64,000 nt of DNA from Gemmatimonadota bacterium (GCA_027623325.1 JAQBXY010000002.1:124001-188000), one strand, 5' to 3'; numbered from the stretch's first letter, positions 1 to 64,000 are shown. The notes: generated by a model from the sequence alone, not told the origin. Translations and numbers: made by a program.

Positions 1-2
1 CG

Positions 3-1181
3 ATCGCCCTCGTTGTGGCCTACGTGGTGTTTCCGGCCTTCCTGGGACGTTGGGCAGTCCCGAGAAGCGGCTCGCTCGAGGCTCCTGTGGCCCGTCCCCT
101 GTCCGGCGCGCGGTGGATCCTGCCCGTGACGGCTGTGGGGGTGCTGACTGTCGGCCTAGGTATTCGCAACCTCGATACCGATCCCGGGCTCCTCACGTAC
201 TTCGGCGAAGGAACCGAACTCAAGGACGGTCTCGCACGCATCGACGCGGACGGTGGTAGCAGCACCCTCGACATCGTCGTGGCCGATCCCGCCGGAGCGG
301 GGGTCGATACCAGGACCGTATATGCACGACTCGAAGCGCTGCAAGCCGGACTGGAAGCCGATCCCGCGGTCGGCGTCGTGCTGTCGCCGACGGTTCTCAT
401 CGGCCACGCCCGAACGATTCCGCTCGCGGGCTTCCTACCGGTCGGCACGTTGTTCGACATCGCCTCGAGCGATGCCCTCGGCCGGGTGGGACTCGGCTTC
501 GTCACCGCCGATCGTGAACGAGCACGCTTTTCCCTGCGGATGCGCGAAACCGTCGATGAGCCCAGGGAGGAGGTGATCGGGAGATTGCGCGCCCTGGTCA
601 CCGAGGCGGGTCTGAGACCGGTCGTGATCGCAGGCCTCTACGATCTGCAGGCGCAACTCGGGCGCCTTATTGCGGCAAGCCTGCAAATCGGTATCGGCGG
701 GCTCCTCATCCTCTTCTTGGGAGTCGCGGTCGTGGTGTCTCGCTCGCGGGCGGTCGCGGGCATCATGTGGCTCTGTCTGGGCGTCATCCCGCTCGTGATC
801 CTGGGTACGTTCGGTCACTTGGGAGTGGCCGTCGACATCATCACCTCCCCGGCGGCGAACATCGCGCTCGCCATCGGGGCCGACTCGATGATCCACTTGG
901 TGATCCGCGTGAGACGACTCTCGCTCGCGGGGCACATCGCTCCTTGGCCCGCAGCGGTCGGGCAAATCGGTCGGCCTGTGTTCGGAGCAACCGCCATCAT
1001 CTGTGCGGGCTTCGGCATCTTCGCGCTCTCGTCATTCCCGCCGACTCAGCGATTCGGCCTCGCCGTCATCGTGGGTACGGTAGCCGCGGCCACGATGGCA
1101 CTCGTGGTCCTGCCTCGTTTGGCTTGCGTGGGTCCGGGCGTCGCGTTCAGGTTGTCGCGCCCTCCCGAACCCATGCCGTAG
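3..1181 (+). CDS. RND/MMPL-family exporter, C-terminal part (5' end outside window)
   Basis: The reading frame is already open at the left edge, so only the last ~390 residues are seen. They fit the second half of an RND-superfamily (MMPL-type) proton-driven exporter. A transmembrane segment near residues 35-50 is followed by a ~170-residue periplasmic loop and then a cluster of five hydrophobic segments from about residue 220 to 370. The segment IGADSMIH matches the acidic TM4 motif of RND pumps (typically G-x-D-y-x-I-H), which carries protons. These proteins move lipids, hopanoids or drugs across the inner membrane; the substrate cannot be read here. The APC permease gene starts 5 bases after the stop, so the two are probably cotranscribed. 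Confidence 0.8.
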   Translation: MALVVAYVVFPAFLGRWAVPRSGSLEAPVARPLSGARWILPVTAVGVLTVGLGIRNLDTDPGLLTYFGEGTELKDGLARIDADGGSSTLDIVVADPAGAGVDTRTVYARLEALQAGLEADPAVGVVLSPTVLIGHARTIPLAGFLPVGTLFDIASSDALGRVGLGFVTADRERARFSLRMRETVDEPREEVIGRLRALVTEAGLRPVVIAGLYDLQAQLGRLIAASLQIGIGGLLILFLGVAVVVSRSRAVAGIMWLCLGVIPLVILGTFGHLGVAVDIITSPAANIALAIGADSMIHLVIRVRRLSLAGHIAPWPAAVGQIGRPVFGATAIICAGFGIFALSSFPPTQRFGLAVIVGTVAAATMALVVLPRLACVGPGVAFRLSRPPEPMP

Positions 1182-1186
1182 CGTTC

Positions 1187-2686
1187 ATGCACGACACCCC
1201 CCCATCGGCGCAGTCGTCCACGGGACTTGCCCGCAAGCTCGGGTTGCTCGGCCTCGCCGCCACCGGTATCTGCTCGATGCTCGGGGCCGCGATCAACATC
1301 GTCCCGTTCATGTTGCAGCGAAGCGTACCGGGTATCGGGCCTTATGTGCTGCCCGCGTACATCTTCGCAGCGGTCCCGGCCCTGCTCGCCGCGCTCGCCT
1401 ACGCCGCCCTGTCTTCTGCCATGCCCCGGGCGGGTGGGAGCTACGTCTTCGCCAGCCGCGGCCTGAGCCCCTACCTGGGCTTCGTGGCGAGTTTCTCGCA
1501 GTGGTTCGGGCTGTCGGTCGCGATCGGAGTCGTGTCGTATGTCCTGGTGCCGTTCATCCGCGATGTGGTGGCGGCTGTCGGTTGGGACGGTCTGGCTACC
1601 GCGCTCGACACCGGTCCGGTGAGGGTCACCCTCTCGCTTCTGTTCCTATGGATTTCGGTGGGGATCAACCTGCGGGGAGTGCAGAACGTGGAGCGGATTC
1701 TGGTCCCGCTCATGTTCTTGATGTTCGTGCTGGGCGGGGTCGTGATCATCGCAGGCTTCATGTTCGACCAGGCGGACTTCGCGGCAGGCCTCGCGGCGCG
1801 AGAGGGGCTCTCGGTGCCGGACACGGAGGCCACCTTCGGATGGGGCCGTTTCCTCGCGGCATCGGCGATCTTGTTCTCGAGTTTCATCGGCTTCGACTCG
1901 ATCGCTCAGGCCGGAGGTGAGGCCAAGAATCCCTCTCGATCGTTGCCTCTCGCGATCGGCATTGCGGTGCTCGTTGTGGGTGGCTTCTACATGCTGTACA
2001 CGGCGGCCGTCTACCATGCGGTGCCTTGGGCGTTCATCGCGGAGCGGGCTCAAACGCAGGACCTGACCGCCCCAGGGCTACTCGGATACGTCCTCGAACC
2101 TCGCTGGACGGTCCTCATCGTCGCGGGCGCGGCGATCGCGCTCGTCAACGATCTGCCGGCGATGTTGCTCGCCGTGTCCCGCCTCATGTTCGCCTGGGCC
2201 GAGGACGGCGTCTTCCCTCGCTGGGTCGCGAAAGTCCACCCGGACTGGCAGACGCCGCACGTAGCGCTCGTGTTGAGTGGTCTGTTGGCTACTGCCGCCA
2301 TCCTGGGAAGCCATCTCGCAGGTGACTTCTTTCTCGGCGTCGACATTCTCGTGACGTCGATGCTCGTGAACTACGGCGTCATGTGCTGTACACTGGTCAC
2401 CCTTCCGCGCCGAGCACCGGAGATCGCTGCGGACATGACAGTGCTGTCGAGCCGCCGCCTTCAGCTTCCGGTCGCCGCAGCGGGGGTGCTCCTACTCGGA
2501 CTCTTCCTCGTGGTCCATGTGTGGAAGGACCTGAACGCCGACGTCGGCGCTTGGTATTTCCACTCGACGCCACTCTGGATTGGAGTGATGGTCCTGGCCA
2601 GCGTCATCTATGCGTGGGAGGTCTCCAAGTTGAGGCGCGCGGGCGTGGACGTCGACGCCATCTTCGCGACCCTTCCTCCCGAGTAG
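1187..2686 (+). CDS. APC-superfamily amino acid/polyamine permease
   Basis: A 499-residue polytopic protein with about 12 hydrophobic segments and the APC family layout. The N-terminal segment holds the broken TM1 helix with the GAAINI-type glycine-rich turn (L-G-A-A-I-N-I), and TM6 carries FIGFDSIAQAGGEAKNP, the family signature where substrate and ion sit. It is expected to import an amino acid or amine by cation symport or exchange; the substrate is unknown. ATG at 1187 is chosen because it lies just after the exporter stop and directly precedes the first helix; the frame stays open upstream but only through the exporter gene. The next gene (aldo/keto reductase-RidA fusion) starts 11 bases after the stop, suggesting one operon for uptake and processing of a nitrogenous compound (inference). 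Confidence 0.85.
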   Translation: MHDTPPSAQSSTGLARKLGLLGLAATGICSMLGAAINIVPFMLQRSVPGIGPYVLPAYIFAAVPALLAALAYAALSSAMPRAGGSYVFASRGLSPYLGFVASFSQWFGLSVAIGVVSYVLVPFIRDVVAAVGWDGLATALDTGPVRVTLSLLFLWISVGINLRGVQNVERILVPLMFLMFVLGGVVIIAGFMFDQADFAAGLAAREGLSVPDTEATFGWGRFLAASAILFSSFIGFDSIAQAGGEAKNPSRSLPLAIGIAVLVVGGFYMLYTAAVYHAVPWAFIAERAQTQDLTAPGLLGYVLEPRWTVLIVAGAAIALVNDLPAMLLAVSRLMFAWAEDGVFPRWVAKVHPDWQTPHVALVLSGLLATAAILGSHLAGDFFLGVDILVTSMLVNYGVMCCTLVTLPRRAPEIAADMTVLSSRRLQLPVAAAGVLLLGLFLVVHVWKDLNADVGAWYFHSTPLWIGVMVLASVIYAWEVSKLRRAGVDVDAIFATLPPE

Positions 2687-2697
2687 TCGACGTCCTC

Positions 2698-4137
2698 ATG
2701 GAACGAATCGAACTGGCCCCCGGCTTCGAGATCTCTCGCGTCCTGACGGGCCTGTGGCAGATCGCCGACTTGGAGCGAGAAGGTGATGAAGTCGACGCCG
2801 ACCGCGCGGCGGACGAGATTCAGCGGTACGTCGACGCAGGCCTGACCACGTTCGACATGGCCGATCACTATGGCTCCTCCGAGCTCATCGCGGGCTGCTA
2901 CAGCCGGCGCGGGGGCGCGCCAGCCGAGCTGATGACGAAGTGGGTGCCGAAGCCCGGCCGCCACACTCCCGAAGATGTGCGCGAAGCCGTAGAACGAGCG
3001 CTCGAGCGCATGGGGCTGGCGACTCTCGACGTGCTCCAGTTTCATGCTTGGAGCTACGCGGATCCCGCCTGGCTGGACTGCATGTTCAGCCTACAAGACC
3101 TCAAGGCCGAGGGGTTGATTCGTCATCTGGCGATGACCAACACCGACGCCGCACACATGAGAATGCTCCTCGACTCCGGCGTGGAGGTCGTCTCGAACCA
3201 GGTGTGCTATTCGCTGATCGATCAGAGGGCAGCAGGCGCGATGACCGATCTTTGTCGTGAGAAGGGCGTGAAGATTCTGGCCTTCGGGACCCTCGCCGGC
3301 GGTTTCCTGACGGAGCGCTGGGTGGCGACCCCGGAGCCCGCGATGGAGGAGCTCGAAACCTGGTCCCAAATGAAGTACAAACGATTCATCGATGCAGCCG
3401 GTGGCTGGGCTCGCTTCCAGACCGTACTCGCTTCCGTGGAACGCGCGGCGAAGCGGCTCGGCGTGTCGATGGCGAATATCGCTTCCCGATATATCCTCGA
3501 GGCCCCAGGGGTGGGAGGAGTGATCATCGGCGCGCGGCTTGGACACAGTGATCACATCGACGATACCCGGAGATTGTTCGAGTTCGAGCTGGACGCGGAG
3601 AGCCGTGCCGACATTGGGGAAGCGCTCGCTCGACTGGACCCTATTCCGGGTGACTGTGGGGACGAGTACCGGAAGCCGCCGTTCCTGACGGCCGCCGGTG
3701 ATCTGAGTGACCACTTCGATGCCATGCCGAGTCCCTATCCGACCGAATCGGGCCAGAACGGTCGGACCAAAGCCTTGAGCGGCACCGTGTGGGAGGATCT
3801 CGCGGGCTTCTCTCGGGCCGTTCGGAAGGGCAATCGCATCTTTGTGTCCGGCACGACCGCAACGCATCGGGACCGGCTCGTCGGTGGGACGAGCGCCGCC
3901 TCCCAGGCGCACTTTTGCCTCGACAAGATCGAAGGTGCGATCCAGTCGTTGGGAGGGACGATCGATGACGTCGTTCGAACGCGGATCTACGTCGCTACGC
4001 CGGACGTCGCGGAGGATGTGTCCCGCGCTCACGGGGCGCGACTCGGACACGTCCAGCCGGCCAATACGCTGGTTCACGCCGGTCTCATCGGTGACGGCTA
4101 TCTGGTCGAGATGGAGGCCGAGGCGGTCGTCGACTAA
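2698..4137 (+). CDS. aldo/keto reductase fused to a RidA/YjgF-like domain
   Basis: A 479-residue fusion. Residues 1 to ~340 form an aldo/keto reductase (NADPH-dependent (beta/alpha)8 barrel) with the complete catalytic tetrad visible: D53 and Y58 in FDMADHYG, K81 in MTKW and H116 in LQFHAW. Residues ~360-479 form a RidA/YjgF domain (VSGTTA, DVVRTRIYV, VEMEAEAV). In deaminating RidA proteins an arginine binds the imine carboxylate in a P-A-R motif; here the motif reads P-A-N (QPANTLVHA), so classical 2-aminoacrylate hydrolysis is doubtful. There is no signal peptide, so it is cytoplasmic. ATG 2698 follows the permease stop closely, and the more upstream open frame overlaps the permease gene. 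The fusion suggests a carbonyl reduction coupled to handling of a reactive enamine or imine product, but the substrate is unknown. Confidence 0.85.
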   Translation: MERIELAPGFEISRVLTGLWQIADLEREGDEVDADRAADEIQRYVDAGLTTFDMADHYGSSELIAGCYSRRGGAPAELMTKWVPKPGRHTPEDVREAVERALERMGLATLDVLQFHAWSYADPAWLDCMFSLQDLKAEGLIRHLAMTNTDAAHMRMLLDSGVEVVSNQVCYSLIDQRAAGAMTDLCREKGVKILAFGTLAGGFLTERWVATPEPAMEELETWSQMKYKRFIDAAGGWARFQTVLASVERAAKRLGVSMANIASRYILEAPGVGGVIIGARLGHSDHIDDTRRLFEFELDAESRADIGEALARLDPIPGDCGDEYRKPPFLTAAGDLSDHFDAMPSPYPTESGQNGRTKALSGTVWEDLAGFSRAVRKGNRIFVSGTTATHRDRLVGGTSAASQAHFCLDKIEGAIQSLGGTIDDVVRTRIYVATPDVAEDVSRAHGARLGHVQPANTLVHAGLIGDGYLVEMEAEAVVD

Positions 4138-4152
4138 GGTGGCGACGACACG

Positions 4153-4437
4153 TCAGGAGTTGCGGCCGGCCTCTCTCAGGAAGCGGCGGGCCAGTTGGGC
4201 GATTCTGTCTTCCCCGTCACCCTCTGCCTTCGTCAGGATGCGCGTTATGTGCTCGACCAGCGCCGGGGCGCCCCATCGATAACCCGTAGCGACTTCGGCG
4301 CTACGCGAATCCCCTTGGTTCGCGCCTTGAATCAAAGCCCACGCCGCCGCCTCGTCGTAGTACGGTGAGTCGGGCTCCGGGAGGCGAAAGTCCGGTTCCG
4401 GCTCGTGGTCGTCGTCCTTGACGAAGGCGCGCGACAC
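4153..4437 (-). CDS. small acidic hypothetical protein
   Basis: A 94-residue protein I do not recognise. It starts with GTG three bases after the yhbY stop, so it is the second gene of a yhbY operon. The N-terminal third is acidic and proline-rich; the rest is predicted helical (about residues 28-90) with an arginine-rich end. There is no signal peptide, membrane segment or cysteine pair. Pairing with an RNA-binding ribosome-associated protein hints at a role in translation, but nothing in the sequence proves it. It is convergent with the reductase-RidA gene, 15 bases apart. Confidence 0.6.
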   Translation of the reverse strand: MSRAFVKDDDHEPEPDFRLPEPDSPYYDEAAAWALIQGANQGDSRSAEVATGYRWGAPALVEHITRILTKAEGDGEDRIAQLARRFLREAGRNS

Positions 4438-4440
4438 TCG

Positions 4441-4746
4441 TCAGGCACCGGGTAGGCGGATTTCAGGCTTGTCGGGATGGGGCCGGAACAGGACCATCGT
4501 CTTCCCGATCGTCTGAACCGAATGGACGTCTTCGATGCCGGAGGCGATCTGGTTCGCGGCGTCTCGGACCTCGACAGGGGCTGATTCCTGGAGCTTGACC
4601 TTGATCAGTTCGCGCGTGTTGAAAGCCTCGAGCACGGCCTCGAGCACCGCCGGCGTCACTCCGTCCGATCCGATGAGTACGAGGGGCTTGAGGTGGTGAG
4701 CCAGCTTGCGGACATGTGCGCGCTGCTTCGACGTGAGGGGCTTCAT
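4441..4746 (-). CDS. yhbY: YhbY-type CRM-domain RNA-binding protein
   Basis: A 101-residue single CRM domain, the size of E. coli YhbY. It begins LTSKQRAHVRKLAHHLKPLVLIG; the GSDGVTPAVLEAVLEAFNTREL stretch and the ELIKVKL strand are typical, with the glycine-rich RNA-binding loop (the GxxG type of this fold) at IG-SDG. These proteins bind the pre-50S ribosomal subunit and help its assembly. ATG 4746 is chosen because it gives the family-standard N terminus and has AGGAG about 12 bases upstream; longer in-frame starts add unrelated sequence. Confidence 0.85.
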   Translation of the reverse strand: MKPLTSKQRAHVRKLAHHLKPLVLIGSDGVTPAVLEAVLEAFNTRELIKVKLQESAPVEVRDAANQIASGIEDVHSVQTIGKTMVLFRPHPDKPEIRLPGA

Positions 4747-4958
4747 GATCTTCGGGGATCTCCTGATCCAGGCGAGGTCGTATCGAACAAGCTGTCTATC
4801 CTGGGAGGACGGCGAAAGTCGAGCGGTCGTCGCCGCCCGAGGACGAAACCAGTGGCGCGTGCCTTGCACTTGTCGGGAGTGCGTGTGTGTGGGGAGGGCC
4901 TCTTCGCTCGTCACAACGAGGGAAGGGGACCGACAGGACTACCGGAAGGAGGAATAAA

Positions 4959-5612
4959 ATGCGCGTCAGACCCGAAACCCTCTTGATCGCCACGATGTCG
5001 ATCTTCGCCTTGGCCGGTGTGACGGCCATCGTGGCCCAGAACGTCCGCGAAGCGCGCCTGGCGGATCCAGTGGTATCGACCCTCGTCGAGCCGGTCGTGA
5101 TCGAGCCCGCCTCCGGTACCGCCGTCGTCGAGCCGTCTCCGGTAGCACAGATCGATCCCGCCGATGCGAGAGAGTGGTTCCGCACGATTCGCCAGTTCTG
5201 CAATCCGGTCGAAGTCGAAACGAGACTCCGCTGGCAGCCGGCTCCGGGGACGGAGCAGGGCGTAATGCACGAAGCCGCCTGCTACGCCCTCGCCGGAAAG
5301 GTCGACCTCGCGCGCAGCGCCATCGAACGACTTCCTGCGGACAGACGCTATCACGCCGCCGGCGTGGTTTTCGAAGCCGGCCATCCCGCGGCAGACGCGG
5401 GTGACGAGATCGCGGCCGGCTCGCTCATGGAGTTGGTCGTCGAGTTTTGGCCAAACCACTACATGGCGCTGTATCACGCGGGGTCATCCCGGTATCAGAG
5501 CGACGACTACGAGGCGGCTGAGCGCTACCTGACGCGCTTCCTCGAGGAGTACTCCGTGGAAGACGGCTGGCGCTCGAGTGCGCAGTCGATGCTCGAAGCG
5601 ATCGGTGCTTGA
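4959..5612 (+). CDS. exported/membrane-anchored TPR-like protein
   Basis: A 217-residue protein with one N-terminal hydrophobic segment (about residues 7-25, ending V-A-Q-N), so it is either secreted or anchored in the inner membrane facing the periplasm. After a Pro/Val-rich linker the C-terminal ~140 residues are helical with tetratricopeptide character (ACYALAGKVDLARSAIERLP; YHAGSSRYQSDDYEAAERYL). ATG 4959 has a very strong AGGAGG six bases upstream, which decides the start. No enzymatic motif is visible; it is most likely a protein-interaction scaffold. Its stop abuts the stop of the convergent gene. Confidence 0.65.
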   Translation: MRVRPETLLIATMSIFALAGVTAIVAQNVREARLADPVVSTLVEPVVIEPASGTAVVEPSPVAQIDPADAREWFRTIRQFCNPVEVETRLRWQPAPGTEQGVMHEAACYALAGKVDLARSAIERLPADRRYHAAGVVFEAGHPAADAGDEIAAGSLMELVVEFWPNHYMALYHAGSSRYQSDDYEAAERYLTRFLEEYSVEDGWRSSAQSMLEAIGA

Positions 5613-6188
5613 TCACCCTCCCACGATCCGGAAAGAGACGTCGACGCGCGTGTCGGCCCCAATGATGACGCCGGGGACGACGCGCCCCAAGCCGATGTCC
5701 TCGTAGATGCCGCGACTCCGTGAGTTGAAGTACGCGAACAGGGCCCCCATCGGGGCCCCCACCAGAATGCCGCCCTTGAGCCCCGTGTTCACGACATCAC
5801 TACCGGTCGCGGTTCGGTCGAGCTGAGCGACCATGAGTCCGCCGAGGAATCCTCCCGCGAAGCCGAGGCCAGACCCGATCACCATCGCCGGCGCTGATGC
5901 GGGGCGCGTGCCGACCCGACGCTGGATGTTCGTGATCGCCGTTGTCGGCACGTCGATGATACGCTTCCCCCGACGGACCCGGATCCAGTTCGCGTCGTAG
6001 GCCTCGACCTCTGCGATCACCGACCTCATTCCGGGCTGGCCGGTCTGAGACCACGACCGATCGTGCCACCGCACTTTGACCTGTTCGCCGACGGTCAGCG
6101 GCGCTTCCTGCGCTATTAGCTGCGTCGGTGCGGCAAGCGCGAACGTCATCAACAGTCTCGAGAGAACAAGCCGAGCGAGCGTCTTCAT
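5613..6188 (-). CDS. exported hypothetical protein with glycine-rich membrane-like segments
   Basis: A 191-residue protein with a signal peptide (MKTLARLVLSRLLMTFALAA, cleavage near IAQEA). The first half contains a short all-beta region (VGEQVKVRWHD...VRRGKRIIDVPTTAI), followed by two glycine-rich hydrophobic stretches (GSGLGFAGGFLGGLMVAQ and GGILVGAPMGALFAYF) resembling glycine-zipper outer-membrane proteins. ATG 6188 is preferred over an in-frame start 33 bases upstream because GAGGA lies at the right distance and it places the signal peptide at the N terminus. Function unknown. Confidence 0.6.
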   Translation of the reverse strand: MKTLARLVLSRLLMTFALAAPTQLIAQEAPLTVGEQVKVRWHDRSWSQTGQPGMRSVIAEVEAYDANWIRVRRGKRIIDVPTTAITNIQRRVGTRPASAPAMVIGSGLGFAGGFLGGLMVAQLDRTATGSDVVNTGLKGGILVGAPMGALFAYFNSRSRGIYEDIGLGRVVPGVIIGADTRVDVSFRIVGG

Positions 6189-6358
6189 GATTTCCTCAGA
6201 GTTGGTGGAGTCCCGACCCAACGTTAGGCGTAGGCTCCATCCGACCCCATACGCCGAGCGACGTATACGGCTCTCGATGTGACGTAGAGGTCACTCGCCC
6301 GCGGCGCGCCGGCTTCCCATCTTGTCTGCCGCACGTCCATCTCGCGGAGACCTCACCT

Positions 6359-7984
6359 ATGACTTCTCGTTCACGCCTGATTCTCACGGCCCTGGCGGCC
6401 CTCGTGATGCCGGCCGGATCCCTGCACGCCCAAGCCGATCGGCTCGATGGGTGGAAGCAGCAACTCGTCGAAGAGATCCAGAACCGACGGAAATTCACCG
6501 CGAACATGGTGGACCAGATCTTCAGCTATGGTGAGCTCGGCTTCCAGGAATTCGAAACCTCTCGATATCTGGTCGACCTCCTCCGCGACAACGACTTCAG
6601 CGTCGAGGAAGGTGTCGCGGGAATTCCTACCGCGTGGGTGGCTACTTGGGGTTCGGGCGAGCCGAAGATCTCGTTGGGCACCGATATCGACAACATTCCG
6701 AAGGCGTCTCAGACACCGGGTGTCGCGTGCCATCTGCCGATGGTCGAGGGGGCCCCGGGACATGGCGAAGGACACAACTCAGGGATGGCCGTTCAGATCA
6801 CGGCCGCCCTGGCGGTGAAAGCAGTGATGGAGCGGGAAGGCCTCCCCGGCACGATCCAGATCTGGCCGGGAGTCGCAGAGGAGTTGGTGGGGACCAAGGC
6901 GTATTATGTGCGCGCCGGGGTCTTCGAGGACGTCGACATCGTTCTATACGCGCACGTCGGCTCGAATCTGGCGACGAGTTGGGGAATGACGCCGGGTACC
7001 GGACTCGTTTCCGCGATGTACACATTCGAAGGCTTCGCATCCCATGCGGGCGGCGCGCCGTGGCTCGGGCGGAGCGCGGCAGACGCCGCGAATCTCATGG
7101 AAGTCGGTTGGAACTTCCGGCGCGAACACCTCCGGACGGAGGCGCGCTCCCACTCGGTGATCTACGACGGGGGCGATCAACCCAATGTGGTGCCGTCGAA
7201 GGCTTCGGTCTGGTTCTACTTCCGCGAAAAGAACTATCCGCAAATCAGGGATCTCTTCGCGATCGGGGATTCGGTAGCCGCGGGGGCCGCCATGATGACC
7301 GGGACGTCGATCGAGCAGGTTCGTATCATTGGATCGGCGTGGCCCGGCCATTTCAACAAGGTCATCGCCGAGACGATGCACGCGAATATCGAGCGCGTGG
7401 GACTACCGGAATGGACGGAGTCAGACCAACAGTTCGCGCGGGCCACGCAGCGCGAAGTGAACGGCAGGGAGAGCGGCCTCGATACCGAGATGGGTCCGCT
7501 GCGCGGCGGGCTCTCGGAGGCGCAACGCACAGCCGGTTTCGCCGACGACATCGGTGACATTTCGTGGAACGTGCCGACCGCGACCCTCTCGTTCCCGTCG
7601 AATATCCCGGGTCTCCCTGGACACAACTGGGCCAATGCCATCGCGATGGCGACCCCCATCGCGCACAAGGGTGCCACCCAGGGAGCGATGGCCCAGGCGA
7701 TGACCATGCTCGACTTCCTGGTCCGGCCGGACCTCGTCGATGCGGCGTGGGACTACTTCCGGGACGTGCAGACCGCAGAGTTGCAGTACACCCCGTTCAT
7801 CCGTCCGAGCGACCAGCCTGCGACGGAGATGAACGCGCGGATCATGTCAGAGTTCCGGGATGAGATGCGGAAGTACTACTTCAACCCCGACGAACACGAC
7901 TCGCTGCTCGATCAACTCGGCGTCTCGTACCCCACGCTGCGCCAGCCCGACGGTCGCTGTGTGGTGGGGGCGATCAGCGAATAG
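6359..7984 (+). CDS. exported M20-family amidohydrolase (AbgB/M20D-like)
   Basis: A 541-residue zinc amidohydrolase with a signal peptide (residues 1-25, ending SLHAQA). Family features: the early GELGFQEFETSRYL stretch, LGTDIDNIPKASQTPG in place of the usual DxDAlP metal site, GHGEGHNSGMAVQITAAL with metal-binding histidine, GVAEELVGTKAYYVRAGVFED with the catalytic glutamate pair, and a C-terminal PGHNWANAIAMATPIAHKG. It most resembles aminobenzoyl-glutamate utilisation protein B and related M20 amidases, which split N-acyl amino acids, but here it acts outside the cytoplasm. The ATG start directly precedes the signal peptide. It stands alone on the plus strand, convergent with the Sel1 gene. 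Confidence 0.85.
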   Translation: MTSRSRLILTALAALVMPAGSLHAQADRLDGWKQQLVEEIQNRRKFTANMVDQIFSYGELGFQEFETSRYLVDLLRDNDFSVEEGVAGIPTAWVATWGSGEPKISLGTDIDNIPKASQTPGVACHLPMVEGAPGHGEGHNSGMAVQITAALAVKAVMEREGLPGTIQIWPGVAEELVGTKAYYVRAGVFEDVDIVLYAHVGSNLATSWGMTPGTGLVSAMYTFEGFASHAGGAPWLGRSAADAANLMEVGWNFRREHLRTEARSHSVIYDGGDQPNVVPSKASVWFYFREKNYPQIRDLFAIGDSVAAGAAMMTGTSIEQVRIIGSAWPGHFNKVIAETMHANIERVGLPEWTESDQQFARATQREVNGRESGLDTEMGPLRGGLSEAQRTAGFADDIGDISWNVPTATLSFPSNIPGLPGHNWANAIAMATPIAHKGATQGAMAQAMTMLDFLVRPDLVDAAWDYFRDVQTAELQYTPFIRPSDQPATEMNARIMSEFRDEMRKYYFNPDEHDSLLDQLGVSYPTLRQPDGRCVVGAISE

Positions 7985-8027
7985 GGTCTTAAGGTGCGGC
8001 GCGCCCTCGGGGGCATCGCCGCGTGGC

Positions 8028-8082
8028 CTACTGAGGGCTTCGGCGTTGCGCCTACCCGCGTAGTCTATTGAGGGCTTCGGCG
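8028..8082. repeat. 18-bp direct repeat at the 3' end of the Sel1 gene
   Basis: CTACTGAGGGCTTCGGCG at 8028-8045 recurs as CTATTGAGGGCTTCGGCG at 8065-8082 (one mismatch, start-to-start 37 bases). The second copy is the end of the Sel1-repeat gene and the first lies just past its stop, so it looks like a short tandem duplication of the gene tail. Confidence 0.6.
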
Positions 8083-8780
8083 GCCGTCGCGTTACCCGCG
8101 GCGGCCGCCTTCTCGTACCAAGAGATCGCCTCGTCCAAGTTCTGAGCCGCTCCGCGACCCGCTTCGTAGGCTTCGCCTAGACGGAGCTGTGTGATGGCGT
8201 CCCCGACGCGCGCGGCGCGCAGCCACCACTGGGCGGCCGCGACATGATCGACTTCGACGCCGCGCCCATCCCGGTAGACGTTGCCGAGGTTGTGCATGCC
8301 GAGCACGTGCTCTCGTTCGCCCGCGAGCCGATACCAACGAACGGCTTCGGGATAGTCGACCTCCACGCCGAGCCCCTCATCGTACGCGGTCCCCATCAGG
8401 AAGATGGCTTCGATGTCGCCCCGCGCCGCGAGTGCGCGAACACTCGCGATGAAGAGGTCTGCGATCTCGCGGGCGCGTGGTTCGTCCCGCTCGAATCCCA
8501 TGCGTCCACGGGAGAGAACGCGGGCCATCCACATCTGCGACAGGGCATCGTCCCGGTCCTCGGCGGCCGCCAGGAGCAGGTCGTGAGCCCTGGCGTCGTC
8601 GACCCGGCCGGTCACCCCGGTGTACAGGTCGATCGCCTCGAGTAACCGGGTGTCGGCAGAGGTCGGCATCTGGGCCTCGAGGGCGGCTGCTGAGCAGGTC
8701 ACCGAAGCCGTCAGGAGTGCGGCAGTGAGGGCCAATCCTTCGAGGCGCGATCTGGTTCGCTTACAGGGGGCACGTTTCAC
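8052..8780 (-). CDS. exported Sel1-repeat protein
   Basis: A 242-residue protein with a signal peptide (hydrophobic stretch LALTAALLTASVTCSAAA, followed by LEAQ). From about residue 120 there are three consecutive Sel1-like repeats, each with the A-x-x-x-L-G-x-x-Y-x-x-G-x-G-V-x-x-D pattern followed by A-x-x-W-Y/W. Such repeats form solenoids for protein-protein contacts. GTG 8780 is chosen because it lies immediately after the stop of the upstream hydroxyacid dehydrogenase gene (one base between) and gives a complete signal peptide. Translation is therefore probably coupled to that enzyme, suggesting the two work together in the periplasm. Confidence 0.75.
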   Translation of the reverse strand: MKRAPCKRTRSRLEGLALTAALLTASVTCSAAALEAQMPTSADTRLLEAIDLYTGVTGRVDDARAHDLLLAAAEDRDDALSQMWMARVLSRGRMGFERDEPRAREIADLFIASVRALAARGDIEAIFLMGTAYDEGLGVEVDYPEAVRWYRLAGEREHVLGMHNLGNVYRDGRGVEVDHVAAAQWWLRAARVGDAITQLRLGEAYEAGRGAAQNLDEAISWYEKAAAAGNATAAEALNRLRG

Positions 8781-8781
8781 G

Positions 8782-10014
8782 TCAATCGACTCCGATCGAA
8801 TGGGGCCCGATGTCCGCGAGCGAAGGCGTGCCGACGGCCCGCATGGTGATCTCGAGTTCGCGGGTGAGGATCTCAAGCACTCGCTCAATGCCCTCTTGTC
8901 CGAACGCTCCGAGCCCCCACAAGTAGGGGCGACCGATCGCGACCGCGGTGGCGCCCCGCGCGAGACCCTTGAAGAGGTCGGTTCCGCGCCGGAACCCACC
9001 ATCCACGATGATCGGCATTCGTCCCGCGACTGCCTGAGCGATCTCCGGGAGTGCGTCGACTGTTCCTCTCCCGGACCCCTCGGCCCGCCCGCCGTGATTC
9101 GAGACCCAGATGGCGTCGACGCCGTACCCGACGGCCAGTTCGGCATCCTCGGAAGTAACGAGTCCCTTCACGACGATCTTCTGGTCCGTGATGTCGCGAA
9201 GCTGGTGGATGTAGTCCCACGTCATACTGGCGTCGGCTCCGCCCCGACTCCCCGTCGGCAGGCCACGCAGCATGGGCTTCACCGGATCGGCCCTCCCCCC
9301 CTCACGATGACAGCTCTCACAGTCGCGTTCGTCGATGCGGCCGTACCGTTCGACCGTGAGGCGATTGCTTCCCCCGTTCAGGTCAACCGTCAGGACGATG
9401 ACCGGGCAGCCGGCGTCCCGGACTCGTTGGACGAGCGCGACCGTACCGTTCCAGTTCGGGCGAGCATAGAGCTGGTACCACACGGGCTCGCCCCGCGCTC
9501 GATTGACCTCTTCCACGGCGGTGGAGGTTACAGTCGAGAGCGTCTGGAGGTGGTTCCGAGCTGAGGCGGCCCGAGCGGTGGCGAGCTCTCCATCCGGGTG
9601 AAACGCTCGTTGACTACCCGCGGGCGCGATGAGCAGGGGCGACGGCCACTCCCGGCCCAGCAGGGTAACGCGCGTATCGAGGCGAGAGACGTCGATCATA
9701 CGACGGGCGCGCAGGTAGATGCGCTCCAGTGCCGCCCGATTGTTCGCCTGCGTCTCCTCGCCGTCGACCCCGGTCATGATGTAGCCCCAATGGGCCAGTG
9801 GGACTTTGCTCGCGGCGACCTTCTCGAGATCGAACACGTCGAGCGCTTCCTGCGCCGTGGTCACGAGATCATCGAAAGTCCGACGGGGAGCCTCCTGAGC
9901 GATCAGGTCTTCGAACGTGGAGAGGCCTCCGGCCGAGGCGAGAAGAGGGCTCGCAGCAAGCCAACGCAGGAAGTGCCGTCGCTGGACGTCTCGGGGCGAA
10001 GTCGAAGGGGTCAT
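8782..10014 (-). CDS. Tat-exported FMN-dependent alpha-hydroxyacid (lactate-type) dehydrogenase with internal CxxCH
   Basis: A 410-residue member of the FMN-dependent alpha-hydroxyacid oxidase/dehydrogenase family (lactate, glycolate or mandelate type). Family landmarks: PLLIAPAG, WYQLYARPN, VIVLTVDL, KGLVTSEDA with flavin-contacting K283, and SNHGGR with the catalytic base H307. The N terminus reads QRRHFLRWLAASPLL, a twin-arginine signal, so it is exported folded with flavin. Unusual: residues 231-236 read D-C-E-S-C-H, a CxxCH of the heme c type, inside the variable loop 4 region. ATG 10014 is chosen for the Tat signal; 13 further residues upstream add nothing recognisable. It follows qhpE by 55 bases and probably belongs to the same transcript. 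Confidence 0.85.
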   Translation of the reverse strand: MTPSTSPRDVQRRHFLRWLAASPLLASAGGLSTFEDLIAQEAPRRTFDDLVTTAQEALDVFDLEKVAASKVPLAHWGYIMTGVDGEETQANNRAALERIYLRARRMIDVSRLDTRVTLLGREWPSPLLIAPAGSQRAFHPDGELATARAASARNHLQTLSTVTSTAVEEVNRARGEPVWYQLYARPNWNGTVALVQRVRDAGCPVIVLTVDLNGGSNRLTVERYGRIDERDCESCHREGGRADPVKPMLRGLPTGSRGGADASMTWDYIHQLRDITDQKIVVKGLVTSEDAELAVGYGVDAIWVSNHGGRAEGSGRGTVDALPEIAQAVAGRMPIIVDGGFRRGTDLFKGLARGATAVAIGRPYLWGLGAFGQEGIERVLEILTRELEITMRAVGTPSLADIGPHSIGVD

Positions 10015-10069
10015 GATGTGCACGGCGGGACGGAGGGAAGAGCCACGGTGCATCGATCGGAGGCACTCG

Positions 10070-10747
10070 TCAATCCGAAGCCGTCTCCTGCAGCAGTTCG
10101 AACGCCGCTTCGGCCGTCTTCACCTCGGGATGGTCCACGAGCGCGCGTGCGAGAGCGCCCGTAGCGTTCGCGACGGCGAAGCTGATGCCATTGAGGTTCC
10201 GTTCCGGGGGGACACCCGGGATGGGGCGCGGGTACCCGGACGCGCGCACCACCGTACGTCCTCCCGACTCTACGAGAGTGACGGTCTCCCTCTCCTGATC
10301 CGCGTCCATGACGACGCCGACCACCCCGTCCAGCGAGCCAGGGTACCAACGGCGGCCGTCGTGTTCGTGTGCGGACACGATGATCGTCCCGCGCTCCACG
10401 GCGCGTGCCACGGCGGGGGCGAGCTCCGGCTCCCGAAAGTCGTTCGGCGTACCAAGGCTCAGATTCGCGATCCGGATGCCACGGCTCGAAGCCCAGTCGA
10501 TCGCGCGTACCAGGATCGACACCGTCGTCGCGAGTTGCTCATCGAAGACTTTGACAGCGTAGAGTTCCGCTTGCGGCGCCTTTTCGTGAATCGCGGCGGC
10601 GGCGGCCGTCCCGTGTCCCAGCCGGTCGACGTAGTCGGCGACCTCTTGCCCCTGGAAGTTGATGGCGATGCCCCCGGCTAGTGCGGGGAGATGGGGGTGC
10701 GGAACGTTGGCGCCGCTGTCGATGATCGCGACGGTGACGGCGCTCAT
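10070..10747 (-). CDS. qhpE: QhpE: subtilisin-like protease that cleaves the QhpC leader
   Basis: A 225-residue S8 (subtilisin) protease with no signal peptide and no propeptide. The catalytic triad is visible: D10 in AIIDSG, H45 in GHGTAA, S189 in NGISFA. A minimal cytoplasmic subtilase beside a radical SAM enzyme and an ABC exporter fits QhpE, which in Paracoccus removes the leader of the crosslinked gamma subunit before export (established for the family). Its ATG overlaps the stop of the exporter gene by four bases (ATGA), so synthesis is coupled. Assignment rests on motif plus neighbourhood; on sequence alone it would just be a small subtilase. Confidence 0.88.
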   Translation of the reverse strand: MSAVTVAIIDSGANVPHPHLPALAGGIAINFQGQEVADYVDRLGHGTAAAAAIHEKAPQAELYAVKVFDEQLATTVSILVRAIDWASSRGIRIANLSLGTPNDFREPELAPAVARAVERGTIIVSAHEHDGRRWYPGSLDGVVGVVMDADQERETVTLVESGGRTVVRASGYPRPIPGVPPERNLNGISFAVANATGALARALVDHPEVKTAEAAFELLQETASD

Positions 10748-12477
10748 CCGGTGAGGACATCCAGGAAGAGGTCGCGGAAGGCGGCGCCCTCCGCTTCGAG
10801 GACCCGGGGCGTTCCGTCTTCCTCGATCCGCCCATTCTTCACGACGATCACACGTTCGGTCTGCCGGGCGAGGTCGAGCCGGTGCGTGATGAGGATCGTC
10901 GTGCGCCCTTTCATGACCCGGTCGTACCCTTCGAGCACCGCGGCTTCGGATGCTGGATCGAGCGCGCCGGTCGCCTCGTCCATGACCAGGACGGCCGGGT
11001 CGGCGAGGAAGGCCCGGGCGATCGCCAAACGTTGCCGTTCGCCCGCCGAGAGTTGGCGGCCACGTTCACCCACGATGGAATCCAGCCCATCGGGCATCGT
11101 CGCGACGAGTGCAGATAGTCCCGCCGCGGCGATGGCGTCGGCTACCTGAGCGTGGGTGGCATCGGGTCGGGCATAGCGCACGTTGTCCGCTACGCTGACG
11201 TGAAAGATGAACGGGTCCTGCTCGACAACGGCCACGTGCTGCCGGACGTCGGCGAGCCGCAGCTCCCTCAGGTCGACTCCATCGAGGAGCACCCGCCCCT
11301 TCTCGGGATCGAACTGCCGCGAGAGTAGTTCGGCGATCGTCGACTTGCCGCTACCGCTCGCTCCCACGATCGCGACCAACTGTCCGGCCGGAATCTCGAG
11401 GTCGATCCCGTCGAGCCCCTCGACGCCACGTCCGAAGCCGAAGCTGACTCCGTCGAGTTCAAACGCGCCTCGGCAAACGGGGAGGGAGGCCGGTGCTTCA
11501 GGCTCCGTCACGTCGGGGACGGTATCGAGCAGTTCATGTACGCGCACGAGGGACGCCCGTGCGGTCGCCAGATTCGTGTAAATCCCCATGAGGCCCTGAA
11601 CGGGCGCCATCAGTCGTGCTTGGTAAGCCATGAACGCGACGAGGGTCCCCAATGTCATCATCCCCTCGATGACCCGGTATCCGCCGTACAGGAAGACCAG
11701 GCTCGTGCCCGCGGTCAGGAGAAGGCCAGGTAGGCCGCCAGACAGGTACGTGAAGAGCCTCATGGAGAGCAGAGCATCGACGAACGAGTCGTTCCGGGTC
11801 CGGAAGCGTTCGACTTCCCGGCCCTGGGCGTTCGATCCGACCACCGTGCGCATCCCCTGGAGAGTCTCGATGAGAAATGAGCCGATCTCGGCGCTCCTCT
11901 CCCGGAGCACCCGGACCCGCTCCTCGAGTTGTCTTCGATACCGCACAAGCGCCCACAGGGAGGGAGGTACGGTCAGGAGTCCCGCGAGAAAGAGCTGCCA
12001 GTCGAGATACACGAGCATCACGACGGTTCCGATCAGCGCGACGACCTGTCCAAACCAGGCGAGGGCCGCCTCCGACGTCACCCGCTGGATTTCTCCGATA
12101 TCGCCGTTGATGCGAGACACGACATCGCCCAACGACGTGCGCGCGTAGAAACGTGGAGAAAGGCGCTGGAGATGCCGATACAGGACCAAACGCATGTCGA
12201 ACAAAATGTCGGCGGACACGCGGGTGTAGCGCATGCCACTGAAGACGTTGAGGCCGAACGAAACGATCGGGACGGCGATGAAGAGCCCGACGATCCGGAG
12301 GAGCGTCGGGAAGTCGCCGGGGATGATCGCGTCGTCGATGAGCAGCTTCGACAGGTATGGCAGGACGAGCGATAGTGCCGTCGAAACGAGGGATACGACG
12401 ACGACGGGCACGAGCGCGCCGACGTACGGTCGTACGTAGGCTAACGCGCGGCGAAAATGCGGATCGAGGACGGTCAC
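10744..12477 (-). CDS. qhpF: QhpF: ABC exporter for the QhpC gamma subunit
   Basis: A 577-residue half-transporter: six transmembrane helices in residues ~15-310 (ABC exporter type I fold), then an ATPase domain with Walker A GASGSGKST, Q-loop VVEQDP, signature LSAGERQ, Walker B VLVMDEATGALD and H-loop THR. It has no C39 peptidase domain, so leader removal must be done by a separate protease, here QhpE in the next, overlapping gene. In QHNDH producers QhpF moves the processed, thioether-crosslinked gamma subunit to the periplasm. It lies 19 bases after qhpB. Confidence 0.88.
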   Translation of the reverse strand: MTVLDPHFRRALAYVRPYVGALVPVVVVSLVSTALSLVLPYLSKLLIDDAIIPGDFPTLLRIVGLFIAVPIVSFGLNVFSGMRYTRVSADILFDMRLVLYRHLQRLSPRFYARTSLGDVVSRINGDIGEIQRVTSEAALAWFGQVVALIGTVVMLVYLDWQLFLAGLLTVPPSLWALVRYRRQLEERVRVLRERSAEIGSFLIETLQGMRTVVGSNAQGREVERFRTRNDSFVDALLSMRLFTYLSGGLPGLLLTAGTSLVFLYGGYRVIEGMMTLGTLVAFMAYQARLMAPVQGLMGIYTNLATARASLVRVHELLDTVPDVTEPEAPASLPVCRGAFELDGVSFGFGRGVEGLDGIDLEIPAGQLVAIVGASGSGKSTIAELLSRQFDPEKGRVLLDGVDLRELRLADVRQHVAVVEQDPFIFHVSVADNVRYARPDATHAQVADAIAAAGLSALVATMPDGLDSIVGERGRQLSAGERQRLAIARAFLADPAVLVMDEATGALDPASEAAVLEGYDRVMKGRTTILITHRLDLARQTERVIVVKNGRIEEDGTPRVLEAEGAAFRDLFLDVLTG

Positions 12478-12496
12478 GGTCCGCGGGGTGACTCCG

Positions 12497-13582
12497 CTAT
12501 TCGTTTCCTGGAATGATGGCGACGTTGCCCAGCGTCATGTCCTCGTCGAACTCGACGGTGCGCATGAGCGAAAACGTGGCGGCGTCATAGACATCGATCG
12601 TGTTGCCGGCCACGTGAACGTAGATCTTCGTTCCGTCGGCACTAACACCGAGCCCCATCCGAGCACGCCCCGGGAAGGGCACCCTCCGTGACACCCGCTC
12701 ATTCACGAGGTCGAACTCCCAGAACTCGTACGCCCCGATCGTCGTGTAGAGCGCATAAGCCTTCTCTCCACCCGGCGCGAGAACGAAACTGCCGACGGGT
12801 TCGGAGGGACCCAGTGTGAAGAAGTCGACCACCTTGTCGGACAAGCGCGCGCGCGCGATTCCCATCAGCGAGCGATTGTGCACGGGGTCCTGGATGCGGA
12901 TCAGGCTCGTCGCGACGCCCGGTTCGTCGTAGGTATTGGAATTCGTCCCGAAGTTCGGGCGACCGAGCCCCGGCTCCAGCGGTTGCGAAAGCTCCCAGCG
13001 GTCGACTTCCTCGTACGTGTCTGCGTCGACCGCGATGATGTCGCTCGTGAAGAAGTAGAGAACCTCGCCGTCGGGTGAGAACCGGAAGTTGGTGCGTTCG
13101 CTCGGTCCTCCCTCAGGCCAGGGAAGTGTATCCGTGACCTGTTTGGTCTCGAGGTCATACGCCACCAGGAACGGTCCTTCGACCGAGTAACGATCGATGA
13201 GCTTCGTGTAGTTCTTGACGAGCATCACCGCGCGTCGATCCGAGGGATGCGCCGCGAAGCCGTCGATGCGAACGACCACGCTGTCGTGGGTCAGCGTTAT
13301 CTCATCGATGACCTCCCGCAGCGCGATGTCGACGATTTGGATGTGTTGTCCCGATGCGTCCCCGACGTACAGGCGAGTCATCGCCTCGTTCAACTGGACG
13401 CCGTTGGGGATCGGGCGGTTCATCCGGATCCGATCGATGATCTCCTCGGTCGCTTCGTCCCAGACCAGCATGTCGGATGTATACGTCGAGATGTACCACG
13501 TCGCCGTTTGGGCGGACGCACGGGGTGCGACGAATCCGAGAATGCACGCGGCCGAAGCCACGCACCGCAGCGCAGTTCGCAT
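12497..13582 (-). CDS. qhpB: QhpB: beta subunit (propeller) of quinohemoprotein amine dehydrogenase
   Basis: A 361-residue exported protein: signal peptide (MRTALRCVASAACILGFVAP, then RASAQ) and a seven-bladed-type beta-propeller of YVTN-like strands (TATWYISTYTSDMLVWDEAT; QLNEAMTRLYVGDAS; FRFSPDGEVLYFFTSD; LGVSADGTKIYVHVAGNTIDVYDA). In QHNDH the beta subunit is a propeller whose interface with the gamma subunit forms part of the active site. ATG 13582 is chosen because it starts the signal peptide; the frame stays open upstream through the gamma and radical SAM genes, but that sequence is meaningless. It lies 11 bases after qhpC. Confidence 0.9.
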   Translation of the reverse strand: MRTALRCVASAACILGFVAPRASAQTATWYISTYTSDMLVWDEATEEIIDRIRMNRPIPNGVQLNEAMTRLYVGDASGQHIQIVDIALREVIDEITLTHDSVVVRIDGFAAHPSDRRAVMLVKNYTKLIDRYSVEGPFLVAYDLETKQVTDTLPWPEGGPSERTNFRFSPDGEVLYFFTSDIIAVDADTYEEVDRWELSQPLEPGLGRPNFGTNSNTYDEPGVATSLIRIQDPVHNRSLMGIARARLSDKVVDFFTLGPSEPVGSFVLAPGGEKAYALYTTIGAYEFWEFDLVNERVSRRVPFPGRARMGLGVSADGTKIYVHVAGNTIDVYDAATFSLMRTVEFDEDMTLGNVAIIPGNE

Positions 13583-13593
13583 GATGGTACCGA

Positions 13594-13956
13594 CTAAGGG
13601 AAAATGAGGTCGAGTTTGCGCCAATCCTTCTGGGCCGACGCGCACTTTCCGGTCCAATCGGGCGCGTGGTTGAGCTGATCGGGTACGTGGGCTGGCCAGA
13701 AGCAGGAAATGTGACAGTCGAAGATGTCCCTCTCGACCGGCTGGCACAGACCGGCGGTGCCGCCACGGGAGTCGACTTCCCATCCTGGCGAGAAGGCGAG
13801 CGAGCAACCCAGCGGGAAGTGGGGGCCTTCCTCTTCGTGCGGCGGCGTTCGAAGACCGACGACATCCATCTCTTCCGCCTTCGCGCGCGATGCCTCGTGC
13901 GCGACGTAGGCTTCGATGCGGCTGGCCTTCTGATTGATGGGCCTCAGGTGTTTCAC
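13594..13956 (-). CDS. qhpC: QhpC: gamma subunit precursor carrying the CTQ cofactor and thioether bridges
   Basis: A 120-residue peptide with a polar, charged leader (residues 1 to ~44) and a Cys-rich core. Every residue used in the mature proteobacterial gamma subunit is present at the same spacing: C51-E60, C71-D77 and C85-D93 for the three Cys-Asp/Glu thioethers, and C81-W87 for the cysteine tryptophylquinone (CTQ). All map to the published mature numbering (7-16, 27-33, 41-49, 37-43) by a constant offset of 44. The core motifs PGWEVD, LCQPVE, DWRKL are also typical. One extra cysteine, C105, has no known partner. The start is GTG with a strong AGGAGG upstream. The leader is probably recognised by QhpD and removed by QhpE. 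Confidence 0.93.
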   Translation of the reverse strand: MKHLRPINQKASRIEAYVAHEASRAKAEEMDVVGLRTPPHEEEGPHFPLGCSLAFSPGWEVDSRGGTAGLCQPVERDIFDCHISCFWPAHVPDQLNHAPDWTGKCASAQKDWRKLDLIFP

Positions 13957-14001
13957 TCGGGTGCCTCCTTCTTGCGATTTCCCATGACCATGATTCGACG
14001 A

Positions 14002-15474
14002 TTAGGCGTCGAATCGCTCCAGGAACTTCGGGTTCTTCTCTGCCAGAGCGCCGTAGATCTCGAGGCAGGTGTGGGTCCAGCTTCGCACCCACGTACAATA
14101 ATGCAGATTGGCCTTCGACGAGTCTCCGTATTGGACGTGAGCCTCGTGATAACAGCCTCCCGAACAGATAGGTCGGGCCCAGCAGGTGTGACAGTCGGTC
14201 TTGGTCGAGATGTGGTGGTCTACCAGGAACTTCCCCTGCTTCTCGCGGTCCACTCCGTCCTTCACGGTCCCGATCGTGTGTTCCGGGGACCCCGCGAAAC
14301 GATGGCACAGCGACACGTCACCGTCGGTGGCCACCCCCATCAGGCCGAGTCCCGCGCCGCATCCGTAGGCCTTGCTCACACCTTTGTGGATCTCCTCGAT
14401 CGTATCGGTCACGTTCGTGAAGCCGTGGTGTTCATCGCGGATCGCGCACGCGAGCCACTCCTGCGCGAGTTCCCGGAACTGGCTGAGCATATGGTCCTTC
14501 GCATCGGGGGTGATTGCGTAGTCCCGATGGTCTTGAGTCGTCACCGGCGCCAGACCGACCTCCCTAAACCCGATCTCCTGGGTCAGGTGTCGATAGATCT
14601 CGAGCACATTCAGGTTCTTTTGTGTGAGCGTCACGCGCGCGCCGATTGGCCGCGAACGGTGCGTAGCGATCAACTCCTTGATCTTCGGCAACACGACGTC
14701 GTAGGTGCCTTTCCCGTTGTGGAAGACACGGAGGCCGTCTTGTACAGGCTTGGGTCCGTCGATCGAGATGGTGACGCCGATGTCGTTGTCGGCCAGCCAC
14801 TGGATGACGTCCGGCTTCAACAACGTCGCGTTGGTCGTCAGGCTGAACTCGATGCGCGTGCCCTCTTCCGCAGCGCGTCGACGTGCGTACGCGACCGTCT
14901 TCTGCAGGATGGGGAAATTCAGCAGCGTCTCCCCACCGAAGAACGTCAGGTGTGCGACAGGCTGCCCCCTGGACTCGGCTAGCAGGAACTCGACGCTCTC
15001 TTCAGCCGTGTCGTCACTCATGAACTTCGGCTGCTTTCCATACTGCGTGTCGACGATCTTGTCGTCGCCGTATTCATAGCAGTAGGTACACGCCAAGTTG
15101 CACTTGTTCGTGACGTTGAGGACCATGGTGTTGAGCGGGAAATCCGCCGGAGGCAGGTCGTTTGGCACCTCCTCCTTCGGAGCACTCGGGTCTCCGATCG
15201 CACGAATCTCCGTCAGTTCCTGGATCGTCCCGAGGATGCGGTCGACGTCGAACTGCCCCGCCAATTCCTCGACCAGCGCGTCGGTGTCCTTCGGCGCTCC
15301 CGAGAGAGCGTCCAGGACCGCACAGCCTGCTTCGTCCATCCGGAAGATTCCCGCGGACGGGACCATGTAGAGGAAGCGGGCGCCGAACGCATCGAACCTG
15401 TGAAACTCACGGAGCGCGAGAGCCTGGCTGGCTCCCGTGCCCTCCGCGGCTCCTATCGCGACGGGCGGGTTCAT
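14002..15474 (-). CDS. qhpD: QhpD: radical SAM/SPASM enzyme forming thioether crosslinks in QhpC
   Basis: A 490-residue protein. Residues ~20-95 form a PqqD-like peptide-recognition domain (FGARFLYMVPSAGIFRMDEAG). The radical SAM core has C125-C129-C132 in NKCNLACTYCYEYG (CxxxCxxC, binds the 4Fe-4S cluster and S-adenosylmethionine). The C-terminal SPASM region has conserved cysteines in YGCGAGLG, VSLCHRF, DCHTCWARPICSGGCYHEAH and LHYCTW, binding auxiliary clusters. In Paracoccus QhpD installs three Cys-to-Asp/Glu thioethers in the gamma subunit in the cytoplasm. The ATG overlaps the qhpA stop by four bases; qhpC follows after 45 bases. Size and domain order match QhpD. Confidence 0.93.
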   Translation of the reverse strand: MNPPVAIGAAEGTGASQALALREFHRFDAFGARFLYMVPSAGIFRMDEAGCAVLDALSGAPKDTDALVEELAGQFDVDRILGTIQELTEIRAIGDPSAPKEEVPNDLPPADFPLNTMVLNVTNKCNLACTYCYEYGDDKIVDTQYGKQPKFMSDDTAEESVEFLLAESRGQPVAHLTFFGGETLLNFPILQKTVAYARRRAAEEGTRIEFSLTTNATLLKPDVIQWLADNDIGVTISIDGPKPVQDGLRVFHNGKGTYDVVLPKIKELIATHRSRPIGARVTLTQKNLNVLEIYRHLTQEIGFREVGLAPVTTQDHRDYAITPDAKDHMLSQFRELAQEWLACAIRDEHHGFTNVTDTIEEIHKGVSKAYGCGAGLGLMGVATDGDVSLCHRFAGSPEHTIGTVKDGVDREKQGKFLVDHHISTKTDCHTCWARPICSGGCYHEAHVQYGDSSKANLHYCTWVRSWTHTCLEIYGALAEKNPKFLERFDA

Positions 15475-17147
15475 CTCTCGTCTCCTATTGGGGGGCGACC
15501 CGATTCGATTTCACGCCACGGCTCCCAGCGCATGTACAACGGCGGGGCCACGACCAGGTGGGCGCGAGCGGACAACGCGCCGCCATCGCCGAGCGTGGCC
15601 ACAACCCAGACATCGCCGATGTTGTTTCGCAGGCCCGACCGTTCAGGGTTCGGTCCGTCCACGGCCGGAACGAACACACCGTCCGTTCCGATGTGTCCCA
15701 CGAAGTCGATATCGTCGTCGCCGAACGTAGCGGCGTATTCTTCCAAGTGCCAGGAGACGGCGACTCTTCCGAGGTTCAGGTCGTCGTCGGTGTTCGGCTC
15801 GCCGTCCGGTCCGTTGTCGTAACCAATCGCGTCGAACGCCTGGTATCCCTTGGGATGCACCACACCACCAGCCCGAGCGAGGCCCGTTTCCGGCGTGATC
15901 CCGATCCGATCGACGCCGTCATGCACAACCACAGCTCGTTCGGCGATCGATCCGTTCGAATACACGTCGCGGGCACCGAGATTGGCGTTGGCCATCACGC
16001 TCACTCGGACCCGCAGCGACCCGTCGGTTCCTGCGTTTGTCGACTCAACGGTGATGCCTGCGCCGAAGTCCAACTCCGACGACGACGTGAGCCCCAGGCC
16101 GAATACCTGAACGTCCGTCGCAACGCCCTTCTCGAGGGCCATAGGATACACGCCGGAGACGACCGCGCCTCCGCTGACCCTGCGAAGGGTCACGTCGGGG
16201 CCCACTTCATCATAGTCCCCGCGGAACCACCTGCCCGATATCTCACTCTGTCCTCGTTCGACGAGCATCACTTCTCGGAGTTCATCCTCCGCGCCCGGAT
16301 TCGAACGGCCGCGCCATTGGAAACCGGTGTAGATCGCCGATCGGCCTGTGCGCTGGACGCGTTGGCCGGATTCTGCATATACGTAGGCCGTCGAGGTCGT
16401 GAACGCGTCGGGGTCGCCGGGGTCGGCGATGATGGTCACGGTCCCGAAGATCGGACCCTTCCCCGGTTCGTGACCCGCTAGGGTCCATGTACCGGCCAGG
16501 CGAGGAGACCGCTTCGTGGCCGACCAGGCCGACCACTCAGGCGTCTCGAGGGGAAAGACCTCTGAGAGATGATCAATCGCTTCATCCATGGGGTGTGGTC
16601 CCGAGTCCGGGCCTCCCCGACCGCCGTTCCGGAACGCCTGGCGGTCCACGAGGGGGTAGAGTCCGCGATGGGTCGCGAGAAGAAGTGACCACTCCTCGCC
16701 GGTGCGCCGCTGGGTGATCACACGTCCCATCGAATGGCACTGAATGCACGTATACTCTACGCCGGAGTCCCCTTCGTAATCGTGGTCCAACGAGCGACGC
16801 TCGACCTCGAACATGCCCGGTCGGAGTTCCTCTGGGGCGAGTCCCTGCTCGTTGGCCAGATAGCGAACGATTTCCGTCGCGTCGGCCTGGTTCAGTCGCG
16901 CCCCGTGCAGCGCCATCATGCGACGAATCGACGTCTGCCACCCTTCGGGCGTCTTCCGCAGATATGAGATTCGTGACATCCGTCCGTCGTCGTCGACGAC
17001 GTGACAGCGGGAGCACCGGTCGATCACCTTCTCGTTCGCGATCGCGTACCCTTCGGGCGCTTCCTGCGGCGCGGGGCTCCAAGCGAGCAACACGCTTCCC
17101 GCGGCGAAGGTGACGATCGAGAAGAGCGCGCGGTGGGGAGACGCCAT
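15471..17147 (-). CDS. qhpA: QhpA: diheme cytochrome c alpha subunit of quinohemoprotein amine dehydrogenase
   Basis: A 558-residue exported protein: signal peptide (residues 1-28), then two c-type heme sites, C45-S-R-C48-H49 and C134-I-Q-C137-H138, in two small cytochrome domains, followed by ~390 residues of beta-rich domains (lipocalin-like barrel at SPRLAGTWTLAGHEPGKG and Ig-like segments), the layout of the QHNDH alpha subunit. It passes electrons from CTQ in the gamma subunit to a periplasmic acceptor. Cytochrome maturation must be provided elsewhere in the genome. The gene starts 88 bases after the qhpG stop and overlaps qhpD by four bases. Confidence 0.92.
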   Translation of the reverse strand: MASPHRALFSIVTFAAGSVLLAWSPAPQEAPEGYAIANEKVIDRCSRCHVVDDDGRMSRISYLRKTPEGWQTSIRRMMALHGARLNQADATEIVRYLANEQGLAPEELRPGMFEVERRSLDHDYEGDSGVEYTCIQCHSMGRVITQRRTGEEWSLLLATHRGLYPLVDRQAFRNGGRGGPDSGPHPMDEAIDHLSEVFPLETPEWSAWSATKRSPRLAGTWTLAGHEPGKGPIFGTVTIIADPGDPDAFTTSTAYVYAESGQRVQRTGRSAIYTGFQWRGRSNPGAEDELREVMLVERGQSEISGRWFRGDYDEVGPDVTLRRVSGGAVVSGVYPMALEKGVATDVQVFGLGLTSSSELDFGAGITVESTNAGTDGSLRVRVSVMANANLGARDVYSNGSIAERAVVVHDGVDRIGITPETGLARAGGVVHPKGYQAFDAIGYDNGPDGEPNTDDDLNLGRVAVSWHLEEYAATFGDDDIDFVGHIGTDGVFVPAVDGPNPERSGLRNNIGDVWVVATLGDGGALSARAHLVVAPPLYMRWEPWREIESGRPPIGDER

Positions 17148-17235
17148 CGGCTAAGAGGGGCTGAGAGGATTCAGATAGACACTATCGTGCGGTTTCGGGC
17201 GCCACAACGCCAGTAGAGCGTGGGTTGGATCCGTG

Positions 17236-18804
17236 CTAACGGTCGGCATGCCGTAGGAAGCCGGCGGCAAACGCGGTCGAGAGGGCGGTCAGGTAATCGG
17301 GCAGAGTGACAGGTGCCGCGACTCCATTATATGCGGTCCAGCCGTCTGGCACATCGGCGTGTTGGGGCGCGATCTGTACGATGTGGCGCAAGTCCACGTT
17401 CCGGACATAGCGCATGCCCTCGGGGAATTGGTCGCTCGCGAGATGGTCCTGGATCACGACTCGATATCCGTCGATGCCGGGGCGTTCGAAGACACGCAGC
17501 GTGGCCCCGGGGACTGCGTCGAGTCGATCGCGCTGGCGGATCGTCTCGAAGGCACGGCGAACGTCGTCGGCCGGGACCTCGTGGCCCCCCATGTGGTCGG
17601 GGTCTCCCGCGCCTGATGGATCGGCCGGACCCGATGCCTCGTGTGCCGATGCAGCTCGCTCGGACCAATAGGTGGTGCCGTGGGCCTCGGCCGCCGCTTC
17701 GAAGAATGGGGCGGAGACCGCTCGGTAGCTCCGGTAGACCTCACGCTCTCTCGCGTCGAAGAAGCTCGCCGCGGATTCGGACATGCCCGGGTCGATCAAC
17801 GCCGTGTGCGCGACGACACCCGCGAGCCATCCCGAGGAAAGCGCCTTCTTGACCCCAAACGATGAAAGTGGATCGATGAAGGACCCGGCGTCCCCCAAGA
17901 GTAGGAGGCCGGGACGTCCGAGGCGCGGGGTCGAATAGAGGGATGCCGGACAAGCCCATGCTTCACCATCGGGTGTCGCCCCGACACGAGTCGCCCCAAT
18001 GTGCTCGGTCTTGCCTAGCTCGCGTTCGAGCATTGAGCCGACGTCCGAACCCTCGAGATCTGCACGACGTTGGTCGACCATTGCCGTGTAGCATCGCACG
18101 TCATCGCTGAGCGGCACCGACCACGCCCACCCGTCGGCGTAGCTCTCGACCAGCGTGTGTCCGGCTTCATCGGGCCATCCACCCTCTCGCCGCCAACGCC
18201 CGACGAGGGCCAGGGTGGTGGTGCTCCGGTCCGGTTGCCGTCCTTCCTTGCGAGCCTGAAATCCGTGGCGCCCGGTCGCGTCGAGCATCCATGGCGCGCT
18301 GATCTCGGTCACTGCTCCATCGTTTCCTTCACAGCGCACGATCCAGCCGGCGTCGGATTCGGTCGCCGTACGGGCCGTCATTCCGTCGAATACCAGCGCG
18401 CCGACCGAACTCGCCTGGCGGACCAGGACCTCTTCCAACGTGCCTCGATCGACGTGGAATCCCGACCCGTCCTCCGCGAAGGCCTCTCTCCGCACCGGTT
18501 GGCCGGCCCACCAGACCGTGTTGCCGCGGTTCTTATGGAAGCCGGCCGCGCGAACCGCATCGAGAACGCCGAGTTCGGCGAATAACTTGGTCGCCGAGGG
18601 CGGGATCGACTCCGCGAGTGCGGCCGCCGCCGGGAGTGTGGGGTGCACGAGCGCGACCCGATGACTCCTGCGGGCGAGCAGGGTTGCAGCCGCGGAACCC
18701 GCGGGTCCGCCGCCCACGATCAGGACCTCGACCTCCACCGTTTTCAGAGGGTCACCTCCGCCCGACGTCTCAGTTCGACGGGACGCAGGCGCAGCCCCCG
18801 CCAC
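17236..18804 (-). CDS. qhpG: QhpG: FAD-dependent tryptophan hydroxylase for CTQ formation
   Basis: Up to 522 residues. The Rossmann FAD site is VLIVGGGPAGSAAATLLAR, the second FAD motif is GLLLLGDAGSFIDPLSSFGVKKAL (GD box), and WMLDATGRHGF lies between, all typical of group A flavin monooxygenases and tryptophan-halogenase-like enzymes. QhpG hydroxylates the gamma-subunit tryptophan that becomes CTQ (family knowledge). The C-terminal ~130 residues are a separate region also found in QhpG proteins. The start is uncertain: ATG 18804 overlaps the preceding zinc-ribbon gene by 35 bases and adds ~20 disordered residues; GTG 18738, or a CTG nine bases upstream of it behind GGAGGTGA, would begin right at the FAD domain. 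Confidence 0.88.
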   Translation of the reverse strand: MAGAAPASRRTETSGGGDPLKTVEVEVLIVGGGPAGSAAATLLARRSHRVALVHPTLPAAAALAESIPPSATKLFAELGVLDAVRAAGFHKNRGNTVWWAGQPVRREAFAEDGSGFHVDRGTLEEVLVRQASSVGALVFDGMTARTATESDAGWIVRCEGNDGAVTEISAPWMLDATGRHGFQARKEGRQPDRSTTTLALVGRWRREGGWPDEAGHTLVESYADGWAWSVPLSDDVRCYTAMVDQRRADLEGSDVGSMLERELGKTEHIGATRVGATPDGEAWACPASLYSTPRLGRPGLLLLGDAGSFIDPLSSFGVKKALSSGWLAGVVAHTALIDPGMSESAASFFDAREREVYRSYRAVSAPFFEAAAEAHGTTYWSERAASAHEASGPADPSGAGDPDHMGGHEVPADDVRRAFETIRQRDRLDAVPGATLRVFERPGIDGYRVVIQDHLASDQFPEGMRYVRNVDLRHIVQIAPQHADVPDGWTAYNGVAAPVTLPDYLTALSTAFAAGFLRHADR

Positions 18805-19012
18805 ACCCCTGGAACCCGGTGTCGCGGCTTGACCCGGTGACCGGCGCCGGAACGCTCATGAGGCGTTCCACCGGAGTGTCCTCGGGAGTGTCTCCCATAT
18901 CGACTCCCGATCGACCCGCGACTTCACCCCAGGTGGCGAGACGTTCGTTCATTCCATGGCGGACTTCGAGTGTCCGTCCGTTGGTTCCACAGTGATACTC
19001 GTAGTACGGCAT
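18770..19012 (-). CDS. FmdB-like small zinc-ribbon protein at the head of the qhp operon
   Basis: An 80-residue protein starting MPYYEYHCGTNGRTLEVRHG, the opening of FmdB-type zinc-ribbon regulators, but with only one of the usual paired cysteines (HC-GTNG). Four cysteines cluster at the end (G-C-GGG-C-A-C-V). The middle (MNERLATWGEVA...PVERLMSVPAPVTGS) resembles the spacer of such proteins. It is the first gene of the minus-strand qhp series, overlapping the longest qhpG reading frame, and is divergent from the amidohydrolase gene with only 39 bases between start codons. Its role in QHNDH formation is unknown; a metal-binding or regulatory partner is possible. Confidence 0.7.
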   Translation of the reverse strand: MPYYEYHCGTNGRTLEVRHGMNERLATWGEVAGRSGVDMGDTPEDTPVERLMSVPAPVTGSSRDTGFQGCGGGCACVPSN

Positions 19013-19051
19013 CGGCTTGCTCCGGCTGGTGGCCACGAGAATGTTAAGCCA

Positions 19052-20524
19052 ATGAAGATCATGAGTTCCAGTCGCCCCCTCCGCACATCCCTCCTCGCGG
19101 CCGTCGCGCTCGCATCAGCCTGGTGGGTTCCCGCGGCGCTGGCGGCCCAGGTCACGACGCCCCAGGCGGGCGACCTCGTCGTTCTCGGTGGCCGCCTTTG
19201 GGACGGGACCGGAGACGGCGCTGTACCGAATCCGGGGATCCTCATTCGGAACGGAACGATCCTTCGGATCGGTGGGGTGGAGCCTCTGGGGAGTGGGGCG
19301 GAAGCGGTCCTGCTCGACGACGAGCACTTCGTCATGCCGGGCCTCTTCGATCTGCACGCCCACTATGCCGTCGATCTGTTCGGCGAAGGGCGCGTCGATG
19401 AGTACACGGTCAACCCGGTGCTCTTCCTGGCCAACGGGGTCACCTCGACGTTCCCTGCCGGCGAGGTCGACCCGGCTGAAGCGCGGAGGGGCCGCGAGCG
19501 GATCGCCTCAGGGGAGCTGCCGGGCCCGCGCATCTACAGCTCCGGACCCTATTGGGGCACGGCGCGTCCGGGGTGGAGCCACGAAGCGATGACCCCGGAC
19601 TCCCTTCGCAAGGAGGCCACTTTCTGGGCGCTCCGCGGCGTCCGAGGGTTCAAGGCGAAGGGGATCCGACCCGAGCAACTCCAGGTCCTCATCGACGTCG
19701 CGCACGAGCACGGCATCACCGTGACGGGTCACCTGGACTCCGGTTTTCGCGACAGCGTCAATCCACGACAAGCGATCCTCATGGGTATCGACCGGATCGA
19801 GCACTTCCTCGGCGGGGACGCCCTGCCCGAGAGCCAGAGTGCCTACGCTTCACTCGAAGCGCTGGAACTTCGGGATGCTGCGACTGCGGCCAGGATTCGC
19901 GAACAGTCGGAGCTGTTCATCGATCAGGGTACGTACTACGACGCCACACTCACTGCCTATGGCTACTTCGCAGACCGTGAGCCGGTCGTCTTCGACTACT
20001 GGGCGGACGAGATGGGTTTCCTCACGCCCTACGCTCGCCAAGCCGTCGAGCGAGCTTTGCCCCGGAGGCCGCTCGATCAGTTCGAGCGCATCTACTATGT
20101 GAAGCGCCAGACGGTGAAGGCTTTCTACGAGGCCGGAGGTGGCGACCAGCTTACTCTCGGGACCGATCACCCCAGTTGGGGCGAGTTCTTCAGCGGCTTC
20201 GGATCACACCGTGAGCTGCATGCGATGGTGCTCGCGGGAATTCCGAATCCCGCCGCGCTCCGGGCGGCGACGATCAACGCCGCGCGGGCCATGGGCGTCG
20301 ATGAGAGGCTCGGCACCATCGAGCAGGGCAAGTACGCCGACCTGCTCATTGTGCGGGGCGATCCGCTCACGCGGATCACCGACACCCGAAACGCACACGT
20401 CGTGATTCGCGCCGGCCGCGTCTACGATCCGGAGGAGCTCTTCGATTCCGTGCGCGGTAGTCTGGGCCCGAAGAGTGAGGCCGACGCGGACTGGTGGAGG
20501 GGCAACGTGCGCCTGGGCCGTTGA
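19052..20524 (+). CDS. exported metal-dependent amidohydrolase
   Basis: A 490-residue amidohydrolase-superfamily enzyme with a signal peptide (residues ~5-33, LLAAVALASAWWVPAALAAQ). Metal ligands visible: H-x-H in MPGLFDLHAHYAVD, the GHLDSG and IEHFLGGD histidines in the middle, and the late aspartate in LGTDHPSWGEF. The C-terminal NAARAMGVDERLGTIEQGKYADLLIVRGDP is the hallmark of imidazolonepropionase/Xaa-Pro dipeptidase-like amidohydrolases. Substrate unknown, probably a cyclic amide or dipeptide in the periplasm. Two in-frame ATG codons (19052, 19061) are possible; neither has a strong ribosome site. The following gene begins at the stop. Confidence 0.85.
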   Translation: MKIMSSSRPLRTSLLAAVALASAWWVPAALAAQVTTPQAGDLVVLGGRLWDGTGDGAVPNPGILIRNGTILRIGGVEPLGSGAEAVLLDDEHFVMPGLFDLHAHYAVDLFGEGRVDEYTVNPVLFLANGVTSTFPAGEVDPAEARRGRERIASGELPGPRIYSSGPYWGTARPGWSHEAMTPDSLRKEATFWALRGVRGFKAKGIRPEQLQVLIDVAHEHGITVTGHLDSGFRDSVNPRQAILMGIDRIEHFLGGDALPESQSAYASLEALELRDAATAARIREQSELFIDQGTYYDATLTAYGYFADREPVVFDYWADEMGFLTPYARQAVERALPRRPLDQFERIYYVKRQTVKAFYEAGGGDQLTLGTDHPSWGEFFSGFGSHRELHAMVLAGIPNPAALRAATINAARAMGVDERLGTIEQGKYADLLIVRGDPLTRITDTRNAHVVIRAGRVYDPEELFDSVRGSLGPKSEADADWWRGNVRLGR

Positions 20525-21078
20525 GCACCCCTCGGCCCGAGTTCCTCTCGGACGACGATCGGGCGACCGTCCGCGACGCTCGGGAGGAGATCGAGACGGC
20601 CGCGCCGGGTACCGAGGCCGGCTATTGGGTCTTCTTTCTCGCGGTCGCGCTCCTCGGCCTCGCGCTCCTCGTCTTTTGGCCGCGGCTTCTCGGTGTCCTG
20701 CCGGGCGCTGCCTTCTTCACCCCGTTCGCGATGCTTGCGGCGGTCTTGATGGTGCTGGGCGGTCCGGCCCTCGGACTCGCCTCACGGGGTCTCGGCGGCG
20801 GGGCGTCCGCCGCGGCCGTGGAGGCGGCACTCCGGCAGTTGGAAAGCCTGGAGGCGGATCGTGAGGTCCGGCTACGAGCGGCGACGCTTCTCGTCTCGTA
20901 TGCCTTCGTGAGCCAGGGGGCCACCACGACCCAGACCTACAAGCCAGACGAGGTGGCACCGAGGGTGCGGCGCTCCCTTCCGCTGATCGAGGCGGTGGAG
21001 GAGTATCTGGTCGCCGACTTCGATGTGGGTCAGGTGTTCACCGGCAGGGGTCCGGATCACCGTGATTTCCTCCCATGA
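20521..21078 (+). CDS. two-helix membrane protein, unknown function
   Basis: About 185 residues. Two transmembrane helices lie in the first half (YWVFFLAVALLGLALLVFW and TPFAMLAAVLMVLGGPAL), followed by a glycine/alanine linker and a charged C-terminal domain (~100 residues). TTG 20521 overlaps the amidohydrolase stop (TTGA) and would start the protein STPRPEF; a GTG nine codons upstream is the alternative. No family recognised. It is probably cotranscribed with the amidohydrolase. Confidence 0.55.
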   Translation: MSTPRPEFLSDDDRATVRDAREEIETAAPGTEAGYWVFFLAVALLGLALLVFWPRLLGVLPGAAFFTPFAMLAAVLMVLGGPALGLASRGLGGGASAAAVEAALRQLESLEADREVRLRAATLLVSYAFVSQGATTTQTYKPDEVAPRVRRSLPLIEAVEEYLVADFDVGQVFTGRGPDHRDFLP

Positions 21079-21212
21079 AGAAAAAGCTTGCGGAGTCGGG
21101 CGAGCACCGTTTGGGTCGGCTGGTGTCGGGTGGCCACGCCGTAGAGGTGTTGCGCGCATGCAACAGGGCTCCCGTTGTGGACGTGAAGCCCCCCCGTCCG
21201 TCAAAGCCGTGA
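21075..21212 (+). CDS. possible 45-residue basic small protein
   Basis: An ATG overlapping the stop of the membrane-protein gene (ATGA) opens a 45-codon frame ending TGA at 21210-21212. The product begins MKKKLAESGEHRLGRLVSGG and ends with a proline/basic tail (VKPPRPSKP). It has no membrane segment and one cysteine. The four-base overlap is the style of coupled genes in this window, but length alone makes a chance frame possible. I do not recognise a family. Confidence 0.3.
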   Translation: MKKKLAESGEHRLGRLVSGGHAVEVLRACNRAPVVDVKPPRPSKP

Positions 21213-21224
21213 CGTGCGAGCTAA

Positions 21225-21237
21225 GTCATTAAATGAC
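21225..21237. promoter_or_regulatory. 13-bp palindrome upstream of the sigma-54 promoter
   Basis: GTCATTAAATGAC is a perfect inverted repeat around a central base, about 70-80 bases upstream of the sigma-54 promoter at 21306. It is AT-rich in GC-rich surroundings. Its position suits an enhancer-binding activator such as PrsR, but this is inference only. Confidence 0.35.
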
Positions 21238-21305
21238 AACGAGTTCAATAATGAAAGGCACGTATTTGGGCTCGCGTGGCACCGCCCCCATTCGTTTGGG
21301 CTAGC

Positions 21306-21321
21306 TGGCACGGCGGTTGCC
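21306..21321 (+). promoter_or_regulatory. sigma-54 (RpoN) -24/-12 promoter for the PEP-CTERM gene
   Basis: TGGCACG-GCGG-TTGCC matches the RpoN consensus (TGGCACG, four bases, TTGC) at every fixed position. Transcription should begin about 12 bases past the TTGC, leaving a short leader before the ATG at 21366. A degenerate copy of the surrounding block (TTTGGGCTCGCGTGGCACC) lies 40 bases upstream but lacks the -12 element. PEP-CTERM genes in other bacteria are known to be driven by RpoN with the PrsK/PrsR system. Confidence 0.75.
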
Positions 21322-21365
21322 TTAATGATCCGCGGAAGTACAGGACCCCCCAGTAAGGAACCCGA

Positions 21366-22106
21366 ATGAAGCGCTCCTTTTTGTTGGCTCTTGCGGCGGT
21401 CTTCGCGCTACAGCCGCTGCAGGCCTCCTCGCAGGTCTTCAATGGTACGCCGTACGATGTGGAGTACCTGCGCTTCATCGGTGGATCCGGCCAGGGTGGT
21501 GGCTTTGGGGTCCAGGTTGGACCGTACCTGGGTAGCTTCCGGGATGGCACGGGTACCCCTTCGACGTCCCGCATAGGCGAAACGCTTCCGTTCTCGCTGT
21601 ACTGCGTGGACTTCCTACACTCCGCGAGCAACTCGAACGGACTGGTGAACGTGACGAGCCTTGGCGGCAACCTCGCCAATACACGTTTGCAGGATTTCTC
21701 TCGTTACCGGAAGTCCGCGTACCTGTCGTCGCTCTTCGATTCGTGGCAGGACCACCAGGTGGGAAGCATGGCGGGCTTTTCAAAGAGTCAGATCTGGGGT
21801 GGGCTCCATGCGGCCATTTGGAACATTGCGACCGGACCACTTGATTTGGGAAGCGGCGACACGGCGACGGCCCGCGACTACTTTCTCGGGCTCGCTAACG
21901 GCACACCAGGCACCACCTACGACACCACAGGCTGGTACATCCTTTCCGAAGCTGATGTCTCTCTGAGCAACAGTTCCAGCGGTCAGGAGTTCCTGATGCG
22001 CGTTTCCGTCCCCGAGCCCACGACCGTCCTGCTCATGCTGACCGGTCTCGTCATGCTCGTCGGCGTGAACCGCAAGCGGCTGTTGGGAGTCGTCGAACAG
22101 GCATGA
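21366..22106 (+). CDS. PEP-CTERM sorting-domain protein
   Basis: A 246-residue secreted protein: signal peptide (MKRSFLLALAAVFALQPLQA), a ~195-residue passenger with no recognised enzyme motif, and a C-terminal PEP-CTERM tripartite tail, VPEP, then a hydrophobic helix (TTVLLMLTGLVMLVGV) and a basic end (NRKRLL). Such tails are cut by exosortase (EpsH family) and the protein is sent to the outer surface or extracellular matrix of exopolysaccharide-forming bacteria. No exosortase gene is in this window. The gene has AAGGA seven bases before ATG and its own sigma-54 promoter and terminator, so it is a single-gene transcript. Confidence 0.88.
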   Translation: MKRSFLLALAAVFALQPLQASSQVFNGTPYDVEYLRFIGGSGQGGGFGVQVGPYLGSFRDGTGTPSTSRIGETLPFSLYCVDFLHSASNSNGLVNVTSLGGNLANTRLQDFSRYRKSAYLSSLFDSWQDHQVGSMAGFSKSQIWGGLHAAIWNIATGPLDLGSGDTATARDYFLGLANGTPGTTYDTTGWYILSEADVSLSNSSSGQEFLMRVSVPEPTTVLLMLTGLVMLVGVNRKRLLGVVEQA

Positions 22107-22132
22107 GTCCAAGGGTCCATCCGTAGCACCCG

Positions 22133-22167
22133 AACGGGGCGCGCGTCGAAAGACTCGCGCCCCGTTT
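22133..22167 (+). terminator. rho-independent-type terminator after the PEP-CTERM gene
   Basis: An 11-bp perfect stem (AACGGGGCGCG / CGCGCCCCGTT) with a 12-base loop, followed by a short T stretch. The T-tract is weak, but the stem is strong and sits 26 bases past the stop codon. Confidence 0.7.
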
Positions 22168-22223
22168 GTATTCGTCCTACTTAGAGTGTGTCTGTTCCCA
22201 TCTCCCGAGAGCCGCGACCGCGC

Positions 22224-22733
22224 ATGACCTACGACGACGCCTCACCCTGGCTGGCACGAGGCCTCTACCTGTTCGGTGTGGCCCTCATGATGACCGCCGC
22301 GATCGATCTGCTTACGACGGTGTGGCCGATGCACCCCGGCGACATCAGTTGGCGGTAGGGCTTCCTCGGTCTCGGGGCGGGCTACCTCCAGAGTCCGACG
22401 CTCGGCCTCGTCATCATCATCGCGACCGCGTTCTGGCAGGAGAACGCCGGCATGCTCCGAGTCACCGGTGCCGTTTGCCTGGGAGGGTCGCTCGCGCTGC
22501 TTCTCGCGATGGGCATGTTCGGCCTCGACGTCTTGCAGATGCGCGAACTGAGAGTGGAAGAGATGCAGTCGTCGATTCTGGCCGGCGGGATGTTCCAGGA
22601 GGTGAAGTACTTCGTCGCCGCGTTCGTCCTGGCCTTCCTCGGCTACGGGGCCCTGAGCAGCGCCAAGACGGCCGGACTGGCTGGGGGGCGGAAGTCGGGC
22701 AAGTCGCCCGGCATCGTGTCGTCTGCTGGCTAG
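22224..22733 (+). pseudogene. four-helix membrane protein gene interrupted by an in-frame amber codon
   Basis: A single frame from ATG 22224 to TAG 22731-22733 encodes about 169 residues, but codon 45 (22356-22358) is TAG. The sequence is clearly coding on both sides: before it MTYDDASPWLARGLYLFGVA with one hydrophobic helix ending PGDISWR, after it GFLGLGAGYLQSPTLGLVII and three more hydrophobic stretches, ending KSPGIVSSAG. A single change from TAC or TAT (tyrosine) would explain the stop. A restart at ATG 22452 would give only the last two helices. It is either a recent nonsense mutation or a sequence error. Family unknown. Confidence 0.7.
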
Positions 22734-22772
22734 ACTCGCCCGACCCCGCTTGATTTCCCTGGGAGAAGTTTC

Positions 22773-24374
22773 CTAGAAGATCGGCGATCGGATGTAGGTA
22801 TCGGCACGAGCCCACGCCGACCGGAACTCCTGATGCGTCTCGTCGGCCATCGCATGCTTCCCCTGCGCGCGGAGGGCACGCTCAAGCCCGAACAATGACC
22901 ATCCGTTGTGAGGGTGCTTCACCAACTCGTGACGGAACGCCGCTTCGGATTCGGCGTGACGTCCGGCTTCATGCAGAGCGTCGCCCAACCAGGTGTAAAC
23001 GGAGAAGTTGAGGGGCTCGGGCTCGTCGTAACGGAGCCCGTCTTCTACCTCGCCACCCCGGGTCAAGACTTCGATCGCGCCTTCGAGATCGCCTGAAGCG
23101 CGCAAGATTTCCCCTTCCAGGATCGCACCGACGACGCCGAGCAGCTGCGTTGCGGTGTGCCCACGGAACGCATCGTCCGGATCGTCCGCGACGGCGGTCT
23201 TCACTCGGTGCAGGTACCAGCGAGCGGTGCCCTCGTCGTCGGAGCGGAGGTGAGCGTACCCCTTCGCGAAGTCCCACAGTCCGCGGAAGACCGTGCCGTC
23301 CGGTGGGTTCTGCAGACCAATGATGTCCTCGAAACGTCCGAAGCGCAGCATCGTCAGCGCTTCGTAGAAGCTCGCCCCCTCCATGAGCTCGGCGTAGTCA
23401 CGTCCGGCCTGGATCGCGACCGCGCCCTGGCCGTCGTTGGACGCCGCGAAGAGGAGCATGTGCAGGTTGTGCGAAGGATAAATCGCAAACCCTTCGCCAT
23501 ACGCCGCCTTGAGGTCGGAGTGCCAGGCGTCGGTGTTGGCCCGGACGGCGTCGCCCCAGCGGCCGATCCGGTTGAACGTATGGGACGGCATGTGCTGAAT
23601 GTGGCTCGCCCCCGGAATCGACGCGCCGAGGTAGTTGGCACACGCCTCCGCGCGACCCGGCTCCTGCGTGGGCTCGGTCGCATGGATGTAGAGATGGCAA
23701 CTGCCGGGGTGTGTGATGTCTTGAGCGAGCACGGACTCAAGGACGCGATGGATCTCCTGGATCTCGGGATCGTGGACGTCCCACGTGCCGCGACGGGGTT
23801 GGAGGAGCATGAGTGATTCCCCGGCCAGGAAACCTGCTTCCAGGTCGTGCGGGAATGCTTTGTACAGAGCGTTGATCGCCTCGGCCCACTCCCCGTCGAG
23901 CTCGCGGCGTCGGTCGGCATCGTGCTCGACCTCGTATCGACCGGCCATCGCTGAAATGAGTGCCCGTTCGACGTCGTTGGCGTTGCGCGCCGATAGCTCG
24001 AGCGCCTTTTGGATCGCCGCGTGGGCACGCGGAGCGTCGGGAGCGGTCATGGGTCCGTTCAGATAAGGTCCCCAGGCCCAGGCTTCGCCGAAGTAGCACA
24101 TGGCACAATTCGCGTCGCGCTTCCACGCTTCCCGGAACGAACGAGCGGCGTCGCGCGGAGCGAAGGCGTAGAGCAGTTGCACGCCCTGGTCGAAATACAA
24201 CTGAGCTTCGTGCGACGACGTGGTGATATCCCGTGAAAAGGGTCCGAGTCCCTTGCCGTCGTGATGCAGCGGCATCGGATCCTCGAACCCCGGGGGCAAC
24301 GCAACGTCCTGCGCGGCCGCGAGTGGTGCGAAAAGGACCACCCAACACGACGCGAGCGGGATACATCGACGCAT
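22773..24374 (-). CDS. exported TPR-repeat protein
   Basis: A 533-residue protein with a signal peptide (MRRCIPLASCWVVLFAPLAA, then AQD). The body is helical with TPR-like repeats: SHEAQLYFDQGVQLLYAFAPRDAARSF is the first, and RDANCAMCYFGEAWAWGPYLN carries a CxxC. The histidine-rich segments SCHLYIHATEPTQ, SHIQHMPSHTFNRIG and YPSHNLHMLLFAASND are typical of a widespread but uncharacterised TPR family. Metal binding by these histidines is possible. Predicted periplasmic. It is monocistronic, divergent from the SoxC-like gene. Confidence 0.75.
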   Translation of the reverse strand: MRRCIPLASCWVVLFAPLAAAQDVALPPGFEDPMPLHHDGKGLGPFSRDITTSSHEAQLYFDQGVQLLYAFAPRDAARSFREAWKRDANCAMCYFGEAWAWGPYLNGPMTAPDAPRAHAAIQKALELSARNANDVERALISAMAGRYEVEHDADRRRELDGEWAEAINALYKAFPHDLEAGFLAGESLMLLQPRRGTWDVHDPEIQEIHRVLESVLAQDITHPGSCHLYIHATEPTQEPGRAEACANYLGASIPGASHIQHMPSHTFNRIGRWGDAVRANTDAWHSDLKAAYGEGFAIYPSHNLHMLLFAASNDGQGAVAIQAGRDYAELMEGASFYEALTMLRFGRFEDIIGLQNPPDGTVFRGLWDFAKGYAHLRSDDEGTARWYLHRVKTAVADDPDDAFRGHTATQLLGVVGAILEGEILRASGDLEGAIEVLTRGGEVEDGLRYDEPEPLNFSVYTWLGDALHEAGRHAESEAAFRHELVKHPHNGWSLFGLERALRAQGKHAMADETHQEFRSAWARADTYIRSPIF

Positions 24375-24549
24375 GACTGAACTCCGTTGAGAATGAAGGT
24401 TCGGACGCCAATGTGATGGGTCATCGGCGGCTCGTCCAGCGTCCTTGAGCGACTAGGAGAGAAGGCCGCACATCTCAGTACTGGCAGTGAGCCGGATCGC
24501 ACCGCAGGTTGATGCGCTGCTCCCACTTCGATGCCTGGAGGAATCGACG

Positions 24550-25809
24550 ATGCCCCGCAAGGAAGGACCGAAGATCTCGCGTCGCGCTTGGATCACCACC
24601 ACGTCGGGCGTCATCGCAGCAGGGCTCGTGCGATCCCAGTCGGATGCGATCAAGCTGGTGGCCCAAGAGGTCCCGGCGGCCGATCCGACCAAGGTTCCAG
24701 GGCGGCTCGTCTCCGAACTCGGTCGAAGGGCGTCCGCCGAGCAGCCCAAGCGCCTGCTCCGAGCGCAGGAGCTGTCGTCTTCCTCACGGACGCCCCTGGC
24801 CGATCTGATGGGTACGATCACGCCATCGGATCTTCACTTCGAGCGTCATCACGGGGGCATACCCGACATCAAGTTCGAGGACCACGAACTCCTGGTTCAC
24901 GGCATGGTCGATCGGCCAATGGTCTTCAAGATGTCCGATCTGATGCGGTATCCTCAGGTTTCGAAGGTCTATTTCCTGGAGTGCTCCGGGAACGGCGGCG
25001 GAGTGTACAGCCAGACACGGATGCCGACCGAGGTCACGGTCCAGGCGATGGACGGACTCCTGAGCACGAGCGAGTGGACCGGTGTTCCGGTCTCCACGAT
25101 CCTGCGGGAGGTCGGAGTTCGACGGGGCGCGAGTTGGATCCTGGCCGAAGGTGGCGACGCAGCGGTGTTGTCGCGCAGCGTGCCGCTCGACAAGGTGATG
25201 GATGACTCCCTGCTAGCATACGGCCAGAACGGAGAGCGGATTCGGCCGGAGCAGGGGTATCCCGTTCGCCTGTTCCTCCCCGGATACGAGGGCAACGCCA
25301 ACGTGAAGTGGCTCCGCCGGATCGAGGTCACGGATCGTCCAACGCACACGCGCGAAGAGACGTCGAAGTACACCGATCCGCTCGGCGACGGCACCATCCG
25401 GCAGTTCAGTCTGATGATGGATGCGAAGTCGGTCATCACCTTTCCATCGTACCCCTACGTCCTCCCCGAGCGCGGATGGTGGGAGATCCAAGGGCTCGCC
25501 TGGTCGGGTCGCGGTCGCATCTCGAAGGTCGAGGTCAGTACGGACGCGGGTCGGAGTTGGGTCGAAGCGGCTTTGCAGGGTCCGGTGTTGCCGAAGTCGA
25601 CGGTCCGCTTCCGGCACCTGTTCGAGTGGCGGGGTCGCGAGACGATCATCTTGAGCCGTGCTACGGACGAAACGGGCTACGTCCAACCGACCGTTCAGCA
25701 GCTGTGGGAGGCTCGCGGACCCGCGACGTCCTACCACCAGAACCACCAGCGTGCATGGAAGATCGCAGCGGGCGGCGAGGTCACCTTCGGTCTGGGGGAC
25801 ATGGTATGA
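24550..25809 (+). CDS. SoxC/sulfite-oxidase-family molybdopterin enzyme, Tat-exported
   Basis: A 419-residue member of the sulfite oxidase family. The N terminus ISRRAWITTTSGVIAAGL is a twin-arginine signal. The molybdenum-coordinating cysteine is C145 in FLECSGNGGG. Other family landmarks are VDRPMVFKMSDLMRYP, SEWTGVPVSTIL, GYPVRLFLPGYEGNANVKWLRRIEV and the C-terminal dimerisation domain (GLAWSGRGRISKVEVSTDAGRSW). It is closest in style to SoxC of the sulfane dehydrogenase SoxCD, or to SorA sulfite dehydrogenase. ATG 24550 is fixed by GGAGG upstream and the Tat motif. It overlaps the cytochrome gene by four bases, so the two form a complex-type pair. Confidence 0.85.
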   Translation: MPRKEGPKISRRAWITTTSGVIAAGLVRSQSDAIKLVAQEVPAADPTKVPGRLVSELGRRASAEQPKRLLRAQELSSSSRTPLADLMGTITPSDLHFERHHGGIPDIKFEDHELLVHGMVDRPMVFKMSDLMRYPQVSKVYFLECSGNGGGVYSQTRMPTEVTVQAMDGLLSTSEWTGVPVSTILREVGVRRGASWILAEGGDAAVLSRSVPLDKVMDDSLLAYGQNGERIRPEQGYPVRLFLPGYEGNANVKWLRRIEVTDRPTHTREETSKYTDPLGDGTIRQFSLMMDAKSVITFPSYPYVLPERGWWEIQGLAWSGRGRISKVEVSTDAGRSWVEAALQGPVLPKSTVRFRHLFEWRGRETIILSRATDETGYVQPTVQQLWEARGPATSYHQNHQRAWKIAAGGEVTFGLGDMV

Positions 25810-26450
25810 GGCCGGTCGATCGATCGAATCGCGGTTCTGCGCTCGTGGTAGTGGCGGCTCTCGCTGCACTGCTGTCCGCGTGCGACCCCTCTCCGGGGGC
25901 GTTCAGCGGCGCGGCCCGAGCGACGGAGGGTGGTGCGGGATCCGGGAGTGCCGAAGGCCTGCCTGCTCATGCGCCCGCCCGCTTCGCATTCGGCGCGGAG
26001 GCGTCTGATGCGCGTGTCGCGATGTGGGATATCGACGTACGACCCGACGGTGACGGCTTGCCGCAGGGGAGCGGGTCGGTTCAGCAGGGCCGCGACGTGT
26101 ACATGGTTCACTGCATCGCGTGTCACGGCCCGACCGGAACCGAGGGTCCAAACGACCGATTGGTGGACAATTCACCCTGGGATGCGTATCCGACGAGTCG
26201 CGCGATCGGCAACTACTGGCCTTACGCGACTACGCTATACGACTACATCCGCAAGGCGATGCCGCAGCTGACCCCGGGCGTTCTGAACGCCGACCAGGTG
26301 TACGGGGTGATCGCGTACATCCTCTACCTGAATGAGATCGTGCCCGAGGATGCGGTCATGAGCGCCCAGACGTTGCCCGCCGTCGTCATGCCGATGCGCG
26401 ATCGTTTCGTCGACGACGATCGGACCGGAGGGCCCGGCCCGGTTCGCTAA
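25806..26450 (+). CDS. SoxD-like monoheme cytochrome c lipoprotein
   Basis: A 214-residue lipoprotein: signal with lipobox L-S-A-C26, a low-complexity linker, then one c-type heme site, C103-I-A-C106-H107 in YMVHCIACHGPTG. The C-terminal pattern (DYIRKAMPQLTPGVLNADQVYGVIAYILYLNEIVPED) is the usual SoxD/cytochrome c class I ending with axial methionine near KAMP. It should take electrons from the molybdoenzyme encoded just upstream (ATGA overlap) and pass them to the respiratory chain. Confidence 0.85.
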   Translation: MRPVDRSNRGSALVVVAALAALLSACDPSPGAFSGAARATEGGAGSGSAEGLPAHAPARFAFGAEASDARVAMWDIDVRPDGDGLPQGSGSVQQGRDVYMVHCIACHGPTGTEGPNDRLVDNSPWDAYPTSRAIGNYWPYATTLYDYIRKAMPQLTPGVLNADQVYGVIAYILYLNEIVPEDAVMSAQTLPAVVMPMRDRFVDDDRTGGPGPVR

Positions 26451-27644
26451 TTAGGGCTGGCCTCGCGGACCAACGAGAGCGGCCAGATCGGTCGACAGCT
26501 GGTTGGACATATATCTCAAGAGCGCCTGGGCGGCCTGGGCCTGATTCACGTTCGTGAGCTCGATCGCGAACGCAGCCTCTGGGGCGCCGGCCAGGTCGCG
26601 GATCGCCGTGAGCATGATCGGCTGACCGGCTCCGAGCTTCTGGACGTGCTGGGCGCTGAGGGGAACGGTCCCCTCCAGGGGGCGACCGGTGCTCGCCGTT
26701 CCCGACCACACCACATCCGGAGCATCGGGCTCACCGAAGTGGAGGATGTAACGTGCTTCCCCATCGAGCGCGGTGGGGAGCGAGGCGCGAACACCCAGCG
26801 CGGGCACGAAGACCAGGTCGGGGTGTGCGAACTTCAGGCCGAGCGCGTCACTGGTGGCCTGGTAGCGCTGTATTTCCTCGGGAGTGAGATCGGCGCGATC
26901 TCGCAGGAGCGGCGAGAACGCCACGGTCAGGACCACATTCCCGATGCGTGCGTAGCCCAGCGTGCGTGCCCCGTCCAGCTGACCGGCCGCGCCTGCGCGA
27001 AGGGCGGACGGAGCGGTCCACGGGCGCAGCTCCTGAACCTCCCAAAGGTTCTCAACCGATTCCACGAAGCGGTACCGCGAACTGTCGCTCGGCGCAGCGG
27101 CTGCCTCCTCGCAGACCCGACCCGGTCCCGACTGGCAAGCAGCCAGCACGGCCGGGCGAATGAGGATCGCACCGTCACACGGTCCGGATTGGGTGGGGAG
27201 GTCCTGATTCGCCGACAGGTGCGCGTCTGCCTGTGTCTGAATCTCCGTGATCGCCGCCGCCATCGCGGCCTTCACGGCGGACCGGGCTAAGGCGCGCTCT
27301 GCCGTGATGGCCGGATCCTGCTCCGTGACGAATCGGCGGGCCAGCTCGGCGTCCGCGAGGAACCACTCACGGACCCGCGCCTCGAGCGGATCCGAGACGT
27401 CCAGGGCACCGACCGCGTTCTGATCTTCGAGAGCGATCGCGTCATTGATGGATATCAGGCGACGGGATCGAGTGGCGAGTGGGGCAAGAAGGTCGTCGAG
27501 CGCATCCACGCGAATGAGAAGCGGTACGCACGTGGCGGAACGCGCCAGCTCAACCGCGGAAAGACCCGTCGGTGGGAGGTCTGTCTGCGCCGAGATTCCA
27601 GGGCAGATCGTGAACAGGGCGATTCCAAATAGAGCGTACCGCAC
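26451..27644 (-). CDS. exported hypothetical protein
   Basis: A 397-residue protein of unknown family. A signal peptide (MRYALFGIALFTICPGIS, then AQTD) is obtained from GTG 27644; longer in-frame starts up to 27743 place the signal internally. The N-terminal ~130 residues are alanine-rich helices (coiled-coil-like), and the rest alternates helices and strands (NVVLTVAFSPLLRDRADLT; ARYILHFGEPDAPDVVW). Three cysteines in the first 200 residues could form a disulfide. The stop abuts that of the convergent SoxD-like gene. Confidence 0.6.
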   Translation of the reverse strand: MRYALFGIALFTICPGISAQTDLPPTGLSAVELARSATCVPLLIRVDALDDLLAPLATRSRRLISINDAIALEDQNAVGALDVSDPLEARVREWFLADAELARRFVTEQDPAITAERALARSAVKAAMAAAITEIQTQADAHLSANQDLPTQSGPCDGAILIRPAVLAACQSGPGRVCEEAAAAPSDSSRYRFVESVENLWEVQELRPWTAPSALRAGAAGQLDGARTLGYARIGNVVLTVAFSPLLRDRADLTPEEIQRYQATSDALGLKFAHPDLVFVPALGVRASLPTALDGEARYILHFGEPDAPDVVWSGTASTGRPLEGTVPLSAQHVQKLGAGQPIMLTAIRDLAGAPEAAFAIELTNVNQAQAAQALLRYMSNQLSTDLAALVGPRGQP

Positions 27645-27722
27645 TCGACGGCTCCGATGATGTGTGTTGATGGGGCGGAAGATGGTACCTAGGATGACAC
27701 AAGGTGTTTCCCCCTCGACCGC

Positions 27723-27749
27723 AACCTTTTGACGCCAGATCACGTCAGA
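27723..27749 (+). promoter_or_regulatory. possible ECF-sigma promoter
   Basis: AACCTT at 27723-27728 is followed after 15 bases by GTCAGA at 27744-27749, matching the AAC-CTT / GTC pattern used by RpoE-like ECF sigma factors. It is correctly oriented 33 bases upstream of the ATG of the repeat protein gene. Only pattern-based. Confidence 0.4.
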
Positions 27750-27781
27750 AAGAGAGTACAGTCGAATCCAGGGAGGAACCG

Positions 27782-28501
27782 ATGAATCAGTTCGGAACGG
27801 ACGTCATGGCGATGGCGGTGATCGTGGGGGGATTTGCGGTGGGGGGGGCGTCGACGCTTCTGTTTTCGGACACACCCGAGCGTGCCGTGTACGAATGCAC
27901 TACGACGGTGCGTAGTCAGCCCCGTGTCGTGGTGGCGATGGGTTCGGGTTCGAACTCCTTCGTCGTCGCCCCGACCGTTCGGGTCCACACGTCGGACGAC
28001 TGTGCCATGGCGGCGGAGCTTGGCGAAGCCCAGCAGGAGCGTGTCGAGCGAGTGGCCGAGATGGCGCGGGCGCGGGCGGATCGAGCTGTCGGGCGGGTGG
28101 AGCGTGCCCGGGAACGTGGAGAGCGGGCTCAAGAGCGAGCGGCCCGCGTGCGGGACCGACACTCCGAGCGGGCCCAGGAGATGCACTTCGAGTTCGACGA
28201 GGGTGATTTCGACTTCGATTTCGATTTCGACTTCGACTTCGACGGGATGGAGATCGACTTGGAAGGCCTTGAGCTACAGCTCGAGGGACTCGAGGGATTA
28301 CAAGGCCTTCGGGGTCTCGAGGGACTTAGGGGACTCCAGGGTCTCGAAGGACTCGCGGCACTCAAGGCGCTCGAAGGGATGGAGTGGCGTTTGACCGGCC
28401 TCGAGGGGGATGTCGGCGTTGAGGTCGAGCGTCGGATCGAAGAGGAGATGCGCCGAGTCGAGGAGCGACTCTCTCAGCTAAACCGGCCCATCGGCAGATA
28501 G
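27782..28501 (+). CDS. membrane-anchored low-complexity FD- and GL-repeat protein
   Basis: A 239-residue protein in four parts: an N-terminal hydrophobic helix (residues ~7-29), a small domain with two cysteines (YECTTTV, DDCAMA), a long charged Arg/Glu coiled coil (~80-135), and low-complexity repeats. First comes an acidic run of alternating F-D (residues ~141-155), then leucine-glycine repeats of the type G-L-E/Q-G-L (~160-205), ending in another coiled coil. AGGAGG lies upstream of the ATG. Likely an envelope protein of the sort found in ECF-sigma stress regulons; function unknown. Confidence 0.65.
   Translation: MNQFGTDVMAMAVIVGGFAVGGASTLLFSDTPERAVYECTTTVRSQPRVVVAMGSGSNSFVVAPTVRVHTSDDCAMAAELGEAQQERVERVAEMARARADRAVGRVERARERGERAQERAARVRDRHSERAQEMHFEFDEGDFDFDFDFDFDFDGMEIDLEGLELQLEGLEGLQGLRGLEGLRGLQGLEGLAALKALEGMEWRLTGLEGDVGVEVERRIEEEMRRVEERLSQLNRPIGR
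28202..28245 (+). repeat. hexanucleotide-type TTCGA(C/T) repeat encoding (FD)n
   Basis: About seven tandem units of TTCGA(T/C) encode the alternating Phe-Asp run in the repeat protein. Tandem runs like this expand and contract easily, so copy number may differ between strains. Confidence 0.8.
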
Positions 28502-28536
28502 TCGAGGGGCCCCTCACAGGGGCAAGAGCGCGACGA

Positions 28537-28576
28537 AGGGGTCGAGCGGCAGTCGCCGCCCGACCCCTCTTTTCTT
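28537..28576. terminator. terminator between convergent genes
   Basis: Stem AGGGGTCG (28537-28544) with CGACCCCT (28561-28568) and an inner GCGGC/GCCGC stem, followed by CTTTTCTT on the plus strand. It separates the repeat protein gene from the convergent permease gene. Confidence 0.65.
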
Positions 28577-28599
28577 GCCATGTCGCGCCGGGTCAACGC

Positions 28600-31089
28600 C
28601 TACTCGAATCGCAGGGCGACCACCGGATCGACCGATGCCGCGCGCCGGGCGGGGAGCCAGCTTGCGAGCAGGGCGATGAACGTCAGCGCAACGGCCACGA
28701 CCGCGAAGGTCGGGATATCGATGGGCTCCACCCCATAGAGCAGGGACGCCATCATACGGGTAACGCCTGAGGCCGCCAGAAGCCCGATGACGACTCCGGC
28801 CCCAGCGAGTGCACTGGCCTGCTTCAGGACCATCCGACCGACATCTGCCCGCTCCGCTCCCAAGGCCATGCGTACCCCGATCTCTCGCGTGCGTTGGGCG
28901 ACGACGTAGGAGATCACGCCATAGATCCCCACGCCGCCCAGAAAGAGGGCGACCCCTGCAGCGATAGCGAGCACCACCAGCGTGAACGAGGTTCGAGCCA
29001 TCGAGTCGTCGACGAAGTCAGCGAGCGTTGCGACCCGGGCGAGTGGGAGATTCGGATTCACGGCCCACACCGCCTCGCGAGCCGCGGGGAGGAGGCTGTT
29101 CGGATCTCCTGCCATGACTCGAACTGCGTAGGCCATGGAGCGCGGTGTGTAGAGGTCGCCACCCCACCAGTCCGTCACGACCTGCGGCCAATAGACGACG
29201 GTCACCGGGTCTTGGCTGGTGCCGTCGTCGTGCACGTTGCCCACGACACCGATGATCTCTCGCCATGACGATGGGGCGCCGGCGGCGGTGAATAGGGCGA
29301 TTCGCTTGCCGATCGCATCCAGCGGCGTGTCCCAATACTCACGCGCGAAGCTTTCGGTCACGACCGCGACGGTGGCCCGGTCATCGACGTCTCCCCACGT
29401 GATGGCGCGCCCGGCCAGAAGTGGGTTGCCCATGGTCTCGAAGTAGCCTTCTCCGACGTACTTGAGCCGCCGAATGGGCGGGATCTGTCCGCCTTCGGTC
29501 GGGAATTCCTCAACATTCACCGCGTCGTTGGAATCCCAGCCGTCCATCGTCACGGATGAAGACATCGCGGCCGCGGCGACTCCGGGTACCGCCTGGATCC
29601 GCTGTTGGATATCCCGATGCATGAGGGCGACCTGATCGGATTCAGCGACCTGCGCGGTGGGCACGGTTACACGGAACGTCAGTACCGACTCCGGGTCGGT
29701 GAAGCCGGGATCGACGCTGCGCAGAGCCTGGAAGCTTCGGACCATCAGGCCGGAGCCCGCGAGCAAGACCAGTGCGAGTGACATCTGCGCGACGACGAGG
29801 GCGTTCCGAGCCAGGTGGCGTTCCTTGCCCGCACTTCCCCCACGACCGCCCTCTTTCAGAGACGCCACGAGATTCGGCTTGCCGTAACGGAGGGCCGGAA
29901 ACAGCCCGAAGACGAGCCCCGACCCGAGGGACACGATTGCGGTAAAGGCGAGAGCTATCGGATCCAGCCCGATCTCGTTGAGTCGCGGTAGGGTCTCGGG
30001 TCCGAGGGTAGTCAGGATCCTCAGGCCGACGAACGCGAGCCCGAGCCCAGCGATACCCCCGGCCAACGCCAGGACGAGACTCTCGAGGAGGAGCTGGCCA
30101 GTCAGCTTCCCCCGACTGGCGCCGAGCGCCGTGCGCACGGCGATCTCTCGCTGCCTGGACTCCGCGCGTACGATGAAAAGGTTGGCAACGTTGGCACAGG
30201 CGATGAGGAGCACGATGCCGACCGTTCCCAGAAGCACCCACAGAACCGAGCCGATGTCGCCCACCACGTCCTCCTTGAGTGGGCGGACGAGCGCCCCGAA
30301 TTGGGCCTCGCGAAGCATATCAAGCGTCAGACCACCCGGGAATCTCTCGATCGCGATGGGCACCATGCGCTCGACATCCGAATTCGCCATTGCGACGGTC
30401 GCATCGGGCAGTAGTCGTCCGATCGCCTGATAGCTGAAGTTGCCCATGATGATTTCGGCGGGATCGAACTGAAAAGGCAGGTACACGGCCGGATCCGATC
30501 GAAGAAAACGATATCCCTCGGGCATGACGCCGATGATCTCTCGGCTGACGCCGTTGACCTGGAGCGTACGACCGAGCACCTGGGGGTCTCCGCCGAAATG
30601 GTCCATCCAGTAGGCGTGCCCCAGCACCACCGTGGAGCTCCCGTCGGCCGAGTCCTCCTCGGGCGAGAAGGATCGGCCCAGGATCGGTACCACACCGAGC
30701 ATGGGGATCGTCTGGTGGGTCACCGACACGGAAGCGACCTGCTCGGGCTCGCCGAGCCCGGTGATCGAAACGGCTCCGTCGTCCCACATGCCTACTGAAG
30801 CGAAGGTCCGGCTCTCGGAGACGTAGGTGAAGTGCAGCGCCGGGCTCTGGTTTACTTCAGGAAAACCGAGCCCGGGGGCCGCGTGCCAGATTCCGACGAG
30901 AGATTCGGGGTTCTCGAAGGGCAGCGGCTTGAGCAACACCCCATTCACGACGCTGAAGATCGCGGCGTTGCTTCCGATGCCGACCGCCAGGGTCAGGACC
31001 GCCACGGTTGTGAACAGGGGTGCCCGCAGGAGTTTGCGGACGGCATGCCGAAGATCATTCGTGTAGGAATCCAAACTGCCCGCCCTCAC
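28600..31089 (-). CDS. FtsX/MacB-type ABC permease (duplicated orphan permease, ADOP-like)
   Basis: An 829-residue permease with two FtsX-like halves. The N-terminal cytoplasmic stretch DLRHAVRKLLRAPLFTTVAVL leads into TM1, then a MacB periplasmic core domain (~60-270); TM2-4 lie around 280-420, a second TM segment near 440 precedes another periplasmic domain, and three C-terminal helices end in PARRAASVDPVVALRFE, the classic family tail. No ATPase is encoded nearby, as usual for the ADOP group abundant in Acidobacteria and Gemmatimonadota. It may export lipoproteins, peptides or drugs with an unlinked ATPase. GTG 31089 fits the family N terminus. Confidence 0.85.
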   Translation of the reverse strand: MRAGSLDSYTNDLRHAVRKLLRAPLFTTVAVLTLAVGIGSNAAIFSVVNGVLLKPLPFENPESLVGIWHAAPGLGFPEVNQSPALHFTYVSESRTFASVGMWDDGAVSITGLGEPEQVASVSVTHQTIPMLGVVPILGRSFSPEEDSADGSSTVVLGHAYWMDHFGGDPQVLGRTLQVNGVSREIIGVMPEGYRFLRSDPAVYLPFQFDPAEIIMGNFSYQAIGRLLPDATVAMANSDVERMVPIAIERFPGGLTLDMLREAQFGALVRPLKEDVVGDIGSVLWVLLGTVGIVLLIACANVANLFIVRAESRQREIAVRTALGASRGKLTGQLLLESLVLALAGGIAGLGLAFVGLRILTTLGPETLPRLNEIGLDPIALAFTAIVSLGSGLVFGLFPALRYGKPNLVASLKEGGRGGSAGKERHLARNALVVAQMSLALVLLAGSGLMVRSFQALRSVDPGFTDPESVLTFRVTVPTAQVAESDQVALMHRDIQQRIQAVPGVAAAAMSSSVTMDGWDSNDAVNVEEFPTEGGQIPPIRRLKYVGEGYFETMGNPLLAGRAITWGDVDDRATVAVVTESFAREYWDTPLDAIGKRIALFTAAGAPSSWREIIGVVGNVHDDGTSQDPVTVVYWPQVVTDWWGGDLYTPRSMAYAVRVMAGDPNSLLPAAREAVWAVNPNLPLARVATLADFVDDSMARTSFTLVVLAIAAGVALFLGGVGIYGVISYVVAQRTREIGVRMALGAERADVGRMVLKQASALAGAGVVIGLLAASGVTRMMASLLYGVEPIDIPTFAVVAVALTFIALLASWLPARRAASVDPVVALRFE

Positions 31090-31167
31090 CCGATGGAAGT
31101 ACCCTGGAGCAGACCCTCGCTCACCTGTTGGGCCGTACGCGCTGTTACGGAGTTCGGTTTCGGGTCG

Positions 31168-32082
31168 CTACTCGAAGTGTTTTCGGTACGCGCGGTACGC
31201 GACGGCCGCCCGCTCGGGCATGAATTCGAAGATCGCCATTGGATCGGCTGCGAGGCGCTGCAGCAGACGAAGCGTGTGCTCGTACCCTACGAACTCCGCG
31301 GCGAGGTCACGCGTCAGGTCATGAACGTTGCGGTCCTGGTACACCGTGGGCGGCCCGTACACGAGCGTCGCCCCGTGCGCCTGCACGTAGTAGGCGGTCC
31401 AGATGTCGATGAAGCGACCTACGAAGGGAAAGAGGAAGTATTCACCGAGCCAGTCGGGGCTGACGAAGGTGTTCTGGGAGTTGAACGGACCGAAGGTGTT
31501 CGAGGCGATGGGAAAGGGCGCCGGGTCGAAGGTGACGTCAGGCATGAACTGCATGCGACAGATCGCGTCGATATCGGGGTCACCGTTCCAGAAGTCTGCC
31601 TGGACATCGGGCTTGATGATCTTCCGGGTCGGCGTGCCGAAGTCGCGCTGCGCCAGTAGCTGGGGTGGGTAGCCCCGATGCCAGAGATGCGCGTGCTCTG
31701 TAACGGCGACGGGATCGAATGCCTCGAGCTCGGTTTCGTAATAGGCGACCTCGACCTCGCGCCCCACGTGGACATTCTGACCCCAGCTCTCGAGCGGGAT
31801 GTTGTCGTCATCCACGACCGCGACGATTTCGGCTCCCATGTCTCGCGCCCACAGGAAGCCATAGTTGCGCCGTTCGACACAGTTCCAGCCGAGCGCCTCG
31901 GAGAGGGCCGGGTCGTACTTCTCCTGCTCCTCGGGCGTCACGTAGATGGCGCCGTCGATGTGGAAGTCCGACGGGGTCTTCTTGTCGCCGATCACGACGA
32001 GCTCCCAATTCGGCATTGCGCCGAACTTCCTGAGCGCTTCCGTGGGGGCGTTGATGGTGGTGGTTACGATGACTCGTGACAT
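31168..32082 (-). CDS. STELLO-like glycosyltransferase-family protein
   Basis: A 304-residue cytoplasmic protein. It opens MSRVIVTTTINAPTEALRKF, then NWELVVIGDKKTP, and has VAVVDDDNIPLESWG, a D-D-D nucleotide-sugar/metal site. FGTPTRKIIKPDVQADFWNGDPDIDAICRM and NTFGPFNSQNTFVSPDW fit the STELLO/DUF288 family found in plants, protists and some bacteria. The plant members act in cellulose synthase trafficking; bacterial function is unknown. ATG 32082 is chosen since upstream in-frame sequence is just the hairpin repeat array. It forms a pair with the GT2 gene upstream. Confidence 0.75.
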   Translation of the reverse strand: MSRVIVTTTINAPTEALRKFGAMPNWELVVIGDKKTPSDFHIDGAIYVTPEEQEKYDPALSEALGWNCVERRNYGFLWARDMGAEIVAVVDDDNIPLESWGQNVHVGREVEVAYYETELEAFDPVAVTEHAHLWHRGYPPQLLAQRDFGTPTRKIIKPDVQADFWNGDPDIDAICRMQFMPDVTFDPAPFPIASNTFGPFNSQNTFVSPDWLGEYFLFPFVGRFIDIWTAYYVQAHGATLVYGPPTVYQDRNVHDLTRDLAAEFVGYEHTLRLLQRLAADPMAIFEFMPERAAVAYRAYRKHFE

Positions 32083-32104
32083 GACTTCCCGTGCTCGTGT
32101 GGAG

Positions 32105-32164
32105 GCGGCGCAGGCCGCAACAATGCGGCGCAAGCCGCAATAATGCGGCGCAAGCCGCAATAAT
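32105..32164. repeat. three tandem 20-bp units, each a hairpin
   Basis: Three copies of GCGGCGCAAGCCGCAATAAT (the first with two substitutions) run head to tail. Each can fold as TGCGGC/GCCGCA with a GCAA loop on the plus strand or TTGC on the minus strand. The array fills the gap between two minus-strand glycosyltransferase genes; its last base touches the GT2 stop codon. Confidence 0.85.
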
Positions 32165-32898
32165 CAGGTGTGCTTCCCGAGGATCGCGTCGCGACTCATG
32201 AAGCGAGTTCGCAGGCCCGGTCGGAAGTATTCGAAGTTTCGCATGAACGGGTTCACCGACTCTCCCTCCACGCGCGCGGTCCAGGACGTGGGGACCTCGA
32301 CCGCCTTCACTCCGAGCCGGAGCGGTTTCACAATCGTCTCCAGCACGAAGGGGTGGCGGAGTTCCTCCCACTGGATGGTCTTCGTGAGATGCGTCGGCAA
32401 GATGCGATAGCCGAAGGTCATATCCGACAGATCGGTCCAGTACAGGACAGCGAAGATCCTTTGGAAGAGCCAGTTGGCGATGAGCTTCACTGGGTTGTAA
32501 CCCTTGAAGCCTCCGCCAAGCCAACGGGATGCGGTGATCACCGCTTCCGGGTGAGCCTTCGCTGCGGCCACCAGCACCGGAGCGTCTTCGGGTCGGGTCT
32601 CGAGGTCGCTCGCCATGAGGATGGTGTGGCTGCCGGTCGACACCTCGAAGGCCTTGCGAACCGCACCGCCGAAGTAGGGCAGATCCTGCCAATGGATGCT
32701 CACCAGGTGCGGGTATGCGGCGACCGCGGCCTCAGCGTGCTTCATCGCATCCGACGTCGACCGCTCGCATACGATGATGAGAATCTGGGCGAGGTCCGGC
32801 TCAAGGTCCCTGATGAGGCAGTCGATCGTGTGCGTGAGCGACGTCGTCTCACCGAGAGTCGGAAGCACGACCGACAGCGACTGGAATGTTTCGCTCAA
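32164..32898 (-). CDS. GT2-family glycosyltransferase
   Basis: A 244-residue GT-A fold transferase: LSVVLPTLGETTSLTHTID is the nucleotide-binding opening, QILIIVCERS and YFGGAVRKAFEVSTGSHTILMASDLETRPEDAP contain the D-x-E metal site, and DMTFGYRILP is the dolichyl-phosphate-mannose-synthase-like acceptor loop. There is no C-terminal membrane domain. The start is uncertain: TTG 32898 begins the domain but has no clear ribosome site; upstream codons run into the divergent transporter gene. It likely makes a lipid-linked or surface glycan with its neighbour. Confidence 0.75.
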   Translation of the reverse strand: MSETFQSLSVVLPTLGETTSLTHTIDCLIRDLEPDLAQILIIVCERSTSDAMKHAEAAVAAYPHLVSIHWQDLPYFGGAVRKAFEVSTGSHTILMASDLETRPEDAPVLVAAAKAHPEAVITASRWLGGGFKGYNPVKLIANWLFQRIFAVLYWTDLSDMTFGYRILPTHLTKTIQWEELRHPFVLETIVKPLRLGVKAVEVPTSWTARVEGESVNPFMRNFEYFRPGLRTRFMSRDAILGKHT

Positions 32899-33019
32899 GA
32901 GGGTCGGGTCGAGGTGGGTCGAGGTCCGGAGGCCAACTTCACCTAAGCTTGACCCGACCTCCCGTTTTGTCGAGCGTCCGGCCTCTTTCGAGTGCGGGTG
33001 CCCGAGGCCGCCCCACGCT

Positions 33020-34435
33020 ATGTTCCCGCTACGCCATCCAGTGCGTACAGCACCCGTGACCGACCGGTCCCACACCCAGGATCGACCACTGATTTCGAAC
33101 CTGCTGTTGCAGGACCCTTCCTCGCTCGCCACGGCCCCGGATCGCGTCCGTGCCGTGCTGGGGCTGTTCCTTCTGCTAGCGCTGGCATGGTCTCTCTCCG
33201 TGGACCGGAGGCGTGTGCCATGGCGCCTCGTGGCGTGGGGCATGGGATTGCAGATCGCCTTCGCCGTGGTGGTCCTACGGACTCCCCTGGGCGTCGCGGC
33301 CTTTGAATGGCTCAACTCCATCGTCCAGGCGGTGCTTGGCTTCGGGGAAGAGGGCGGGCGGTTCGTGTTCGGCAACCTCGGATCGAACCAGGTTCCGGTC
33401 GGGACGCTCGATGGAGGCCAGCTCTTTACTCCGGCTGCGAACTCGGTGGCGAGCACCGGTGCTTTCTTCGCCTTCAGGATCCTGCCCAACATCATCTTCG
33501 TGTCCTCGCTGATGACGGTGCTCTACCATTTGGGGGTGATGCAGAGGGTCGTGAGGGGCATCGCCTGGGTCATGCAGCGGACGATGCGGACGTCCGGGGC
33601 GGAGACGCTTTGTGCGGCGTCCAACATCTTCGTCGGGATGATGGAGGCGCCTCTCTTGGTGAAGCCGTACGTCGAGCGGATGACCGAATCCGAGCTGATG
33701 GCCGTGATGACGGTCGGCATGGCGACGATCGCTGGCACGGTACTCGTCGCATACGCGAGTATGTTGCTGCCCTTTCAAGCGGGGGCAGCGGGGCACTTGA
33801 TCGCCGCGTCGATCATGTCCGCTCCCGCCGCGCTCGTCATGGCCAAGCTCCTGGTCCCCGAGAGCGGCGAGCCTGTCACTGCGGGCCTGCTTACCGATGA
33901 CGTGCCCCGACCGGACGTGAACGTGATCGATGCGGCGGCCCGAGGGGCAGCGGAGGGCCTGCGCCTCGCCCTGGTCGTCGGCGCGATGCTGATCGCGTTC
34001 ATCGCGCTCATTGCCATGCTGAACGGCATTCTGGGCTGGGCGGGTGGGCTGATCGGACAAGCGGGTCTGTCGATCGAAGGTCTACTCGGTACGGCCTTCG
34101 CACCGGTCGCGTGGATGCTGGGGATTCCGTGGAGTGATGCCGGCCTCGTTGGCCAGCTAATCGGGGTGGACCTGGTGATCAACGAGTTCGTCGCGTTCGT
34201 CCAGATGACGGGCTCGCTGGCTTCCGGGACGCAGCTGGAGGAGCGCTCGATGATCATCGCGATCTACGCGCTGACGACCTTCGCCAACTTCGGCTCGGTG
34301 GCGATGACGATCGCCGGCCTCGGCGAGATCGCACCGTCGCGGCGGCATGATCTTGCTCGCCTCGGCCTCAAGGCGATGTTCGCGGGGCTTCTGGCCAGCC
34401 TGACAACGGCCGCGGTGGCGGGAATCCTGCTCTAA
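33020..34435 (+). CDS. concentrative nucleoside transporter (CNT/NupC family)
   Basis: A 471-residue transporter. CNT motifs: FAFRILPNIIFVSSLMTVLYHLG, GAETLCAASNIFVGMMEAPLLVKPY (the E of EAPL binds nucleoside), MATIAGTVLVAY, and GVDLVINEFVAFVQM...ALTTFANFGSVAMTIAGLGEIAP in the second repeat. It imports nucleosides with sodium or protons across the inner membrane. ATG 33020 adds ~12 polar residues; GTG 33056 is an equally possible start. No repressor or nucleoside enzyme is adjacent. Confidence 0.88.
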   Translation: MFPLRHPVRTAPVTDRSHTQDRPLISNLLLQDPSSLATAPDRVRAVLGLFLLLALAWSLSVDRRRVPWRLVAWGMGLQIAFAVVVLRTPLGVAAFEWLNSIVQAVLGFGEEGGRFVFGNLGSNQVPVGTLDGGQLFTPAANSVASTGAFFAFRILPNIIFVSSLMTVLYHLGVMQRVVRGIAWVMQRTMRTSGAETLCAASNIFVGMMEAPLLVKPYVERMTESELMAVMTVGMATIAGTVLVAYASMLLPFQAGAAGHLIAASIMSAPAALVMAKLLVPESGEPVTAGLLTDDVPRPDVNVIDAAARGAAEGLRLALVVGAMLIAFIALIAMLNGILGWAGGLIGQAGLSIEGLLGTAFAPVAWMLGIPWSDAGLVGQLIGVDLVINEFVAFVQMTGSLASGTQLEERSMIIAIYALTTFANFGSVAMTIAGLGEIAPSRRHDLARLGLKAMFAGLLASLTTAAVAGILL

Positions 34436-34472
34436 GGCGACCTTTCTCGCCTCCTGAAAAGGTCGGTCCACC

Positions 34473-34862
34473 ATGCCCAAGTCCAACAAACGCCTGATCG
34501 TCGTAGGCGACCGAGTGCTCATCCAACCCGAGGAAGGGGAGGAGCGTACCAAGGTCGGCCTGTATCTACCGCAGACAGCGGTCGAAACTCAGTCCGTGCA
34601 GGGTGGGACCGTGTTGGCTACCGGCCCAGGCAACGCACTGGCCGCGCCGACGGAGCTCAACGAGGAGCCTTGGAAGATCGGGGCCGTTGAACCGCGCTAT
34701 GTGCCACTCCAGGCCCGCATCGGTGACTACGCGATCTTCTTTCGGCGTGCCGCGGTCGAGATCACCTTCGAGGGTGACCGATATCTGGTCGTGCCACAGG
34801 CCGCGATCCTCACGCTCGTGCGCGAGGAAGACGACCAGGACGAAGGCCTTCTCTCGTTCTAG
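34473..34862 (+). CDS. GroES-like (Cpn10 fold) protein with an insertion
   Basis: A 129-residue protein, longer than the usual ~97 of GroES. The Cpn10 fold is seen in VVGDRVLIQPEEGEERTKVGLYLP (first strands and mobile-loop base), VQGGTVLATGPG, and ARIGDYAIFFRRAAVEITFEGDRYLVVPQAAILTLVR. An insertion of about 25 residues (residues ~55-80) and an acidic tail (EEDDQDEGLLSF) are extra. No groEL is beside it, so it is an orphan or paralogue; whether it caps GroEL cannot be told. It lies between the transporter and the RNA methyltransferase. Confidence 0.8.
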   Translation: MPKSNKRLIVVGDRVLIQPEEGEERTKVGLYLPQTAVETQSVQGGTVLATGPGNALAAPTELNEEPWKIGAVEPRYVPLQARIGDYAIFFRRAAVEITFEGDRYLVVPQAAILTLVREEDDQDEGLLSF

Positions 34863-34947
34863 GGAACGCGGCGGCTCTCGCCGCCGGCGTTCATCCGGCA
34901 AGCCGGCCCACGATCGAACCGTCGATTTGGAGCGGTATCGGTCGATC

Positions 34948-36381
34948 ATGCCCGCTTGGGCCGACTTCGTGTCGGCGGCCGAGCGGCCCGAGCCCACCGT
35001 GTTTCGGATCAGGGGCGGTGAGCGATCGGAGGGCGACGTTCTCGAGAGACTCCGTACTCAGGGTTTTGAGACTCGATCCCTGGAAGGGATGCCCGGATTC
35101 CACCAGGTCGAGAAGGGCCCGGGACCGATCTCAGCGACACCCGAGCACTGGCTCGGGATGATCTACGTGCAGCAGGCGTCGACAGGGGTCGCCGCGCCGG
35201 TGCTAGGCCCCCGCCCGGGCGAGCGCGTCCTCGACATGTGTTCGGCTCCCGGCGGCAAGACGACACACATGTCCGACCTCATGGACGACTCGGGGTGTTT
35301 GGTCGCGTCCGAAATCAGCGAGAACCGAATTCGTGGCCTGTTGGGGAACGTCTACCGACTCGGGCACACCAACGTGCTCGTGGTGGCCGGCGATGGCCGA
35401 ACGTTCCCGGAGGGCGCCCGGTTCGATCGAGTGTTGGTCGATGCGCCGTGTTCCGGAGAGGGGACGCTTCGCCGCAGAGGCGGCCAGGCCCCCGACCAGT
35501 CCGAGTCGTTTCGCCGATACGTGACGGGCGCGCAGCGGGCCCTGCTGGAGCGTGCCGTGGGCCTCACCCGCCCCGGTGGCACGGTTCTGTACGTGACCTG
35601 CACCTTCGCTCCTGAAGAGAACGAAGCGATCGTGAGCGACGCGTTGCAGCGCCTACCCGTAGAGCTCGAGCCGCTTTCGTTGCCCGTTCCTCACGCTCCA
35701 GGGCTGACCGCCTTCGGGGGGCAGAGCTACGACCCGAGACTCGAGGGCGCGGCGAGGATCTACCCGCAGCATTTCGATTCCGGCGGACTCTTTCTCGCCA
35801 GACTGCGCAAGATCGACGATGGGTCGGTGCTGCCGTCCGGCGCCGACCATGGCCGTGCCGGCTGGTGCCCAGTGCCGACCCAGGTCCCGGGCGAGGAGAT
35901 CGAAGAGGACGTCGATGGACGCATGAGGACCGGAGTGGCCGAGATCGTCGAGCGCTTCGGCATCACGGTCGACCTGACCCGGACCCGATGGCTGTTTCGG
36001 GGCGGGAGGGCATGGCTCCATACCCTGGATGAGTGGCCGCTTTCGACGTGGGCGCCGGGCGACTGGCGTGCGATCTCGACCGGGTTTCGTGCGATCGACT
36101 TCGACAGTCAGGGGCGCGCGCGTCCGACGAACGACTTTCTACGCTGGCTTGGCGCCGAAGTCGGCGATCGCGTGGTCGACCTGAGTCGAGAGGATCTGGA
36201 GCGCCTGCTCCGTCGCGAGGCGGTCGGAACCGAAATGGACGACCGTGGGCCGATCGCCTTGCGCTATTCGGGGGACGTAATCGGCCGCGGCGCGATCACC
36301 GTCGACGGCCTCAAGAGTGAAATACCCAAGGCGCGGGCCGCGGATCTGTCACGGGGACTGGGCGGAGTCGACGGCGCCTGA
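34948..36381 (+). CDS. RsmF/NOL1-NOP2-Sun-type RNA m5C methyltransferase
   Basis: About 477 residues, like E. coli RsmF (479). The SAM site is VLDMCSAPGGKTTHMSDLM; the two catalytic cysteines are C168 in DAPCSGEG and C218 in YVTCTFAPEENE. The C-terminal ~170 residues form the extra domains found in RsmF-type enzymes that contact 16S rRNA. The product is probably 5-methylcytosine in 16S rRNA, though tRNA cannot be excluded. An alternative TTG start at 34927 would add LERYRSI, a segment common at the family N terminus, and may be the true one. The 3' end overlaps the convergent mutT by 33 bases. Confidence 0.85.
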   Translation: MPAWADFVSAAERPEPTVFRIRGGERSEGDVLERLRTQGFETRSLEGMPGFHQVEKGPGPISATPEHWLGMIYVQQASTGVAAPVLGPRPGERVLDMCSAPGGKTTHMSDLMDDSGCLVASEISENRIRGLLGNVYRLGHTNVLVVAGDGRTFPEGARFDRVLVDAPCSGEGTLRRRGGQAPDQSESFRRYVTGAQRALLERAVGLTRPGGTVLYVTCTFAPEENEAIVSDALQRLPVELEPLSLPVPHAPGLTAFGGQSYDPRLEGAARIYPQHFDSGGLFLARLRKIDDGSVLPSGADHGRAGWCPVPTQVPGEEIEEDVDGRMRTGVAEIVERFGITVDLTRTRWLFRGGRAWLHTLDEWPLSTWAPGDWRAISTGFRAIDFDSQGRARPTNDFLRWLGAEVGDRVVDLSREDLERLLRREAVGTEMDDRGPIALRYSGDVIGRGAITVDGLKSEIPKARAADLSRGLGGVDGA

Positions 36382-36762
36382 AGCACGAGCCGCGAGCCAG
36401 TCGGCGAACGCTGAGTCCGCCGGGGCCAAGGACAGCCCTCGCAGTTCTTCCACGTTGAACCATCCGAGCGCCGAGTGTTCGAGCGCGATCGGAATACCGG
36501 ACGCCGTGGTCTCGAAGAAGTCGATCACGAACGGAGAGCCAGGGTCAGCGACGGAAAGCAAACAAGGGCCGAGGTTCTCCACCTCGAGAGCGAGTTCTTC
36601 GGACAGTTCGCGTCGAGCCGCTTCCAAGTCGCTCTCTCCGGGGTCGACCTTGCCCCCCGGAAACTCCCAGAGGCCTCCGTGCTTTTTCTCTTGAGGTCTC
36701 TGGCCCACCAGCCACCGGTCGTCTCGCTCGATCACGGCGGCGATGACACGGATGACGGTCAT
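36349..36762 (-). CDS. mutT: MutT-type Nudix hydrolase
   Basis: A 137-residue Nudix enzyme with a full Nudix box: GGKVDPGESDLEAARRELSEEL (G-x5-E-x7-R-E-L-x-E-E). The flanks HGGLWEFPGGK and the RPQEKKHGG motif indicate the 8-oxo-dGTPase (MutT) subgroup, which keeps oxidised guanine out of DNA. The start overlaps the transporter stop by four bases (ATGA). Confidence 0.85.
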   Translation of the reverse strand: MTVIRVIAAVIERDDRWLVGQRPQEKKHGGLWEFPGGKVDPGESDLEAARRELSEELALEVENLGPCLLSVADPGSPFVIDFFETTASGIPIALEHSALGWFNVEELRGLSLAPADSAFADWLAARASGAVDSAQSP

Positions 36763-38111
36763 TGCAGATTGATGGCGATGGCGATGGCGATGGACACGCC
36801 CCCGAGCACGACCAACGCTGCGTACAGTGGGAGCGTGAACTTCATCCACTCCTCGTAGCGCACCCCTCCCGACGCCAGGATCGCCATGAGCGCGCCATTC
36901 GTCGGCGTCACCAGGTCGCACAGGCCCGCCCCGTACTGGTAGGCGAGCACGATCACCTGCCGGGACAGCCCGAGCAGGTCTGCGAGCGGAACGAGCACAG
37001 GCATGGTCAATATGGCCTGCCCGCTCACGCTCGGGACCGGAATGTGGATCAAGGCCTGCGCGACGATCATCCCCAAGGCAGACGCGAGGCGAGGTAGGCT
37101 CTCGAGCGGTGTGAACATCCCGTTGACGATCGTGTCGATAATCAGGCCTTGCTCGAGCACGGTCGAAATCGCGCGCGCGAATCCGATCAGCAGCGCCGCA
37201 TACGCCATCGACTGGAAGCCCCTCACATAGGCCTGAGCGGTCCCGCTGACTCCCATGCGGGCGATGAGCCCGACCAGGACGCCCATGATGAAGAAGGCCC
37301 CGGACATGTGGTTGAATTCCCAGCCCCACTCACGCAGGCCCACGACCATCAGGACGAAAGTGCTTCCGACCATCGACAGGATGAACCGGTCACGGCCCGT
37401 CAAGGATTCGCCGAGATCGTCTGTGACCGCCTGAGGGGGGACACGAGTTGCCGCGGCATATCTCATGGTCGCACCGATCCACAGCATCAGGGCGAGGATG
37501 AGGAAGACCATGCGGAAGAGACCGCCCGAGAGCGGTTCGACCTGTGCCGCCTGCTGCGCGATCTGCACCTGGAATGGGTTGATGGGGCTGAATGCGGATC
37601 CCACGAAAGCCGCACCCGCGCTCATCGCAATGGCGACCATCGGAGTGAAGCCCATTCTGCCGGCGAGGATCAGCAGGACCGGTATCAGCGGGATGATCTC
37701 TTCCTGCATGTTTTGGACGACACCGCCCATCGCGAAGAAGAGCGCGACCACGGGCACGACGAGAATGTCCCGGCCGTGAAGCAATCGAATCAACGAGGGG
37801 ATCGCGCGACGTAGAGCCCCGGTCTCGTCGACGACAGTGAACGCGCCCCCGATCAGGAAAACCAGAAAGATCACAGCAGACGCTTCGGCCATGCCGATCG
37901 GCAAAGCGACCATCGCCTCGAAGAGGTTGACCGGGTCCGGAGCGACGCTGTGGAACGTCCCCGGGACCACGAGTGTGCGGCCGCTCACCGGATCGTCCCG
38001 CCGCTCGAACGAGCCCGCCGGTAGGACGTAGCTCGCTGCGGCGGCGAGGAGAACACATCCGGTGAGCAGGGCGAGCGGATGAGGCACACGCAGGCGGGTT
38101 GATTCAGTCAT
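36759..38111 (-). CDS. YfcC-family membrane transporter
   Basis: A 450-residue carrier with 11-12 hydrophobic segments. YfcC/DcuC-type features: ALLTGCVLLAAAASYVLPAGSFERR with a conserved N-terminal YVLPAG, GGAFTVVDETGALRRAI, FAMGGVVQNMQEEIIPLIPVL, SAFSPINPFQVQIAQQ and YQYGAGLCDLVTPTNGALMAIL in the C-terminal half (paired hairpin motifs of this fold). The substrate is unclear; proposals for the family include basic amino acids and short-chain acids. Coupled by four-base overlaps to the M28 peptidase before it and mutT after it, so peptide or amino acid handling is likely. Confidence 0.8.
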   Translation of the reverse strand: MTESTRLRVPHPLALLTGCVLLAAAASYVLPAGSFERRDDPVSGRTLVVPGTFHSVAPDPVNLFEAMVALPIGMAEASAVIFLVFLIGGAFTVVDETGALRRAIPSLIRLLHGRDILVVPVVALFFAMGGVVQNMQEEIIPLIPVLLILAGRMGFTPMVAIAMSAGAAFVGSAFSPINPFQVQIAQQAAQVEPLSGGLFRMVFLILALMLWIGATMRYAAATRVPPQAVTDDLGESLTGRDRFILSMVGSTFVLMVVGLREWGWEFNHMSGAFFIMGVLVGLIARMGVSGTAQAYVRGFQSMAYAALLIGFARAISTVLEQGLIIDTIVNGMFTPLESLPRLASALGMIVAQALIHIPVPSVSGQAILTMPVLVPLADLLGLSRQVIVLAYQYGAGLCDLVTPTNGALMAILASGGVRYEEWMKFTLPLYAALVVLGGVSIAIAIAINLQ

Positions 38112-39046
38112 CGGGACGGTGCCGGGTCGAGGAAAGGAAGCGCGGCGTCCAAAGCTCGCAGCGCCGCAAGAATGGTCCGAATCGAGTCGAGGTAGTCGCC
38201 CGCGTCCACCCGCTCGACATCGTCTGTCGGCTTGTGATAGTCAGGGTGGTCTTCGACGCCGAAGTAGACGAAGGGGACACCAGCCGCGTGGAAGGGCCCG
38301 TGGTCCGAGGAGTTGGTCCAGTCCGCCTCTCCGGGAATGCCGGTTCGATCGTGACCGAGTCGGAGCGTCACCGGCGCGCTCGCAGCTACAGCCTCGAGCG
38401 TCGGGCGAAGTGAGGGCGTGTGATAGGCCCCGCTGACCCAGAGCACACCATCGCTCCGAGATACCATGTCGAGGTTGACGACGAGCGAGATCCCGTCGAG
38501 AGGTGTGGGGGAATCGCGGACGAAAGCGCGTGCGCCTTGAAGACCCGACTCCTCGGCATCGAGCAGCGCCACGACGAACGTGCTTCGGAGTGGCGCAGCG
38601 GAAAGCAATCGCGCGATCTCGAGCGCGGCGACCGTTCCCGAGGCGTTGTCGTCGGCTCCGTTGTGCACGACGCCGTCGATGGTGCCCACATGGTCGAAGT
38701 GGGCGGTGAGTAGGACGACCCCCTGGTCCGAATCACCCAGGACATGGCCGACGAGGTTCACACCGGAGCCGCGTTCCCACACGAACGGGCGCTCGAAGCC
38801 ATCCCTCATGGGTACGACCCCCGCACGTTCCAGTTCGGCTGCCAAGTAGGCGATGGTCTTGAGGCTGCCGGGGGTGCCAGGTGCTCGCCCCCCCATGGAG
38901 TCGTGAGCCAGGATCGACAGGTCGCGCATGACCCTGATGGAGTCCGGGGAGGTTGTCGGTGTCGGCGAGCGGAAGGAGTCGCTTGTGAGTGCGATCGCGA
39001 CCACCGCCACGGCGAGAGCCGCTGTGAGAACGGTTTTTGGAATCAT
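38108..39046 (-). CDS. exported M28 zinc aminopeptidase
   Basis: A 312-residue peptidase with an N-terminal signal/anchor (residues 4-22). The five M28 zinc ligands and catalytic residues are visible: H and D in LTAHFDHVG, D in HNGADDNASG, the E-E pair in LLDAEESGLQG, D in LVVNLDMV, and the final H in HPDYHKPTDDVERVD. It releases N-terminal residues from peptides in the periplasm. The start overlaps the cytochrome-like gene stop (ATGA), and the stop overlaps the YfcC transporter start. Confidence 0.87.
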   Translation of the reverse strand: MIPKTVLTAALAVAVVAIALTSDSFRSPTPTTSPDSIRVMRDLSILAHDSMGGRAPGTPGSLKTIAYLAAELERAGVVPMRDGFERPFVWERGSGVNLVGHVLGDSDQGVVLLTAHFDHVGTIDGVVHNGADDNASGTVAALEIARLLSAAPLRSTFVVALLDAEESGLQGARAFVRDSPTPLDGISLVVNLDMVSRSDGVLWVSGAYHTPSLRPTLEAVAASAPVTLRLGHDRTGIPGEADWTNSSDHGPFHAAGVPFVYFGVEDHPDYHKPTDDVERVDAGDYLDSIRTILAALRALDAALPFLDPAPSR

Positions 39047-39657
39047 GGCGGACCAGCTTGGCGGTCGTCCCGTGTGAGCGCCAGCGGCATCGTGGAGGAG
39101 GCGTCGATCGTCCGCTCCGTCGTGAAGACGAGATCGCCGAGCGGCGAGTTGTCGGCGTTGCCCGAGTTGCCGGCGACGTTGATCGTGACGCGGTCGCCTG
39201 TGTCGGGCGCGGTCCAGATCAGGGACCAGCTCGATCCGAACCCGCCGAAGGCCACGGACCCTGCCGCATTCTGGTGGAGGTAGGACACCGAGGCGCTATC
39301 GGTCACCTGCGAGCGGGCGTCGACAGGTTGAAGCGCACCGGCGTTCCAGCCTCGCCGGTCACCGTCGGTGTACCGTGCCGAGATCTGGAAGCCCGCTACC
39401 GCCGTGCCGTCGGCTTCGAGCACAACCGTCAGGAGGTACTCAACCCCGGGGGCGTACCGCTCGGGAAGGCCCTCGATCCGAATGTGCCCGTCGAACGCGT
39501 TGATCGCGTTGCCCACGTGGCAAGCGACGCAACTGGGTTCTCCGAAGCCACCCGTAAATCCTGGGGGCGGAGCCTGTGTAATTGGGCGCAGGGGAAGTGC
39601 GGCCGCCGTCCCTGCGAATGCGAGGGCGACGGCCGCACCGATACCACGGGCCACCAT
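39043..39657 (-). CDS. exported cytochrome-like protein with CxxCH and reeler-type (choice-of-anchor V) domain
   Basis: A 204-residue exported protein (signal peptide residues 1-20). Just after it lies C43-V-A-C46-H47 in EPSCVACHVGN, a c-heme motif, followed by a ~130-residue all-beta domain (YAPGVEYLLTVVLEADGTAVAGFQISARY...) like the choice-of-anchor V/reeler domain. Such proteins often carry a single heme and a beta sandwich. The start overlaps the propeller gene stop by one base (TGATG). Confidence 0.75.
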   Translation of the reverse strand: MVARGIGAAVALAFAGTAAALPLRPITQAPPPGFTGGFGEPSCVACHVGNAINAFDGHIRIEGLPERYAPGVEYLLTVVLEADGTAVAGFQISARYTDGDRRGWNAGALQPVDARSQVTDSASVSYLHQNAAGSVAFGGFGSSWSLIWTAPDTGDRVTINVAGNSGNADNSPLGDLVFTTERTIDASSTMPLALTRDDRQAGPP

Positions 39658-40694
39658 CAGTGACTGACTGCGCGTCTCCGCGGCGGCAGCTTCGCCACGC
39701 CGACCGTATTCGTGTCGGCGCCGAACCAGATCGAGTTCGTCTCGGCGTCGAAATACATGTGACGGACGGACCCGCCGCCACTCTCGATCTCGGAGACCGT
39801 GAACATCTCCTCGGTCATCGGATCGAAGCCGACGAACTTGTTCGGTTGTACGCCGGTCTCGACGAGCCAAATCCGATCGGTATCATCGACGGCCATCGCA
39901 TAGGGCCGCGACTGCTCCCCGCTGGGCAGCGGAAACTCGCGGACTTCCCCCGTAGCGGGATCCAACCGCCCGAGCGTTCCGCGCGTCCAGTCTCCGTACC
40001 ACAGGATGTCGTCAGAGGTGATTCCGATGCGCCGAGGCAGGGCGTTCTCCGGCAGCTCGTAGCTCCGAAACTCGAAAGTTTCGGGATCCACCGTGCCGAT
40101 ATGGTTCGTATTGAAGAGCGCGATCCATGGCCGGTCCTGCGAGTCCATTACGATCCCGTAGGGCCGGCTGGAGCTGCCACGCCGTGAACCCGCGACGGCC
40201 AGCGATTCCACGAGTCGGATCTCACCGGTCTCCTTCCAGAACTTGCCGACGAAGTTTCCACCCTGCACGGTGAACCAGATGTCACCCTGAGAGTCGAAGA
40301 TCATGGTGTGCGGGTCTCCGGCGCGATCGTCGGGCATCATGTACTTCTTGATCTCGCCCGTCTCCGGGTTGAGCGCCCCGATGTGGGTGGCCCGGTTCCC
40401 GGTGTAATAGACGGTTCCATCTGGATCGACCACGAGGTTGTGCGGTCCGGCTCCTTCTTCCAGGTCGAACTTCGTGAACTCACCGGTCTCCGGATCCAGA
40501 ACGGCGACGTAGTCCGACACTTGACCCACGAACCAGACGCGGCCGTCGGGTCCTACCATGGGATCGCGCGGGCGCGACTCTTCGTAGGGAACGAACCACT
40601 CCTGGAGCTCCGGATCGGTGGCCGTTTGTGCGGCGGCGAACGTCGGCGCGATAAAGAGAGTCGCGGCGCTGAGCGCCAGAAGGGCAGAACGCAT
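39657..40694 (-). CDS. exported virginiamycin-B-lyase-like beta-propeller
   Basis: A 345-residue exported protein (signal residues 1-22). It is built of repeated ~42-residue blades with the pattern DPETGEFTKF...PHNLVVDPDGTVYYTG...IGALNPETGEIKKY, as in streptogramin B lyase (Vgb) propellers. The DPHTMIFDSQGDIWFT blade and histidines are typical. Most environmental relatives have unknown substrates, so antibiotic lyase activity should not be assumed. ATG 40694 has GGAGGA upstream. It is first in a five-gene coupled set ending with mutT. Confidence 0.8.
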   Translation of the reverse strand: MRSALLALSAATLFIAPTFAAAQTATDPELQEWFVPYEESRPRDPMVGPDGRVWFVGQVSDYVAVLDPETGEFTKFDLEEGAGPHNLVVDPDGTVYYTGNRATHIGALNPETGEIKKYMMPDDRAGDPHTMIFDSQGDIWFTVQGGNFVGKFWKETGEIRLVESLAVAGSRRGSSSRPYGIVMDSQDRPWIALFNTNHIGTVDPETFEFRSYELPENALPRRIGITSDDILWYGDWTRGTLGRLDPATGEVREFPLPSGEQSRPYAMAVDDTDRIWLVETGVQPNKFVGFDPMTEEMFTVSEIESGGGSVRHMYFDAETNSIWFGADTNTVGVAKLPPRRRAVSH

Positions 40695-40906
40695 TGAGTC
40701 CTCCGGGTACAGGTCCACCAGCTTCGGGTTTCGGATCAATCGTTCGCCCGGAACCCTCACTACAGTGTTAGACAACGTGGCGGGTCCGGACGGTTTTCGC
40801 ATGAGGCCATGGGCGGGAAGGCGACGTGCACGCCTTCGGGTCGCATCGGCCTCCGCGGAGAAGTAGCTTCCGCCCCGTCCAGCCACCCCATTCCGGCAAG
40901 ATCCCC

Positions 40907-41866
40907 ATGGGTGATCGAACGTACTCTCGGCGCGAGTTCGTGTGCCATTCGGCCTCATGCGCTGCGCACGTCGGTTTGATGGCAGCCGTTGCCCCGTTCT
41001 GGTCGCGCACACTGTGGGCCGCTCAGGAGCGCTTTCCGGTCGTCGCTTCCGAGGCGTGGGGGCGGCTCGAGCGGGTCGGAGAGGGCATCTGGGCGCTGGT
41101 GTCCGATCCGCTTCGGGACCGGGCGACGCTGTGCAATGGGGGTATCATCGCGGGTCGCTCGGGCGTCGTGATCGTGGAGGCCTTCGCATCTGATGCCGGC
41201 TCCCGTTGGATGGCCGAGCGGGCGGCGGAGCTCACGGGGCGGGCTCCGACCCATGTCGTGCTGACGCATTATCATGGTGACCACACCGGTGGGTTGTCGG
41301 GGGTGACCGCCCTGGGGAGCCCCGAGATCCTGGCGACACCCGTCACACGCGATCTCGTCATGGAGCGAAATCAGGGCGCTCCCTCCGCGATTCTCGATCG
41401 GGTGCAGCCGCTCGACACCATCCGACCGACCGAAATCGATCTAGGGGATCGCTCGCTCATCGTGGTCCCAAGACGCGGTCACACGAACTCGGACATCACG
41501 ATCCAGCTCTTGGATCCATCGGTGGTGTTCTGCGGGGATCTCGTCTGGAATCGAATGTTCCCGAATTACGTCGACGCAACGCCCTCACGATTGACCCAAG
41601 CCGTGCAGCTAATTCGCGCCGGAGATGCTTCGACGTATGTGCCGGGGCACGGGCCCCTTGCCGACAATACGGCGATGGACCGGTACATCGGCCTTCTCCA
41701 GGACGTGGAAACCGCGGCTCGACGGGCGATCGAGCGCGGGATGACGGCTCAAGAGGCGGGCGCGGAGTACCGACTGCCCGCGGGTCTGCAGGAATGGACC
41801 CTCTTCAACCCCGTCTACTTCGAACGCGCCATCGGCGCGTGGATGAACGAACTGGGAACTCCATGA
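40907..41866 (+). CDS. Tat-exported metallo-beta-lactamase-fold hydrolase
   Basis: A 319-residue MBL-fold enzyme: twin-arginine signal (YSRREFVCHSASC), zinc motif H-Y-H-G-D-H in VVLTHYHGDHTGGLSG, third histidine in VPRRGHTNSDI, bridging D in VFCGDLVWN, final H in VPGHGPL. Related exported MBL proteins have varied hydrolase or oxygenase roles (quinoprotein-relay-type SoxH-like among them). ATG 40907 starts the Tat signal. The stop overlaps the phosphofructokinase ATG by four bases, an odd pairing of periplasmic and cytoplasmic functions. Confidence 0.82.
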   Translation: MGDRTYSRREFVCHSASCAAHVGLMAAVAPFWSRTLWAAQERFPVVASEAWGRLERVGEGIWALVSDPLRDRATLCNGGIIAGRSGVVIVEAFASDAGSRWMAERAAELTGRAPTHVVLTHYHGDHTGGLSGVTALGSPEILATPVTRDLVMERNQGAPSAILDRVQPLDTIRPTEIDLGDRSLIVVPRRGHTNSDITIQLLDPSVVFCGDLVWNRMFPNYVDATPSRLTQAVQLIRAGDASTYVPGHGPLADNTAMDRYIGLLQDVETAARRAIERGMTAQEAGAEYRLPAGLQEWTLFNPVYFERAIGAWMNELGTP

Positions 41867-43053
41867 CCAAAGGGACGATTGCGATACTCACCGGAGGGGG
41901 CGATGTCCCGGGCCTGAACCCCGCCATCCGAGCGGTCACCATTCGGGCGACTCGCGAGGGGTATCGAGTGCTGGGCATCCGCCGTGGGTGGGGCGGACTC
42001 GTGGATGTGATCCCGGAGGCCGCCGCGGACAATACCGACGCCGTCATCGAGTTGACGCCCGACGTCGTGAGGCGGGCGGGTCGCACCGGCGGCACGTTCC
42101 TGCACTCGTCGCGAACCCGTCCGAGTCATCTGCCGCGAGCATTCGTACCGGTCCACCTACAGGGGCGATATCGGGACGACCTCAATGACATCACACCCGA
42201 GATCCTCCGCAATCTCGACTTCTTGGGTGTCGATACGCTTGTTGCGATCGGAGGGGACGACACTCTCTCCTACGGTCAGCGGCTGCACACCGAGGGCGTG
42301 AATGTCATCGCGATTCCAAAGACGATGGACAACGACGTGCCAGGTACGGAGTACTGCATTGGGTTCAGCACATGCGTGACCCGGACCGTCGAGCTCACAC
42401 ACCGCCTGAGGACCTCTGCCGGGTCCCACGAACGAATTCTCGTTATCGAAGTTTTCGGCAGGTATGCGGGGTATTCGGCGCTCGTGCCGGCCATGGCGGG
42501 GGCGTCGGATCGGTGTGTGATTCCCGAACACCCGTTCGAGATCGAGCGACTCACCGAGCTGCTCGTCGAGGACCGGCGCATGAACCCGAGCAACTACTCG
42601 GTCGTCCTGGTTTCCGAAGGTGCGACCATGCTGGGTCACGATGGTATGACCTTCTCGGATCAGGCGGAGGACCAGTACGGGCACAAGAAGCTCGGCGGCA
42701 TCGGAGACCGCGTCGCCGATGCCGTACAGGAACTGTCGCCCAAGTACAACCGTGGCCGCCGCATCAACACCACGAGTCAGAGGCTCGGCTACCTCGTTCG
42801 GTCCGGCGACCCCGACGCGCTCGACTCGATCGTGCCGATGGCCTTCGGCAACCTGGCCCTGGATCTCGTGGAGCGTGGCAGGAGCGGGCTCCTGGTCGCC
42901 GTGCGGAATGGAGTCTACGACTCGGTGCCCATCGCGGCTGTGATCGGAGAAAAGAAGGTCGTCGACGTGGAGCAGTTCTACAGTCCCGATCGACTGAGGC
43001 CGCTCTATACGACCTTCGCGAACAAGCCGCTCTTCATCATGACGAGTACCTAG
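41863..43053 (+). CDS. pfp: 6-phosphofructokinase, pyrophosphate-dependent type
   Basis: A 396-residue PfkA-family enzyme. The donor site reads G130-G-D-D133-T, with aspartate where ATP-dependent enzymes have glycine, and P152-K153-T-M-D-N-D, with lysine where they have glycine; both substitutions mark pyrophosphate as phosphoryl donor. The fructose-6-phosphate side is seen in GRYAGY and the catalytic aspartate in TMDND. PPi enzymes work reversibly in glycolysis and gluconeogenesis. The gene is coupled to the MBL-fold gene (ATGA). Confidence 0.85.
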   Translation: MTKGTIAILTGGGDVPGLNPAIRAVTIRATREGYRVLGIRRGWGGLVDVIPEAAADNTDAVIELTPDVVRRAGRTGGTFLHSSRTRPSHLPRAFVPVHLQGRYRDDLNDITPEILRNLDFLGVDTLVAIGGDDTLSYGQRLHTEGVNVIAIPKTMDNDVPGTEYCIGFSTCVTRTVELTHRLRTSAGSHERILVIEVFGRYAGYSALVPAMAGASDRCVIPEHPFEIERLTELLVEDRRMNPSNYSVVLVSEGATMLGHDGMTFSDQAEDQYGHKKLGGIGDRVADAVQELSPKYNRGRRINTTSQRLGYLVRSGDPDALDSIVPMAFGNLALDLVERGRSGLLVAVRNGVYDSVPIAAVIGEKKVVDVEQFYSPDRLRPLYTTFANKPLFIMTST

Positions 43054-43059
43054 GGCGAG

Positions 43060-44607
43060 TCACGAGCCCGATTGCGTGATCCCGCAGTTCGAATTCCAGT
43101 CGATGCGGACGACGAGCGCGGGCCGGAGTTGTGCGAGTACGAAGACCGTTCCTGAGCACGCGTCTTCCAGTTGGTCGAGGGCCGCGCCGTGTAGCTGGCC
43201 GGCCTGCTCGAGCAAGAGGTGATCGATGCCCGCCGTTCGCCACATCTGGATCTGTTCGTCGGCAGTGCCCCACATGGGCGCATCGGGATCCACGCTTCGG
43301 GGATCGAACCGAACGCTCGGAGAAACGGTCCAGCCACCGTGGAGGTGGAGCGCCGCCCAAAATTCAGGCGCCCCGACGATCGCGGTGGGAGGAACGGTGC
43401 GACTGAGAGCTTCCACCGAGGCCGCGAGTCGGTCGGCCCGAAGCCTGTACGCGACGGTGGGCCAACCGTCCGCAATCCGATATGCGGTGACAGCGGAATA
43501 GGAAGCGACCCACACGGCCGCGACCCCGAACAACACCCTGGCTATCACCGGAGCGCGCCAGCGGGTGACCAACGCGGAGCCGCCCATGGCCACGGCAGCG
43601 ACGAGGGCGGGATGGATGGGAGCCACCAAACGGCGGTCCAGATAGGGCCACAAGAGGAGCATGCCCAGGTAGGCGAGCGTGAACCACCCCAAGGGTGGGA
43701 ATCGCCGCACCATGTGCCATAGGCCGACCGCGGCGACGAGTCCCACGGGGACAGCGACCAACCACAGGGGCCAGCCCGCCAGGCCCGGAAGGAAAATCGC
43801 GGCCGCCCGCTCGGCGACTCCCCCGGCGTGGGAAGGGAGCCCCCTGACGAAGGCAGCCGGTGCGGCCACCGTCTGGTCGGCCAGCCAACTGCTGTAAGGC
43901 CCCAGGAGATCCCGGGCACCCTCCGGGATCTCAGCGCTCTTTGCCGCGGACCAGCGCGCCCAGAACGTCGTCACAAGGCCCGCCGGCAGCGCCACGAGGG
44001 CTCCTGCCGCAAATCTCCGGCGACCGATCAGGGAGACTCCAAACGCGGCTACGAGAGCGACGCCGACGGAGCGTGTGAGCACTGCGGCGAGGAGTATGAG
44101 TGCTAGGGCGGCCAGGGAGTTGTGGGAGGATGCTCCCCCGGGCTTTGTCGCGGGTTCGGAGTCGGATGTCGACGCCCACAGGGCCAACGCGCCCATCATG
44201 AGCAGCATGAACGACGCCTCGGATAGAGGCACCATGGCCGTTCTCAGTAGGTCCGTCGATACGAAGCCGAGTCCCGCGACGACCACACTCGTGCGGAGTG
44301 AGAAGCCCGCCGAATCGTAGAGAGCCCGCGCGAACAGGGCGCCGGCGGCCGCGAGGAAGGCGACGTTCAGCACGGTCGCGGCCATCGTGACACTTCCGAT
44401 CGTCCCGAACAGGATCCAGAGAAGTGCTAACAGCGCCGGGTACAGCGGAGGAAATTTTACCGCGGGAGGCGTGCCCACCACGCCGTCGTACACGAGCCCG
44501 TGGCCCCCGGCCAGCGCTTTGCCCACCAGCATGTACACGCCGTCGTCGTGCCACACCCCTGCGGGGATCGGTCTCCAGGCCGCGACCCCGATTCCGAACA
44601 GGGCCAA
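43060..44607 (-). CDS. polytopic membrane protein, glycosyltransferase-like (GT-C type)
   Basis: About 515 residues with some ten hydrophobic helices and a soluble C-terminal domain (~120 residues). The first loop after TM1 reads WHDDGVYMLVGKALAGGHGL, with an acidic pair of the kind GT-C/ArnT-like transferases use, and VKFPPLYPALLALLW follows as in dolichyl-phosphate-mannose-type mannosyltransferases. The start is unclear: no ATG or GTG lies between the in-frame stop of the upstream gene (44695) and the first helix; TTG 44607 would begin inside the helix. Function inferred only from topology. Confidence 0.6.
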   Translation of the reverse strand: MALFGIGVAAWRPIPAGVWHDDGVYMLVGKALAGGHGLVYDGVVGTPPAVKFPPLYPALLALLWILFGTIGSVTMAATVLNVAFLAAAGALFARALYDSAGFSLRTSVVVAGLGFVSTDLLRTAMVPLSEASFMLLMMGALALWASTSDSEPATKPGGASSHNSLAALALILLAAVLTRSVGVALVAAFGVSLIGRRRFAAGALVALPAGLVTTFWARWSAAKSAEIPEGARDLLGPYSSWLADQTVAAPAAFVRGLPSHAGGVAERAAAIFLPGLAGWPLWLVAVPVGLVAAVGLWHMVRRFPPLGWFTLAYLGMLLLWPYLDRRLVAPIHPALVAAVAMGGSALVTRWRAPVIARVLFGVAAVWVASYSAVTAYRIADGWPTVAYRLRADRLAASVEALSRTVPPTAIVGAPEFWAALHLHGGWTVSPSVRFDPRSVDPDAPMWGTADEQIQMWRTAGIDHLLLEQAGQLHGAALDQLEDACSGTVFVLAQLRPALVVRIDWNSNCGITQSGS

Positions 44608-44694
44608 TCCCAGGAGAAAAAAGGGCCAGGACCCCGAAAAGCGCTTCGGGCCCGGGGGCGCGGCGGTTGGACCCTTCCGTACGGCCGGTTGGAT

Positions 44695-47196
44695 CTACCC
44701 CTCCTGTGCGTCGAGCACGGCGTCGATGCGAGTGAGGAGATCTTCGAGGTGGGCTTCGGTCACGCGGTGACTGACCCGGCGACTCGCGGCCTCGATCTCG
44801 GTCCGGAGTCCCACGAGCTGGGCCCGGATCAGCGGTCGAACGTCCGAACGCGACATGTTCGGAGCGGGGCCCTGGAAGTTGTTGCCGGCAGGCTGCTCCG
44901 TCATGAGCGTTGCCATGCGATCGACGTAGGCGCGCTGCAGGGCGCGGCGGTACCCGTTGATTGCCGACGCAGAAGAAAGTTCACCCCACACCGCCCCTCG
45001 CACGTCGTCGAGGAATTCGATCAGGGGGTAGGCCCCCGCCGGCTGGGTCGCCTCCATCTCGGAGAGAACGTCCATGCGACGAGGGTCGAGCAGCCGGTTG
45101 AGGACACCGGCCTGACGCCCTTGAAGCGCGCGAAGCCCGCCGGTTGTTGGGCCGATCCGACTCAGAATATCCGGATCGTTGAGCCATACCGGGGCTTCGA
45201 ATACCTCGCGAGCCAGCCAGCCCATGGCCGTCTTCTGGCGATCGCGGGGCACCACATCGTAGACCACGCCTTCCTGGTCGGAGGTCTTCAGGTCGACGTA
45301 GACGCCGCCAACGACCGTGAGCACGTGCCCGACGTATCGATTCCACTGGCCTAGAGCCTCGCCGTAGATCTCCTCCAGATCGGCGTAGTCCTCACCTGGG
45401 CTGGTCGTCCACGCCACCAGGTTCGGGACGATGCGCTTGAGGTTCGCCATGCCGAAGTCGCTCGCACGGACCGGATCGTCTCCCATGTCTTCGGTTTGAG
45501 CCCGCGGGTCCGTGACTCCGAGTCCCCCCTGCGGGAGGAACTTGTACATGCGGTCACCGGCCCTTTCCTCGATCCAGCGGTCCAGCGTCGCGAGTTCTTC
45601 GTCCGGGCTCGCTGCGTCGGGGATGACCCGGTATCCCCAGCTGACCGAGAAGTCGTCGTACGGCCCGATCCTCCGAAGGAAGTCCTCGGGCCTCAGCCCG
45701 TCCTCCGGCTGTGCGATGTAGTTCTGGCGCGCGTAGTCCATGATCGTGGGTGCGACGCCCATGCGGCTGGCGAAGGACTGCGAGCGCAGAGAATCGACCG
45801 GGAACGATGACGATGCGACCATGTTGTGCGGGAGACCGATCGCGTGTCCGATCTCGTGTGTGATGACTTGCTCCATGGCCTCCTCCATCAACGCGTTGTC
45901 GATGGGAAGGCTTCGCGCACCGGGGTTCGCCGCGCCCGTCTGCACCATCATCCAATTGCGATAGGAGCGCATGTGGTTGTGGTACCAGACGATGTCGCTC
46001 TCGATGATCTCACCGGTGCGTGGATCCGACGTGCTGGGTCCCTGAGCGTTTCGTGTCATGCTGGCGGACCACCGCACTACCGAATAGCGCACGTCTTCGG
46101 GATCCCAGTCCGGGTCTTCGGCCCTCGAGGGCGGATCGAGGGCACGCACGGCGTTCCGGAAGCCTGCGGCCTCGAACGCCGAGTTCCAATTCTCGACCCC
46201 GCGCCGGACGGCGCCGCGCCACCGCTCCGGAGTCGCGGGATCGATGTACCATGTAATCGGTGTCACCGGCTCGACGAGTTCTCCGCGCGCATACGCGGTC
46301 GGGTCGGACGGCTCGAGGCGCCAGCGGCGGATGAACGTCTCGGTCTCGGCCATCTGTTCGTCCAGCCCGTAGTTGATCCGATCGATCGAGAAGTAGCCGA
46401 CCCGATCGTCGGCGTGGCGCGCGCGCATGGGCTCCTTGGGGAGTAGGACCAGCGACTGGTTCATCTCCATGGAGATCGTGTTCGCTTGCTCATCCGATGG
46501 GGGTGCCCCGGCGTCGTACGTCAGCGTGTGGCGGACGTTGACGTTGAGCGGGTAGCTACGGACGCTTCCGATGAAGCTCCGAGGGGCGTCCAAACGGCGA
46601 ACCTGATACTCCCGTCGCTGGGCGGGTCTCAACCCGGAGATCGACGGCGTGTCCCCCTGATAGAAGTCGGTTACGTCGATGAGGGAACTGGTATCGGAGG
46701 GGCCCCGCGCCTCGATATCGAAGGATGCGAGAATCGGCGCCAGGTAGTTCGACCGCACCGACTGTGAGATCGCGAGGGAATCGTCCGCGACGGCCTCGCC
46801 CGAATACTTGCGAAGCAGGATGCGGTCGCCCGTGCGCTCGAATCGAACCATTTGACGGTTCACGGCCGCGCCTGCCGGAAGAAAGCCGCCCATTCCTGCC
46901 TGGACCCCGGACACTCGACTGATCAGCAGCATGTCGCGTCGGAGGAGGGAGTCCGGCACCTCGAAGAAATAGTCGTCGTCGTTCTTGTGGACGATGAAGA
47001 GGCCCTCGTCCGAGGCCGCCGTGGAATCGACGATCTCCGCGTAGCTCCGCTCGGGAGAGTCGCCACCTCTCGGCGCCGGACGAGCCTGGTCTCGCGCCGG
47101 AGACGGAGCGTTGGGTCCGGCGGGTGCGCCGCTGCAGCCTGCGACCAAGAGCATTAGGAGCGCGGACACGATCGGGGCTACGGACTTCCTCATCAT
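44695..47196 (-). CDS. lipoprotein zinc metalloprotease (DUF5117-type, HExxHxxGxxH)
   Basis: An 833-residue secreted lipoprotein: lipobox LLMLLVAGC in the first 23 residues. The N-terminal ~300 residues hold the DUF5118/5117-like beta-rich domain (LFIVHKNDDDYFFEVPDSLLRRDMLLISRVSG). The metzincin site is T-H-E-I-G-H-A-I-G-L-P-H in the middle, with three zinc histidines and a glutamate, followed by a Met-turn-like TIMDYARQNY. Common in Gemmatimonadota and Bacteroidota; acts on extracellular protein. ATG 47196 (or 47193) starts the lipoprotein signal; 25 upstream codons are unrelated. Confidence 0.87.
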   Translation of the reverse strand: MMRKSVAPIVSALLMLLVAGCSGAPAGPNAPSPARDQARPAPRGGDSPERSYAEIVDSTAASDEGLFIVHKNDDDYFFEVPDSLLRRDMLLISRVSGVQAGMGGFLPAGAAVNRQMVRFERTGDRILLRKYSGEAVADDSLAISQSVRSNYLAPILASFDIEARGPSDTSSLIDVTDFYQGDTPSISGLRPAQRREYQVRRLDAPRSFIGSVRSYPLNVNVRHTLTYDAGAPPSDEQANTISMEMNQSLVLLPKEPMRARHADDRVGYFSIDRINYGLDEQMAETETFIRRWRLEPSDPTAYARGELVEPVTPITWYIDPATPERWRGAVRRGVENWNSAFEAAGFRNAVRALDPPSRAEDPDWDPEDVRYSVVRWSASMTRNAQGPSTSDPRTGEIIESDIVWYHNHMRSYRNWMMVQTGAANPGARSLPIDNALMEEAMEQVITHEIGHAIGLPHNMVASSSFPVDSLRSQSFASRMGVAPTIMDYARQNYIAQPEDGLRPEDFLRRIGPYDDFSVSWGYRVIPDAASPDEELATLDRWIEERAGDRMYKFLPQGGLGVTDPRAQTEDMGDDPVRASDFGMANLKRIVPNLVAWTTSPGEDYADLEEIYGEALGQWNRYVGHVLTVVGGVYVDLKTSDQEGVVYDVVPRDRQKTAMGWLAREVFEAPVWLNDPDILSRIGPTTGGLRALQGRQAGVLNRLLDPRRMDVLSEMEATQPAGAYPLIEFLDDVRGAVWGELSSASAINGYRRALQRAYVDRMATLMTEQPAGNNFQGPAPNMSRSDVRPLIRAQLVGLRTEIEAASRRVSHRVTEAHLEDLLTRIDAVLDAQEG

Positions 47197-47307
47197 CACG
47201 TCCAAAGCAGGTGGGCACACGTGGCCGGCGCCACGCAGAACGCTGGAACAGAAGCCGCTCGGAGACCGCAAGCAATCCCCGGCGTTACCCGACCTGGCAC
47301 TGCCCCA

Positions 47308-47754
47308 TCAGTCCGTCGGTTGGACGCGCGCTTGGGTCGGGAGGGAATAGAGGTGCAGCGTGACCGCACCTGCCACGAGAAGCAGCAGCGCCACGACCCA
47401 GAGGCGACCGGCGAGGAGGAACGCTGAGATACCAATAAAGAGCCACAGCGTCGCAACCGAGGTCTTGCGAACCCGCGACGAGATGATCCCCTCTTCGCGA
47501 TACTCGCGGAGGTATCGTCCGAACAGCCGGTTTTCGTGGAGCCACCGTTCCGCGCGTCGGGAACTGCGCGCGAAACACCAGCCGGCCAGTAGCAGGAAAC
47601 ACGTCGTGGGCCACACCGGAACGAAGATCCCGATGACACCCAGCGTCACGCTGACCGCACCAATGGAGAAATACACCCCGCGCCGGATCGGGCCCGGAAC
47701 GGCCTCCATGGCTCGCTCGGCGCCGTCGTGATCAATGGGGCAGTCCTTGCTCAA
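47308..47754 (-). CDS. YbaN-family (DUF454) inner membrane protein
   Basis: Up to 148 residues. The core RRGVYFSIGAVSVTLGVIGIFVPVWPTTCFLLLAGWCFARSS is diagnostic for YbaN/DUF454: a first hydrophobic helix, the P-x-W-P-T-T/L-P-F turn and the F/C-A-R-S-S end, then ERWLHENRLFG and two more helices. The role is unknown (small inner membrane protein). Start either TTG 47754 or ATG 47709; the latter gives the usual family length. Confidence 0.8.
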   Translation of the reverse strand: MSKDCPIDHDGAERAMEAVPGPIRRGVYFSIGAVSVTLGVIGIFVPVWPTTCFLLLAGWCFARSSRRAERWLHENRLFGRYLREYREEGIISSRVRKTSVATLWLFIGISAFLLAGRLWVVALLLLVAGAVTLHLYSLPTQARVQPTD

Positions 47755-47881
47755 GGGTGCTTTCTCGTGGTCGGGTGGTCTCAGCCGTCCCGATAATGTA
47801 CAGGTGCTTCCTGCACGACGGTATCCGAGACGCGTCCGTTGACCTGCGGTATCGGGCGCGATAGGGTTCTCGCTGCAACAA

Positions 47882-48000
47882 ACTCATCGAGACCGGTTGA
47901 GGGATAGGCCCTTTGACGCCGGGGCAACCTGTCGCACGTAGCTGTGCTTCAAGGTGCCAACTCCTGCGGTGTGCGAGCGATCGCACATCGGGAGATGAGT
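47882..48000 (+). ncRNA. SAM-I riboswitch
   Basis: The closing stem P1 is exact: ACTCATC (47882-47888) with GATGAGT (47994-48000). Inside, the conserved SAM-I core elements appear in order: GAGGGATAGGCCC, TTTGA, GCCGGGGCAACC, AAGGTGCCAA and TCCTGC, then a GTGCGA/TCGCAC hairpin as P4. It lies upstream of metX-metB-aspartokinase and should shut down methionine synthesis when S-adenosylmethionine is plentiful. Confidence 0.92.
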
Positions 48001-48084
48001 CGCCCACCGTGCTCCACGCGCGGTAGCTGAGTCGCTGGGCGATCGATTCTCCGGGGTCCGATGAGAGACCACGACAGGAGAATC
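48000..48084 (+). promoter_or_regulatory. expression platform with Shine-Dalgarno hairpin
   Basis: After the aptamer, TCGCCCA (48000-48006) can pair with TGGGCGA (48036-48042), and GATTCTCC (48045-48052) can pair with GGAGAATC (48077-48084), which contains the metX ribosome site (CAGGAG). The second hairpin would hide the ribosome site, pointing to translational control. No T-run follows, so termination is less likely. Confidence 0.65.
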
Positions 48085-48088
48085 AGCG

Positions 48089-49119
48089 ATGAACGCCCAA
48101 CCCCTTGCCGCGACGGACTCCCCGTCGCACGTCGAAGCCTACTGCTGCACTGGCTCGTCTCCCGGTCGGACCGGCCGAGTCCTGGCGTCGTTCGACGCGA
48201 CGTTCGGCGGACGGACCACGGCTTCCGTGGGATACGAAATCCACGGCCCGACCCACGCAGCACCCGTCGTCGTCCTCGGTGGCATCTCCGCGGGGCGGCA
48301 CATCGCCCCGACGGCGCTCTCGACCGAGCCGGGCTGGTGGCCCGGCGTGGTCGAACCCCTCCGCGCGCTGGATCCGCATCGGTATCGCTTGATCGGCGTG
48401 GACTATGTGGGTGGCCCCGACAGCCGCGCCGAGCTGGGTCATCCCATTTCCACGCAGGACCAGGCGCGTGTGCTCGCAGCCGTCCTCGACCAACTCGACA
48501 TCCAAAGGGTAACGCTCGTCGGTTCGTCCTACGGTGGCATGGTCTCGCTCGCGTTCGCTACGCTCTTTCCAGGTCGCGTCGAGCAGGTCGTCGCATTGTG
48601 CGCGGCACATCGCACACAGCGATGGCGACCGCGTTGCGTTCGATTCAGCGGAATACGGTGCGCTTCGCCAACGAACTCGGTCGCCCGGACACGGGACTCG
48701 TGCTGGCTCGCTCCCTCGCCATGGCCACCTATCGAAGCCCGATCGAGTTCGATGCTCGTTTCTCCGTCGCTCCCGACGTCGTAGCAGGGATCGCCCGGTT
48801 CCCGGTCGAGTCCTACCTCGAGGCACGGGGCACCGAATTCGCTCGGCGATTCGAAGCGAATGCGTTTCTTCGGCTATCGGAATCGATCGATATCCACGCT
48901 GTGAATCCTGCCGAAGTCACGTCTCCCACGACGCTGGTGTCCTTCGACTCCGACTCACTGGTACCGCCCTGGCTCGTCGAAGAACTGGCCCACGCGGCTC
49001 CCGGAGTGACGCGTCACGTCGAACTGACGTCGCCGTTCGGGCACGATGCGTTCTTGAAGGAGGTCGATGCCGTCTCTGACGTCATACGTTCGGCTCTCGC
49101 CGAGGAGGTGGCTCGATGA
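48089..49119 (+). pseudogene. metX: MetX-type homoserine O-acyltransferase, broken by a one-base frameshift
   Basis: An alpha/beta-hydrolase homoserine acyltransferase in two frames. Codons 1-177 from ATG 48089 carry the nucleophile S147 in VGSSYGGM and read to VALCAAHRTQ at 48619. The rest continues one frame back (AMATALRSIQRNTVRFANEL...) to 49119, with the catalytic Asp in SFDSDSLVPPWL and His in SPFGHDAFLKE. A single lost G at about 48619 (in CAG-GCG) restores one 344-residue protein. As written, translation would stop within a few dozen codons in the wrong frame. Possible causes: real mutation, sequencing error, or slippage. The intact operon downstream favours error or very recent change. 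Family knowledge: first committed step of methionine synthesis. Confidence 0.85.
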
Positions 49120-50309
49120 GCCCGCGGGCGAAGGAAGCGGGGAACCATGCCGCCACACGTTCCGTGCGGGCAGCCATCGGCACCGATACGAGCCATCGAG
49201 CGGTCGTCCCCCCACTTCACCTGTCCGCAAATTTCGTATTCGATGCTCCGGGTTCGTGCGGTCGGTACGACTACACGCGAAGCGGCAACCCGACCCGCGA
49301 TCACCTGCAGGAGGCGGTCGCCGACGCAGAAGGGGGGTCTTCCTGCGTCATCACCGCGTCGGGAATGGCCGCAGTCACCGTAATCACCCAACTGTTGCGG
49401 CCCGGCGACGTCCTCTTGGCCCCGCACGACTGCTACGGCGGGTGTCACCGACTCTTCACGGCGGAGAGCCGACGGATCGGCTTCGACGTCCATTTCGTGG
49501 ATCAGTCCACGGACGCTGCTGTGGAGCTGGCCCGTGCGTGCCGGCCTCGGATCATCTGGCTCGAAACGCCGAGTAATCCGCTGCTTCGCATCGTCGACCT
49601 GGCGAGGTGGGTCGATGTCGCCCGAGAAGTCGGTGCGCTGACGGTCGCAGACAACACCTTCCTGTCACCGGCGAATCAGCGTCCGCTCGAATGGGGGATC
49701 GATCTGGTCGTGCACTCGACGACAAAGTTCATCAACGGACACTCCGACGTCGTTGGGGGTGCGGTGGTGAGCAGGGACGCGGCGTTGGGTGAGGAACTTG
49801 CGTGGTGGACGAACTGCATCGGGGTCTCCGGGTCTCCGTTCGACGCCTATCTGACGCTTCGGGGGCTGCGCACGCTTCACGCTCGAACGGCGATCCATGA
49901 ACAGAACGCGCTCGCCATTGTCGATGTGCTCGGCGGACACGTAGCCGTGGCGGCCGTTCATCATCCCTCGCTCCTCGGCCATCCGGGCCACGATATCGCC
50001 ACACGACAGCAGACTGGATGGGGGAGCCTCGTGAGCTTCGATCTCCACGGGGGACGCCCGGCGGTCGATGCGTTTCTGAGTACGCTGCAGTACTTCACCC
50101 TAGCCGAGTCGCTCGGTGGAGTGGAGAGCTTGGTCGCGCACCCCGCGACGATGACCCACGCCTCCATGGATGATGAGGCTCGCCGTATCGCGGGGATCGG
50201 CGAAGGGCTTCTCCGTCTTTCGGTCGGCATCGAACACGCGGGTGACCTGGTAGACGACGTCCACGCTGCCCTCGACGTGGTGGAGGAGCGTCTATGTGTA
50301 CCGTGCTGA
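49116..50309 (+). CDS. metB: cystathionine gamma-synthase/lyase-family PLP enzyme
   Basis: A 397-residue Cys/Met-metabolism PLP enzyme. N-terminal VVPPLHLSANFVF and RYDYTRSGNPTRDHLQEAVADAEGG, cofactor-binding ASGMAAVT, IIWLETPSNPLLRIVDL, ADNTFLSPANQRPLEWGIDLVVHSTTKFINGHSDV with the Schiff-base lysine, and C-terminal QYFTLAESLGGVESLVAHPATMTH. With metX in a SAM-riboswitch operon it most probably makes cystathionine from acylhomoserine and cysteine. The ATG overlaps the metX stop (ATGA) and the end overlaps the next gene by 16 bases. Confidence 0.88.
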   Translation: MSPRAKEAGNHAATRSVRAAIGTDTSHRAVVPPLHLSANFVFDAPGSCGRYDYTRSGNPTRDHLQEAVADAEGGSSCVITASGMAAVTVITQLLRPGDVLLAPHDCYGGCHRLFTAESRRIGFDVHFVDQSTDAAVELARACRPRIIWLETPSNPLLRIVDLARWVDVAREVGALTVADNTFLSPANQRPLEWGIDLVVHSTTKFINGHSDVVGGAVVSRDAALGEELAWWTNCIGVSGSPFDAYLTLRGLRTLHARTAIHEQNALAIVDVLGGHVAVAAVHHPSLLGHPGHDIATRQQTGWGSLVSFDLHGGRPAVDAFLSTLQYFTLAESLGGVESLVAHPATMTHASMDDEARRIAGIGEGLLRLSVGIEHAGDLVDDVHAALDVVEERLCVPC

Positions 50310-51073
50310 TCGATGGTGGTGCGGTACGGCTCGGCCCCGTCACGGTTCTGAAGTTCGGGTCATCGCTCTTGTCGGGCCGGGACGGGTTCCAGCAGGTGGT
50401 GACCGAGGTGGCCCGTGAGGTCGCGTTGGGGCGGAGGGTGCTCACGGTCGTCTCTGCGATGAAGGGCACGACCGACCGACTATGGGAGGATGCACATACG
50501 CTCGCGCCGAGGCCGGCGCAGCGGCTCCTGTCGGTACTGCTCCGAACGGGCGAGGACGCGTCGGTGGCATTGCTCGGCATCGCGCTGGTTCAGGCCGGCC
50601 TCAACGCGCACGTCCTCACCGCCGAGGAACTCGGGCTACGTACGGTGGGGCCGCTCCACGACGCTGAGCCCATCGACGTGGATCTGGCCAGGCTGGCGTC
50701 TTGTTTGCGTGCTCACGACGTGACCGTGGTGCCGGGTTTCGTCGGTGCCGACGAGTCGGGACATCCATCACTCCTGGGGCGGGGTGGGTCAGACCTGACC
50801 GCACTGTTTCTGGCGGAGCGATTGGGAGCGGAGGAGGTCCGACTTGTGAAAGATGTGGACGGAGTCTTTCTGGAGGATCCGAAGGGAGACGGTGCGGCGC
50901 GTACGGCTCTTGCCGAGGCCACCTGGGCGGAGGTGGACCGCGTCGGGAACGGTGTGGTGCAGACGAAGGCCCTTCGGTTCGCAGAGGATGCCGGCCTATC
51001 GTTCCGGGTGGCGGGGCTCGCCGGTGTCGGAACGAGGGTAGGACCGCCGACCTCGGTGGGGGCCGCGCCGTGA
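50294..51073 (+). CDS. aspartokinase catalytic domain without ACT domains
   Basis: A 259-residue amino acid kinase. K20-F-G-S-S24 is the ATP-site motif (KFGGSS/T family), VVSAMKGTTDRL, VVPGFVGADESGHPSLLGRGGSDLTAL is the aspartate/ATP region, and VRLVKDVDGVFLEDPKGD follows. The C-terminal regulatory ACT domains of normal aspartokinases are missing, so there should be no lysine/threonine feedback. It is third in the SAM-riboswitch operon, and so probably supplies aspartyl-phosphate for methionine under control of SAM rather than of the end-product amino acids. No homoserine dehydrogenase follows. Confidence 0.85.
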   Translation: MCTVLIDGGAVRLGPVTVLKFGSSLLSGRDGFQQVVTEVAREVALGRRVLTVVSAMKGTTDRLWEDAHTLAPRPAQRLLSVLLRTGEDASVALLGIALVQAGLNAHVLTAEELGLRTVGPLHDAEPIDVDLARLASCLRAHDVTVVPGFVGADESGHPSLLGRGGSDLTALFLAERLGAEEVRLVKDVDGVFLEDPKGDGAARTALAEATWAEVDRVGNGVVQTKALRFAEDAGLSFRVAGLAGVGTRVGPPTSVGAAP

Positions 51074-51088
51074 CCCCGAGCGCCAGAA

Positions 51089-52714
51089 TCAGCCCGAGGC
51101 GTGCTGCTCTCGGAGCTTGGTTTTCTGCACCTTCCCGGTCCCCCCCATGGGAAGGGCGTCGACGAACACCACGTCGTCGGGAAGCTGCCATTTTGCCAAC
51201 GTTCCCGCGAGATACTCGAGGATACTCTCGCGGGATGGCGTCCGATCTGGCTTCGCGACGGCGATCAAGAGAGGGCGCTCACCCCATTTCGCGTCCGGAA
51301 TACCGATGACCGCGGCCATGGCGATGTCGGCGTGACCCATCGCTGCGTTTTCGACATCGATCGAACTGATCCACTCACCCCCGGACTTGATCAGGTCCTT
51401 GGTACGGTCGGTGATCTGCACGTAGAAATGAGGATCGATGGTCGCCACGTCACCCGTCGGGAACCATCCGTCGGCCGTGAGCTTCCGTTCCTCGCTTCGA
51501 TAGTATCCGTCGATGACCCACGCGCCCCGAGCCTGGAGTTCACCGATCGCCACCCCGTCGTGGGGAAGCACCGTGCCGTCCTCCCCGACGATGCGCAGTT
51601 CGATGCCGAAGCTCGGCTGACCCTGCTTGGTCTGGAAGGCGGTTCGTTCGTCCACCGGGAGTCGGCGGTGTTCGGGGCTGAGCGTATTCACCGTTCCCAA
51701 CGGACTCGTCTCCGTGAGCCCCCAGGCGTGTCGGAAATCGACTCCGAACTCACCTTCGAGTGCAGCGATCAATGACCGCGGAGGAGCGGAGCCCCCCATG
51801 AGCACGACGCCGAGGGGGGCTGGCTTGTTCCCATGGGCACGCCAATGCTCTACGAGGCCCAGAAAAACGGACGGGACAGCTGCCGAGTGGGTCGCGGCCT
51901 CCGACTCGAGGAGTTCGGTAACACCCACGGGATCCAGGCGTGGGCCGGGCATGACCAGCTTGGTGCCAGACGCGGCAGCCGCGTAGGGGATGCCCCATGC
52001 GCAGGCATGAAACATGGGGACGATGGGAAGACAGACTGCAGCGGCGTGGAGGTCGAACACGTCATGCATGCAGATGGCCCACGCGTGCAGCACCGTCGAT
52101 CGGTGGTGGTAGAGCACTCCCTTCGGGTTGCCCGTGGTGCCTGAGGTGTAACACAGCGACGCGGCGGTGGTCTCGTCCAGTTGGGGCCACAAGAAATCCT
52201 CGTCGCCGCCCGCGATGAAATCTTCGTACGCGACGGCATTCCGCAGCGACGTCTCCGGCATATGGTCCGAATCGGTGAGGATCACATACCGCTCGATCGT
52301 CGGCAACTTGTCCGCAATCGCTTCGGCAAGTGGGACGAAGGTCAGGTCGAGAAAAAGAACTCGGTCCTCGGCGTGATTGATGATGTAGACGAGTTCAGAA
52401 GGATGAAGCCGCGGATTCAGGGTGTGGCACACCGCGCCCAAACCAGCCACGCCGTAGTAGACCTCGAGGTGTCGGTGGGTATTCCACGCGAGTGTAGCGA
52501 TGCGATCGCCCCTCGCGATGCCACCGTCCTCGAGCTTGCTGGCCAGCGACTTCGATCGCCGTCGAACCTCTCCCCAGTTCGAACGGTGGATCGGGCCTTC
52601 GACCGTTCTCGTGACGACTTCACGATTCGGGTGCACGCGGCCCGCGTGTTCGATGAGAGAAGAGATGAGCAGCGGCATCTCCATCATTTGACCGCGCATG
52701 TTTGGACCCGCCAT
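51089..52714 (-). CDS. medium/long-chain acyl-CoA synthetase (AMP-forming)
   Basis: A 541-residue ANL-family ligase: P-loop YTSGTTGNPKGVLYHHRS, GWGLTETSP-type motif as HAWGLTETSPLG, the hinge GWFPTGDVATID and ITDRTKDLIKSGGEWIS, and catalytic lysine in GGTGKVQKTKLRE. It activates a carboxylic (fatty) acid to its CoA ester via an acyl-adenylate. Closest by motif to fatty-acid CoA ligases of the FadD/AlkK kind. GGGGAG precedes ATG 52714. It is convergent with the aspartokinase gene (15 bases). Confidence 0.85.
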   Translation of the reverse strand: MAGPNMRGQMMEMPLLISSLIEHAGRVHPNREVVTRTVEGPIHRSNWGEVRRRSKSLASKLEDGGIARGDRIATLAWNTHRHLEVYYGVAGLGAVCHTLNPRLHPSELVYIINHAEDRVLFLDLTFVPLAEAIADKLPTIERYVILTDSDHMPETSLRNAVAYEDFIAGGDEDFLWPQLDETTAASLCYTSGTTGNPKGVLYHHRSTVLHAWAICMHDVFDLHAAAVCLPIVPMFHACAWGIPYAAAASGTKLVMPGPRLDPVGVTELLESEAATHSAAVPSVFLGLVEHWRAHGNKPAPLGVVLMGGSAPPRSLIAALEGEFGVDFRHAWGLTETSPLGTVNTLSPEHRRLPVDERTAFQTKQGQPSFGIELRIVGEDGTVLPHDGVAIGELQARGAWVIDGYYRSEERKLTADGWFPTGDVATIDPHFYVQITDRTKDLIKSGGEWISSIDVENAAMGHADIAMAAVIGIPDAKWGERPLLIAVAKPDRTPSRESILEYLAGTLAKWQLPDDVVFVDALPMGGTGKVQKTKLREQHASG

Positions 52715-52782
52715 CTCTGACTCCCCTTGTTCCCGAGCTTCCGGCCGTGGTGGGCGAAGCTAGAAGGCCGACGGACTTCCGG

Positions 52783-53256
52783 CTACCGGGTTCGGACCGC
52801 GGTCATCATCAGTTCGATTCGAGCGCCGCGGGCGAGATCCTTAACGGCCAGCGCGGCCCGTACCGGGAGCGGTTCGGTGGTGAAATACTCTCGATACATC
52901 TGATTGAGACGTTGGTAATCGTTCATGTCTGCGAGGTAGACGACGACCTGGACCACGTCCGAGAGCTCCATCCCGGCTGCGGACAGCACGCGCTGATAGT
53001 TGCTCATGATCTGGTGGAATTCCGCTTCGAACCCCCCCGTGACGAGCGAGCCGGTTTCGGGGTCTCCGCCCGTGGCGCCCGACAAGTACAGCGTGTTACC
53101 GACGAGGATCGCGGGCGACAGAGGGGCGGGGGACGGCCTGTAGTTTTCCGGAGCGATCACCGTCTTTTCCGGCAACGAGGAGTCCAGGACCGGAGATTCT
53201 GTGGACTCCAGCGTACAGCCAGCCAAGAGGGCGAGAAGAATGACGATAGGACGCAC
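52783..53256 (-). CDS. RidA/YjgF-family lipoprotein
   Basis: A 157-residue RidA-fold protein behind a lipoprotein signal (VRPIVILLALLAGC, lipobox L-A-G-C). RidA landmarks: APLSPAILVGNTLYLSGATG, QIMSNYQRVLSAAGMELSDVVQVVVYL, and PVRAALAVKDLARGARIELMMTAV with the carboxylate-binding arginine present (P-V-R). RidA proteins hydrolyse reactive imines in the cytoplasm; a lipid-anchored form acting in the periplasm is unusual. GTG 53256 has AAGGAG upstream and starts the signal; further upstream frame is unrelated. Confidence 0.82.
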   Translation of the reverse strand: MRPIVILLALLAGCTLESTESPVLDSSLPEKTVIAPENYRPSPAPLSPAILVGNTLYLSGATGGDPETGSLVTGGFEAEFHQIMSNYQRVLSAAGMELSDVVQVVVYLADMNDYQRLNQMYREYFTTEPLPVRAALAVKDLARGARIELMMTAVRTR

Positions 53257-53317
53257 GGAGACTCCTTTTGCAAGGGCGGGGGCACTCAACCGGAGGCCCC
53301 GAGCGCATACTCTCAAG

Positions 53318-53341
53318 CAGACGTTCACGCAGACGTTCACG
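53318..53341. repeat. perfect 12-bp tandem duplication between divergent genes
   Basis: CAGACGTTCACG occurs twice head to tail in the 171-base gap between the RidA lipoprotein and creatininase-family genes. It could be a pair of operator half sites or a chance duplication. Confidence 0.6.
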
Positions 53342-53427
53342 GCTCGCGGCGCGACGGCTACACTTCGCCACGGGGTCGCCCACCTCACCACCGGTGAACC
53401 GGGGCACGAGATTTCGCTGAGGCGCGT

Positions 53428-54183
53428 ATGAGCGACGGGTTGCTACTCGAAGAAATGACCTGGCCCGAAGTGGCCCAGGCGATCGGGGCGGGGCGCACGA
53501 CGGTGGTCGTGGCTGTCGGTGCGATCGAGCAGCATGGCCCTCATCTGCCGCTTCTCGTGGATGCGGCACGGGGCGACCGGTTGGCCGTGGAAGTTGCGAC
53601 CCGCCTTGGTGACGCCTTGGTGGCGCCGACGATCCGGGTGGGTTGTTCGGAACACCACATGGGCTTCCCGGGCACGCTCTCCCTTCGACGAGAAACGCTC
53701 GAGGCGATCTGTTTGGACTATGCCGTGAGCCTCGCGCGCCACGGGTTCAAGCGAATCTGTTTCGTGCCTTCGCACGGCGGAAACTTCGGGCCGCTCGCCG
53801 GTATGCTCGAAGGCCTGCGGGCCGCCGTGGCTCCGGACTGTCGAGTCGACGCATACACCGACCTCCTCGGCTTCATGGACTTCTGGCAGGCCGGTGTGGG
53901 AGGGCACGAGCCCGATCTCGTGGCTCGGGTCGGTGGGCACGCGGACATCGCCGAGACCTCGGAAATGCTCTGCATCCGGCCGGACCTCGTGCGACGGGAG
54001 CGCGCCGAGGAGGGGTATGTCAAAACGTTCGACCAGGAACTCATGGATCGAATCTTCGGTGAGGGTTTCCGGTCGGTGACCCCGAACGGGATTCTCGGAG
54101 ATGCCCGAGGAGCCACCGAGCAGATCGGCGAAGCGTGTATCCGCGCTGCTGCCGATGGGATCGTCGCCGCGTTGCAGGCGTGA
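53428..54183 (+). CDS. creatininase-family metal amidohydrolase
   Basis: A 251-residue creatininase-like protein. Metal site: E34 and H36 in VGAIEQHGPHLPLLVDAARGD with the D of LLVD, S-H-G-G-N in FVPSHGGNFG, and a late glutamate in DIAETSEML. Family members open cyclic amides such as creatinine or 3-amino-5-formamidino intermediates in cofactor pathways (e.g. MftE). Cytoplasmic. Its TGA stop overlaps the GTG start of the glycosyltransferase gene. Confidence 0.83.
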   Translation: MSDGLLLEEMTWPEVAQAIGAGRTTVVVAVGAIEQHGPHLPLLVDAARGDRLAVEVATRLGDALVAPTIRVGCSEHHMGFPGTLSLRRETLEAICLDYAVSLARHGFKRICFVPSHGGNFGPLAGMLEGLRAAVAPDCRVDAYTDLLGFMDFWQAGVGGHEPDLVARVGGHADIAETSEMLCIRPDLVRRERAEEGYVKTFDQELMDRIFGEGFRSVTPNGILGDARGATEQIGEACIRAAADGIVAALQA

Positions 54184-55298
54184 GCGATCCGGTCGACCCG
54201 GCGCGCCTGGCCTCGTTCGTATCGCCGCACGGCTTCGGACACGCCGCCCGCTGCTCCGCGGTCATGGCCGCGGCCCATCGGCAGGGCGGAGTTCACTTCG
54301 ACCTGTTCACCACGGCGCCCCGGTGGTTTTTCGACGAGTCGATCGCGAGGATCTTCCGGTACCACGAAGCCGTGGTCGACGTCGGCTTCCGTCAGCACTC
54401 GGCGCTCGAGGTCGATCTTCCGGCCACGATCGCGGCGCTGCTGGACCACGTACCGCTCGACGAGGGGCTGATCGACGAGCTGGCCGATCGGGTCCGATCG
54501 GCGGGATGTGTCGGCGTGCTCTGCGACATCGCGCCGCTGGGTATCGCCGTAGCGGAGAAGGCAGGGCTGCCCTCCGTGCTCGTCGAGAATTTCAGCTGGC
54601 CCTGGCTGTATGAACCGTACATCTCCGATCGGCCCGAACTCGAGGCGATCGGGGTCGAACTCGATCGCTGGTCTGAGCGAGCGACGGTCCACGTCCAGGC
54701 GCGACCCGTGTGCCATCGGCAGTCCGGCCTCGAACTCGTGGATCCCATCAGTCGCGAGCCTCGACTCGAACGCGCTGATGCGAGACGCGCTCTCGGAGTC
54801 GAAGGCGACGGGCCGGTCGTCGTTCTCACCATGGGTGGATACGGAGAGGAGTTCCCGTTCCTGGACCGGCTCCGCGACGTTCGCGATACGACCTTTGTCG
54901 TAACCGGAATGCCGGCCACCAGCATCGACGGCAACCTGCTCATGTTCGACAATACGACACCGCTCTTCATGCCCGACGTGCTCCGTGCCGCGGATGCGGT
55001 CGTCGCCAAACTCGGGTATGGCACCGTGGCGGAGGTCTGGCGCGAGGGGCTCCCCTTTGGGCACGTCACGCGGCGCGACTTCCGTGAAATGCCACCGCTG
55101 GAACGGTTCGCCGCGGACGAGATGAGTGGCTTCCTGATCGAAGGCGACGCGTTCGCATCAGGCTACTGGGTGGATCGGATCCCGGAACTCCTGGCCAAAC
55201 CCCGACGGCCCCATTCGATGGGGGGTGCCTCGCGGGTCGCTGAAATCCTTCTTGACGTGTCCGGGCTGGCCGATCCGTCGGTCCCTACGGAACCATGA
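54180..55298 (+). CDS. GT-B-fold glycosyltransferase-like protein
   Basis: A 372-residue protein like MurG/UDP-glucuronosyltransferase-type GT-B enzymes. It starts [21 protein letters not shown] (GFGH motif with catalytic-type histidine), has [28 protein letters not shown], and the donor half [12 protein letters not shown]...[26 protein letters not shown], the acidic nucleotide-sugar loop. GTG 54180 overlaps the creatininase stop. Its 3' end overlaps the convergent lactate-permease gene by 14 bases. Acceptor unknown. Confidence 0.75.
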
Positions 55299-56982
55299 GG
55301 GGGTCGGTCACTCCGAGCAGATGCACCGCGATCATGCCAAGGGTTCCGATCACCAGCAGGTAGTAGATCGTCGGCAGGATCGTCATCCGAAGCGTCGAGC
55401 CTTCCTTGCCCAACAGTCCGACCGTCGCGGAAGCGGCCACGACGTTGTGAATGGCGATCATGTTCCCGGCAGCGGCACCGACCGCCTGGAGGGCGACGAT
55501 CATGACGGTGGACATGGCCAGGCGCTCGGCGACGCCGTACTGAAACGCCGCGAACATCAGGTTGCTGACCGTGTTCGAGCCTGCGATGAAGGCCCCGAGC
55601 GCTCCGGTCATCGGTGCGAAGAACGGCCATACCGCGCCCACGTTACCCGCGACCCACTCTGCCATCGCGAGTGGCATCGACAGTAGAGCCGCTCCATTCA
55701 CGTCGGAATTGATGTAGACCCGTACCATGGGCACGGTGAAGACCAGCACGATCCCCGCGCCAGCGAGGACCTGTGTGGACGAACGCATGGCCTCGCCCAG
55801 AGCGCGGCCATCCATCCGGTGCAGGAGCGCGGTGATGAGCACGACGACGAGTAACACGAAGCCCGGCAAATACAGGGGGGTGGTCGTCGCGGTGATCCCG
55901 GAGCCGAGGATGTCGGCCCAGACGAAGTCGACCGTCCTCAGCCAGCGGCCGACGGGAAGTGACGGCAGGCGCGTGAGCACGAGTATTCCGCCGAGAAGCG
56001 CGTAGGGAGCCCACGCCGACAGGGTTGAGATGCCCTTGCCCTCAGGCACGTCGGAGAGCTTGTCCTCGAGTCCGCTCACCCACTCCGAGTTCCACGACTC
56101 GCGCGGTGGAAACTCCCATCGGTCCTTGGGGATCAGCCAACCCCGGCGCGCCACGGTGACTACGATCGCCAGTCCGATGGGCGCTCCCAGCAGCGATGGG
56201 AACTCGGGCCCGAGGAAGGTTCCGAAGAGGACGTAGGGCACGGTGAACGCGAGCCCACCGAAGAGCGCGAACGGGAGGATCGAGAGCCCTTCGGTCCACG
56301 ATCGGTTCGCCCCGAAGAAGCGGGTCAGCATGACGATCATCCACGTCGGCATGAGGACTCCGGCAACGGCATGGAGGAGCACGACCTTGGCGGTCACCGC
56401 CTTCAAGTAGTCGAGCATGCTGAGGTCGGCCGACGCCAGAGCGAGGGCAAAGGCATCGCCACCCAGTCCGCCCTGAACGCCCACGAGCACGGGTGTCCCG
56501 ACGGCGCCGAAGGTCACTGCGGTGCTCTGGATCATCATGCCCAACATCACGGCCGCGGCCGCCGGGAAACCCAATGCGACCAAGAGTGGAGCCGCCACGG
56601 CGGCCGGTGTACCGAAGCCGGCCGCGCCTTCGATGAACGAACCGAACAGCCAGGCCACGATGACGACCTGCACCCTGCGATCGTCACTGATGCCGTTGAA
56701 GGAGCGTCGGATGGCGGCTACGCCACCCGACCGCTCGAGCGTGTGGAGGAGTAGGATCGCTCCGAAGATGATGAAGAGCAGGTCGAACGTCAGGAAGAGT
56801 CCCTGGATCGACGCTGCGGCGACCCGCGAAAGCGTCATCTGCCACGCCGCCATCGCGACGAGAACAGCAGCGAGATACGCGGCTGGCATCGCGTGTTTGG
56901 CGGGGACCCGGAATCCGACGAGCAGCACCCCACCGAGGGCGATCGGAAACAGGGCCAGCGCGGCTTGAAGGCCGAGGGTCAT
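55285..56982 (-). CDS. L-lactate permease family (LctP) transporter
   Basis: A 565-residue carrier with about 13 hydrophobic segments. LctP landmarks are [51 protein letters not shown] near residue 160, and [31 protein letters not shown] late. It imports lactate or glycolate with protons. ATG 56982 is chosen for the first helix. A lactate-type dehydrogenase exists at 8782-10014 but is far away and periplasmic, so no functional link is proven. Followed upstream by DUF2461 and pdxH genes on the same strand. Confidence 0.85.
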
Positions 56983-56998
56983 GGGGCGGGGTTCGAGG

Positions 56999-57676
56999 TC
57001 AGAAGGGCACGGACAGCGAATCACAGAGGAAGCGCATAAAGGGCAGTCCCGCCCGGTAGGTCTTGGCCAGGTCGGCGGGGAGTGAGGGGCTCGTCGCGAA
57101 CTTCTCGCTCACCCTTTTGACTCCGATGAAGTCCTTGCGCTTGAGGTCGTCGATCATCGGATGCTCCGGATCGAAGCCTTTCGGTGGTCGCTTGAGGCTC
57201 TCACCCTCGAGGGCGAACGCTTCGGTGAATTTCTTGGCCCGTGAGGTGCGTTTCCACGACGTGGGGTCTTCCGCGATGTGCTCTCGGATGTGCCGCAGTG
57301 CCTGCGCGTCGGGGTGCCAGATGCCGAGCGCGACGAAGACCTCACCGGGAGCGATGTGCAGGTAGAACCCGGGGGCGTGGGCATCCTCCGATTGTTCGTG
57401 TCGGAAGTGGATCCCTGCCGACGTCTTGTACGGAGTCTTGTCCTTCGAGAAGCGCGTGTCGCGATGGATCCGAAAGAGGGACCGAGGCGTCGCCATGAAA
57501 TGGGGACTCAACGAATTCAGTTCCTTCCCGAAGTCCTCGATCAACCGCAACGCCGGGGTCTTCAGATCGTCCTCGTACCGGGACTTGTTGGCGGCGAACC
57601 AGCTTCGGTCGTTGTTGGCCTTCAGGTCCTCGAGAAAGCGGAAAGTCGACTTCGTGAAGAATGGGGTCCCCGCCAA
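56999..57676 (-). CDS. DUF2461-family protein
   Basis: A 225-residue cytoplasmic protein. [44 protein letters not shown] and [23 protein letters not shown] are the recognisable DUF2461 (TIGR02453) signatures, with [21 protein letters not shown]. Function unknown across the family. The start is TTG, supported by AAGGAGGAG just upstream. It lies 12 bases after the pdxH stop. Confidence 0.85.
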
Positions 57677-57688
57677 TGCTCCTCCTTG

Positions 57689-58342
57689 TTAGGGGTACAG
57701 CTTGTGCGTCGCCCAGCCGGAGCCGGTCTTCGTGAAGACGAGCCGATCGTGGAGGCGGTCCGCACGCCCCTGCCAGAACTCGATGGTCGTCGGGGCGATT
57801 CGGTATCCGCCCCAGAACGGAGGCAGCGGGATCTCGTCGTGAGCGAAACGCTCGTCGATCTCCTCGAGGCGCGCCTCCAACTCCCGACGCTCGGAAAGCG
57901 GCTGACTCTGCTTCGAGGCCCAGGCACCCAGGCGACTTCCTCGCGGACGTGTCGAGAAGTACTCAGAGCTCTCTTCGTCGCCGACCCGGGTAACCGTCCC
58001 GGTCACCCGCACCTGACGCTGATGAACCGCCCAATGGAAACAAAGCGCCGCGTTCGGGTTGGCCTCAAGCTCACCGGCTTTGCGACTCCCGTAGTTGGTG
58101 AAAAAAACGAAGCCGTGCGCGTCCACGTCCTTGAGGAGCACCATCCGTACCGAGGGGACCCCCTCCGCGGTCGCCGTCGCGAGCGCGGTCGACTCGGGAA
58201 GGAGGATGCCCGACTCGCGTGCCGCTTCGAACCAGCTACGGAAGAGATCGATGGGATCGGCGTCCGCCGTGGCTTCCGGCATGCCCGCGACCACACCCTG
58301 ACCCAGGGTCATGACCGTCTTTATGGAGGACTTGATGGACAT
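57689..58342 (-). CDS. pdxH: pyridoxamine 5'-phosphate oxidase
   Basis: A 217-residue FMN enzyme making pyridoxal 5'-phosphate from pyridoxine or pyridoxamine phosphate. Signature regions: TAEGVPSVRMVLLKDVDAHGFVFFTNYGSRKAGEL, CFHWAVHQRQVRVTG, YFSTRPRGSRLGAWASKQS, PPFWGGYRIAPTTIEFWQGRADRLHDR. The start is uncertain (ATG 58342 used; ATG codons ten and twenty residues further in are alternatives). Vitamin B6 supply fits the PLP enzymes of the window only loosely. Confidence 0.88.
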   Translation of the reverse strand: MSIKSSIKTVMTLGQGVVAGMPEATADADPIDLFRSWFEAARESGILLPESTALATATAEGVPSVRMVLLKDVDAHGFVFFTNYGSRKAGELEANPNAALCFHWAVHQRQVRVTGTVTRVGDEESSEYFSTRPRGSRLGAWASKQSQPLSERRELEARLEEIDERFAHDEIPLPPFWGGYRIAPTTIEFWQGRADRLHDRLVFTKTGSGWATHKLYP

Positions 58343-58487
58343 TACCGCATGCTCGGAGTCGGTGGGTATGTGCCAGGTCGGAAGGTGCGCGGATGCGGCG
58401 GCCGTCACAAGGTCGGGAACGTGGCGGCGCCTCGGCCGCGTCGGGTGTTGACCCGGGGCCACCGCGTCGTCAGGTTTCTATACGAGA

Positions 58488-58505
58488 ACCCCCCCCAGGG
58501 GGGTA
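58488..58505. promoter_or_regulatory. CsoR-type copper operator
   Basis: ACCCCCCCCAGGGGGGTA is a G/C-run inverted repeat with A/T ends, the form of CsoR operators (TACCCC...GGGGTA). It lies 24 bases upstream of the csoR start, fitting autoregulation of the copper operon. Confidence 0.65.
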
Positions 58506-58529
58506 GGGAGTGACAACAGGAGAACCACG

Positions 58530-58808
58530 ATGGGCCACCAGGGCACGGACGATGTCGTGCGGCGACTCAAGAGCGTCGAAGGCCACGTTCGTGGCGTCCA
58601 GCGCATGGTGGAGGAGGGCGTCTACTGCATTGACGTCGTCAATCAGATCGTGGCAATTCAGAGAGCGCTGAAGAAAGTCAGCAGCCTGGTCCTCGACGAC
58701 CACCTGCACTCGTGTGTCACCGACGCGATGCGGGGCCCGGACGCCGCTGCCAGAGAGAGAGTACTCGGTGAATTGATGGACGTATTCGAAGCGACCGCGA
58801 AGGTCTGA
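58530..58808 (+). CDS. csoR: CsoR-type copper-sensing repressor
   Basis: A 92-residue DUF156 helical repressor. The Cu(I) ligands C33, H58 and C62 (VYCIDV; DDHLHSCV) keep the Cys-25-His-4-Cys spacing of CsoR. RRLKSVEGHVRGVQRMVEEG is the conserved DNA-contact helix. Copper binding should release it from the operator just upstream. It heads csoR-copZ-copA, with ACAGGAG before the ATG. Confidence 0.9.
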   Translation: MGHQGTDDVVRRLKSVEGHVRGVQRMVEEGVYCIDVVNQIVAIQRALKKVSSLVLDDHLHSCVTDAMRGPDAAARERVLGELMDVFEATAKV

Positions 58809-58819
58809 GGAGAGAGAGC

Positions 58820-59029
58820 ATGATGACGAAGACTGTGAACGTACCTGCGATCAGTTGTGGACACTGTGTCGGCACCATCGAGCGTGAGGTCGGCGATCTC
58901 GACGGAGTGACTACGGTGAAGGCCGAGCAGCAGAACCGGAACGTGACGGTTTCCTGGGATCCAGAGACCACCGACTGGGTCGTGATCGAGACGTTGATGC
59001 GTGAGATCAACTATCCACCGGCTGAGTAG
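58820..59029 (+). CDS. copZ: CopZ-like copper chaperone
   Basis: A 69-residue heavy-metal-associated domain. The metal site reads I-S-C13-G-H-C16 (usual M-x-C-x-x-C with the methionine replaced by isoleucine-serine; the internal histidine is seen in several CopZ proteins). It hands Cu(I) to the ATPase encoded nine bases downstream. Confidence 0.88.
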   Translation: MMTKTVNVPAISCGHCVGTIEREVGDLDGVTTVKAEQQNRNVTVSWDPETTDWVVIETLMREINYPPAE

Positions 59030-59038
59030 GCTGGAGTC

Positions 59039-61303
59039 ATGCCGATGGTGACCTCTACGGGATCGGCGGAAGCGGTCCTGCCCATTACGGGCATGACGTG
59101 TGCTAACTGTGTCGCCACGGTCGAGCGCACGCTTCGAAAGACCGAGGGTGTCGAAGAGGTTACGGTGAACTATGCGTCGGAACGTGCGTTCGTACGCTTC
59201 GACCCAGAAGTCGTCGACATCGAGAGGATGGCGGTGGCCGTGGAGCGCGCAGGGTACGGAGTGGTCGTGGCAGAAGGGGGGGACGTCGAACAGGCTGAGA
59301 CGATCGCCCGGGAGGCTGAGGCGGCGAAGCAGGCTCGGATGTTCTGGACGGGAGTCGCGTTCGCGGGACCCCTCTTCGCGTTGAGCATGGCGAGAGACTT
59401 CGGACTCCTCGGGATGTGGGCCCATGCGCCGTGGGTGAACTGGCTCATGTTCGGCCTCGCGACGCCCGTCCAGTTCTACGTCGGATGGGACTACTACACC
59501 GGCGGGTGGAAGGCCCTCCGAAACGGCGCGGCCAACATGGACGTGCTTGTGGCCTTGGGATCTTCGGTCGCGTACGGATATTCGGTGGTGACGGCGGCAG
59601 CGTTGTCGCTGGGCAGCGTTGCCGCCGGTGAGCACGTGTATTTCGAGACCGCTGCCCTGATCATCACGCTCATCAAGCTGGGCAAACTCCTCGAGGTCCG
59701 TGGGAAGGGTGAGACGGGGACGGCGATCAAGGAGCTGTTGGGGCTCCGCCCGGCAACCGCGCGAGTGATCCGGGACGGGGAAGAGGTCGAGGTACCGATC
59801 GAGCGGGTCACGGTCGGCGATGTCCTCCTCGTTCGGCCCGGTGATCGGGTGCCGGTCGACGGCATCATCATGGATGGCCGCTCCGCCGTCGACGAGAGCA
59901 TGCTGACGGGGGAGAGCCTGCCATCGGAAAAGAAGGAAGGGGATACCGTCGTCGGCGCCACCGTCAACAAGACGGGAGCGTTCCGCATGAGGGCGACGCA
60001 CGTGGGGGCCGACACGGCGCTCGCGCACGTCGTGCGGATGGTTCGGGAGGCCCAAGGCAGTAAAGCACCCATTCAACGACTCGCCGATCGAGTGGCCTCT
60101 GTGTTCGTCCCGGTAGTGGTCGTCCTCGCGATCGCGACGTTTCTCGTGTGGTGGCTGATCGTAGGCGCCGGTGTAGCGCCAGCGCTCATTCGGCTCGTTG
60201 CCGTCCTCGTCATCGCGTGCCCGTGTGCCCTCGGTCTGGCGACTCCGACGGCCGTCATGGCGGGCACGGGGCGCGGGGCACGAATGGGGATCCTCTTCCG
60301 GTCCTCCGAGGCGCTCGAGAGGATGCGCGGCCTCGAAGTGATCGCGATCGACAAGACGGGGACACTGACGAAGGGTGAGCCCGCGGTCCTCGACATCGTG
60401 GTGTTCAGTGGCGAAGAGGACGACATGCTTCGAATGGCTGCCGGGGCCGAGGTCCGCAGTGAACACCCCCTTGCTCAGGCGGTAGTAACGGCCGCGCGAG
60501 CACGAGGTCTCTCGCTCCCTGAGCCGGCCGAGTTCGAGGCGATTCCCGGTCGTGGCGTGGACGCCATCATCGAGGGCCGCAGGGTCCTTGTCGGCACGTC
60601 GGCGCTCATGGCGTCGGCGGACGTCGATGTCGCGTCGCGCGAGTCTGACGCGGATCGCATCGAGGGAGAAGCCCGTACTGCAATCTGGGTCGCTGTGGAC
60701 GGGGCGGTGATCGGCTTGTTCGGCGTGGCGGACGAGGTGAAGGAGGGGTCAGCCGCCGCGGTGTCCGCGCTTCGCCGCGTGGGACTTCGCGTGGTCATGC
60801 TGACCGGCGACAACGAGCGCGTGGCGAAGAGTATCGCCGCGCAGGTGGGCATCGAGGAGATACGGGCCGGTGTGCTGCCAGGTCAGAAGGCCGATGTGAT
60901 CCGCGAACTCCAAGTAGGATCAGGGGCCACCGTCGCGATGGTCGGCGATGGCATCAACGATGCGCCGGCTCTCGCGCAGGCGGACGTCGGCATCGCGATC
61001 GGGACGGGTACCGACGTAGCCTTGGAAACCGCGGACGTAGTGCTCATGCGGGGTGACCTCAGGTCCGTTCCCGAGGCGCTCGCGCTGAGCCGACGTACCA
61101 TGACGACGATCGAGCAGAACCTCTTTTGGGCCTTCTTCTACAACATCGTCCTGATTCCCGTGGCGGCCGGCGCACTCTATTCGCTGACATTCCTTCCGAT
61201 GATGCTGCGCCAACTCCATCCCATCCTGGCGGCCGTGGCGATGGCGCTCAGCTCCGTGACCGTCGTGCTCAATAGCCTTCGCCTACGAAAGATGACGCTC
61301 TAG
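59039..61303 (+). CDS. copA: copper-exporting P1B-type ATPase
   Basis: A 754-residue P-type ATPase with one N-terminal metal-binding domain (GMTC21ANC24), eight membrane helices, the actuator motif TGES, the intramembrane Cu site C394-P-C396 in [13 protein letters not shown], the phosphorylated D438 in [10 protein letters not shown], and the TGD and [10 protein letters not shown] hinge motifs. It pumps Cu(I) out of the cytoplasm. Part of the csoR operon. Confidence 0.93.
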
Positions 61304-61337
61304 AAACCCCGACTGCGACGAAGCCGTAGGAAACAGC

Positions 61338-61400
61338 ATGATCACAATTCTGAAGAGAATCGTACAAGTCGTTCTCAGCTGGATCCGGGGCAGGCTCTAG
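61338..61400 (+). CDS. possible 20-residue amphipathic cationic peptide
   Basis: ATG 61338 to TAG 61398-61400 encodes 20 residues: MITILKRIVQ then VVLSWIRGRL. An AGGAAACAGC ribosome site sits at the ideal distance. On a helical wheel the Ile/Val/Leu/Trp residues would face one side and Lys/Arg the other, as in small membrane-associated peptides. It lies 34 bases after copA, in the same direction, and could be its last gene. No homologue known to me; chance is possible for so short a frame. Confidence 0.4.
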   Translation: MITILKRIVQVVLSWIRGRL

Positions 61401-61445
61401 TACGGGCCGCTCGGCCTGCTCGGTCGGCTGAACCCCCTCCGCGTG

Positions 61446-64000
61446 TTATCCCGCTGCGACCTGCGCCAGCGTGTTCCGCAGGCGCTCGGTCAGCACTCGG
61501 TACACTCCACGTGCGACGACGGGGTTCTGCTCGACCACCCGGTCGAACGAGTCACGATCCAACGACAGCAACGTCGTGTCTTCCACGGCGGTGGCGCTGG
61601 CCGATCGAGACTCCTTGTCCAGGATCGCCATCTCACCGAAGCCTTCTCGCGGGCCTAGCGTCGCGAGGCTTGTGGCGCCCCGGGAGATGAGGATGGAGCC
61701 AGAGACCACCATGTAGAACGCGTCCCCCTCATCTCCTTGTTCGAAGACGACTTCACCCTTCTGAACGTGCTCGACGCCCGCGAGGGCAGCGATGCCGGCG
61801 AGGTCACCTCCGGGGAAATTCTTGAAGAACTCGGAGCCCTTCAAGATCATGACCTTCTCGATAAGTGGCATCATATCTTCATCCTCGAATTCGTCGTCTT
61901 TCGAACGTCCTGGGGTCGTGATCTCATCGTCGCGTTCCATATAGTGCAGCGCGAGGGCGCGAGGCCACCAATCCACCAGCGCGAGGAGGGCCTCGCCTGG
62001 ATTCTTCTGTACCGTCTTCGCATCGGGCAAGAACTCGATGACCCGATGGAGCGGCATGCCGTCTGTGACGATGTCCATGAAGGGCATCACCATCATCGAA
62101 CTGGGGCCCGAGATCGTGCCCTCCAGTAGTTCAAGGGCATTGCTTCGTCGAGCCGGATTGTCACTGATGAGGGCTGCCGAGATCGTGTTGATTCGGGCAG
62201 AGTCGTACGAGAGGGCCAGGACTTTCAGAACGCGATACACCGAACGTTCCTGCAGTCCTTGCAGCTCAGCTGCGATGAAGGAGTCGCTCGGCCCCTCGGA
62301 CCGACTCCGGATCACGGTCGCCGTGGCGGCGAGGAGGAAGGCGTTCTGCATCTCCTCCTTCATGACGAGACGCAACTGCTCGGGATCCACGGGCGGGATG
62401 GTGCCCGCCGCACGCATTCGGCCCAGCGAGTGAAGCGCGGCTGGGCCCAGCATGGGTTCGTTGACCAGCGCCAGGAGCGTCTGTCGGGCCTGATCTCCCT
62501 CGATGCTTGCCAGCGCCGTGATGACCGTGCGTCGCAGTGGCAGGGGCAATTCCCGACGCTCGAGCACCGCAGCGAGCAGCGGCACCGCGATCGGTCCGAG
62601 CTTGGCCAGCGCCTCCAGCGCCGCCGGGCGCGCTTCGGGGTCTTCGATGACGGCGGAGACGCCCCCCATGAATCCGGTGAGGCCCAGATCTCCCACTGCA
62701 TTACAGGCCAACACTCGGTCCCCTGAGTCGTCTCCCGCGAGCATCGTCGTGAGTCGCAATTCCGCTTCGTTCCAGCCGAGCCGGGACAGAGTGACTAACG
62801 TGGCTCGGCGCACGTCGTGATCCTCGTGGTCGAGAAACCGCACGAGGGTCCTCGGCGCGATCCCCCCGACCTTGCCGACGCTCTCCAGCAGCGCCGCGAG
62901 GACGTACGGTACCTCTTCTTCCGCGAGACGCCCGGCGACCGACATGCCGGCGGCAAAGTCCAGGGGCGCGTCGATGCGGCCGAATACCGAAGCGGCCTCG
63001 GCCCTCACCTCGGGCACTTCATGTCCGAGAAGCGTCGCCAGTCTCGGGAGTGCATCCTCGGCAGGTAACTGGTCCAACATCGTGGCGGCAAAAATTACGA
63101 CCGTCGGCTCGGTGTCTGCCAAGGCCCTGTCGATGATCGTCAGGGTGCTCTTGTCCACGACGAGTGGAGTGTGCATCGGTTCCGAGAAGTCAACGGCATG
63201 ACGCGCGAGGGCGCCTTCCAGAGCGAGCATGTATCGGCCGCGATGCCGTGTGTAGACGGCGACGGCGGCCAATGCTGTGATCAATGTTGCGAGCGGTAAG
63301 AGGTGCTGCTTATCAGCCAGCGCGAGCGCGATGCCGCCGGCGGTGGCCTTGGAGAGAGGGCGCAGGACGCCCCCGAGGGTGGCCAACACGATGCTCTTGA
63401 CCCTGCCCGGGAAGGGTAGGAGCGAGACCTGCTCGACTGGCTTCTGCAGGCTGAACTGCAGAATGTCGTCGAGCGCCTGAGCGACCACCAGCATGGCCAG
63501 GCCTCCGAAGACCGCCACGCCTCCCGCGGCGAGCGCGAGCGTGCCTCCTTGTAGGGTTGCCGCGAACGAGACTCCGAATCGCGGGAAGAGCATCCGCGAA
63601 GCCCAGAGCTGGAGAACGAGCGTGCCGGCGCCGACCGCGGCAGACATCAGGCCGTAGATCGCCGTGATGCGATCCCTCGGGTACGCTTCCTGGAGCGCGA
63701 ACTTGAGCTGTAGGTCGATGAGGGTGCCCGTAATGGTGAGCGCGATCAGCCCTAGCGCGAGGAGCCGGAGGAGCGAATTCGATCCCACCGATCGCAGCCC
63801 CTGACCCGAGCGCGTCACGAACGCGATCCACGCGCTCTTCTCCGACCGAGGCTCCTCGATCTCCTTCGTGGGTTCGTCCACCATCCACAGAAGCGGAAGG
63901 GCGGCCAAGATGAGGCCGACCGAGATCCAAAGGAGGTTGGACGTCCCGAGTCGAAGTGCGGCCGGCGCGACGCCGGTTCCCCCGACGATTGCCCCCAGAG
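61446..64000 (-). CDS. ADP/ATP-translocase-like (NTT/MFS) membrane protein with HEAT and cyclic-nucleotide-binding domains, N-terminus outside window
   Basis: The frame stays open to the right edge (the extra 30 codons read LGAIVGGTGVAPA... and are membrane-like), so the start is outside. Visible order: ~8 membrane helices in MFS/NTT style (VSLLPFPGRVKSIVLATLGGVLRPLSK is the family motif region), then ~300 residues of HEAT repeats (LPRLATLLGHEVPEVRAEAASVFGRID; RTLVRFLDHEDHDVRRATLVTLSRLG), then a C-terminal cNMP-binding domain (GEVVFEQGDEGDAFYMVVSGSILIS...GFGEMAILDKESRSASATAVEDTTLLSL). Similar large proteins occur in several phyla; transport substrate and ligand unknown. Confidence 0.8.
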   Translation of the reverse strand, partial: LGAIVGGTGVAPAALRLGTSNLLWISVGLILAALPLLWMVDEPTKEIEEPRSEKSAWIAFVTRSGQGLRSVGSNSLLRLLALGLIALTITGTLIDLQLKFALQEAYPRDRITAIYGLMSAAVGAGTLVLQLWASRMLFPRFGVSFAATLQGGTLALAAGGVAVFGGLAMLVVAQALDDILQFSLQKPVEQVSLLPFPGRVKSIVLATLGGVLRPLSKATAGGIALALADKQHLLPLATLITALAAVAVYTRHRGRYMLALEGALARHAVDFSEPMHTPLVVDKSTLTIIDRALADTEPTVVIFAATMLDQLPAEDALPRLATLLGHEVPEVRAEAASVFGRIDAPLDFAAGMSVAGRLAEEEVPYVLAALLESVGKVGGIAPRTLVRFLDHEDHDVRRATLVTLSRLGWNEAELRLTTMLAGDDSGDRVLACNAVGDLGLTGFMGGVSAVIEDPEARPAALEALAKLGPIAVPLLAAVLERRELPLPLRRTVITALASIEGDQARQTLLALVNEPMLGPAALHSLGRMRAAGTIPPVDPEQLRLVMKEEMQNAFLLAATATVIRSRSEGPSDSFIAAELQGLQERSVYRVLKVLALSYDSARINTISAALISDNPARRSNALELLEGTISGPSSMMVMPFMDIVTDGMPLHRVIEFLPDAKTVQKNPGEALLALVDWWPRALALHYMERDDEITTPGRSKDDEFEDEDMMPLIEKVMILKGSEFFKNFPGGDLAGIAALAGVEHVQKGEVVFEQGDEGDAFYMVVSGSILISRGATSLATLGPREGFGEMAILDKESRSASATAVEDTTLLSLDRDSFDRVVEQNPVVARGVYRVLTERLRNTLAQVAAG

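Follow-up and report, generated by a model that had tools for sequence, protein, structure and literature searches.

A complete-looking quinohemoprotein amine dehydrogenase operon in Gemmatimonadota, from a distinct lineage with five cysteines in QhpC

To our knowledge, the characterised quinohemoprotein amine dehydrogenases (QHNDHs) are all proteobacterial. A stretch of 64,000 nucleotides from a Gemmatimonadota genome (hereafter, the window) was predicted to carry a QHNDH locus together with the genes needed to mature the enzyme. Does the locus really encode a QHNDH, and does it represent a lineage distinct from the proteobacterial enzymes?

All predicted genes are present on the minus strand of the window, at 8052-19012. 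The order is a zinc-ribbon gene, qhpG-A-D-C-B-F-E, an LldD-like gene and a Sel1 gene, which agrees with the original prediction as to the one-strand order of the qhp genes and the three flanking genes. The features are listed below, in the direction of transcription and with curated cut-offs for the qhp families.

18770..19012, minus strand: degenerate FmdB-like zinc-ribbon gene, 80 aa (PF09723, FmdB/Zn_ribbon_8, 21.4 bits, under the cut-off of 34.4; 11 homologues lie upstream of qhpG)
17236..18804, minus strand: qhpG, predicted flavin monooxygenase (peptidyl Trp dihydroxylase) (NF049967 216 bits, cut-off 240; hhalign E 7.2e-38)
15471..17147, minus strand: qhpA, alpha subunit with signal peptide and two CxxCH (TIGR03908 449 bits, cut-off 274; four Pfam domains; 1jmx_A, E 1.6e-78)
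14002..15474, minus strand: qhpD, radical SAM/SPASM maturase, predicted to make Cys-Asp/Glu thioethers in QhpC (TIGR03906 549 bits, cut-off 453)
13594..13956, minus strand: qhpC, gamma subunit precursor, GTG start (PF08992 115 bits, cut-off 25; NF037958 124.3 bits, cut-off 50; 1jju_C and 1jmx_G)
13642..13644, minus strand: extra invariant Cys codon of qhpC, at P. putida gamma position 61 (alignment of lineage and classical QhpC)
12497..13582, minus strand: qhpB, beta-propeller beta subunit, strongly diverged (TIGR03907 34 bits, cut-off 223; hhalign E 6.5e-33 over 330 columns)
10744..12477, minus strand: qhpF, ABC exporter (ABC_membrane and ABC_tran; 40% identity to Pseudomonas/Cupriavidus plasmid QhpF)
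10070..10747, minus strand: qhpE, subtilisin-like leader peptidase (NF049966 166.1 bits, cut-off 165; triad Asp10/His45/Ser189)
8782..10053, minus strand: LldD-like FMN 2-hydroxyacid dehydrogenase with a Tat-like signal (RRHFLRWLAASPLL) (PF01070 354 bits)
9307..9321, minus strand: CESCH, the loop-4 CxxCH of the LldD-like protein (CxxCH in 30/30 homologues)
8052..8780, minus strand: gene for a secreted Sel1-repeat protein, 242 aa, GTG start (Sel1 90.6 bits; homologue beside every qhp-linked LldD examined)

Both predicted ATGA couplings were located: the qhpA stop and qhpD start share 15471-15474, and the qhpF stop and qhpE start share 10744-10747. The other gaps within the operon are 88 nt (G/A), 45 nt (D/C), 11 nt (C/B) and 19 nt (B/F). 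Downstream, about 16 nt separate qhpE from the LldD-like gene, whose stop is 1 nt from the GTG start of the Sel1 gene. The real start of qhpG probably lies at about 18740-18765, and the genome has one QhpC-type gene. A gene for a secreted amidohydrolase (window 18956-20524, plus strand) stands head to head with the operon; its likely start at about 19043-19052 leaves about 40 nt to the zinc-ribbon start.

Family models assign the locus to QHNDH. QhpA, QhpC, QhpD and QhpE score above the curated NCBIfam cut-offs, and every one of the QhpA domains PF09098, PF14930, PF09099 and PF09100 is above its cut-off. The haem motifs of QhpA, CSRCH and CIQCH, are intact, and their four Cys are found in 65/65 relatives. 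An alignment of QhpC with the gamma subunits of the two solved QHNDH structures covers 72 residues and shows every residue of the cross-links and the quinone to be retained (Cys7-Glu16, Cys27-Asp33, Cys41-Asp49 and Cys37-Trp43); by analogy with Paracoccus, the leader of QhpC would run to about VVG34. The 10 Cys of QhpD are conserved (68/68 and 5/5), and QhpE retains its catalytic triad. QhpG falls below its cut-off, yet this model is by far its best NCBIfam match, and profile-profile comparison with four proteobacterial sequences makes it a full-length homologue of their QhpG. The same kind of comparison, again with four proteobacterial sequences, identifies QhpB as a full-length homologue of classical QhpB (probability 99.9) despite its low family score; its gene occupies the qhpB position in the operon, and the mature protein has no Cys. 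QhpF is nearest to the Pseudomonas and Cupriavidus plasmid proteins. The genome also encodes TatC and CcmF, the latter for cytochrome c maturation.

QhpD also matches models for the PapB, nif11 and SCIFF maturases, which might suggest that QhpC and QhpD form another RiPP-type system, making a sactipeptide or ranthipeptide. However, none of these scores exceeds 278 bits; all fall short of the cut-offs of their models and reach about half the QHNDH value, and subunits A, B and C all lie adjacent and match QHNDH. The original prediction had named another RiPP family as the competing assignment; the QHNDH models score far above the others, and we regard a different RiPP system as extremely improbable. 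A related genome (G227) has a broken qhp locus, with a fragment of QhpC and a 40-aa fragment of QhpF, and the operon in the window could likewise be a decaying remnant. All seven of its reading frames are intact, however, with conserved catalytic residues in place, and the genes are tightly spaced and overlap twice at ATGA; decay is very unlikely.

Judging by its sequence, the locus is therefore very probably a complete, functional-looking QHNDH operon that follows the general mechanism of the family. The prediction of a complete locus with its maturation genes in a Gemmatimonadota genome is borne out by the family scores and profile-profile matches. By build, the locus is ordinary and complete, a member of a known enzyme system.

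The steps of maturation and catalysis were characterised in the Paracoccus and Pseudomonas systems (PMC7876137), and are carried over here to a locus known from its genes and key residues alone. QhpC would be synthesised with a leader. In the cytoplasm, QhpD would make the Cys-Asp/Glu thioethers in QhpC, and QhpG would dihydroxylate Trp43. QhpE would then cut off the leader, and QhpF would export the QhpC product. In the periplasm, QhpA, with two c-haems, and QhpB would join QhpC, and Trp43 would be converted to cysteine tryptophylquinone (CTQ). The enzyme would oxidise primary amines to an aldehyde and ammonia, passing electrons via the haems to a periplasmic acceptor. The LldD-like/Sel1 pair would be a loosely associated periplasmic addition whose probable activity is the oxidation of 2-hydroxy acids.

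QHNDH is reported to be widely distributed, in over 1300 species (PMC7876137), so its presence in Gemmatimonadota is by itself unsurprising. The suggestion that this phylum is an unusual place for the enzyme did not hold: of the 395 Gemmatimonadota genomes that we sampled, 75 have QhpC (64 of the 286 good ones), and they belong to 20 of the 138 genera. Scanning with QhpD yielded 73 named loci, chiefly from Gemmatimonadota, Acidobacteriota and Planctomycetota, and A, B, C, E and F are recognisable nearby in nearly all of them, given a long enough contig.

The proposed approach of searching the phylum and building trees revealed a separate lineage. In a QhpD tree and a concatenated QhpD+QhpA tree (33 rows), neither rooted by the data, the classical loci of Paracoccus, Pseudomonas, Cupriavidus and Leisingera stand apart from all others, with support of 100/100 for this split in the QhpD+QhpA tree; the proteobacterial sample is small and taken from plasmid records. 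The second group consists of Gemmatimonadota, Acidobacteriota, Planctomycetota and one plasmid of Novosphingobium sp. RL4. There is thus a distinct five-Cys QHNDH lineage, reaching far beyond the source genome. The original prediction of a distinct lineage stands as far as its separation from classical proteobacterial QHNDH is concerned. The three flanking genes that it invoked are local to a few genera of close relatives and define no lineage. The marks of the lineage lie instead in the proteins, namely Cys61 and acidic residue 72 of QhpC and the changes in QhpG. Our literature search, whose coverage did not extend to the main QhpD paper, found no paper that describes a QHNDH from this phylum or a fifth Cys in QhpC.

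The Novosphingobium plasmid locus (NZ_CP141945.1) resembles that of the window in its five-Cys gamma subunit and a 50% identical QhpD, but it has a proteobacterial host, and BLAST did not find QhpG within 19 kb. It is an alphaproteobacterial member of the lineage, probably by way of transfer. Certain records titled Gammaproteobacteria or Rhodospirillaceae (L058, L061, L062, L066, L096 and L032) carry qhp loci that group with Gemmatimonadota; these titles are probably wrong.

The QHNDHs of Paracoccus denitrificans and Pseudomonas putida (PDB 1jju/1pby and 1jmx/1jmz) share with the window the three subunits, two CxxCH in alpha, the four thioether/CTQ positions in gamma and the QhpD/E/F/G genes. 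However, their gamma subunits have Ala, Gln/Gly, Ala/Ser, Gly/Ala and Trp where those of the five-Cys lineage have Cys61, acidic residue 72, Arg32, Asp36 and mostly Phe/Tyr42. The QhpC studied here also has a longer leader and a longer mature N-terminus before Cys7, QhpB is about 22% identical, QhpG has an insert and lacks Arg47/Arg70, and there is no QhpR. A plasmid locus of Leisingera sp. NJS204 that is annotated as QHNDH (NZ_CP035424.1) has the same G-A-D-C-B-F-E order on one strand. It differs in its classical four-Cys gamma subunit, an AraC regulator upstream and an aldehyde dehydrogenase downstream, and it has no zinc ribbon, LldD or Sel1.

The absence of the regulator QhpR, as originally claimed, was confirmed. 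The best QhpR-like match in the source genome has 23 bits and is on another contig, and none of the six AraC-type genes of the genome is on the qhp contig. The absence is general, in that QhpR is not recognisable in any of the 73 related loci. The Cupriavidus plasmid locus likewise yielded no QhpR. QhpR, an amine-induced regulator, is accessory rather than a defining feature of QHNDH.

In the second group, mature QhpC contains five Cys, and the fifth corresponds to P. putida position 61. All 74 lineage sequences (those from the window, from the scanned loci and from Novosphingobium) have this Cys, as do all 74 phylum-search sequences examined (73 scored and one, L198, checked by eye). Position 61 is Ala in 6/6 classical QhpC and in five more plasmid sequences (11 classical sequences checked). 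Position 72 is acidic in all lineage members examined and in none of the 11 classical sequences; classical QhpC has Gln or Gly there. Asp36 and Arg32 also mark the lineage, and most of its members have Phe or Tyr instead of Trp42; Asp67 is found in classical QhpC too. The QhpC of L198 (G392, contig C605) has Trp in place of Cys27 (LWQP for LCQP) and so loses one known cross-link, possibly through a sequencing error or in a broken copy.

No known cross-link explains Cys61. A conserved partner Cys was sought in QhpA and QhpB of the lineage loci, and none was found; we rejected an interchain disulfide, given that QhpA conserves its haem Cys only and QhpB no Cys. All other QhpC Cys end in a QhpD-made thioether or CTQ, and for this reason we propose that Cys61 may form a fourth QhpD-made thioether, with acidic residue 72, 67 or 36. 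We hold this view tentatively, as something that could well be wrong, because the change maps to one branch, the only one on which Cys61 and acidic residue 72 co-occur, and because AlphaFold with QhpC and 12 relatives, at a pLDDT of 40, gave no usable model for judging how far Cys61 lies from acidic residues. Cys61 might instead be a free thiol, form a gamma-gamma disulfide or lie close to a metal or haem. With a single lineage-wide origin, its co-occurrence with acidic residue 72 may be a coincidence, and an acidic residue among five lineage-specific QhpC positions is not very surprising. By contrast, thioethers take up every other QhpC Cys, it would be unusual for a free periplasmic Cys to persist in 74/74 sequences over three phyla, and QhpA and QhpB offer no partner. 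We lean slightly towards one of these other roles, which compete with the thioether at Cys61 only and not with the identity of the enzyme as QHNDH.

QhpG is about 60-80 aa longer than its classical counterparts, with an insert that precedes the C-terminal segment. In the lineage it keeps the Trp181/Trp183 motif, and Arg47 and Arg70 of the P. denitrificans protein are replaced. Mutation of these two residues in P. denitrificans QhpG nearly abolished activity, and QhpC Trp42 was modelled within the QhpG pocket of that species (PMC7876137). QhpG and QhpC may have changed together. BLAST with the window QhpG as query found no QhpG in L081-L088, L092, L101, L103 and L104, which comprise Acidobacteriota five-Cys loci and the Novosphingobium plasmid. 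These would encode a strongly diverged QhpG or a different hydroxylase. A second deep QHNDH lineage that alters the most heavily modified subunit is a natural test of how QhpD chooses Cys and acidic partners, and likewise of how QhpG can function when it lacks two arginines essential to the Paracoccus protein.

On a plasmid of Bradyrhizobium septentrionale (L109:1250-7687), a QhpD-like radical SAM gene lies beside a “tryptophan 7-halogenase” (of a QhpG-like family), a ferritin-like gene and two hypothetical genes. This set looks like another peptide-modifying system made from QhpD-type and QhpG-type enzymes. Plasmids of Bradyrhizobium barranii and Mesorhizobium have similar pairs in their annotation.

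The five-Cys lineage could have changed its substrate or electron acceptor, and so be a CTQ amine dehydrogenase by build that no longer acts as a general aliphatic amine dehydrogenase. The barely recognisable QhpB, the replacement of Trp42 in most members and the differing pocket residues of QhpG would fit such a change. In addition, we found no aldehyde dehydrogenase neighbouring the qhp operon, whereas one is present in four annotated proteobacterial plasmid loci. However, the lineage retains catalytic Asp33 and Trp43 along with both haems and every cross-link, and several aldehyde dehydrogenases are encoded elsewhere in the genome. We consider a changed function unlikely, and prefer amine oxidation as in the characterised systems.

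Turning to the flanking genes, the zinc-ribbon protein has CGTNG in place of CxxCG, has lost the usual CxxC pairs and ends in GCGGGCACVP. Its gene is conserved with qhpG in close relatives only.

The LldD-like protein has the FMN_dh domain and active-site motifs in common with glycolate oxidase, mandelate dehydrogenase and flavocytochrome b2. Its QLY, (V/I)KG and SNHGGR motifs occur in all close homologues, and we take the roles of the catalytic Tyr, Lys, His and Arg to be those in glycolate oxidase. It has a Tat-like signal and a CxxCH in loop 4, instead of the membrane segment of mandelate dehydrogenase or the b-haem domain of flavocytochrome b2. The Tat-like signal is strongly conserved in most complete homologues, and the CxxCH, in addition to the 30 homologues counted above, occurs in a Methylobacterium plasmid homologue. 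With TatC and CcmF encoded in the genome, these features suggest a possible exported flavocytochrome with a c-type haem. A point against haem binding is that Tat carries proteins already folded, whereas haem c is joined to proteins that are still unfolded, outside the membrane. If the CxxCH does bind haem, the protein would be of a flavocytochrome type for which we found no description in the literature searched. A joint reading, in which a non-proteobacterial lineage makes a fourth Cys-Asp/Glu thioether (five thioethers counting CTQ) and, in some genera, has a Tat-exported c-haem 2-hydroxyacid dehydrogenase in its periplasmic neighbourhood, seems to us possible but doubtful.

Of the 395 genomes, 38 have a close LldD homologue (E below 1e-140), and 36 of the 38 also have a QhpC match, linked or unlinked (in G227, a fragment only); the 38 genomes span only five genera, so these are not 36 independent events. 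A Sel1 homologue adjoins every qhp-linked LldD examined. In one genome (G287) the LldD/Sel1 pair occurs although QHNDH is absent, and G227 has LldD beside its broken qhp locus; the pair is therefore associated with QHNDH, not dependent on it. We rejected LldD as an obligate part of QHNDH, given that two genomes have LldD without QhpC and that it is unlinked to qhp in Palauibacter and another genus. The decayed locus of G227 (L141:6852-11454) retains the C-terminal part of QhpC, a nearly full-length QhpB and the short QhpF fragment, followed by the LldD-like gene. Finally, a reading frame at window 55285-57024 (minus strand) has an N-terminus that resembles lactate permease, and is possibly relevant to the LldD-like gene.
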